IMG/VR virus record: IMGVR_UViG_3300042339_000237
Span: 1-29,243 of that record
DNA: 29,243 bases
Strand: one strand, 5' to 3'
DNA from: a virus
Shown: positions 1 through 29,243 of the stretch, piece after piece
How positions within the stretch are numbered: the stretch's first letter is position 1
Layout: each line of letters begins with the position of its first letter
The notes under the pieces: generated by a model
What the model was told of the DNA's origin: nothing
The model's database searches: none
Seen by the model: the letters and a program-made list of their open reading frames with translations, nothing else
Position numbers and translations under genes: made by a program

Positions 1-736
1 GAACAAGTGCAATAGCAAGTGGATCAAATACAATAACCAATAAGATAATAACCCAACGAACAGCGGCTTCTAACGTGTTTGTATCAGTATTATCCCCGTA
101 AATTAATGCGGCAATATACTTAATAGGGCCTACCTCAGCCTCAACCTTACGTACCTCAGCCGCAATGGGTGCTCGTTCTTCTCTAAGTCCAGCAATTGTT
201 TTCTGTTCGGCTGCAATTTCAGCAAGGAGTCTAGTTCTTTCCTTCGATTGAGATTTACGTATAGCAACGGCTTTATCTGCACCCGTTTCTGAAGTCGAGC
301 GGCCCATAACTTGGTCCACCGCCTCATCGAGTTGTTTAAGTGCTTTGCGATTAACATCTATGGTGTCCTGTGATACTTTAATTTTCTCATCGTAGATTGC
401 AATTTTGGCTTGTACATCCCCTGATGTAATACCTTGATCCATATGAGCCTTTGACAAGAAGCCAAAGATACCCATACTAGTTAGTAATGCTAGTGCAATA
501 ACAGCAGGAACAAGATATAGTTTAAGCAAGAAACCACAACGACTCCAGTACTTACGTAGCCAAACAGTTGTGGTGATCTTTCCTACTTCGAGGATAGAAC
601 CCATTATGATAACAGGAATAACCGCACCTGCAAAGATAGCGGTTAGACCAATGATACTATACCAGGCAGCTACTGAACTAAGTGATAGTGCTACTAATAG
701 TGTGAGATTTGAAAATGATAAAAATTTAAGGCGCAT
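1..736 (-). CDS. Membrane-anchored coiled-coil phage protein, C-terminus beyond window
   Basis: Reading from an ATG at 736, the frame stays open to the left edge, giving at least 245 residues, so the C-terminal end is missing. Visible parts are hydrophobic segments at about residues 8-25, 28-48 and 74-95, a charged region rich in Glu, Lys, Ala and Gln at about 108-203 that looks like a coiled coil, and another hydrophobic segment at about 228-245 right at the edge. Resembles conserved membrane/coiled-coil proteins of T4-like environmental phages; no enzymatic motif is visible and I assign no function. Starts 7 bases after the stop of the preceding gene, with no clear Shine-Dalgarno, so translation is probably coupled. 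Certain as an ORF, function unknown. Confidence 0.8.
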   Translation of the reverse strand, partial: MRLKFLSFSNLTLLVALSLSSVAAWYSIIGLTAIFAGAVIPVIIMGSILEVGKITTTVWLRKYWSRCGFLLKLYLVPAVIALALLTSMGIFGFLSKAHMDQGITSGDVQAKIAIYDEKIKVSQDTIDVNRKALKQLDEAVDQVMGRSTSETGADKAVAIRKSQSKERTRLLAEIAAEQKTIAGLREERAPIAAEVRKVEAEVGPIKYIAALIYGDNTDTNTLEAAVRWVIILLVIVFDPLAIALV

Positions 737-743
737 CTAATAT

Positions 744-956
744 TTAGTCTAGTGTTAAGTCAAATAAGTGACTATAATAACTAAGAAACTCTGCTACCGG
801 CAATACAAGTTTTTGAGGGATACTAGGACCATGGGTCACGTGATAAGTTACTAAATAATCACCTCTATCCTCATCAGTTTTCTTTACCTGAATAATCTCA
901 ATCTTATTACCGTCTTCAAATACATAGAATTTGCCAATTAAGTCTAATGGGTTCAT
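744..956 (-). CDS. Small conserved-looking phage protein, unknown function
   Basis: 70 residues, starting in an ATGA overlap with the stop of the acidic zinc-ribbon gene, so translation is very likely coupled. The sequence looks like a compact beta-rich fold (alternating hydrophobics in the FYVFEDGNKIEIIQV and YLVTYHVT segments). No motif that points to a function, no membrane segment. Lies between the zinc-ribbon gene and the membrane protein gene in the same run of minus-strand genes. Confidence 0.7.
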   Translation of the reverse strand: MNPLDLIGKFYVFEDGNKIEIIQVKKTDEDRGDYLVTYHVTHGPSIPQKLVLPVAEFLSYYSHLFDLTLD

Positions 957-2194
957 TTTGTGTTGTGATACACATCAAACTGTGCCCACTGACCTCGCCA
1001 GTTGTCGTGTTCACCATCCATACCCTCATCATCAAGTTCATCACCATCATATACTAATCTTGTAACTACACTTGTGCCTTGAATGTCCCAGTTCAATGCT
1101 TTAAGTTTCTTAGGTTCAAATACACCCTCGATACTTGTTTGAATACAACTACCTTTGCCACCTTGTGTCCACATTAACCAGTAGCCCTTACCTAGATGTT
1201 CTGGATATAGTTCTTCTTGTTCTTCTGTAGCATCATATAGACTATCTTCTTCACCATGTGCTTCACTAAAGAATGATTCTAATTCACCGTCATAGATGGT
1301 CTCACCTTCACTGTTCTCAATTGTCATATGAGTATCATCTTGGTCAAAGCCCCAGAACGAATGTTTACCTTGATACTCGTAATAAGGCAAATCAAATCGT
1401 GCCGCCTTAGGAGTTTCATTCTCATCGTAGTCATAGTTCTCATTAAGTGCGTCACTCAAATCGCCCTCATGATCCTCATCACTCCAATACTCGTATTGTG
1501 CCTTTTTAATCTTATGTACACCAATCTCCCGTGTACGGCCCCAAACACGAATTGTATATGTATCTTCGGGGTAACTTTCTTTTAGTGAATCGTCATCTTC
1601 CGCAGTCAATGTTTCAAACTCTGCCTTTAGTTCTTCTAATGCTTCTTCTAGTTCATTTTCATCAACTAGTTCTTCATCTTCTTCCTCAGTTTCCTTAGCC
1701 CAACGTGCAGTACGTTCTGCACTTTCTTTTTCTGCTATGACACCGGCTTCTGTTAGTTCAACATCACTCTCACAGTAAGGACAAATTTTTCTAGGATTAT
1801 CAATTTCAGTTCCGTCTTTGTCTATCCAAGACCATTCAGCATCATAGCTTTGACCAGTCCACTTGCACTTAGTGCATTTGTGAGTAGGCTCAGGTGGAGG
1901 AGGGTCACTATGCCAACTATCCTCATCACCTAATTCATATGTAACATCGTAACCACCTTTGCGGTCAGTCCAACAATCATCATATTGAAACTCCCATTCA
2001 ATCTCAACATCATTCTCATAGGCATCATTAATAACATCTTCATAATCATATGTGCCATCAGCGATACCATCCAGTATTACTTTAATCTCATCTTCTTCCT
2101 TGTCAGGATAGATTTCACTTAATAGTGCTTCATCAATTTCAATAGCATATTGTCTATCGTGCTGATGCCATTCGTGTTTAACTATTGTTACCAT
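953..2194 (-). CDS. Large acidic protein with a zinc ribbon, unknown function
   Basis: 413 residues, strikingly acidic. A zinc-ribbon-like pair of knuckles, CTKC near residue 107 and CPYC near 138, splits an N-terminal acidic part from a Glu-dense stretch (about 165-200, in which 16 of 27 consecutive residues are Asp or Glu), followed by a region with YTIRVWGR and many aromatic-acidic pairs. The zinc ribbon suggests binding to nucleic acid or protein; the acidity would fit a DNA mimic or a partner of a basic protein, but that is inference only. Start is supported by AGGAG 6 bases upstream of ATG and an extended -10 box just before it. I do not recognise a named family. Confidence 0.8.
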   Translation of the reverse strand: MVTIVKHEWHQHDRQYAIEIDEALLSEIYPDKEEDEIKVILDGIADGTYDYEDVINDAYENDVEIEWEFQYDDCWTDRKGGYDVTYELGDEDSWHSDPPPPEPTHKCTKCKWTGQSYDAEWSWIDKDGTEIDNPRKICPYCESDVELTEAGVIAEKESAERTARWAKETEEEDEELVDENELEEALEELKAEFETLTAEDDDSLKESYPEDTYTIRVWGRTREIGVHKIKKAQYEYWSDEDHEGDLSDALNENYDYDENETPKAARFDLPYYEYQGKHSFWGFDQDDTHMTIENSEGETIYDGELESFFSEAHGEEDSLYDATEEQEELYPEHLGKGYWLMWTQGGKGSCIQTSIEGVFEPKKLKALNWDIQGTSVVTRLVYDGDELDDEGMDGEHDNWRGQWAQFDVYHNTK

Positions 2195-2212
2195 TATGTT
2201 CTCCTATATTTA

Positions 2213-2221
2213 ATTATATCA
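2213..2221 (-). promoter_or_regulatory. Extended -10 promoter element before acidic protein gene
   Basis: Minus strand reads TGATATAAT, a TGnTATAAT extended -10 box, overlapping the TGA stop of the ligase gene and lying about 20 bases before the next start codon. No convincing -35 hexamer at 17 bases; extended -10 boxes can work without one. No MotA-like box (TGCTT) was seen near -30. Confidence 0.45.
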
Positions 2222-3553
2222 CTTGTCATCACGGAAACGAACAAATCTGGGGAAACGCAAACTGTAGGTTCCATCTTGGTTCTGTGTAATCACATCACAT
2301 AAGACTTCAGCAGTTCGACCAATGACCAGATTACGGTTAGTCCAATAGTCATCTCTATCAACATCACTAAAGCCACTACCCACATTGACTGTAATTTCTT
2401 TCCCGTCGTCAACTCCATGACAAACGAGTGCTCCAAGTCTTCCCAAATTTCTACCAGTACCTTCTTCAACACCTACGACCTCCAAGTCTACAGTTAATGT
2501 TGGCTTCCACTTCATCCAGTCAGTACTACGTTTACAGATGTATGGAGCTTCTAATTCTTTAATCATAATGCCTTCAAATCCTGCGTTCACATTGTCTTTA
2601 GCATAACGTTCAAGTTGATCCTTACCTGCGGCTGTATCTAAGTCAACCATAATGTGTGGTAGTAGTTCAACGTTAGGCATTGTGTCAATCACGTGCCGAA
2701 TATGTTCAAGTATATTGATACGTTTACGCAGTTGAGCATTCCAGTGTCCTTCACGGAAATCACTTAATGGAATAATATCAAAGATATTGAATACGCTATC
2801 ATCAGCCTGCACGTTATCTTTACGACGGGCTTGTCGCATAAGTTCTTGGAATGTATTACCAATCACTTCACCATCTAATACAAATCCGTTAACCAATGCG
2901 TTCTGATGTCCTCTAGCAATCTTAATCCAGTTATTACGCACCTGTTCTTCAATGTGACCAAAGTTGTCAAACTGTTTGCCGTTGCGACTGAAACAGATAG
3001 TAGTCACATCACCAAAGTCACTTGGGATAACCATCAACAATACACGCACACCATCGAGCTTTGGCTCAAGGCGCTTAACACCTTTCATCTCAGGACGACC
3101 TTCGCTATTAGTAGCCAGCTGGCAACCAAAGATAGGAATCTCGTAATCAGTTTTCTTACAGATTTTATTAACTGTCTTATCACTAATACCCGCACGTAAG
3201 TCCCTACGTAACACAGGTGCTAAGAATGTATTCCATTCATCACTATCAAACCGCTCAGCCGTACTTTGAATTGCATCACGTGCGGCATGACCTGTCAATC
3301 TACGCTGACTAAGTTGTAGCATCAACTCATTAAACTCATCCCAGGGATTCTCTGCATCGGTAATACCTACAGTGTCTGGTACTTGACGAACACCAAATGT
3401 AACGTAAGGATTATAACAAGCTTTTACAAAAGACAGGAAATTGATAGCATTTGTGCTACCTAGGACACTTGCCTCTAATGCTTGTTTGATAACGTCTTCC
3501 TTGTGCAGGCGGCTATCTGATTCGTTTAGTTTATTAATCCAACTTGCTGACAT
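2219..3553 (-). CDS. ATP-dependent DNA ligase (T4 gp30-like)
   Basis: 444 residues, close to T4 gp30 (487). Seals nicks in duplex DNA using ATP, needed for lagging-strand joining and repair during phage replication. Family motifs are complete: motif I KLDGVR with the adenylated lysine at about 165, motif III-like FSRNGK at 188-193, the DGE of FVLDGEV at about 227-229, motif IV EGIMIK at 327-332 and motif V WMKWKP at 346-351, followed by an OB-fold region. The N-terminal about 150 residues form the helical DNA-binding part typical of T4-type ligases. Begins 3 bases after the stop of the gene at 3557 and sits in the same minus-strand run. Very sure of the family. Confidence 0.96.
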   Translation of the reverse strand: MSASWINKLNESDSRLHKEDVIKQALEASVLGSTNAINFLSFVKACYNPYVTFGVRQVPDTVGITDAENPWDEFNELMLQLSQRRLTGHAARDAIQSTAERFDSDEWNTFLAPVLRRDLRAGISDKTVNKICKKTDYEIPIFGCQLATNSEGRPEMKGVKRLEPKLDGVRVLLMVIPSDFGDVTTICFSRNGKQFDNFGHIEEQVRNNWIKIARGHQNALVNGFVLDGEVIGNTFQELMRQARRKDNVQADDSVFNIFDIIPLSDFREGHWNAQLRKRINILEHIRHVIDTMPNVELLPHIMVDLDTAAGKDQLERYAKDNVNAGFEGIMIKELEAPYICKRSTDWMKWKPTLTVDLEVVGVEEGTGRNLGRLGALVCHGVDDGKEITVNVGSGFSDVDRDDYWTNRNLVIGRTAEVLCDVITQNQDGTYSLRFPRFVRFRDDK

Positions 3554-3556
3554 ATT

Positions 3557-4027
3557 TTATCCTGAGAATGGCCACGCTGTTGTTGCGACAAAAGGTGGAC
3601 GGGGTTTAAGTTCTATTGTTTCAATACTCTCATTATACACGTCCTCGTCAATTTTGTCAACAACAAATGGACCCAAAATAGTGATACAATCACCCTCAAG
3701 TTGCCAATTATTATCACCTTCGAGTACCCAATTTAATCCAGTATCTTCCCAACCTTGCTCAATAGTTTCTTTCTCCTCATCGGTAAAACTATCATCAAAC
3801 TCAAATTCTACATAGCATAGGTCATCAAGCTCACATCCCCAGCCCAAATTAGGATCAACATTATGTTCGGTATCATCACTATAAGGTAATTCATCTTTGT
3901 GTTCAACAAATCCTTGCCCCCAACGATATGTTTCAGTAACACTCCATCTACGTTCGTTATCAACTATATCATATAGTGCTTCAATGGATTTTTTATGTTG
4001 TGGTTTGATACGATATAGTATGGTCAT
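3557..4027 (-). CDS. Acidic phage protein, unknown function
   Basis: 156 residues, rich in Asp/Glu and Trp, ending in a Pro-rich tail. Start overlaps the stop of the 4024 gene by ATGA. There is a short central segment (CYVEFEFDDSFTDEEKE) that looks like a beta strand followed by a helix, common in small phage proteins that modulate partners. No catalytic motif. Like the protein at 953-2194 it is strongly acidic, but I see no clear sequence similarity between them. Confidence 0.7.
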   Translation of the reverse strand: MTILYRIKPQHKKSIEALYDIVDNERRWSVTETYRWGQGFVEHKDELPYSDDTEHNVDPNLGWGCELDDLCYVEFEFDDSFTDEEKETIEQGWEDTGLNWVLEGDNNWQLEGDCITILGPFVVDKIDEDVYNESIETIELKPRPPFVATTAWPFSG

Positions 4028-4209
4028 TTTTTAGGAAATCGTTTATTACATTCTTCAATTACTTCATTTGGTACTTGTTCATACGTGTCTAGCTTAGAGC
4101 ATTGATATTCTATAGTAATATAATCTGGATCATCCGTACCTTCTCGCACAAACCAAAACATTCCTACAAGTACTAGTATTGTTATAATTGCTGATTTAAT
4201 GATGTCCAT
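4024..4209 (-). CDS. Small membrane-anchored phage protein
   Basis: 61 residues with an N-terminal hydrophobic segment (about residues 5-21, including AIITILVLVGMFWFV), then a short outer or periplasmic domain with two cysteines (C33 and C54) and an N-PNEVIEECNKRF-type tail. The DYITIEY...C...ECNKR layout is common among small phage inner-membrane peptides, but no function is known to me. Overlaps the next gene by ATGA. Confidence 0.7.
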   Translation of the reverse strand: MDIIKSAIITILVLVGMFWFVREGTDDPDYITIEYQCSKLDTYEQVPNEVIEECNKRFPKK

Positions 4210-4222
4210 AATTCTATTCCTA

Positions 4223-4245
4223 AAGTAGTATACTATTTACTACTT
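4223..4245 (-). repeat. AT-rich 8-bp inverted repeat between genes
   Basis: Perfect arms AAGTAGTA (4223-4230) and TACTACTT (4238-4245) around a 7-base loop. It overlaps the stop codon of the 4240 gene and lies just before the start of the 4024 gene. Too AT-rich to be a strong terminator and lacks a U-tract; it could influence mRNA stability or translation of the next gene. Confidence 0.35.
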
Positions 4246-4656
4246 ATTATGCGTAATAAAATCAATTTTTGATGTTAATTTATCTACATCTAAACCATTA
4301 AAAGAATAACCGTCAATTAAACAATTCTCGTATTGAATACTAGGAGGTTCCTCTAATCCTTTTTCATTCATAATGTATGCCATAGCAATGATGTTATCAT
4401 TTACCACTACATTAATTTTATTATAGTAGTACGGATATCCCTCTAACCCATCTAATGCTTTTTCACATTTACTAGTAATATACCAAAGAACTCCTTCCAT
4501 TTCACTACCCGGAACAAGATCAATATCAGCGTGATGTCTGAATTTTAAATCAAAGTTCTTTAAGGTACACTTACCAAGGTTAACGGCATTAGGACAACGT
4601 AAGGTCATCTCATTAACATTGGTATTCATACCATAAGCAAAATAAAATTTATTCAT
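4240..4656 (-). CDS. Gamma-glutamylcyclotransferase-like protein
   Basis: 138 residues, normal length for the GGCT/AIG2-like family. The N-terminus has the substrate-loop signature FAYGMN (residues 6-11) and the family's LDxxEG site LDGLEGYP with the catalytic-type Glu at 72, followed by YYYNKINVVV. Members convert gamma-glutamyl amino acids or gamma-glutamylamines to 5-oxoproline. In phages such proteins occur now and then and have been proposed to act on modified nucleotides or glutathione metabolism; here the substrate is unknown. Starts at the stop of the preceding gene (TAATG), so translation is coupled. Confidence 0.82.
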   Translation of the reverse strand: MNKFYFAYGMNTNVNEMTLRCPNAVNLGKCTLKNFDLKFRHHADIDLVPGSEMEGVLWYITSKCEKALDGLEGYPYYYNKINVVVNDNIIAMAYIMNEKGLEEPPSIQYENCLIDGYSFNGLDVDKLTSKIDFITHNK

Positions 4657-5084
4657 TACCAGCTACTGTTATAAAATACTTTCAATCCTAAGAACACTTC
4701 TGCCTTAGCATTGTTTACAAACTCAAGGTCTTGTTCATAGTAATGATTGTCAGAAGGATTACCAAAGAAGAAACCTTCTGTGTCTGGAAGTTGTCCGTGC
4801 CGAATAGCTCGTTCAAGGTCATCCAAGTCATCCCAAGTTAGTTCAAGTTCAATGCCGTTGAATATAGGCCAACCAACACTTTGCCTCGGACGACCTTTGC
4901 GTTCCCATAGTTGTTCCATCCAACCATGCAAGTTAGGATGCTTACGCCAATAAGCAATTTCATGTGGCTTATTAACTGTCTTACTTACAAAGTCCTTAGA
5001 GGTTTCATCAAACTCTGCGGTCTCATAGAAATCATTGTATTGCCCTTTTTTCTTGGCAACATAAGCATACATATCTAGTCCCAT
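4656..5084 (-). CDS. Conserved phage protein starting MGLDMYAYV, unknown function
   Basis: 142 residues. The start at 5084 is chosen over an upstream GTG at 5117 because a strong GGAGGAG lies just before it and the MGLDMY N-terminus is a recurrent opening of a phage protein family. The core has EIAYWRKHPNLHGWME and an LTWDDLDDLERAI segment, with several conserved Trp and His, suggesting an all-alpha fold. No catalytic motif I can name. Confidence 0.75.
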   Translation of the reverse strand: MGLDMYAYVAKKKGQYNDFYETAEFDETSKDFVSKTVNKPHEIAYWRKHPNLHGWMEQLWERKGRPRQSVGWPIFNGIELELTWDDLDDLERAIRHGQLPDTEGFFFGNPSDNHYYEQDLEFVNNAKAEVFLGLKVFYNSSW

Positions 5085-5113
5085 AATCTCCTCCACCTTT
5101 TTACGTTTATATT

Positions 5114-5242
5114 TCACTTTGTTTGTTCAATGGTCACTTCTTTAACCTTGTCTATACTTCTATCAGCCATTTTAGCGATACCACTAAAGCCAACTGTTGA
5201 GACAACGATACCAAGAATAAACCCTACTAATAAGTTTGTCAT
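5114..5242 (-). CDS. Short membrane peptide, 42 aa
   Basis: ATG at 5242 preceded by GGAG at good spacing; stop TGA at 5114-5116. The peptide begins MTNLLVGFILGIVVSTVGFS, a single transmembrane segment with glycine spacing, and then has a charged tail of about 20 residues (AKMADRSIDKVKEV...). One base separates it from the stop of the 5244 gene, so it is probably part of the same transcript. Membrane peptides of this type are common in large phages; role unknown. Confidence 0.7.
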   Translation of the reverse strand: MTNLLVGFILGIVVSTVGFSGIAKMADRSIDKVKEVTIEQTK

Positions 5243-5243
5243 T

Positions 5244-5486
5244 TTAAATCTCCGGAAAGTTAAATGTTTGCCAATCTTCGGCATACTCTTTTTCTAAACA
5301 CTGTGCCGCATCTGTGTAACCGTGATTGACTAATGTTTGCTTACACTCGTCAATAACTAGTGAAAAAAATGTACGATAGGCCTTATCAGCATTTTCTGCA
5401 CCTAACCATTTAGGCCAGGGCTCACCGTTAAAGTCAACATACAATCCTGCTTCGTTTGAAAGCTTTTTAAAAACTTCATTCATCAT
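5244..5486 (-). CDS. Small phage protein, member of a local paralogue family
   Basis: 80 residues from the ATG at 5486 that overlaps the previous stop (TAATG); the longer reading to 5522 lies inside the upstream gene and is less likely. Layout is 'helix - AGLYVDFNGEPW - FFSLVIDECKQTLVNHG - C-terminal tail', matching the pattern 'AG.YV...F..L...EC......' of the proteins at 5486-5728 and 13257-13472. These look like diverged duplicates. Function unknown. Confidence 0.7.
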   Translation of the reverse strand: MMNEVFKKLSNEAGLYVDFNGEPWPKWLGAENADKAYRTFFSLVIDECKQTLVNHGYTDAAQCLEKEYAEDWQTFNFPEI

Positions 5487-5728
5487 TAGATTCCAAAACG
5501 TTGTTTCAGTTGTCCTACGCAATCTCTACGGAAAGCGTCTTCAATCTGATTACGATAATCATCATAACCAGGACTCAATGTTTCCACGACATTGATACAT
5601 TCTTTTGCAATCAACAATGCAAAAGTTTCTGGATCAAAGTCATATGTGTAAGTGGATTTGTTTCCACCATCATCGATTTCAACATAGCCACCGGCTTGTT
5701 TAAAAAGTATTTCTATTGACATATTCAT
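5486..5728 (-). CDS. Small phage protein, paralogue of neighbour
   Basis: 80 residues, start overlapping the preceding stop by ATGA. Contains KQAGGYVEIDDG, then FDPETFALLIAKECINVVETL and a C-terminal VGQLKQRFGI. The F..LI..EC..VV and C-terminal 'FG' features recur in the neighbours at 5244 and 13257. Widespread in T4-like environmental phages by my recollection of the pattern, but without a known role. Confidence 0.72.
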   Translation of the reverse strand: MNMSIEILFKQAGGYVEIDDGGNKSTYTYDFDPETFALLIAKECINVVETLSPGYDDYRNQIEDAFRRDCVGQLKQRFGI

Positions 5729-6465
5729 ACAATCACCTTTACACGATTAAGTTGGGTAGTGTTATCTCTATGAGCTTTAACAGTACCATAAATGTCATAC
5801 ATTTTGCCTGCTTCTAAATCTTTTTTGTAAGCAAAGAAAACAACTTGGTCATCACTATTGATACCGGTTACAAAATTTACATTGTAAGTTTGTGAGTATA
5901 CGGACCTCAATACTTCAATACTTGTTGATACTTTTTTACCAACGGTACCAATCAAACCACCAGTAGCAAAGTTAACACGCTGGTCTACAGTTTGACGTTT
6001 TACACCACGCTCATAGCAACTTGGTAAGCTAGCAATAACTGCCAAATCATATGTACTAGTAATAACATCACGATTGGAAATAACCATAGCATTGTTATCA
6101 AACTCATTCAAGTGTTTACCTTGCAGGATTTTGAAAGTGAATGCTTGATAGAAAGCACGAACCTTTTTACCTTCTTCCCTAGACTCGTCGGTAATCAATG
6201 TAGTGTCAACCAACAAACTTTCAACAATCTGACGATTGGATAGTTTGTTCTGGCTTTTGTCGTCCTCGGTCAACACACTCAGTTTAACATACGCACCATT
6301 AGTACGTTGTGCCTGACAAGCCGCACTCCATACGTCATCGGCGTTAAAATTCAAAACAACTTTTTTAGTGTTGGTTCTTACACGATACGGAGTAGAATTA
6401 TCTGAATGACCCAACCGTTGGATCTGACGACTAGTCATATTTGATACGTTAGCAAATCCTGGCAT
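5725..6465 (-). CDS. Phage protein with a C-terminal OB-like segment, unknown function
   Basis: 246 residues. The N-terminal part is Gln/Asn/Ser-rich with TSRQIQRLG. The central part has a cluster of basic and polar residues (ERGVKRQTVDQR). The last about 50 residues (VNFVTGINSDDQVVFFAY...LEAGKMYDIYGTVKAH...TQLNRVKVI) follow the strand pattern of an OB-like nucleic-acid-binding module, 'V.F.A.....L..G..Y.I.GTVK.H.....T.L.RVKV', seen at the end of various phage replication/DNA-handling proteins. A role in nucleic-acid binding is an inference. Start has AGGAG before ATG. Confidence 0.72.
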   Translation of the reverse strand: MPGFANVSNMTSRQIQRLGHSDNSTPYRVRTNTKKVVLNFNADDVWSAACQAQRTNGAYVKLSVLTEDDKSQNKLSNRQIVESLLVDTTLITDESREEGKKVRAFYQAFTFKILQGKHLNEFDNNAMVISNRDVITSTYDLAVIASLPSCYERGVKRQTVDQRVNFATGGLIGTVGKKVSTSIEVLRSVYSQTYNVNFVTGINSDDQVVFFAYKKDLEAGKMYDIYGTVKAHRDNTTQLNRVKVIV

Positions 6466-6475
6466 AGTAATCTCC

Positions 6476-6742
6476 TTAAACTTCTGTGCCGTACTCGTAA
6501 AACTTAACTGACGGGTCCAAACGCTTTAATTCAAATGCCGCACTAGTCAATGCCTTGTACCGGGCGTTAACCTGACTACGTGGAAGTTCGCCGTCACACG
6601 TAAGATTTTCAGGACTCAAATCACTATCGATTGAATCAGCAATTTTTTGACGGTCACTTGCATTTTGCAAGCTAAGTTCCTTGTTACCAAAGATTTTAGA
6701 AAAAGAATTTTTACGATCCACATACGCTGTTAATGCTGACAT
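6476..6742 (-). CDS. Small phage protein, unknown function
   Basis: 88 residues, mostly helical and polar, with a conserved-looking DLSPENLTCDGELPRSQVNARYKALT core. It follows a near-perfect sigma70 promoter and an AAAGGAAAC ribosome-binding context, so it is probably well expressed early. Ten bases separate it from the start of the next gene, 5725-6465, on the same transcript. Confidence 0.72.
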   Translation of the reverse strand: MSALTAYVDRKNSFSKIFGNKELSLQNASDRQKIADSIDSDLSPENLTCDGELPRSQVNARYKALTSAAFELKRLDPSVKFYEYGTEV

Positions 6743-6774
6743 TTTGTTTCCTTTATTTAACTGTTTAAGATTCT

Positions 6775-6803
6775 ATTATAGCACAATGCCCATTTATTGT
6801 CAA
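6775..6803 (-). promoter_or_regulatory. Consensus sigma70 promoter
   Basis: Minus strand has TTGACA (6798-6803), a 17-base spacer, and TATAAT (6775-6780), preceded by TGC so that the -10 is also extended. Both hexamers match consensus exactly. It drives the gene at 6476-6742 and likely those downstream. Nearly the same block lies about 270 bases upstream at 7044-7072. Confidence 0.9.
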
Positions 6804-7015
6804 ATTTTGGAGTATTCAGGAACCACAGATTCACGTGCGGCCAAAATAATATCACGGACACGTTCACGGTCTATACTGTCTCCCCAAAACTCTTCGCCTT
6901 CAGGAAGACGGCATTTGTAAAGTTGAGTAGCAAGACTGATTTGGGTACTAGTAAAGCCCTCTGGGTATAAACCATTTGGACCATAAAAATCAAGCATATA
7001 TTGTGTGAAATTCAT
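6800..7015 (-). CDS. Small phage protein, unknown function
   Basis: 71 residues from the ATG at 7015, preceded by AAAGGAG; a longer reading to 7072 would run through the promoter and is rejected. Sequence has NFTQYMLDFYGPNGLYPEGF and ends in a charged helix (DRERVRDIILAARES). Probably an early-expressed small regulator or host-takeover protein by position (own strong promoter), but no motif supports a function. Confidence 0.75.
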   Translation of the reverse strand: MNFTQYMLDFYGPNGLYPEGFTSTQISLATQLYKCRLPEGEEFWGDSIDRERVRDIILAARESVVPEYSKI

Positions 7016-7043
7016 ACTAGCTCCTTTGACTGAATAAGACTCT

Positions 7044-7072
7044 ATTATAGACCCAAATCCATTTAATGTCAA
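7044..7072 (-). promoter_or_regulatory. Consensus sigma70 promoter
   Basis: Minus strand has TTGACA (7067-7072), a 17-base spacer and TATAAT (7044-7049), both perfect. The flanks AATTTGACA.TAAATGG and TATAATAGA are shared with the promoter at 6775-6803, so the two are diverged copies rather than chance matches. Drives the gene at 6800-7015. Confidence 0.9.
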
Positions 7073-7074
7073 AT

Positions 7075-8034
7075 TTAGGGTAGTACTTCAAACACGGTGT
7101 CGTCCAAGACTAGGTTACTAGTCTGGGTTGTATCAATGCGTAATTTCATCTTATCAAACATAACTACATCACGTTCAATTAAAATACAATTTCTATCTAA
7201 TTTATTACAAGCTATTCCTGTGGAACCAGATCCGGCAAAGGTATCTAATACTGTATCACCTTTGTTACTTAACAGTTCAATAAAGTATTCTAATATCTCA
7301 GTAGGCTTTTGTGTTGGGTGAATTTTGTTCTTGCCTAACCCACCACTATATGTAATAGTATTTGGGATGACACATTGAATCAATCCCTCTGTAGTACGTT
7401 TTCTATCTGCTAACATCTTTGTTGCTTCTTTTTTAGCATTAGCAAAAATACTATCTAAGTCGTTAAGATTGTCAGCATCCTTAATCATTTTATAAACAAT
7501 ACTACTAATTTTGTCAGCACTAGCATAACGTTCTACAATAGTACCCTCAATACTATCAGCATTGAATGTACGCTTACCACCTGGCTTAATACCAAATAGT
7601 ACATACTCACACGCACTTACAGGATTGACCTGACGATTAAAAGGAACTGCGGCTGGTTTCTTCCAAGTGAATACACGTTTCGGTTCAAAGCCTGCATCTT
7701 CCATAATCTTCCATAGATATGAAACATATTGGTCACTAATAAAGATTGCGAATGTACCGCCCTTACGTAGTTTTGTAAACCAGAACTTAGCCCAGCTATT
7801 CATTTGATTTAGAAACTCTGTATGTTCAACACTATCCCAATCTTGTTCAAAGCTTTCGCTAAATTTCTGATTGTGAATAGTTGTTTTGTTCTTACCAGTT
7901 TCTTTATCAATCCAGACTGGTTGAGCACCATCTTCGCTGATGTTATAGGGCGGGTCAGTAAGCAATAAGTCAATAGACAAATTAGCTATGTCATCACCGG
8001 CGAGTGTGCAATCTTTGTTTATACAGGTAATCAT
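7075..8034 (-). CDS. DNA methyltransferase, beta-class, N4-cytosine or N6-adenine
   Basis: 319 residues from the ATG at 8034. Transfers a methyl group from S-adenosylmethionine to an amino group in DNA. Motif IV TDPPYN is at about 26-31 and motif I DTFAGSGSTG at about 264-273, so the order IV...I marks the beta class (as in CcrM-like enzymes). DPPY is more usual for adenine methylases, but N4-cytosine members also have it. Between them lies a region with ITYSGGLGKNKIHPTQKP, the typical HPTQKP segment before motif I. Follows a candidate PD-(D/E)XK-type gene at 8066 on the same strand. Likely protects or marks phage DNA. A possible leaderless transcript (see promoter at 8041-8069). Confidence 0.94.
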   Translation of the reverse strand: MITCINKDCTLAGDDIANLSIDLLLTDPPYNISEDGAQPVWIDKETGKNKTTIHNQKFSESFEQDWDSVEHTEFLNQMNSWAKFWFTKLRKGGTFAIFISDQYVSYLWKIMEDAGFEPKRVFTWKKPAAVPFNRQVNPVSACEYVLFGIKPGGKRTFNADSIEGTIVERYASADKISSIVYKMIKDADNLNDLDSIFANAKKEATKMLADRKRTTEGLIQCVIPNTITYSGGLGKNKIHPTQKPTEILEYFIELLSNKGDTVLDTFAGSGSTGIACNKLDRNCILIERDVVMFDKMKLRIDTTQTSNLVLDDTVFEVLP

Positions 8035-8040
8035 ACACGT

Positions 8041-8069
8041 ATGATAACACAAAAACTATTATGTGTCAA
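8041..8069 (-). promoter_or_regulatory. Sigma70-type promoter right before methylase start
   Basis: Minus strand has TTGACA (8064-8069), 17 bases, then TATCAT (8041-8046). A transcript starting about 7 bases after the -10 would begin at or next to the methylase ATG at 8034, implying a leaderless or nearly leaderless mRNA; no Shine-Dalgarno is visible. The -35 overlaps the stop codon of the upstream gene. Confidence 0.6.
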
Positions 8070-9565
8070 TATACAATCATAAATCCGGGTAAATTATTGC
8101 CCGGTTTGTGACTTGGTGCGTGATACTGGAACTTGAATTTCAATTCAGTAAACGGTTTCGCACTAGCAACAACTTGCCCACTATCTGTGATATCTAAACG
8201 ACCTAACCAAGCGGGACTTTGGTTAACAATATTGGTCATCATTTTTGCATATTCCTGTGCATCAGGACCACGCTCAACTGCATTAAGTGTACCGATACCC
8301 ATTACGTAAGTTAAGATATCTGTAGCGGCTTTTGCAGGATTAGCCCTGAAGCTAGGATATCCTGCTTCTTTTTCTGTGGGCTTTTCTTTACCCTTAGAAG
8401 TACCCATATAGTAATTACCATCTGCGGGTAATCCTACTGGCTTACCCCAATTACCCGCAATCATTGCCGGATAAAACATCTTTAAGAATGTATTATAACC
8501 TTGTTCATTTGGCATCTTAGCAAATTGCTGTTTGCTGAGTAGTGATTGTAATGAAGCGTAGTCTGTGAAATCTTCACCCAAAATACTTGAAATTTTAGCG
8601 TATTCTGGAACATTGATATGCTTAGAGCCAGCAATAATTTTATCTACATTTTTACCGCCTGCTTTAGGATGATAACTTTTGAATAATGAGAATAGTTTTT
8701 CTTGTGTCTTATCATTTTGAATAGTTCCCTCAAAGTTATCCATTAAGTTTTGGATACTTCTAAAGCTCGTACCACTACCTGTTAAACTCTTTACACTATA
8801 TTTAAGATCACCAACAAAAACATCAATCAATGGGAAGTTACCTTCTTTAGGGAACTCAATCTTATCATTCTTATTAGCTAATTTGATCGGAGCAAGAATC
8901 TCACCGAAGTCAACACTTAACTGGTCTCTTGCACGTTGACTTAAATTTTCATTAGTTTCAGGTGATAATGCTGGTTGTGCACCGGCTGCAACCTGGATTA
9001 ATTCTAAAAGAATTTGTTGTAATTCAGGACGTGATTTTGTCTTAGCAATTACTGCGGCTTGTGTATCTTTAATAAGTGAATTACGATTATATATTTGTCC
9101 AGCAAGACCCAGTGTAGTAGGAGTGAATTCTTTGATACTAACAGAAACACCTTTGCCATCATCATCTTTTTTACCCGATCCAGCAACAACCATAGAGTAG
9201 ATAGTATTACCTGCGTTATAGCTTAAGATATTACTTCTATACTTGCTACTAAGTCCAAACTGTTTTGGTTCTAGTGGTAAGTTGTCATAACCATATTGTT
9301 TTAAATAACTTGTGATTGTTTGTTTATCAGATCCAAATACTCGTATATAAGGTAAACCTGATTTAGTTTGTACCTCAAAGCGAACGTCCGGCATATCTTG
9401 TTCTAAGTTAGCAGCCAGTTGTTTAATCTGCGCCCGTGATGCAAATTGTGCATCTGGCTCTGGCTCAGGTGCAGTTTGTGTTTGCTGTGCAGGTTGCACT
9501 TGTTGTTCTGGAGCAGGCGTTGTTTTTTCCGTGTCCATACGATTTTTAATTTCATTGAATCTCAT
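8066..9565 (-). CDS. Phage protein with a capsid-targeting-like N-terminus and possible nuclease-like core
   Basis: 499 residues. Opens with MRFNEIKNRM, echoing MRFNEFISES of the plus-strand gene at 17605 and the capsid-targeting peptides of T4 internal proteins. Residues about 14-40 are a Pro/Gln/Glu-rich linker. In the middle, FGEILAPIK with Glu at about 222, then FPLIDVFVGDLKYSVKS with Asp at about 248 and Lys at about 259, fits an E...D...xxK layout of PD-(D/E)XK nucleases; similar segments occur in conserved hypothetical proteins of marine and freshwater T4-like phages. The remainder is unrecognised. It sits directly upstream of the DNA methylase, hence a restriction-modification-like pair or an internal protein is possible. 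Preceded by a late-type element at 9569-9579. Nuclease activity is inference. Confidence 0.75.
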   Translation of the reverse strand: MRFNEIKNRMDTEKTTPAPEQQVQPAQQTQTAPEPEPDAQFASRAQIKQLAANLEQDMPDVRFEVQTKSGLPYIRVFGSDKQTITSYLKQYGYDNLPLEPKQFGLSSKYRSNILSYNAGNTIYSMVVAGSGKKDDDGKGVSVSIKEFTPTTLGLAGQIYNRNSLIKDTQAAVIAKTKSRPELQQILLELIQVAAGAQPALSPETNENLSQRARDQLSVDFGEILAPIKLANKNDKIEFPKEGNFPLIDVFVGDLKYSVKSLTGSGTSFRSIQNLMDNFEGTIQNDKTQEKLFSLFKSYHPKAGGKNVDKIIAGSKHINVPEYAKISSILGEDFTDYASLQSLLSKQQFAKMPNEQGYNTFLKMFYPAMIAGNWGKPVGLPADGNYYMGTSKGKEKPTEKEAGYPSFRANPAKAATDILTYVMGIGTLNAVERGPDAQEYAKMMTNIVNQSPAWLGRLDITDSGQVVASAKPFTELKFKFQYHAPSHKPGNNLPGFMIVY

Positions 9566-9568
9566 AAT

Positions 9569-9579
9569 AAGTATTTATC
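9569..9579 (-). promoter_or_regulatory. T4-late-like element GATAAATACTT
   Basis: Minus strand GATAAATACTT, ending 3 bases before the ATG of the 8066-9565 gene. It resembles the TATAAATA late promoter of T4-like phages and recurs exactly at 12745-12755 and 26178-26188. If used as such, the mRNA would be almost leaderless. Confidence 0.5.
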
Positions 9580-9597
9580 TCCATTTAAGAAGATTTA

Positions 9598-9606
9598 ATT
9601 ATAGCA
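9598..9606 (-). promoter_or_regulatory. Extended -10 promoter element after terminator
   Basis: Minus strand TGCTATAAT, an exact extended -10 box, begins immediately after the U-tract of the terminator at 9608-9633 and lies about 35 bases before the start of the 8066-9565 gene. No -35 box. Marks a new transcription unit. Confidence 0.5.
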
Positions 9607-9607
9607 C

Positions 9608-9633
9608 AAAAAAAGGCTCCGAAGAGCCTTTTT
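9608..9633 (-). terminator. Rho-independent terminator with UUCG tetraloop
   Basis: Minus strand AAAAAGGCTC-TTCG-GAGCCTTTTTTT: a GC core of 5 bp, extended by A:U pairs, closed by the extra-stable UUCG loop and followed by a U-run. It follows the stop of the 9648 gene and ends the 9.6-11.1 kb unit. The symmetrical A/T flanks would also allow function on the plus strand. Confidence 0.92.
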
Positions 9634-9647
9634 ATATAAAAAATATA

Positions 9648-9914
9648 TTATTTTTTTGTCGGATTATTTACAAAACCATACATTTTTTCAGCAGTTTCAA
9701 GGATCTTGTCCAGACCTGGAAACTCTGGCATTGCAACAGTAGAAACAAGTTGACCTGTTTTCTCATCACGTTTTGCGCTCATTTCCCAACCGTGAAATTT
9801 CATTTGATATTCGTGTTGAACAGCATCTTTAGCCATAGCCAAGATATCTGTACGTAGTTCATAGCCGTTCTTGTTAAATTTAACTTCGGGCAATTTTGGT
9901 GTATAGTCTGTCAT
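9648..9914 (-). CDS. Small phage protein, unknown function
   Basis: 88 residues. Contains KFNKNGYELRTDILAMAKDAV, a charged middle (SAKRDEKTGQLVSTV) and FPGLDKILETAEKMYGFVNN at the end. The pattern 'FNKNGYEIR...LA...' and 'FPG...VLE.A.K.Y.FVN' recurs in many T4-like environmental phages, always as a short conserved unknown. Has its own promoter (9945-9973), the AAGGAAAC ribosome-binding context and a strong terminator right after it, so it is probably expressed strongly and alone. Confidence 0.78.
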   Translation of the reverse strand: MTDYTPKLPEVKFNKNGYELRTDILAMAKDAVQHEYQMKFHGWEMSAKRDEKTGQLVSTVAMPEFPGLDKILETAEKMYGFVNNPTKK

Positions 9915-9944
9915 TTTGTTTCCTTAAAAAGTGTATGTGTGTTT

Positions 9945-9973
9945 ATTTTATATTGACTTAGTATATTTGTCAA
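9945..9973 (-). promoter_or_regulatory. Sigma70-type promoter
   Basis: Minus strand TTGACA (9968-9973), 17-base spacer, TAAAAT (9945-9950). It lies inside the end of the 31-residue ORF at 9948-10043 and drives the gene at 9648-9914, about 30 bases downstream. Confidence 0.65.
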
Positions 9974-10043
9974 CGGGTTTTGGTAATGTACCGTAATTAA
10001 CCCATTCCCAATCTTCATCGGTCATCGGTTGCCATTGGTTCAT
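9948..10043 (-). CDS. 31-aa peptide, ATGA-coupled
   Basis: ATG at 10043 overlaps the TGA of the preceding 27-residue ORF. The peptide has MTDEDWEWVNYGTLPKP, rich in Trp and acidic residues, a motif common in tiny bacterial or phage proteins. Its end carries the -35 box of the next promoter. The reading-frame chain from 10287 down to 9948 (three coupled ORFs) supports it being real, but it is short. Confidence 0.5.
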   Translation of the reverse strand: MNQWQPMTDEDWEWVNYGTLPKPVDKYTKSI

Positions 10044-10123
10044 TTCATCTTACTCGCTTTGTAGTCTTTGATAGACTGTATTGCCTCTAATAGGCTGTTA
10101 AATAGGTGTTTAAGTGTGTTCAT
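10040..10123 (-). CDS. 27-aa helical peptide, DUF1127-like
   Basis: ATG at 10123 overlaps the stop of the 10120-10287 gene (ATGA). MNTLKHLFNSLLEAIQSIKDYKAS is an amphipathic basic helix, similar in size and layout to DUF1127 peptides of proteobacteria, although it lacks the usual Arg-rich end. Overlaps the next tiny ORF by ATGA. Low certainty because of its size. Confidence 0.45.
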   Translation of the reverse strand: MNTLKHLFNSLLEAIQSIKDYKASKMK

Positions 10124-10287
10124 AGAAATCTCCAATCTGATTGTTTGCGATGGAACTCGTAGGTCAATCGCTCAATGTCGCCTGCATCTTTTGGATTTCG
10201 GCCAACAATATATCTTTCTAACTCTGTTCCGTAGGTGTCTGTAGAGAAACCCAGGAACGCTATTAACATTCCTAGAAGTTTCTTCAT
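10120..10287 (-). CDS. Small protein with signal-like N-terminus, DUF3563-like
   Basis: 55 residues from the ATG at 10287, one base after the upstream stop, with AAAGG upstream; the longer frame start at 10323 lies inside the upstream gene. Starts MKKLLGMLIAFLGFSTDTYG, a short hydrophobic lead, then ELERYIVGRNPKDAGDIERLTYEFHRKQ. The 'ERY...RNP.D..DIERL..EF.R' string resembles DUF3563 (YjiX-type) proteins of betaproteobacteria and their phages, of unknown function. Could be exported or simply have a helical N-terminus. Confidence 0.6.
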   Translation of the reverse strand: MKKLLGMLIAFLGFSTDTYGTELERYIVGRNPKDAGDIERLTYEFHRKQSDWRFL

Positions 10288-10288
10288 A

Positions 10289-10576
10289 TTACTTAACCTT
10301 TGTAGATTTTGCAGTTTTTGCAATATTGAAAGCAGGAACCATTGCTTTGAACTGGTTGCCCATTTCTGTGTAGAAATCTTTGCTTGTGAAAATCATACCC
10401 AAGCCCATCATAGATTGCATTCCTGCATCTGCGGCTGCTTTAGTATATTTTGCTTGTGCATCAACAAAACCGTTTAATGCTGTTTTGATGCCTTCGTGTT
10501 GAACTGTTTGTTCTACGAATTTCTTTTTAAAGTCTGAAACGCCGTCAATAAAGGCGTAAGTTGCTGTGTTAAACAT
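10289..10576 (-). CDS. Helical phasin-like protein
   Basis: 95 residues, nearly all helical: a FIDGVSDFKKKFVEQ helix, then ALNGFVDAQAKYTKAAADAG, then FTSKDFYTEMGNQFKAMVP and a Lys-rich tail (KTAKSTKVK). The layout, a single long helical bundle with 'SKDFYTE' in the second half, resembles phasin-family proteins (granule-associated in polyhydroxyalkanoate producers) of proteobacteria, but similarity is weak. TAGGAG precedes the ATG. Otherwise a DNA- or membrane-associated helical protein. Confidence 0.55.
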   Translation of the reverse strand: MFNTATYAFIDGVSDFKKKFVEQTVQHEGIKTALNGFVDAQAKYTKAAADAGMQSMMGLGMIFTSKDFYTEMGNQFKAMVPAFNIAKTAKSTKVK

Positions 10577-10640
10577 TTTATATCTCCTATGTGTGTGTTT
10601 AAAGTGGGTTTTTATGAAGAACCCCTAACTTCATATATAT

Positions 10641-10931
10641 TTATGCCGTTTGGTAGATTTCTCTATATTTTGACATAGCCAATTCTCTAGCTAGAAATAA
10701 TCTTAACTTGACATAATCAGTCAACTCCTCATCGTTAATTAAAGAGGTTTGAATCTTTAATATAATACGACGGGAATTAACTAATATATCCTCATCACCG
10801 ATTAGAACATTATTAGGATCAAGTCCCCAGGTTCTAATTGCAATGAGTCTGTATGGATTACTTCTTAGAAGCTTCGGCTTTTTTATCGTCAGCTTTTGCT
10901 GGACTAGCAGGCTTTGCGTCACTTTTGGCAT
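10641..10931 (-). CDS. Conserved-looking C-terminal domain overlapping upstream gene, uncertain start
   Basis: The convincing part is residues after 10860: SNPYRLIAIRTWGLDPNNVL, then DEDILVNSRRIILKIQTSL, DEELTDYVKLRLFLAREL. This reads as a genuine conserved domain, but there is no ATG, GTG or TTG between the stop of the upstream gene and its beginning. The frame stays open backwards into the upstream gene, with ATG at 10931 or 10946 and GTG at 10922, none with a good ribosome site (only AAGG). Either it starts inside the upstream gene or is made by a +1 frameshift from it. Unknown function. Confidence 0.5.
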   Translation of the reverse strand: MPKVTQSLLVQQKLTIKKPKLLRSNPYRLIAIRTWGLDPNNVLIGDEDILVNSRRIILKIQTSLINDEELTDYVKLRLFLARELAMSKYREIYQTA

Positions 10932-11115
10932 CTGCCTTGGGAGCATCCTTTTTCTTAGCTAACTTCATTTCTTCTTTTGGTGCTTCTGCCTTAGCAGGTG
11001 CAGCCGGTGCTGTAGCTGCCGGAGCAGGGGTTGCTGGCTTAGCGGCAGTGGTTGCAGTTTGAGCAAATGCTGTTAATGACAATGCTGATAGGATTACGAT
11101 TGCTAATGTTTTCAT
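10858..11115 (-). CDS. Secreted Ala/Lys/Pro-rich protein, acid-shock-like
   Basis: 85 residues: MKTLAIVILSALSLTAFAQ is a classic signal peptide with an AFA cleavage site; the remainder is almost only Ala, Lys, Pro, Asp and Glu repeats (KPATPAPAAT, KADAKSDAKPASPAK). Such periplasmic low-complexity proteins resemble bacterial acid-shock/Asr-like proteins, common in proteobacteria. Strong AAAGGAAAC ribosome site. Its stop lies in the overlap with the next ORF. Looks host-derived; function in the phage unclear, possibly envelope interaction. Confidence 0.7.
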   Translation of the reverse strand: MKTLAIVILSALSLTAFAQTATTAAKPATPAPAATAPAAPAKAEAPKEEMKLAKKKDAPKADAKSDAKPASPAKADDKKAEASKK

Positions 11116-11193
11116 TTTAAGTTTCCTTTAAGTTAATGAAGTAGATTTTATAGTCTACATATATATAACGCGGTAGCTATTGATTCCGTTGAC

Positions 11194-11202
11194 ATAAATA
11201 CA
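11194..11202 (+). promoter_or_regulatory. Possible T4-late-like element before plus-strand gene
   Basis: Plus strand ATAAATACA, 5 bases before the ATG at 11207, part of TTGACATAAATACAT; similar to GATAAATACTT seen before minus-strand genes. TTGACA at 11189-11194 could also be a -35 box, but the fitting -10 (TATATA, 11211-11216) would lie after the start codon, so the late-type reading is preferred. Confidence 0.35.
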
Positions 11203-11206
11203 TATT

Positions 11207-11689
11207 ATGTTATATATATCTTATCAGGGCATTTACGATGGGCAAAACTATGAAGATGCCAATACTCCTGACCAAATAGGGAAATCCTTCAATAATGGAT
11301 TTGCTTGTATGGTTGATGTTTGGAGAATAGATAATACATTATGTGTAGGACCTGAAGAAAATCCAATAGAAGTTACTGACAAATATTTACAGGGGAATCG
11401 TTTTTGGATTAAATGCGGGAATCAGGAAACATATGATTGGTTTACTACACAACCAATAAGAAATTATCCTAACTATTTTTATCAACCTAATTCTAATGTA
11501 AATGCATTAACTAGTAGCAATAAGTTATGGACACCCGGCACAGTACCTGTTAATAATAATAGTATAGTTGTTCTACCTGAAATAAAAGATAGAGCATTGT
11601 TTAGTACTGTAAGATTAAGATGCTACGGAGTATGTAGCACCTACTTAACCTTCATTAAACGTATGCGTAATGAAGGTGAATGGTATTAA
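11207..11689 (+). CDS. GDPD-like phage protein, catalytic residues degenerate
   Basis: 160 residues, one of only two plus-strand genes. The first half fits the glycerophosphodiester phosphodiesterase pattern of phage proteins: a YQGIYDGQNYEDANTP opening where active enzymes have HRG...EN, then FACMVDVWRIDNTLCVG matching the 'vEiDVw..dg.~~lgHD' strand, and NSIVVLPE matching the last conserved strand 'NSI.VLPE'. The usual HRG and HD are replaced (YQG and GP), so it is probably a non-catalytic or altered member. Short for a full GDPD (usually 240+). Cysteine-rich tail. Ends 4 bases into the convergent small gene. Confidence 0.65.
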   Translation: MLYISYQGIYDGQNYEDANTPDQIGKSFNNGFACMVDVWRIDNTLCVGPEENPIEVTDKYLQGNRFWIKCGNQETYDWFTTQPIRNYPNYFYQPNSNVNALTSSNKLWTPGTVPVNNNSIVVLPEIKDRALFSTVRLRCYGVCSTYLTFIKRMRNEGEWY

Positions 11690-11853
11690 CCACCTCTTCC
11701 ACTTCTACGAACTACAGTTGCACCACCATTACCCTTAGTTGGTTTAGGACCTTGTGATTTGGGTGCTTTGCCCAATCCAGGATGTTTCATATCTTTTTTA
11801 GCGGCATTAGCTAAGTTAATAAATGGGTTTTTGCTTTTCTTTTCTTCTGTCAT
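11686..11853 (-). CDS. 55-aa basic Gly/Lys-rich protein
   Basis: ATG at 11853 overlaps the TGA of the 11850-12269 gene (ATGA) with AAAGG upstream; stop at 11686-11688, overlapping the end of the convergent plus-strand gene by 4 bases. The sequence starts MTEEKKSKNPFINLANAAKKD and ends GGATVVRRSGRGG; it is disordered and strongly basic toward its end, as in nucleic-acid-binding or internal phage peptides. Not a named family. Confidence 0.62.
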   Translation of the reverse strand: MTEEKKSKNPFINLANAAKKDMKHPGLGKAPKSQGPKPTKGNGGATVVRRSGRGG

Positions 11854-12269
11854 TTTTTTACCTTTATACTATCTAAGTAATCATTTACATTCCCATACAA
11901 ACTAATCATCATAGCAATTTTACTATCATAGAATCGTATATAGGGAAAGCTTTTCTTTCCATCTTTATTTACTCCCATATAGTAGGGACATTTGATTTTT
12001 TTATTTAAATCTAATATATAAGCGTGATATTGTGTTTCTGGTTGTAGCTTCAACTCATATTGATAAAATTCAATTTCTGCCATTCTGAATGCTAGATCAC
12101 CGGTATCAGTTAGTCGTAATCCATCCTGACGACCAGTCATCCACCATTTAAATAATAGCTTATCTACTGGTATAATTTTTTCTTGATTGAGTGAGTCAGG
12201 AAGTTGAGCCAATACAACTTCTGTAATAGTTTCTTTAAGAGTCTTGCGCTTACTCATCTGGGTAGACAA
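11850..12269 (-). CDS. Phage protein of unknown function
   Basis: 139 residues; the start at 12269 overlaps the upstream gene by 20 bases, while an alternative MSKRK start at 12257 overlaps it by only 8. Contains KWWMTGRQDGLRLTDTGDLAFRMAEI, a recurrent segment in T4-like phages, and YIRFYDSKIAMMISLYGNVNDYLDS, a helix-turn-helix-like tail. Conserved unknown; no enzyme motif. Confidence 0.68.
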   Translation of the reverse strand: MSTQMSKRKTLKETITEVVLAQLPDSLNQEKIIPVDKLLFKWWMTGRQDGLRLTDTGDLAFRMAEIEFYQYELKLQPETQYHAYILDLNKKIKCPYYMGVNKDGKKSFPYIRFYDSKIAMMISLYGNVNDYLDSIKVKK

Positions 12270-12543
12270 CTCTACCTGAGTTCATAAACACTACGGTAAA
12301 CTTATCTGTTTTAAACTGTAGATTTAGCTTGCGACATAGATTACGTGCGTGTCCGGGATTACTAAAACTTGTTTTCTTATATTTAGGAGTTGACTCATTA
12401 TCTAAGTAATGTTGGCTTTTTAAATTGATAGGTTGACCGTCATAAAATACTGCCCATATGCCAGCTGCCTCTACAATTTGGTCACACTTGTATGTTACTT
12501 TGTCTACTAATTCAAGTAAGATTTTTGGTTGTGTTCTACTCAT
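12250..12543 (-). CDS. Small phage protein, unknown function
   Basis: 97 residues, start overlapping the previous stop as TAATG. Has a beta-rich centre (IWAVFYDGQPINLKSQ) and a TSFSNPGHARNLCRKLNLQFKTDKFTVVFM segment that looks like a helix-strand pair. Genes 13204 down to 11686 form one chain of overlapping starts and stops, so they are most likely one operon. Confidence 0.68.
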   Translation of the reverse strand: MSRTQPKILLELVDKVTYKCDQIVEAAGIWAVFYDGQPINLKSQHYLDNESTPKYKKTSFSNPGHARNLCRKLNLQFKTDKFTVVFMNSGRVVYPDE

Positions 12544-12743
12544 TAAAATCTACCACCGTTAATTTCTACTTGAAATGCAGGCTCTACTGAAGCCTTGTTC
12601 TGCAACAATTCATAGTTATCTGTAATTAATTTACTTAATTCATCACGTAATCCACGAGCCTCACCTATAGGGATTACAACATCTTTTCCCTGTCGGCTCT
12701 CCATTGCGGATACTTTATCTATAAATCGTTTTACGTTAATCAT
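12543..12743 (-). CDS. Short phage protein, conserved in T4-like phages
   Basis: 66 residues beginning MINVKRFIDKVSAMESRQGKD, then VVIPIGEARGLRDELSKLI, a helical pattern ('V..FI..V.AMESRQ.KDVVIP..EA..LRDEL') that I recall from many T4-like environmental phages as a short unknown protein. It starts 2 bases after a late-type element inside the end of the upstream gene. Confidence 0.72.
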   Translation of the reverse strand: MINVKRFIDKVSAMESRQGKDVVIPIGEARGLRDELSKLITDNYELLQNKASVEPAFQVEINGGRF

Positions 12744-13204
12744 TAAGTATTTATCGCTTTTTTTGCCTCAGCTTCAGATTTATACGGACCTTGATAAGGA
12801 TAACGCTGAATAAAGATATATTTAGGACAAAAAATCACTTCTTTTTCGCTACCTTGTTGTATTGTGAACCATCCTGCGGCGTGATAACACTTGCTTTTTG
12901 GATCTGTGGTAAATAGATGCAATTTTCGCTTGATATCTAATATACTATTAAAAACTTTATTAGTTGTTGGATATACTTTAAAGGGTAAATCGTGTGTTGT
13001 TTTGTCTACTTTTTTAACAGCCTCAAATTCAATATTTGTTTTACGCTTAATAGCAGTAGTATTTTTATAGTGAGATTTTGCCCCGTTTAGCTTAACTTCA
13101 TATCCAGACCCGTCAGCTAATACGTTACCTACTTTTTCTTTACCATCTGTTACAATCCAAAATTGATTTTTAACTACAGGTTTAGCAATTAATGTTTTTG
13201 TCAT
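12743..13204 (-). CDS. Phage protein conserved in T4-like phages
   Basis: 153 residues from the ATG at 13204, preceded by AGGAAT; a longer reading to 13288 crosses the promoter and is rejected. Segments KNQFWIVTDGKEKVGNVLA, FKVYPTTNKVFNSILDIKRKLHLFTT, CYHAAGWFTIQ and FCPKYIFIQRYPYQGPYKSE match a conserved protein family of cyanophages and pelagiphages by my memory, function unknown. Cys-His arrangement (CYHAAG...FCPK) might hold metal. Confidence 0.78.
   Translation of the reverse strand: MTKTLIAKPVVKNQFWIVTDGKEKVGNVLADGSGYEVKLNGAKSHYKNTTAIKRKTNIEFEAVKKVDKTTHDLPFKVYPTTNKVFNSILDIKRKLHLFTTDPKSKCYHAAGWFTIQQGSEKEVIFCPKYIFIQRYPYQGPYKSEAEAKKAINT
12745..12755 (-). promoter_or_regulatory. T4-late-like element GATAAATACTT
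   Basis: Exact 11-base copy of the element at 9569-9579 and 26178-26188, ending 1 base before the ATG at 12743. Here it also codes for the last residues (INT) of the upstream protein, so part of the match could reflect coding, but the exact repeat and the position right before a start codon support it. Confidence 0.45.
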
Positions 13205-13220
13205 ATTATTCCTCTGTGTA

Positions 13221-13249
13221 AGTATACTATGTTTAAATGTGTTTGTCAA
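13221..13249 (-). promoter_or_regulatory. Sigma70-type promoter
   Basis: Minus strand TTGACA (13244-13249), 17 bases, TATACT (13221-13226). One mismatch in the -10 from consensus. It lies in the gap before the gene at 12743-13204 and drives the 13.2-11.7 kb chain. Confidence 0.82.
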
Positions 13250-13256
13250 GCCTATA

Positions 13257-13472
13257 TTACTCCATACCAAAATGATTTTTAATAGCAAGTTTTACTTGAT
13301 TAATACTACCCTGATGTTGTGCCAAATCAAAGGTAGTATGCACGTGTGGGCTAATCACTTCAGTAACTACACTTAAACATTCATTTACTAAAAGTTCAGT
13401 AAATTTGCCCACATCAAATGTTCCGTCCGTAATGCACTGTTCTGCTATTTTTTTAATCTTTTCATTATCCAT
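13257..13472 (-). CDS. Small phage protein, third paralogue
   Basis: 71 residues, with IKKIAEQCITDGTFDVGKFTELLVNECLSVVTEV and a C-terminal HFGME. The 'F..LLV.EC..VV' and C-terminal 'FG' are shared with the proteins at 5244-5486 and 5486-5728. These look like diverged members of a small family common in large phages; function unknown. AAGGATAAGT precedes the ATG. Confidence 0.72.
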   Translation of the reverse strand: MDNEKIKKIAEQCITDGTFDVGKFTELLVNECLSVVTEVISPHVHTTFDLAQHQGSINQVKLAIKNHFGME

Positions 13473-13481
13473 ACTTATCCT

Positions 13482-13721
13482 TTACTTAAATAATTTTACA
13501 TCCTTGTGTTTAACAATTATAACACGATGTATTTTATCTTTATATTTAATCGGTAAATCTAAGTGAACACTAATTCGTGGACCTTCAATCTCATTAATCA
13601 ATGTATCATTACCCACAGTACCTACGAATGGAATCTTATTCCATTTACCAATAATACGATCACCGATATTGTATTTACCCTGATATCGGTTTGCTTTGAA
13701 ATATTCTGCTAAAGTTGGCAT
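13482..13721 (-). CDS. Small phage protein, SH3-like fold possible
   Basis: 79 residues, start overlapping previous stop as TAATG. KYNIGDRIIGKWNKIPFVGTVGND and RVIIVKHKDVKLF give the strand pattern of small SH3-like barrels (GDRIxGxWxxxPFxGTV). No catalytic motif. Fold guess is inference. Confidence 0.66.
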   Translation of the reverse strand: MPTLAEYFKANRYQGKYNIGDRIIGKWNKIPFVGTVGNDTLINEIEGPRISVHLDLPIKYKDKIHRVIIVKHKDVKLFK

Positions 13722-13939
13722 TATAACATAAACTGTTTTAATAGGTCACGGGCAATTGATACATCCTCAATATCATCTAGTACTGCAAATTGATATTCTT
13801 TTATGGAATTATGATATACCTTAATAAGGTCCATAGCATAACTCTTATTATCCTCATCTAAACCAATCCACCAAATATATAGTTCTTGTGGATTCTTTGC
13901 TAGAATAGATTTCAAATTGTTATAATCATAATCATCCAT
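13721..13939 (-). CDS. Small acidic helical phage protein
   Basis: 72 residues, helical, rich in Asp (DDYDYNNLKSILAKNPQELYIWWIGLD, then VLDDIEDVSIARDLLKQFML). Preceded by AGGAGAATAAT, one base downstream of the previous stop. Unknown function. Confidence 0.66.
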   Translation of the reverse strand: MDDYDYNNLKSILAKNPQELYIWWIGLDEDNKSYAMDLIKVYHNSIKEYQFAVLDDIEDVSIARDLLKQFML

Positions 13940-13940
13940 A

Positions 13941-14168
13941 TTATTCTCCTAGTTGTTCCCAAACGTATTCAGATTCTTTCATATATGCTATAGGTTGTAG
14001 CCATCCATTCTTTATAGCTTCTATAATCATAAGTTTATATTGTCTTGGACATTTGTTGCTAATTTCAAATCCAGCACGTGGCGCCATAAGAAATCCATTA
14101 TGAATATGAAAGTCAGGGTCATCCTGTCTTATTGTTTTAATAGTTTTGTCAGGCTTACTAAAGGTCAT
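13941..14168 (-). CDS. Small phage protein, unknown function
   Basis: 75 residues, start overlapping the 14165 stop by ATGA. DFHIHNGFLMAPRAGFEISNKCP and YKLMIIEAIKNGWLQPIAYMKE suggest a small alpha/beta fold with one Cys-Pro. In the same operon as the nuclease genes upstream. No recognisable family. Confidence 0.65.
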   Translation of the reverse strand: MTFSKPDKTIKTIRQDDPDFHIHNGFLMAPRAGFEISNKCPRQYKLMIIEAIKNGWLQPIAYMKESEYVWEQLGE

Positions 14169-14626
14169 TTTTCTTGGTCAGCCAATGTTGTGAAAAAGTT
14201 TTTAACTTTTGTGTCATTATCCCAAGATATAGTATAATCATTATCCTTATCAGTTAAAGCAATAGCTTCGTCATACGTAACAACACGATGGCTTACAATT
14301 TGTTCACCCAAATACTTTTGGCTGAACTCTTTGGCCTCTTCCATTGTTACTGTGTCTAATGCCCACAATGATTTGTCTTTACCGTAATCGTCAGTACCTA
14401 CAGGTACCTCGACCATATAACGCTTACGAAAGGTACCAATACATTCTACAAGAACCCATTGTGTTTCTTTCTTAGTTAACATAAAACTTCCATCTCCATT
14501 ATCTTCCCAAATTAATGAATCCCCTTCGACCCAACCTGTTTGTTCTAACATATCCGGTGGAAACTCTAAGATAGAGTCGCCGGTAACAGGATCTTCCTGT
14601 AATTCAACTGTCCACATTGTTTTCAT
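14165..14626 (-). CDS. Protein with AbrB/SpoVT-like N-terminal domain
   Basis: 153 residues from the ATG at 14626, chosen because it has GGGAG upstream and overlaps the exonuclease stop by ATGA. The first about 45 residues (WTVELQEDPVTGDSILEFPPDMLEQTGWVEGDSLIWEDNGDGSFMLTKK) follow the AbrB/MazE swapped-hairpin pattern 'D...G...lP...L...G...GD.l.W.....G.~.L..'. The rest (residues 50-153) is unrecognised and could be an effector or partner domain. A transcription regulator role would be usual for the domain; in phages many are of unknown use. Confidence 0.7.
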   Translation of the reverse strand: MKTMWTVELQEDPVTGDSILEFPPDMLEQTGWVEGDSLIWEDNGDGSFMLTKKETQWVLVECIGTFRKRYMVEVPVGTDDYGKDKSLWALDTVTMEEAKEFSQKYLGEQIVSHRVVTYDEAIALTDKDNDYTISWDNDTKVKNFFTTLADQEK

Positions 14627-15621
14627 ACTAAACTCCCTTGATAAGGACTGTTCAACCATTTTGCATATGTGTCTGTTTGTTCACTAATTTTAGTCAGTTC
14701 ATATTTACCGCAGAATTTCATAAAGTGAATACCAACTTGAGGGGTAACTGTTGTACGTACACCCTCACGAATGTTTGTATCTACTGATTGTTTAATCTCA
14801 TCTGGTTGACAAGTCAAATCAATCAATACACGGTTACGTTCATAATCATCACGTACACGATGTTCTACCCCATTATGATCAGCCCATCGTTGTAACATCA
14901 TATTATTCCAATCAAAACCTTGTTTTTTTCTGTCAGCATACGCTTCCATCAAACCAGCTTTCTTTTGTGTACCTTTACTACGTACCCCGGGATATGCACT
15001 AAACACATTGTCGGTTGAATCACCACGCATACATTTCTCGAATAGGATATATTGTGGATCACCTAACAGTTTTGGTTCACTAGTTTTCTTATCCTTGACA
15101 ATACGACCTTTGTCATCATAGTATCCGTCAAGTGTAATCAACTGATTAGTGATTCCATTATATTGTTTGGTCCTTTCAGTAATCAGTTGGATGTAATCAG
15201 TATCGCTACTAATAATGAAATGTTCATCCTCGGGATGTAGATGAACGAAACGTGCAATCAAATCATCTGCTTCTGCTTTAGGATCACGTAATACGCTTAC
15301 GTTTGTTTTCTCACGCAAAAATGTAGTAAAATGTTCATACGTTTCCCAGAACATTTTATTTTCTTCAACCTCTGCTTCTGTTTGTGATTGTGTATCAACG
15401 ATACGATTCTTTTTATATGGCTCGTAGTAGTCCTTACGCCAGCTTCTGCCCTCAAGACAGAACACAACATGGTCAATGCCAAATTTGCGAACTATTTGAT
15501 TACACGATGCTAGTGTAAGATGTAGTGCCATTCCGATCTTTTCCCAAGTATCACTATTGCGAGAAGCAATGTGACGGGCACGAAAGAATGTATTAGCTGT
15601 GTCAATAAGTGCGTACTTCAT
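14623..15621 (-). CDS. 5'-3' exonuclease / RNase H, T4 rnh-like (FEN family)
   Basis: 332 residues, near T4 RNase H (305). Removes RNA primers and 5' flaps at lagging-strand ends, working with DNA ligase. Acidic metal-binding residues are all present: D7 in ALIDTANT, EGR at 57-59, E117/D119/D120 in AEADDL, D140/D142 in SSDTDYIQL, and D201/D204 in GDSTDN with a following PGVRSKGTQKK that is the helix-hairpin-helix start. Shares the transcript with ligase-independent repair genes uvdE and an HNH gene. Confident of family. Confidence 0.93.
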   Translation of the reverse strand: MKYALIDTANTFFRARHIASRNSDTWEKIGMALHLTLASCNQIVRKFGIDHVVFCLEGRSWRKDYYEPYKKNRIVDTQSQTEAEVEENKMFWETYEHFTTFLREKTNVSVLRDPKAEADDLIARFVHLHPEDEHFIISSDTDYIQLITERTKQYNGITNQLITLDGYYDDKGRIVKDKKTSEPKLLGDPQYILFEKCMRGDSTDNVFSAYPGVRSKGTQKKAGLMEAYADRKKQGFDWNNMMLQRWADHNGVEHRVRDDYERNRVLIDLTCQPDEIKQSVDTNIREGVRTTVTPQVGIHFMKFCGKYELTKISEQTDTYAKWLNSPYQGSLV

Positions 15622-15654
15622 GTGGATCCTATTACCTATTATAATATATGTATA

Positions 15655-16092
15655 TTATACTTCATAACCCATTAAATAGCTAATATTTTGGTCATATTTT
15701 TCAATCAATCCTGTAAACAATCCAGTGTCTACAATTTTTGCCCTACGGCTTTGTTTTGGTTGTTTGTGATGTTCTTCACGTAAAGTAACCATTCTATGAC
15801 ATAAGCAACATAGGACCTCTACGTTTTTTTCATCACGGTTATCGTTGTTTCCGTCAACGTGATTAATATCAAGTTGTACTGGATCTAGGATTTCGTTTGC
15901 AGTACAAGGGAAACCATATTTGCCATTCTTATTGGCACATCCGGCATCCATTTTCCATTTGTCTACTTCATTTTTTCTAGAATTACGATGTGCAGAACAC
16001 ACTTGTTTGTTAACATTCTTTTGTTTACTATGTTGACCAACTGTATTGTGACAGTTGGGCATAGAGCATTTCATATGTTTAAGTGTTGTCAT
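15655..16092 (-). CDS. HNH endonuclease with extra zinc site
   Basis: 145 residues. HNH core: DINHVDGNNDNRDEKNVEVLCCLCH at about 75-99, with H78 and the N at 90 and H99, and CxxC at 95-98. Upstream are additional Cys (C9, C14, C32, C52) and His that may form another zinc site. Starts at the TAATG overlap with the gene upstream and ends before the exonuclease. The free-standing HNH type fits either a homing endonuclease or a phage structure-specific nuclease; presence inside a coupled operon suggests the latter or a settled mobile gene. Confidence 0.86.
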   Translation of the reverse strand: MTTLKHMKCSMPNCHNTVGQHSKQKNVNKQVCSAHRNSRKNEVDKWKMDAGCANKNGKYGFPCTANEILDPVQLDINHVDGNNDNRDEKNVEVLCCLCHRMVTLREEHHKQPKQSRRAKIVDTGLFTGLIEKYDQNISYLMGYEV

Positions 16093-16514
16093 TAGCTTAC
16101 CTCTGTTCTACCGTTACCTAAATCTTTTGTACGAATAACTCTTGCATCACGATTCTCAGGATCTGCTACCTGTTGCTCATACATCTCTAATGCTACGTTC
16201 CGACATACTGTCTGAAACCACCTATCAACTATGATCACATCTGTATCATCTTCACGTTGCCTATAACCTGCTTTGATAAGATTCAATACAAATTTGTCAT
16301 TAAAATCTAAATCAAATGCACCATCATTGATATTCTCAGGATTGATTTCTACCTTAGTAATAGCAATATACGGTTCACCTGCCGCTGTTGCTTTTTCTTT
16401 TTCTGTGAGTTCAGTTTTAGTTTTGGCTTGTTTAGGAGTAGGCTTAGGAAGCTCTTTCCTAGCAATAGGCTTATCCTCTTGCTTTTTAAATAAGTTTTTT
16501 AGTTTTTCAAACAT
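16092..16514 (-). CDS. Phage protein with basic N-terminus, unknown function
   Basis: 140 residues. N-terminal 45 are Lys/Pro-rich (KQEDKPIARKELPKPTPKQAK) and disordered; the folded part PYIAITKVEINPENINDGAFDLDFNDKFVLNLIKAGYR then DTDVIIVDRWFQTVCRNVALEMYEQQ is conserved-looking in T4-like phages. Start overlaps the uvdE end by 16 bases. Possibly a scaffold or replication accessory; no motif decides. Confidence 0.7.
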   Translation of the reverse strand: MFEKLKNLFKKQEDKPIARKELPKPTPKQAKTKTELTEKEKATAAGEPYIAITKVEINPENINDGAFDLDFNDKFVLNLIKAGYRQREDDTDVIIVDRWFQTVCRNVALEMYEQQVADPENRDARVIRTKDLGNGRTEVS

Positions 16515-17524
16515 TTGTATCTTTCTAGTAATTTAAAGCTGGCAAGATTCTTTGCCTTCGATTCACACATCATATCAAAATTATCAATAAATGTCAATGC
16601 CCAATCATTCACCGCTTCGTTCCAATAGTAATCACTATGTGCCCGAAGTTTCTGTTTACTATATCCTGCTTCAATCAACGCATCATGGGCGGGACGTTCG
16701 TGTCGGGAGTGTTCAACAAGACAATCTTCACGGCTGACGGAGTAATGTAAAGTAGGCCTGACACCGCGCCAGCTATCCCTAACCATTTTAACCCGATCAT
16801 CAGTCGATTGAATATATTCTCCCGTTTTAATCCAATGATGGTGAATGTCCATGACCGTAGGGACGAGGTCAGATAACGATAAGCAGTCAAGTAATCCATG
16901 TGTGTATTCTTCATTTTCTAGTGTTAGTGTGTTTCGTGCCTCGGGGCTGAGTCTACCATAAACATCTCTGATACCCTGAGGACCTTTTCTACCAGAGATA
17001 TGTACATTGATTTTGATATCTTGAAATTGTTGACCATAACCCATCCAACGAGCCATGTCACAATGATATTCAAATTCTTCTATACTCTTATTTACTACTT
17101 CTTCACGGTCACTTGCTAAAACAACAAATTGGTCAGGGTGAAAACTTAGTCTAACATCATTTGCCCTAGCAGTTTCACCAATGGGTGCAAACCATCGTTG
17201 TAAACTATTTTGTACATCGGTTGATTGCCAAAATTCTTTGTATCCATCCATAGTATAAAAACTAAGCATATCGCTAGTAAGACGAACCATACGCAATTCG
17301 GGTTCTAATGTAGCTACACGCTTAACCAGTGCGTGAGTATTCATAATATTGCGTTTAGCAACATCCATAATCTTTTCTTCTACTACACTACGATTATTAC
17401 GCTTTGCCCAAGCTTGTGTAGTTCCACCCGTATTAAGACCTTCGGCTGAAACAATTTCACCTTTTTTGTTGATCTCTGCCCATTTACAAGCAAAGCCGAT
17501 GCGTTTGATATATTGATTTGTCAA
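16499..17524 (-). CDS. uvdE: UV DNA damage endonuclease (UvdE)
   Basis: 341 residues. Nicks DNA 5' of UV photoproducts and other lesions in an excision-repair bypass pathway. TIM-barrel metal site residues are visible: HPDQF in the middle, INVHISGRKG, LENEE, DIHHHWIKTG, and AHSDYYWNEA near the end; the N-terminus has RIGFACKWAE, the family opening. Length is normal for bacterial UvdE. In this phage it likely repairs UV-damaged genomes, as T4 endonuclease V does in other phages. Preceded by a sigma70-like promoter and divergent from the plus-strand gene at 17605. Confidence 0.96.
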   Translation of the reverse strand: MTNQYIKRIGFACKWAEINKKGEIVSAEGLNTGGTTQAWAKRNNRSVVEEKIMDVAKRNIMNTHALVKRVATLEPELRMVRLTSDMLSFYTMDGYKEFWQSTDVQNSLQRWFAPIGETARANDVRLSFHPDQFVVLASDREEVVNKSIEEFEYHCDMARWMGYGQQFQDIKINVHISGRKGPQGIRDVYGRLSPEARNTLTLENEEYTHGLLDCLSLSDLVPTVMDIHHHWIKTGEYIQSTDDRVKMVRDSWRGVRPTLHYSVSREDCLVEHSRHERPAHDALIEAGYSKQKLRAHSDYYWNEAVNDWALTFIDNFDMMCESKAKNLASFKLLERYKCLKN

Positions 17525-17540
17525 AGTAATAGTCCAAAGT

Positions 17541-17551
17541 GATAAATAATA
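17541..17551 (+). promoter_or_regulatory. Possible T4-late-like element before plus-strand gene
   Basis: Plus strand GATAAATAATA, 53 bases before the ATG at 17605. It shares GATAAATA with the 11-base element on the minus strand. This fits a late promoter for the predicted packaged protein. Confidence 0.45.
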
Positions 17552-17557
17552 AGATAC

Positions 17558-17586
17558 AGTGTAACACGTTTACGCAATAAAGTCAA
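17558..17586 (-). promoter_or_regulatory. Sigma70-type promoter for uvdE
   Basis: Minus strand TTGACT (17581-17586), 17 bases, TACACT (17558-17563). About 35 bases before the uvdE start. Two hexamers with one and two mismatches, correct spacing. Confidence 0.6.
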
Positions 17587-17604
17587 CTATTTACGGATAC
17601 CACT

Positions 17605-18522
17605 ATGAGATTTAACGAATTTATATCAGAATCAGATAAAAAAACCATGAGCCGTGCAGCCAAAGGCAATGAAAAATACGGTAAAGATGGTATGAAAGCA
17701 TTAGCCAAAGCAGGCCGTGAAGGGGCCGGTGAAAAGAAACTTGACACCATTAGAGACAAATACGACAAGTATGATATTGATGAAGCCGCTAACCCAGCTC
17801 AACAGGCTGCTATAGCCATTTCTAAGAAAAAAGAGCAAGGAATAGATGAAGAAGAGGGTATGTTTGGTAGGTCAAAAAACGATAAACGTTATTTGGATAA
17901 ATTTGATCCAACTGAAGTTATGAATATCAGCGATGATCCCGGAATGAAGGCGCACAAGACAACAGGAAAGGGTTCATTAAGAACCTCTAAGGAAGATTTA
18001 GAGTTTGCATTTGGACCTCCCGGAGAAGATGATACATGGGTTTTGGAATTTAGTAATGGGTTAATTGCTACTATATACCCTCAATCTAATAGTGCTGGTA
18101 TGGATTGGATCATAGGTGGCAATCATCCAAACACAGAAGATTTTGTACATATGGCTTATTCAGCCGCACAAGATGAAGAACTTGAGGAAGACTGGCAAAA
18201 GACTAACAAGAAGGACAAAACTGACGGCATGAGCAGTAAAGCCGTTAAAGCATATCGTAGAGAGAATCCAGGATCAAAGTTAAAGACTGCTGTAACTACT
18301 AAACCTAGTAAGTTGAAAAAGGGTAGTAAGGCTGCTAACCGTCGCAAAAGTTTCTGTGCAAGAATGGGAGGAATGAAAAAGTCCCGAGCAAGTGCTAAGA
18401 CTAAAAGAGATCCAGATAGCCCAATCAATAAGGCACTACGTAGATGGAACTGCGAAAGTGTAGAGCAAATGCAAGAGTTAGTAATGATTGCTGAACAATT
18501 TGTACGTAAGGCTAAATCTTAA
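17605..18522 (+). CDS. Putative packaged (internal head) protein, DUF5872-like
   Basis: 305 residues, on the plus strand. Opens MRFNEFISES, very like the T4 capsid-targeting peptide MKTYQEFIAEA, and I-S-E followed by Ser matches the (L/I)-x-E prohead protease cut. Then a Lys/Gly/Ala-rich stretch (AAKGNEKYGKDGMKALAKAG), an acidic middle with LEFAFGPPGEDDTWVLEFSNG, and a basic C-terminus where RRKSFCARMGGM...ALRRWNC fits DUF5872, a phage domain with conserved Cys. Such a layout suits a DNA-binding protein packaged with the genome. Preceded by a late-type element. Packaging is inference from the N-terminus. Confidence 0.75.
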   Translation: MRFNEFISESDKKTMSRAAKGNEKYGKDGMKALAKAGREGAGEKKLDTIRDKYDKYDIDEAANPAQQAAIAISKKKEQGIDEEEGMFGRSKNDKRYLDKFDPTEVMNISDDPGMKAHKTTGKGSLRTSKEDLEFAFGPPGEDDTWVLEFSNGLIATIYPQSNSAGMDWIIGGNHPNTEDFVHMAYSAAQDEELEEDWQKTNKKDKTDGMSSKAVKAYRRENPGSKLKTAVTTKPSKLKKGSKAANRRKSFCARMGGMKKSRASAKTKRDPDSPINKALRRWNCESVEQMQELVMIAEQFVRKAKS

Positions 18523-19342
18523 GCAATTCTTCAATTGTATAAAGATTCTTCATATAGGGTGACACATCTTCAAGTACATAGTACTCAATGTCACCTTTTC
18601 TTCTGGGTCCTTTAATTATTTCAAAGTCACACTCATTGATAGTTTGAAACTTCTCTGCCATTTCACGCACAGTATAACCTACACCGTGACCTAAACATTC
18701 AATATTGTTGGCAGGTTTCTCAATTGCGTCACATAATGCTTGGCAGATTTCTTCTACGTGAACATAATCTCGCACACACGTACCGTCACTTGTGTTTGGG
18801 TAATCATTACCATATATCGTAAAATTACCAGTATCACGTGCTTTAATTAAATTGTAGAATAACCCATCAGGGTTAGTAGGTTTAGTAACTGTAGTACCAA
18901 TTACATTGTAAAATCTAAAGATAGTATAATCTGTAGGTTTATGTTCTGTACAATATTCACGTATCACATCTTCTGCGGCACGTTTACTAACACCATATGC
19001 ACTTTCACACGCTTGTGCGGCACCAGTACTAGAAAAAATAAAGTTTTTTGTTTTAACTTTATTAATTACATTCATTGTGCCGTTTAAGTTAGTAATGTAA
19101 TAACGAATAGGCATCTTTTCACTTTCACCTACATTGACCAATGCGGCTAAGTGAATGACTGCATCAAATTCTTCATCAATAGTAAACTGTCTATTGATAT
19201 CTTGACGATAAAATCTATGCAATGGATATTGAGGTTCACGTATATCTAATCCATGAACTTCATATTTCAATGAATCCATTAACATCTTACTTAGATGTGT
19301 ACCAATGTAACCTGAGTTACCTGTAATTAAAATCTTTTTCAT
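18512..19342 (-). CDS. NAD-dependent sugar epimerase/dehydratase (GalE-like)
   Basis: 276 residues, extended SDR fold. GNSGYIGTH at 8-16 is the NAD-binding motif; the catalytic triad is Ser/Thr at 104-106 (SST), Y116 and K120 (YGVSK). Converts a nucleotide-sugar such as UDP-glucose to UDP-galactose or acts as a related dehydratase; shorter than bacterial GalE (about 338). Starts in an ATGA overlap with the glycosyltransferase stop, so the two are coupled and likely supply and use a sugar donor. Its end overlaps the convergent plus gene by 11 bases. Confidence 0.88.
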   Translation of the reverse strand: MKKILITGNSGYIGTHLSKMLMDSLKYEVHGLDIREPQYPLHRFYRQDINRQFTIDEEFDAVIHLAALVNVGESEKMPIRYYITNLNGTMNVINKVKTKNFIFSSTGAAQACESAYGVSKRAAEDVIREYCTEHKPTDYTIFRFYNVIGTTVTKPTNPDGLFYNLIKARDTGNFTIYGNDYPNTSDGTCVRDYVHVEEICQALCDAIEKPANNIECLGHGVGYTVREMAEKFQTINECDFEIIKGPRRKGDIEYYVLEDVSPYMKNLYTIEELLKI

Positions 19343-20688
19343 AATCCTTCAAACAAACTTAAGCCTGTCTCTTCCTCTACTGGTTTAAATGTTGGATCTT
19401 TGCTAAAATAAGTATCAGCATCTGTATAATATACTGACAGAAACTTATACTTGTTTCCCAACACACTTTCAAAATCTTCACGTGCTAAATGCTTACGATC
19501 TAAATCTATAATGTAATCACGGTATTTGACTGTTTCATATGTATTAATCTTTGCGGAATTTGTATTGCTACGTTTACCGGGAAAGTTATCTAAGAAACTA
19601 ATCCAACCTTGTGATACATCATCATCTAACTCACATACATAATCTAATGCTTCTGCTGATTGAGTAGAACAATATATTTCTGTAATAGTCTTTCCGGCAT
19701 CTTTAATATTAACTTTATGAAAGTATTTTTTATTAAAGTTATCTGACCAATCTTGATTATCTAATACGACACATGGCATATGACCTAGACATTCTAAGAA
19801 AGCAAATGGATAGTTCTCACGCAAACTTGGCATAAAGAATACGCCACTACTACGAATGAAATCTACTTTCTCTTGACCAGTAATACCTGCACGTATTTCA
19901 TAATCAGTAATACCTGCATCTGCAAAAGCTTTCTCAAACTTCTTTGCCCCGTTACTATTAGTCATTACCTTACATGGTAATTTACATTCTTTCATTACAC
20001 GAATATATGCTTCTGGGTTTTTACCTTCTTCCCAACGTCCAATGAATAGTACACCTTTGTGAGATCCTGTATATGGTTCTAGTAATCCACGCTCACTCAT
20101 TGGCATACGTAGTAAAGCACAGTTAGTTGCGCCAAACTTAGTAAGTTCGTCAATGTTCTTTTGACTTTGTGTACCAATAATGATATCAGTAAACTCCATA
20201 TGCTTGTTATAGAAGTGGTGATAACTGTCTAAGAATACATCACTACCTTGACTTTCACGGAAGATCATACTATGTAAGTGAGTATAGAATACAACAGGTA
20301 TATACTTATTGACTGTCATGGCATAACTAGCAGTCATTGCTTCCTGTGTATTACATACAATCATATCATAGACGTTTGTTTCAAATGCTTTAAGAATACT
20401 TTTACGGAAGTTAATAATCTTCTCAAAGTTAATTGTATCACTAAACGCAAACGTAGCAGTATGGTCACTGTATCGTAGTGGTTCATCCGAATAGATAATG
20501 TTAGCACCCAATGATATAATCAGTTCACTAAAGTCATTAGTAGGAGCCTTGTCTAAAATGATATCAACTTTCCAACCAATACGACCGCACATCTCGGTGA
20601 AGCCTTTAGCAAAACTACCTATTCCCCCGTGAGGAATAAAGTGTTGGTCACTAATCAAAAAAGCAATTCGTTTGTTATATAGTTTCAT
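19339..20688 (-). CDS. GT4-type glycosyltransferase
   Basis: 449 residues with two Rossmann-like halves. N-terminal part: ISDQHFIPHGGIGSFAKGFTEM, the acceptor-loop opening of GT-B enzymes. C-terminal part: GVLFIGRWEEGKNPEAYIRVMKEC and SGVFFMPSLRENYPFAFLECLGHMPCVV, with ExxxFxxxE-like ENYPFAFLE, the donor-binding site of GT4. Transfers a sugar to an unknown acceptor such as modified DNA, LPS or capsid. Coupled to the epimerase downstream and to the 57-residue peptide upstream. Confidence 0.88.
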   Translation of the reverse strand: MKLYNKRIAFLISDQHFIPHGGIGSFAKGFTEMCGRIGWKVDIILDKAPTNDFSELIISLGANIIYSDEPLRYSDHTATFAFSDTINFEKIINFRKSILKAFETNVYDMIVCNTQEAMTASYAMTVNKYIPVVFYTHLHSMIFRESQGSDVFLDSYHHFYNKHMEFTDIIIGTQSQKNIDELTKFGATNCALLRMPMSERGLLEPYTGSHKGVLFIGRWEEGKNPEAYIRVMKECKLPCKVMTNSNGAKKFEKAFADAGITDYEIRAGITGQEKVDFIRSSGVFFMPSLRENYPFAFLECLGHMPCVVLDNQDWSDNFNKKYFHKVNIKDAGKTITEIYCSTQSAEALDYVCELDDDVSQGWISFLDNFPGKRSNTNSAKINTYETVKYRDYIIDLDRKHLAREDFESVLGNKYKFLSVYYTDADTYFSKDPTFKPVEEETGLSLFEGL

Positions 20689-20858
20689 TTATCTTTTACT
20701 GTAGGTACATCTTGCCACTCAGTCCATTCACGTTTTTTAGTAAAACTACCGTTAATAGTGGTTGTACTATAATCTGTTACTTCACTTTGTGTTCTATATT
20801 GTAACACTTTTTCTGGTCCGTCCCAACCGTTTCGGACAAAATATCTTAATTCATACAT
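20685..20858 (-). CDS. 57-aa phage protein, unknown function
   Basis: ATG at 20858 with AAAGG before it; TGA overlaps the ATG of the glycosyltransferase (ATGA). Sequence starts MYELRYFVRNGWDGPEKVLQY and ends KREWTEWQDVPTVKDK; the Trp-rich and beta-like pattern 'YELRYFVRNGWDGPEKVLQYR' is seen as a small unknown protein in T4-like environmental phages. No function known. Confidence 0.68.
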   Translation of the reverse strand: MYELRYFVRNGWDGPEKVLQYRTQSEVTDYSTTTINGSFTKKREWTEWQDVPTVKDK

Positions 20859-20862
20859 ATAT

Positions 20863-21096
20863 TTACCTTTTTAATAACCACATAATATGGGCATTCTTAT
20901 CGTGCCATTTGTGTTCAAATATAGACTCACCTGGACCTGACCACATTGCTGTAATCCTATAACCATATGTTAACCAAATCAACTTACCGGTTAACACACA
21001 TCTTTTAGGTAACCAAGCAAACTTAAGAGTTGATCCTAGACCTCGTCCTAATGCATTGTTATAAAATACATCATCGGATATTGGATAATCTAACAT
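20863..21096 (-). CDS. Small phage protein, unknown function
   Basis: 77 residues. 'LTGKLIWLTYGYRITAMWSGPGESIFEHKWHDKNAHIMWLLK' is a recurrent pattern in phage unknowns (aromatic-rich, 'F.H.W.DK'). Possible beta-barrel fold. Follows queE by 9 bases in the same direction. Confidence 0.7.
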   Translation of the reverse strand: MLDYPISDDVFYNNALGRGLGSTLKFAWLPKRCVLTGKLIWLTYGYRITAMWSGPGESIFEHKWHDKNAHIMWLLKR

Positions 21097-21105
21097 AGTA
21101 CTATT

Positions 21106-21954
21106 TTACGTACCCCAGAGGTTCTTGAAAAGAGGTACTTGAAGTCTATCACTATAACGATAACCACGGTTCATTGCTTCAATCGCAACATTCTTAGCAT
21201 TCAAGTTATACAATGATTCTACGCCACCGCAGGGCATAAAGTATACCGGGCCTCTGAAGCCACCTGTACGAAACTCTTGTACAGCTTTATCTGCTTCTAA
21301 TGCATCCTCTTTAGTAGCGATAACAAACTTTAAATATACAAAGCCAATACTTTCATATTGACGAATGATACTAGGACAAATTGCTTCTTCCCACTTCTCA
21401 CCACTAATACTTAGTTTAGGACTAACACTAAATGTTAATGCATTCTTTTCTCTGTTAATCTTCCATTGCTGTAAATACATAGAGAGGTCTTGACTTAGTT
21501 CTTGTGTACCATTAGTTTCAAATGTAATCTCTTTGAGACTCCTCATCTTTTCGTTTGAAAGTAGTTCTGGATACGCTCTTTGCCATCCAAGAAGAGGTTC
21601 ACCACCAGTGATGACAAGGTGCTCATCCATCCAGCGATTGTGAGGAAGGATAGTAAGAATAGAGTCAACAATAGAAACGGTACTGAGCACAGGACTAAGA
21701 TGCTTGAACCTAGGGTCCCAAGATGCGTAACTATCACATCCCGTGCTGACAAGCGGTAAGGATTTATAATCTGTATAATCTTCTGCTTTAATTGCAATAA
21801 CATCTCTTTCACTACTTATTTCTCCTTTAGGCATTCCAAAGCCACCGCACGTAAAATTGCATCCATATGTTCTTAGGAACACGGAGGGGACACCCATATA
21901 TCTACCCTCACCTTGTATACTATAGAATAGTTCTGAAATTTTTATGTTACTCAT
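21106..21954 (-). CDS. queE: 7-carboxy-7-deazaguanine synthase (QueE), phage type
   Basis: 282 residues. Radical SAM enzyme that converts 6-carboxytetrahydropterin to 7-carboxy-7-deazaguanine, the second to last step to preQ0. N-terminus ISELFYSIQGEGRYMGVPSVFLRTYGCNFTC is the QueE opening; TGGEPLLGW, FETNGTQ and FVYLKFVI are the family motifs. The iron-sulfur cysteines are unusual: C32 and C36, then C73 in GCDSYASWD, i.e. CX3CX36C instead of CX3CX2C or CX14CX2C. Partner of folE and queD in this window; QueC not seen. Confidence 0.93.
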   Translation of the reverse strand: MSNIKISELFYSIQGEGRYMGVPSVFLRTYGCNFTCGGFGMPKGEISSERDVIAIKAEDYTDYKSLPLVSTGCDSYASWDPRFKHLSPVLSTVSIVDSILTILPHNRWMDEHLVITGGEPLLGWQRAYPELLSNEKMRSLKEITFETNGTQELSQDLSMYLQQWKINREKNALTFSVSPKLSISGEKWEEAICPSIIRQYESIGFVYLKFVIATKEDALEADKAVQEFRTGGFRGPVYFMPCGGVESLYNLNAKNVAIEAMNRGYRYSDRLQVPLFKNLWGT

Positions 21955-21957
21955 ATT

Positions 21958-22149
21958 TTACCAATTATGTATTGTATTTGCTATAATGAAACAACATGTT
22001 ATCACATGAAGCACCACCCAGAAAGTTTTTAGGAACAATGCGATTTTTGCTTCCCTTAATGTAAGAATAGGAACATCAGGCCTATCGTCATCGGTGTTAC
22101 CCATCAGATGACCAGTTGCTCTAGCCCAGATTTTTTCTAAACTGTTCAT
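21958..22149 (-). CDS. 63-aa membrane protein next to PsiE
   Basis: 63 residues: an N-terminal polar part (EKIWARATGHLMGNTDDDRPDVPILTLREAKI) and a single transmembrane helix (ALFLKTFWVVLHVITCCFIIANTI). Starts at the stop of psiE (TAATG). Pairs with PsiE in the same coupled cluster; probably a membrane partner. Confidence 0.72.
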   Translation of the reverse strand: MNSLEKIWARATGHLMGNTDDDRPDVPILTLREAKIALFLKTFWVVLHVITCCFIIANTIHNW

Positions 22150-22565
22150 TAAGCCACCTCATCTTTATTGTTACTAGGATATTTTGAGCTAGTATATCTA
22201 ATAACTAATACGCTTATTGCTATAACAAAGGTAGAACCGGCTACCGCCAACATTTCAACAACATTGATTGGCTGATGACTCATTATATCTACCATATGTC
22301 GTGTTAGTGCTGTTATGGCAATGTATAGCAGGAACCTGACAGGCATATGATTGGTCTTGAAATAAATGCCTACCATTGCACCTATTTCCAAATAGATAAA
22401 CATTAATAATAAGTCACCGACTGTTGCGTGATGTTTTTGAAACAGTTCAGCAAAGGTCCAACCGGCTGCCCATACTGTTGCGGCACCAATAGCAAACAAT
22501 GCAAGTCTATGAAATATGTCTACTAAGGTATGTCCTACCTTATCTACTATTTCTGTTTTCAACAT
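22149..22565 (-). CDS. psiE: PsiE-family membrane protein
   Basis: 138 residues with about four transmembrane helices. 'FIYLEIGAMVGIYFKTNHMPVRFLLYIAITALTRHMVDI' is the family signature of phosphate-starvation-inducible PsiE. PsiE itself is poorly understood; phage copies may help during phosphate limitation, but this is inference. Starts at TAATG with the queD stop and is coupled to the small membrane protein downstream. Confidence 0.9.
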   Translation of the reverse strand: MLKTEIVDKVGHTLVDIFHRLALFAIGAATVWAAGWTFAELFQKHHATVGDLLLMFIYLEIGAMVGIYFKTNHMPVRFLLYIAITALTRHMVDIMSHQPINVVEMLAVAGSTFVIAISVLVIRYTSSKYPSNNKDEVA

Positions 22566-23047
22566 TATTCAAACTCTCTATCTTCTCTATGACCACCGCG
22601 ACCTGCCATATTACTATCAGTCTCACGGACCTCTACTCTACAGCACCATACACGCTTTGCTTCTTCACTACCGCAGTTAGGCAAAAAGATTGTGTTAATG
22701 TATTCATACAAGAAGTCAGCAATACCTTCACATCCAGTACGTTCTACTTCTGTAATCTTTGCTAGTTTCAAACGACCTAATTCTAACAAATGCTCACGCA
22801 TCGGGTCATCTTGTGCGACTAATAGAGTATGGTCAAACCATTCTTCTAGTTTATCTTTTAATGGTCGTAGTCCACCGAAGTCAGTTACCCAGTTACGGGC
22901 GTCTAATGTATCAGCTTCAAATTCAAAGTGAAAACTCATAGCATAGCCATGAATCAAATTACAATGACTGTCAGCACGCCATTGACGATATGCGACAGGA
23001 CCTATTTGTCTGTATGTCTTTGTTGAAAAGAATTTTTTGTTTGCCAT
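22565..23047 (-). CDS. queD: 6-carboxytetrahydropterin synthase (QueD), phage type
   Basis: 160 residues. Tunnel-fold enzyme that makes 6-carboxytetrahydropterin from dihydroneopterin triphosphate, the product of FolE. Family features: HCNLIHG at 28-34 with catalytic Cys 29, DFGGLRPLKDKLEEWFDHTLL at about 56-76 with H73, and an EVRETDSN C-terminal segment. Odd: the usual HGH zinc motif is HGY here (Tyr 35). Starts after an extended -10 and AGGAGAAC. Next genes on the same transcript are psiE, a membrane protein and queE. Confidence 0.9.
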   Translation of the reverse strand: MANKKFFSTKTYRQIGPVAYRQWRADSHCNLIHGYAMSFHFEFEADTLDARNWVTDFGGLRPLKDKLEEWFDHTLLVAQDDPMREHLLELGRLKLAKITEVERTGCEGIADFLYEYINTIFLPNCGSEEAKRVWCCRVEVRETDSNMAGRGGHREDREFE

Positions 23048-23065
23048 TGTGTTCTCCTATGTTGT

Positions 23066-23074
23066 ATTATAGCA
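23066..23074 (-). promoter_or_regulatory. Extended -10 promoter before queD
   Basis: Minus strand TGCTATAAT, an exact extended -10 box, about 20 bases before the queD ATG. No clear -35. The short leader (about 11 bases) leaves no room for a riboswitch in this transcript. Confidence 0.55.
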
Positions 23075-23091
23075 TAGGACGCAGAATTTGT

Positions 23092-23121
23092 ATACCGGGA
23101 TGAGCCCAAAGAGACCGGTAT
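23092..23121 (-). repeat. Inverted repeat between sulfotransferase and queD
   Basis: 7-base arms ATACCGG (23092-23098) and CCGGTAT (23115-23121) around a 16-base loop, after the stop of the sulfotransferase-like gene. No U-tract follows, so it is a doubtful terminator; it might separate the two units. Confidence 0.35.
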
Positions 23122-23129
23122 TGGTAAAG

Positions 23130-23831
23130 TCAAAGATTTGTTAAAAAATCCATAACCTCTTCTTTATTTATAATTAAATCAAATGGGTCACCTTTAATTG
23201 ACTTTTCACCTTGATATTTGAATTTTGTATTGTAGATGTTTTCCATATCTACATGTATAGATTCATAATTTACTTTTTGATATTCAATGTTGTGTAATAC
23301 CAAAGATAAGTTCTTTTCCCATAATAGATGACTATCATAGATGTGAGTTAGTACTTTATTTAATTTTATAAGATTAATGTATACCGGTTGATTTATTTCA
23401 CTATTAATTCCAAATACATTTTTTACATAAGTGCGGGCAACCATGTAACTTAATAGTTGTTCTTTTATATCCCTTTTCAATGTGATAAATTCAAAACCTA
23501 TATTTTTTAATTCTATTATTATATTAGATAGTGTATCTTTATTATATTGATCCATCAAAAATATTCTTAGAGTTAATGATTGATTTGTATTTGTATTTTT
23601 TAATAAATTAAGTCGTTCTTCAAATCCTTCAAATAGTTGAAAGTTTGTTGGAATGCTAGCAAAATTCTTTAATCTTATAGTATTGTACTCATCAATTATG
23701 TATTCACTGCGATTCCAATTTTCAAAATATTCTCCTAACTGTAGACTTGAATGTTTTTCCCCGGATAATATTTCACATAATTGACTACCGGATCTAGGTA
23801 AACAAATAATACAGATTCTATGTCCGTTCAT
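23130..23831 (-). CDS. Sulfotransferase-like protein
   Basis: 233 residues. N-terminus ICIICLPRSGSQLCEIL fits the 5'-phosphosulfate-binding loop of PAPS-dependent sulfotransferases ('PRSG[ST]..L'). Later, FITLKRDIKEQLLSYMVARTY matches the 3'-phosphate-binding region ('R.P.....S......R.Y'). Expected to transfer sulfate from PAPS to an unknown acceptor. Starts ATGA-coupled to the APS-kinase-like fusion, which could make the PAPS. Base composition is distinctly more AT-rich than its neighbours, suggesting separate acquisition. Confidence 0.75.
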   Translation of the reverse strand: MNGHRICIICLPRSGSQLCEILSGEKHSSLQLGEYFENWNRSEYIIDEYNTIRLKNFASIPTNFQLFEGFEERLNLLKNTNTNQSLTLRIFLMDQYNKDTLSNIIIELKNIGFEFITLKRDIKEQLLSYMVARTYVKNVFGINSEINQPVYINLIKLNKVLTHIYDSHLLWEKNLSLVLHNIEYQKVNYESIHVDMENIYNTKFKYQGEKSIKGDPFDLIINKEEVMDFLTNL

Positions 23832-24622
23832 TCTAATCCTAAATTTTTCCTAATTTTAGTAGCACTAATATTATGAGTAGCTTCGTCAAAAGTTTCTTGC
23901 TCAATCTTATAACCAACATCACGTCCATATGTAATGTTCACAATGTTTGGAACGATTTGTATCTCATACTGACCTTGATATAACATATCTAAATCACGCT
24001 TGATAAAATTCTTTACTTGTTCTATAGCAAAAGGATTACTTCCTTGCCATCCTTGACAATCTCTAATTTGAATAACGACTTGTCCTGTCTTAGCAATAGC
24101 ACGTTCAAACAACTTACGATGTCCTTGATGCCATGGTTGCCAACGACCTAACATCTGTACAGTTTCTTTCTGCCAATCAAACACTGGTCTACGGCGGTTG
24201 TCGTATACATGAGCGGCAATGAACTCACCCCATTTTTCACCGTGCTGTTCTGTAATTCTAAAATCATAAACTTCGGGTGGGATGAAGGCTTTGTTGGTAT
24301 CTTCAAATCGACCTTTATCAATAGTATCAACCCAAACAGTCCAATCTGCTTTGAAGTTGTTACGCATTTCAACTAATGGTGCAACAAAGTCACAGATAAC
24401 ATAATCATATTCCGTCATTGTATCTGCTAGTTCACGCATACGATGACTTTGACGAATACGGCCTTCTGTAGAGAAATCCCAATCATTATACTTTTTACGT
24501 ACATCGTCGGCATTAAGCCAACCCACTTTTTTCTTCTCGTTTTGTAAATGTTCTAGTACATATTGTGCTAGATAAGTTTTACCTGCTCCGGGTAACCCCA
24601 TGATTAAAATTCTTTTAGGCAT
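23828..24622 (-). CDS. Fusion of APS-kinase-like and nucleotidyltransferase domains
   Basis: 264 residues. Residues 1-140: GLPGAGKT P-loop at 9-16, LNADDVRKKYND then STEGRIRQSHRMRELA, and VICDFVAPLVEMRN, the layout of adenylylsulfate kinase (CysC), which phosphorylates APS to PAPS. Residues 155-264: LGRWQPWHQGHRKLFERA with HxGH at 165-168 and NISATKIR at 251-258, the nucleotidyltransferase motifs of the NMNAT/cytidylyltransferase superfamily. The kinase-transferase order parallels the PAPS synthetase layout, but the second half is NMNAT-like rather than a classic ATP sulfurylase. Coupled to genes on both sides. Confidence 0.85.
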   Translation of the reverse strand: MPKRILIMGLPGAGKTYLAQYVLEHLQNEKKKVGWLNADDVRKKYNDWDFSTEGRIRQSHRMRELADTMTEYDYVICDFVAPLVEMRNNFKADWTVWVDTIDKGRFEDTNKAFIPPEVYDFRITEQHGEKWGEFIAAHVYDNRRRPVFDWQKETVQMLGRWQPWHQGHRKLFERAIAKTGQVVIQIRDCQGWQGSNPFAIEQVKNFIKRDLDMLYQGQYEIQIVPNIVNITYGRDVGYKIEQETFDEATHNISATKIRKNLGLE

Positions 24623-25082
24623 TTTTGTTTTTCTCCGCTTCTGCTACACGTTTGCGTAGACTTGAACTACTAAAACTATGGTCACGCTTATTAAATATAA
24701 CTTGGACACCACGACCTGCACCCTCATTACGTCCGGTAAAGTTTTTATCCTCATACTCTGTACCCAAAATACGAACATCTAATGGTAGTATTAATAACAA
24801 GTCAATCAAGTCTTGTTCAGTTTGATAAACTACAACTTCATCTACATAACGACAAGCCGCAAGTTGAATCTGTCGTTCTACAATACTTTGAATAGGTTTA
24901 TTCTTAGTATCAGGTCTATCAATAGTCGGGTCAGTTTGTAATCCGCAAATCAAGTAATCACAATGATTCCTTGCTTCACTTAACATAGCAACATGACCTG
25001 CGTGTAGCATATCAAATGTGCTAAAGGTAATGCCAATCTTTTTACCCTGTGCTTTAAGTTCTTTAATGTGATTAAATATCAT
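24615..25082 (-). CDS. Cytidylyltransferase-family protein (TagD/HldE-C-like)
   Basis: 155 residues from the ATG at 25082, which overlaps the upstream stop by ATGA; the longer start at 25100 is less likely. GITFSTFDMLHAGHVAML holds the HxGH motif (27-30), and DHSFSSSSLRKR near the end is the ISSTxxR-like loop. Middle segment VDEVVVYQTEQDLIDLL and LDVRILGTEYEDKNFTGR fits TagD/RfaE-C type enzymes that join a nucleotide to a sugar-phosphate or polyol-phosphate. Probably activates a sugar or alcohol for the glycosyl/sulfo block. Overlaps the fusion gene by 8 bases. Confidence 0.88.
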   Translation of the reverse strand: MIFNHIKELKAQGKKIGITFSTFDMLHAGHVAMLSEARNHCDYLICGLQTDPTIDRPDTKNKPIQSIVERQIQLAACRYVDEVVVYQTEQDLIDLLLILPLDVRILGTEYEDKNFTGRNEGAGRGVQVIFNKRDHSFSSSSLRKRVAEAEKNKNA

Positions 25083-25315
25083 TTTGAGAGTGTTCTCCAC
25101 ATTTTAGTTTGTTCGTGTTCTTTTAAGAATTCTTCTTCACCTGCAAAAGAAGGGGCATCAGCCATAATCTCATCTAATAACCACTTAATACGATGTAAAT
25201 CTTTTTTGATTTCAAATTGGTTAAAGCCATCATTATAATGACTATGAATTTCTACACCTGCAATGTAAATTTGATGATGTACTGAATTATAATCCATTGG
25301 TTTACGAAATCCCAT
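25079..25315 (-). CDS. Small phage protein, unknown function
   Basis: 78 residues. 'VHHQIYIAGVEIHSHYNDGFNQFEIKKDLHRIKWLLDEIM' gives a strand-helix pattern seen in small T4-like unknowns; an inner Met (residue 7) could be the true start. Begins 2 bases after the stop of the 40-residue secreted peptide. Unknown function. Confidence 0.68.
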   Translation of the reverse strand: MGFRKPMDYNSVHHQIYIAGVEIHSHYNDGFNQFEIKKDLHRIKWLLDEIMADAPSFAGEEEFLKEHEQTKMWRTLSK

Positions 25316-25317
25316 TA

Positions 25318-25440
25318 TTAATCCTTACAAGTACAGTTACGGCCTTGATTGCAGTCTCCGGTGCATCCAGTAGCCGGCATTGTTGAAACTAATACAACAA
25401 TGCCCACAACTACTACTAATGAAACTAGTAAAATAATCAT
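25318..25440 (-). CDS. 40-aa membrane or lipoprotein-like peptide
   Basis: ATG at 25440 overlaps the folE stop by ATGA; stop at 25318-25320. Hydrophobic N-terminus ([18 protein letters not shown]) then [19 protein letters not shown], a Cys-rich tail with the '[12 protein letters not shown]' pattern found in tiny bacterial and phage peptides, often predicted as lipoproteins. Here the lipobox is weak, so a simple membrane peptide is equally possible. Confidence 0.68.
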
Positions 25441-26120
25441 TTGCAACCTTTGTTAGCAATTTGTAAGAACTCTTGTCTCGCCGCTGGATCAGATTTGAAA
25501 CCACCGCCTAAACGACAAGTAACAGTACTTGAACCTGTATCTTCTACACCGCGTGATTTAACACAATAGTGTTGTGCATCAATCATAACTGCAACATCTT
25601 CTGTATCAAGGATGAACTGTAAGGTGTGGAAAATTTGCTCTGTTAACCTCTCTTGGATTTGAGGCCTTTTGCTAAAATATTCTACTATACGGTTGATCTT
25701 ACTAAGCCCAAGAACTTTTTGTTTAGGGACATAAGCTACAGTAGCTAATCCATCAATAACTACAAAATGATGTTCGCAGTTAGATTGAACATTAACATTA
25801 CGCTCTACAACCATTTCGTTGTATTGCATCTTGTTGTTAACTGTTGTACATTTAGGGAATGCTTCGTAATCAAGACCCCAAAATATTTCATTGACATACA
25901 TCTTGGCAACACGTTTAGGTGTTTCAATCAAACTGTCATCAGACAAATCTAATCCAAGTGTTTTCATAATCTCGGCAAATAACGGTTCAATAACCGCAAT
26001 CTTATCTTTACGATCCGGAACTAATGACTTAATTGTAGGAGTCTCGACACCCATTTTAACTAAGTGTTCGTGTACTTGTAGACCCAATATTGGATCTGTT
26101 TTTGTTTTATTATAACTCAT
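25437..26120 (-). CDS. folE: GTP cyclohydrolase I (FolE)
   Basis: 227 residues, usual length. Converts GTP to dihydroneopterin triphosphate, the precursor for QueD and for folate. Zinc ligands C115, H118 (CEHHF) and C186 (HYCVKSRG) are present, with [10 protein letters not shown], the family's N-terminal motif, and [21 protein letters not shown], the allosteric/active-site helix. Provides the first step of 7-deazaguanine synthesis in this phage, together with queD and queE 2.4-5 kb downstream. An inverted repeat and a late-type element lie in the upstream gap. Confidence 0.97.
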
Positions 26121-26155
26121 AGATAACCTTCCTTTGTGATGGTTTTATTTTGACA

Positions 26156-26179
26156 TTGTGTTACCGTTGTGTAACACAA
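26156..26179 (-). repeat. Perfect inverted repeat upstream of folE
   Basis: Arms TTGTGTTAC (26156-26164) and GTAACACAA (26171-26179), 9 of 9 matching, with a 6-base centre. It sits between the stop of the 26187 gene and folE and could be an operator or a hairpin. The adjoining late-type element overlaps its right arm. Confidence 0.55.
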
Positions 26180-26188
26180 GTATTTATC
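26178..26188 (-). promoter_or_regulatory. T4-late-like element GATAAATACTT upstream of folE
   Basis: Exact copy of the 11-base element at 9569-9579 and 12745-12755. It overlaps the stop of the 26187 gene and the arm of the inverted repeat, and is 58 bases before the folE start. Confidence 0.5.
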
Positions 26189-26417
26189 ACTTTGTTTTAG
26201 CAACTGATTTTTTTGATTTAGCTTTAACTGCAGGCTTTGTATTGGCAAGTTCAACACTAGCACAGGCTTCACGTACCTCTTTAACTAATGCATCCCAATC
26301 CCATTCTAATTCAGTACGGCCATCAGAGTAGGTAGTCACCGTTAAGTGACTACCTACTTTTACAGAGTCTGGCAATGAACTAACTTCTTGAAGTTGAATT
26401 TTCTTGCGGGTTGCCAT
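26187..26417 (-). CDS. Small protein with basic tail
   Basis: 76 residues. Folded part with SSLPDSVKVGSHLTVTTYSDGRTELEWDWDALVKEVREA, then a Lys/Ala-rich tail (KAKSKKSVAKTK). Tail suggests nucleic-acid binding. Preceded by the Hc1-like gene 2 bases upstream. Unknown function. Confidence 0.7.
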   Translation of the reverse strand: MATRKKIQLQEVSSLPDSVKVGSHLTVTTYSDGRTELEWDWDALVKEVREACASVELANTKPAVKAKSKKSVAKTK

Positions 26418-26419
26418 AA

Positions 26420-26614
26420 TTAAGCCTTAGTTTTTGCTTCTGCTCTTGCGGCTTTTTCTGCTGTAATTTCGTTACGGCGAGCCTTAACTGCTTTGGCTAA
26501 CTCTGCTAATGCTTTACGGGCACGGGTGCCAGCGGCTGCATTACCTTTGTTAAATTTATCATTCTCAGCATTGTATGCTGCCAAGCTTGTTTCAATATCA
26601 TTATGTGCGCTCAT
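26420..26614 (-). CDS. Histone H1/Hc1-like basic protein
   Basis: 64 residues: 'FNKGNAAAGTRARKALAELAKAVKARRNEI' resembles the Hc1-like bacterial histone family ('KGN.AAA.R.R..L..L.K..K..R'), with an Ala/Lys-rich tail. Probably binds DNA, perhaps condensing host or phage DNA. AAAGGAAAT ribosome site. Similarity is to a low-complexity family, so moderate confidence. Confidence 0.62.
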   Translation of the reverse strand: MSAHNDIETSLAAYNAENDKFNKGNAAAGTRARKALAELAKAVKARRNEITAEKAARAEAKTKA

Positions 26615-26629
26615 TTTATTTCCTTTATG

Positions 26630-27808
26630 TTATGAGTATTTTGTTTCTCTTGTATATTTACGATAATCGCTAGTCATCCGTAAATATTCCTGACCGTTAC
26701 CTTCTAAGATATCACAGATTCGGTCAATAGTTCCGTCATTGTAATCACTAATACGACCCTGAAAGTTATGTGGTGCTACTAATAAGTGTTGTAACTTAGA
26801 CATAGCATCATCGATACTCCAGGGAATGTACAACCTTGTATTGTCATTTGCAAAAGTTTCAGGGAAACTGCGGTAAGCAGGATAGAGAACGTTACAGCCC
26901 AAAGTATCTGCTTCAGAGACAGTGTTAGAGACCCAGTCTTGTAACGCACAATTAAAAAGCACACGAGTATCATTAAGGAGATTATAGTAGTCATTCTTTT
27001 CTAAATCCTCATAGATAACAAGTTTGCCCTCACTTTGCAGTTTACGGGTACGTTCCATATAACTTTCGTTATTGCTTTTTAGTTTACTACCACTGAATAC
27101 ACAGAATTCTATCTTATTATTTGACCTAGAATAAAATGCTTCAATCAGATCCATATAGAAGTCAGGTTGTTTTTCTTGATCCCAACGTGCAGAAAACGCT
27201 ACCCGCATCTTACGTTCATTGAAGGGTTTTAATGGACCAAGAACACGACTACGAACTTCTTGTTTACCGAATGCAAGACCACTAATGTTATATAGAGGTG
27301 CCTTCCATCCTGCAATCTTCATATGCATAATCATTTCTTCATTAGTAGCCAGTATACCATCGCAAAAACTATCTACCATCTTCTCATAGTGACCCATAAA
27401 CTCACTCATACCCCAAACGTGTACAAAATCATCTGGATCAATACTTTGTGCTAGACAACGAACATAAATCTTTGGCCGACTTGTGATTGGGATTTGTTTC
27501 ATAATGTAGGGCAATGATTCAATGCCCGGTTGAAACATATCTTCAAAGTAAACTATATCACCTGCACCTACTTCACCTTGCTTCATCATCTTAACTAGAT
27601 TCATTAGTTGACTCATACCAAAGTATGTACGACCATGTGCGTCTAGTACTTGTCCTGTAACGATAGCTTGGTCATTACTTAATGTTTCGCCCGGTACGAT
27701 AACATAGTTAATACCTCTACGTTTAAAGACACGTTCATTCCACTCTTGTAGTTGTAGAGTGTATCTTGCTTTATAGGGTTCAAGACCCATATAAAAAAGT
27801 TTTATCAT
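26630..27808 (-). CDS. Glycosyltransferase, GT-B fold
   Basis: 392 residues from the ATG at 27808, in an ATGA overlap with the previous stop. The C-terminal half has MRVAFSARWDQEKQPDFYMDLIEAFY and RVLFNCALQDWVSNTVSEADTLGCNVLYP, the donor-binding pattern of GT-B enzymes (SARWDxEKxP...E.D.LGC). The N-terminal half has KLFYMGLEPYKARYTLQLQEWN, an opening I recall from phage glycosyltransferases. Acceptor unknown. Second glycosyltransferase in the window, unlinked in operon terms to the first at 19339. Confidence 0.8.
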   Translation of the reverse strand: MIKLFYMGLEPYKARYTLQLQEWNERVFKRRGINYVIVPGETLSNDQAIVTGQVLDAHGRTYFGMSQLMNLVKMMKQGEVGAGDIVYFEDMFQPGIESLPYIMKQIPITSRPKIYVRCLAQSIDPDDFVHVWGMSEFMGHYEKMVDSFCDGILATNEEMIMHMKIAGWKAPLYNISGLAFGKQEVRSRVLGPLKPFNERKMRVAFSARWDQEKQPDFYMDLIEAFYSRSNNKIEFCVFSGSKLKSNNESYMERTRKLQSEGKLVIYEDLEKNDYYNLLNDTRVLFNCALQDWVSNTVSEADTLGCNVLYPAYRSFPETFANDNTRLYIPWSIDDAMSKLQHLLVAPHNFQGRISDYNDGTIDRICDILEGNGQEYLRMTSDYRKYTRETKYS

Positions 27809-28005
27809 GGTCGTGCGTCTTCTGCCCATTGATCTTTAGCCCACTTACCTACGCAAGCTTTGCTATATTGACGAAATGCGAAACTACGCATATCGTACAA
27901 TGTTGATTCATCGAACTTATACCCAAAGTCCTGACAGAAAGCTAGATAGCCTTCTAGGTCCTCAAATATTTGTTGAACACGTGGGTTAGATTGTTGTTTT
28001 GCCAT
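27805..28005 (-). CDS. Small phage protein, unknown function
   Basis: 66 residues: 'NPRVQQIFEDLEGYLAFCQDFGYKFDESTLYDMRSFAFRQYSKACVGK' is a pattern familiar from T4-like phages as a conserved short protein always near glycosyltransferase-like genes in my recollection. All helical. No enzyme motif. Confidence 0.74.
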   Translation of the reverse strand: MAKQQSNPRVQQIFEDLEGYLAFCQDFGYKFDESTLYDMRSFAFRQYSKACVGKWAKDQWAEDARP

Positions 28006-28017
28006 TTTATTAATCCT

Positions 28018-28470
28018 TTAAATAGCGAGTTGTTGATAAGGTCTTGTTGTATTGTAATAAATCGTTGCACCGTTCTCGTTATCTTCTGAGACTGTGATTT
28101 CAATATTACGATCGGGATATCGAGTAGCGATTTGCTCATAGAGGTCATCACTAATCATTTCACACGACTTGTAATTCAATTCAAGTGTTCCGCCTTTATA
28201 GAGATTCTCTAACCAGCGTTTAAATTGAATAAACTCAATATCCCTGTCGTTGTGAAATACTTCAATCGCCACATTAAAGTGAAAGATGTGACGATGTGGG
28301 GTTCCTAAAAAGCTAACATCATACTCATCACCTGTTGCAAGTAATGGATCTGTTGCCGCTGCCGGGTACATATGAATACCCTCTTTTTGAAATGTTACGA
28401 AAATCATACGTTTGGCATGATGTTTAATTTCATTACGTTTCATTTGTAATGCCTGTTCTCTTTGTTCCAT
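28018..28470 (-). CDS. Phage protein, possible T-fold (QueD-like) relative
   Basis: 150 residues. 'MIFVTFQKEGIHMYPAAATDP' and 'SFLGTPHRHIFHFNVAIEVFHNDRDIEFIQFKRWLENLY' are conserved in T4-like phages. The order HRHxFHFxVxIEV, then IEFIQFKRWLE, then LELNYKSCEMISDDLYEQIA, then IEITVSEDNENGAT mirrors the strand-helix order of QueD ('HGHxYxVxVxV', 'DFxxLK', 'xPTxENLA', 'VxVxET'). If so it is a degenerate relative of QueD. Inference only. Confidence 0.62.
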   Translation of the reverse strand: MEQREQALQMKRNEIKHHAKRMIFVTFQKEGIHMYPAAATDPLLATGDEYDVSFLGTPHRHIFHFNVAIEVFHNDRDIEFIQFKRWLENLYKGGTLELNYKSCEMISDDLYEQIATRYPDRNIEITVSEDNENGATIYYNTTRPYQQLAI

Positions 28471-28673
28471 TAATAATTCCTGTTAAGTGTTGCCCATGTC
28501 AACCACTGATGAAATGCATTATACACTATTTCTGCTTCTTTGTCATCCTGATTTACCCTTTTACCACGTACATAAAATCCATCTTTAGCTACACGCAACA
28601 TTTCAGATGCGGTAGTATTGAATGTGATATTATTACCTTCAGTCTCACTAGTTACTAATGGATTAATGGTCAT
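28470..28673 (-). CDS. Small phage protein, unknown function
   Basis: 67 residues, TAATG-coupled. 'SEMLRVAKDGFYVRGKRVNQDDKEAEIVYNAFHQWLTWATL' is a recurrent short phage protein (DGFYVRG...D.KEAE.VY.AF..WL). Unknown function. Confidence 0.72.
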   Translation of the reverse strand: MTINPLVTSETEGNNITFNTTASEMLRVAKDGFYVRGKRVNQDDKEAEIVYNAFHQWLTWATLNRNY

Positions 28674-28875
28674 CGTTTAAGGCCACTGAGTTATGATCAT
28701 TGTCCCATTGGGCCCGAATCATCATTCTAAGTTCTTTGTTATATTTGTCTTTGGTTTCTTTAAGCTTGTTGAGTTTATCACTAGTAGTATCACCATTCTT
28801 TTCTAATTGAAAGATTTGATTATCTAATAGTCTTACTGATTCTTCTAGTGTTTTAATACGATTTTTATATGGCAT
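28663..28875 (-). CDS. Coiled-coil protein, DUF465/YdcH-like
   Basis: 70 residues, helical hairpin: 'LEESVRLLDNQIFQLEKNGDTTSDKLNKLKETKDKYNKELRMMIRAQWD'. Heptads and 'L...DKQI..LE......D..L..LKK.K...K.EL' resemble DUF465/YdcH proteins. Overlaps the next gene by 11 bases; AGGAGAATAAT before its ATG. Function unknown. Confidence 0.72.
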   Translation of the reverse strand: MPYKNRIKTLEESVRLLDNQIFQLEKNGDTTSDKLNKLKETKDKYNKELRMMIRAQWDNDHNSVALNDDH

Positions 28876-28876
28876 A

Positions 28877-29243
28877 TTATTCTCCTAATATTTCACTCAT
28901 AGCATCATCGCTATCCTCTATTACTTCTTCAAACTCTGACTCACTCTTTACTTCAAATAGTTCTTCAAACTTGCTCAATGCATTAACAGTTTTCTTACCA
29001 CTAATACCCTGACTACCTGATTGAAACTGCATCCACAATCTACTGTTTGCATCAATTAACGCAATAGCTTCTTGTTTTGTTTTCTTGCTAAAGATTTCAT
29101 CAATTACATCTTTAAATAAGATACGCTCAAACCGTTCATTCATCAACATCTTAGGAACAATACCTTTTTCATATTGACGATTAGCTTCTTGTACTGCATT
29201 CATATGCATCCAAACATTATGACTTTGAATTAATGTATAACTC
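28877..29243 (-). CDS. Phage protein, N-terminus beyond window
   Basis: The frame stays open to the right edge (at least 122 residues), so the ATG at 29209 is probably internal. Contains ANRQYEKGIVPKMLMNERFERILFKDVIDEIFSKKTKQEAIALIDAN and an acidic C-terminal tail ending SDDAMSEILGE. Helical. I do not recognise a family. Confidence 0.65.
   Translation of the reverse strand, partial: SYTLIQSHNVWMHMNAVQEANRQYEKGIVPKMLMNERFERILFKDVIDEIFSKKTKQEAIALIDANSRLWMQFQSGSQGISGKKTVNALSKFEELFEVKSESEFEEVIEDSDDAMSEILGE

Follow-up and report, generated by a model that had tools for sequence, protein, structure and literature searches.

The closest known counterparts of the protein described here are the internal proteins IPI, IPII and IPIII and the Alt protein of bacteriophage T4. 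In this phage, short N-terminal leaders direct the packaging of the proteins which carry them and are then removed by gp21 (PMC9026906). The capsid-targeting sequence of IPIII comprises 10 residues, of which those at positions 4 and 7 matter for targeting and those at positions 8 and 10 for cutting (PMC9026906). The T4 internal proteins and Alt are injected (PMC9026906, PMC12373910), the three internal proteins acting as inhibitors of type IV restriction enzymes of the host, and the leader has served to identify internal proteins in T-even phages (PMC12373910).

The locus described here lies within a viral record of 29,243 bases, in the following called the window. Most of its genes match, in the same order, the uncultivated phage contigs G001 (348,701 bases) and G002 (352,012 bases). 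A prohead protease of the T4 gp21 type (PF03420) is encoded by both contigs as well as by two more large relatives, and all four also possess a Gp23-type major capsid protein. The protease belongs to family Peptidase_S77; Peptidase_S78, which was considered in its place, yielded no match. The head region of three of these relatives follows the T4 order 20-67-68-21-22-23, with 67, 68 and 22 assigned from position and length. Since the collinear relatives encode protease, capsid protein and head gene order of the T4 type, we assign the window, judging from its gene content, to a T4-like jumbo phage with a genome of about 350 kb. The fragment of 29 kb excludes this phage's own head genes, and the facts on protease and capsid come from the relatives. 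The host appears to be a freshwater bacterium. Scans of the whole window for tRNAs and RNA families gave no matches. As an observation apart, genes resembling QueE, QueD and FolE are found on the minus strand (21106-21954, 22565-23047 and 25437-26120); by resemblance they suggest a 7-deazaguanine pathway, possibly serving DNA modification.

The open reading frame at 17605-18522 (+), whose start reads MRFNEFISESDKK, was confirmed; the ORF list and homology agree with the original prediction in that it is one of only two plus-strand genes. Its product of 305 residues is a mosaic and is predicted to be a capsid-targeted modular precursor. A putative capsid-targeting leader of nine residues, MRFNEFISE (17605-17631, +), ends at a predicted cut ISE9|S. 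It is followed by a helical SRAAKG/KYGKDGMKALAKAGR module (residues 10-60; 17632-17784, +) reaching up to a predicted cut IDE60|A, by a segment consisting of a AANPAQQAAIAI helix, a disordered stretch and a small alpha/beta module (residues 61-195; 17785-18189, +) up to a predicted cut LEE195|D, and by a strongly basic DUF6321 module (residues 196-305; 18190-18519, +; PF19846, E 5e-11). With 43.4 bits against a curated cut-off of 28.5, membership of the latter family is met. The C-terminus had been expected to be DUF5872-like, for which no match was obtained, neither with the whole protein at E values up to 1 nor with three segments at E values up to 10. Also, everything behind the leader had been taken to be basic. 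This holds for the DUF6321 part, whereas the middle of the protein is acidic. As 31 Lys or Arg residues occur among residues 192-305, the strong positive charge of DUF6321 suggests contact with DNA. Within this module Cys251 and Cys283 are invariant in the alignment. Domain searches recognised no enzyme domain in the protein, and the multi-domain criterion for polyvalent proteins is not met. The AlphaFold model has a low overall confidence (mean pLDDT 61) and contains confident helices at residues 17-53; residues 1-10, 57-62, 76-126 and 188-207 are modelled with low confidence, and all three predicted cuts fall inside these stretches. A fold search with this model led to no meaningful match (best E about 0.1, probability 0.28), and our literature search found no paper in which DUF6321 is named.

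Upstream of the gene an exact match to the late-promoter-like element GATAAATA is located at 17541-17548 (+). The motif GATAAATAAT, about 57 nt upstream of the reading frame, closely resembles the core of the T4 late promoter and is conserved in 14/14 of the upstream regions aligned from relatives, so that the late-type element which had been noticed before proves to be real. The adjacent divergent gene encodes a UvdE-type UV endonuclease (16499-17524, -; PF03851, E 1.6e-35) and is a syntenic neighbour in relatives as well; its sigma70-like promoter TTGACT-17 nt-TACACT (17558-17586, -), read from the sequence, is conserved in most of the aligned relatives. Late elements are enriched at genes bearing the leader (8/16 as against about 13% for genes overall, p 3e-4). 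We read the gene as one that would be expressed late, in the absence of expression data. Across the window ATAAATA is observed 7 times, with 15.3 occurrences expected from shuffling, and several of these sites precede genes, as if selection acted against spurious late promoters. In the only other plus-strand gene (11194-11689, +) ATAAATA stands just 6 nt before the ATG, making a nearly leaderless late mRNA possible. An orphan gene for a protein of 499 residues (8066-9565, -) is likewise preceded by ATAAATA, here stopping 6 nt short of the ATG, and its mRNA would be nearly leaderless if this element were used.

The start of the protein, MRFNEFISES, had been held to resemble the T4 internal-protein peptide, and this resemblance withstands scrutiny. 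According to the T4 record, IPII and IPIII start with MKTYQEFIAEA and IPI with MKTFKEF; the common pattern is M-[KR]-...-E-F-I-x-E, the version of the window being one residue shorter. With MRFNEFISE|S it fulfils what is required of such a leader, namely about 10 residues ending in [IL]-x-E and followed by a small residue. In the window and four relatives the strict motif is present at 17 of 1,484 gene starts compared to 1 of 6,555 internal methionines (p = 5e-12), while shuffled N-termini produce a mean of 0.11. The sole internal case directly precedes DUF6321 in a fused relative and itself fits a cut site. A DNA pattern for MRAxEFIxE retrieved at least 120 viral contigs versus 1 for a codon-permuted control; the residue profile of tagged starts is skewed towards MRAxEFI because sequences were gathered by this very pattern. 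Among complete DUF6321 reading frames of viral contigs, the strict pattern stands at the start of 43 of 51, and near variants occur in several of the remaining 8. Judged on these grounds, the match to T4 is far beyond chance. Nucleotide alignment reveals that the amino acids of the leader are kept while its codons vary, so the constraint acts on the protein, and conservation of the gene start at the DNA level is ruled out. The orphan gene at 8066-9565 likewise starts with MRFNEI; it was left out of the count of tagged genes since it lacks an I-x-E site and, identical contigs apart, is without relatives.

The leader is common to otherwise unrelated proteins. It occurs on about 23 sequence clusters of a first contig set, mostly without DUF6321, and on 33 clusters of a second set found by the DNA pattern; the two sets overlap partly and were not merged. 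Among the tagged proteins are one with an ADP-ribosyltransferase exoenzyme domain (ADPrib_exo_Tox, E 9.5e-13), a kinase with similarity to T7 0.7 and, weakly, to the kinases of polyvalent proteins, GNAT acetyltransferases, a GH19 chitinase, an amidoligase and, by a weak match, a RegB-like RNase. Some tagged relatives contain a Kinase-PolyVal-like domain scoring below Pfam's cut-off. A protein of contig G003 with a 10-residue leader of the T4 type, MKTFKDYLTES, matches the PHROG ‘internal head protein’ with a modest E of 4e-4, and its homologue in Pseudomonas phage PA5oct is annotated as structural by ESI-MS/MS. The gp67-like protein of PA5oct, whose gene adjoins that of the portal, starts with MKINDIITE|G and is ESI-MS/MS-positive as well; going by the residues alone, a core protein of a known type here bears the freshwater leader. 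Over the PA5oct proteome the strict leader is present on only 2 of 93 MS-positive proteins (p 0.04), which points in the right direction with small numbers. Our reading of these occurrences is that the leader would serve as a general address label put on many unrelated proteins.

Several tagged genes deserve mention in their own right. The largest cluster accounts for 64 of 137 tagged proteins (for example L281:5639-6061, +), and its longest-listed member has no Pfam or PHROG match. At L322:5135-7242 (-) tagged genes of the ADP-ribosyltransferase and the kinase type are adjacent and resemble a host-takeover pair. Tagged GH19 chitinase-like proteins (L036:12873-13514 and L047:7015-8589) show a weakly Tat-signal-like stretch, SRRGFLGG, which in the former directly follows the leader, where a leader cut would expose it as if for export after injection. 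A syntenic relative of the window gene (L095:1485-2807, corresponding to G001:261485-262807) possesses a middle of another kind, weakly RegB-like, together with a second leader-like sequence, MKIEELITE|G, directly before DUF6321, resembling a fusion of two tagged genes.

For the I-x-E cut site, a fit to a gp21-like protease had been claimed. In four relatives and PA5oct the capsid propeptides end with LAE|S, LAE|S, LSE|S, LKE|N and LVE|N at a common position of the alignment, from which the mature ends are inferred, and further [ILM]xE sites precede these ends. ISE|S matches this L-x-E|S/N pattern, and in the collinear G001 and G002 the gp21-type (S77) protease is found along with the matching capsid cut site. 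Two further cut-like sites, IDE60 and LEE195, had been missed, and the pattern thus appears three times in the protein, after residues 9, 60 and 195, each time at a module border. The SRAAKG/KYGKDGMKALAKAGR, AANPAQQAAIAI and DUF6321 modules are also met in other phage proteins, arranged in different orders, and their junctions follow the pattern [ILVM]-x-E|[ADSG]. At DUF6321 junctions a script counted 41 of 46 distinct contexts with Glu in P1 and a hydrophobic P3; the remaining five, offset as the search pattern had taken the Glu into the module, were read by eye, resulting in 46/46. A cut-like site is present at 17 of 19 AANPAQQ junctions, and it lies no more than 8 residues (in practice 2 to 7) upstream of SRAAKG modules in 45 of 50 distinct contexts, compared to a control value of 11.8% for positions throughout these proteins. 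The pattern [ILVMF]xE|x is short, with about 6 occurrences per 1,000 residues when all proteins are considered. The p-values of the junctions are overstated since related sequences are not independent. P2 and P1' are variable and P3 and P1 fixed, as is expected of a protease site. In the open-access literature we found no paper on module-wise cutting of such proteins.

Virion evidence exists for homologues of the DUF6321 module. The DUF6321 protein gp137 of cyanophage S-CREM2 (108049-109521) was identified in the virion proteome by 4 unique peptides (PMC10665884). For cyanophage S-SCSM1 a virion proteome determined by mass spectrometry is available (PMC9602691), and its DUF6321 protein S-SCSM1_29 is annotated ‘virion protein’, its own peptides having been left unchecked by us. 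The N-terminal leader is absent from both proteins. As these homologues lack it, the cyanophage data back DUF6321 as a virion module more than they back the leader. The genes of both phages lie inside the head/neck cluster, and the proteins may be associated with the neck or with packaging.

Packaging in the head and cutting by a gp21-like enzyme, as envisaged by the original prediction, agree with all of these indirect tests, i.e. the leader, the protease and capsid sites, the late element and the mass spectrometry of homologues. We consider it probable, at roughly 0.7, that the gene encodes a late head-targeted precursor which is cut by gp21 at the leader and probably at two inner sites, packaged and likely ejected. 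The late gene would give rise to an internal-head precursor of the T4-like jumbo phage, MRFNEFISE being the capsid-targeting sequence by which the protein is brought into the core of the prohead; this nine-residue label appears to be what targets it to the head. The gp21-type protease would then cut after ISE9 and probably also after IDE60 and LEE195, setting free three pieces: the short helical module, the one in the middle and the strongly basic DUF6321. These would remain with the DNA inside the head, and their ejection into the host is likely. For the protein of the window itself packaging, cutting and injection are all inferred, there being no virion data for this phage.

The extent of cutting is where this reading is most open to challenge. 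The protein might be targeted to the head and lose its leader only, with the [ILVM]xE sites at the borders left uncut, and thus be packaged as one multidomain protein like the T4 internal proteins or Alt. The T4 internal proteins indeed lose just their short leader (PMC9026906), the interior sites could reflect linker composition, and the middle and DUF6321 modules are also joined in several relatives. Set against this are the junction counts of 46/46 and 45/50 together with fixed P3 and P1 next to varying P2 and P1', as well as the precedent of T4 gp22 and gp67, which are known to be chopped by gp21 into short fragments. We regard restriction of the cutting to the leader as unlikely, if the least so of the alternatives.

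Slightly more doubtful is the notion that DUF6321 proteins serve the neck, terminase or head as structural or packaging components without being injected, the leader merely incorporating them into the head. It draws on the cyanophages, where the protein is present in virions and its gene stands between gp15 and gp16 or beside terL. In the jumbo phages, however, the gene adjoins UvdE far from the head genes, and the middle of the protein is freely swapped between relatives, unlike what a structural part would tolerate. A third view, in which the N-terminal pattern is unrelated to the head and represents an inherited start region or a signal for translation or folding on ordinary late cytoplasmic proteins, can be upheld insofar as direct virion evidence is missing for tagged proteins of these particular phages. 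Yet the pattern is conserved at the protein level on dozens of unrelated families, matches the capsid propeptide sites and is carried by the gp67-like core protein of PA5oct seen by mass spectrometry, which renders this last explanation improbable. The preferred reading remains the packaged precursor cut at the leader and probably within.

A wider proposal, whose chances of being right or wrong we see as evenly balanced, is that aquatic T4-like phages, jumbo phages included, produce capsid-targeted polyproteins of swappable modules behind a nine-residue tag which the prohead protease cuts in the head. If it is true, several separate peptides and effectors are packaged along with the genome from a single gene, and tag and junction pattern together amount to a catalogue of injected phage proteins obtainable from sequence. 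Cut sites at module borders would also explain the changing order of DUF6321 and similar small basic modules in T4-like phages. If the nine-residue leader is read as in the T-even phages, a hundred or more tagged genes become testable candidates for host takeover or anti-defence, sitting in environmental phages for which most genes lack annotation.

The system is a variant of the T4 internal-protein system and not a new kind of system. It shares with IPI, IPII, IPIII and Alt a short N-terminal leader ending with [IL]-x-E, a putative late gene, the presence of the leader on unrelated proteins and a gp21-type protease, here in the relatives; as with Alt, an ADP-ribosyltransferase belongs to the repertoire. 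In contrast to the T4 internal proteins, the leader has 9 instead of 10 residues (M-R-[AIF]-x-E-[FI]-[IL]-x-E) and occurs on far more families, and the precursor consists of swappable modules strung together, with additional cut-like sites. T4 gp22 and gp67, whose short gp21-generated peptides partly stay in the head, resemble it in having several [ILV]xE sites per protein, and here, too, peptides would be expected in the mature head; the gp67-like protein of PA5oct even shares the start, MKINDIITE|G. The pieces of the protein described here, however, are shuffled recurring modules behind a distinct leader and not scaffold. Like the polyvalent proteins of phages and conjugative elements (PMC5512222), the protein is made of several modules and expected to enter the cell with DNA; unlike them, it is without a recognised enzyme domain, and its modules are small and split by sites resembling those of a prohead protease. 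Cyanophage S-CREM2 gp137, S-SCSM1_29 and PSSM2_123 of P-SSM2 possess the same C-terminal domain as the protein of the window and similar small Cys/Lys-rich modules, in their case preceded by [VFIM]xE|[GDS], but differ from it in lacking the leader and in being encoded in the head/neck cluster.
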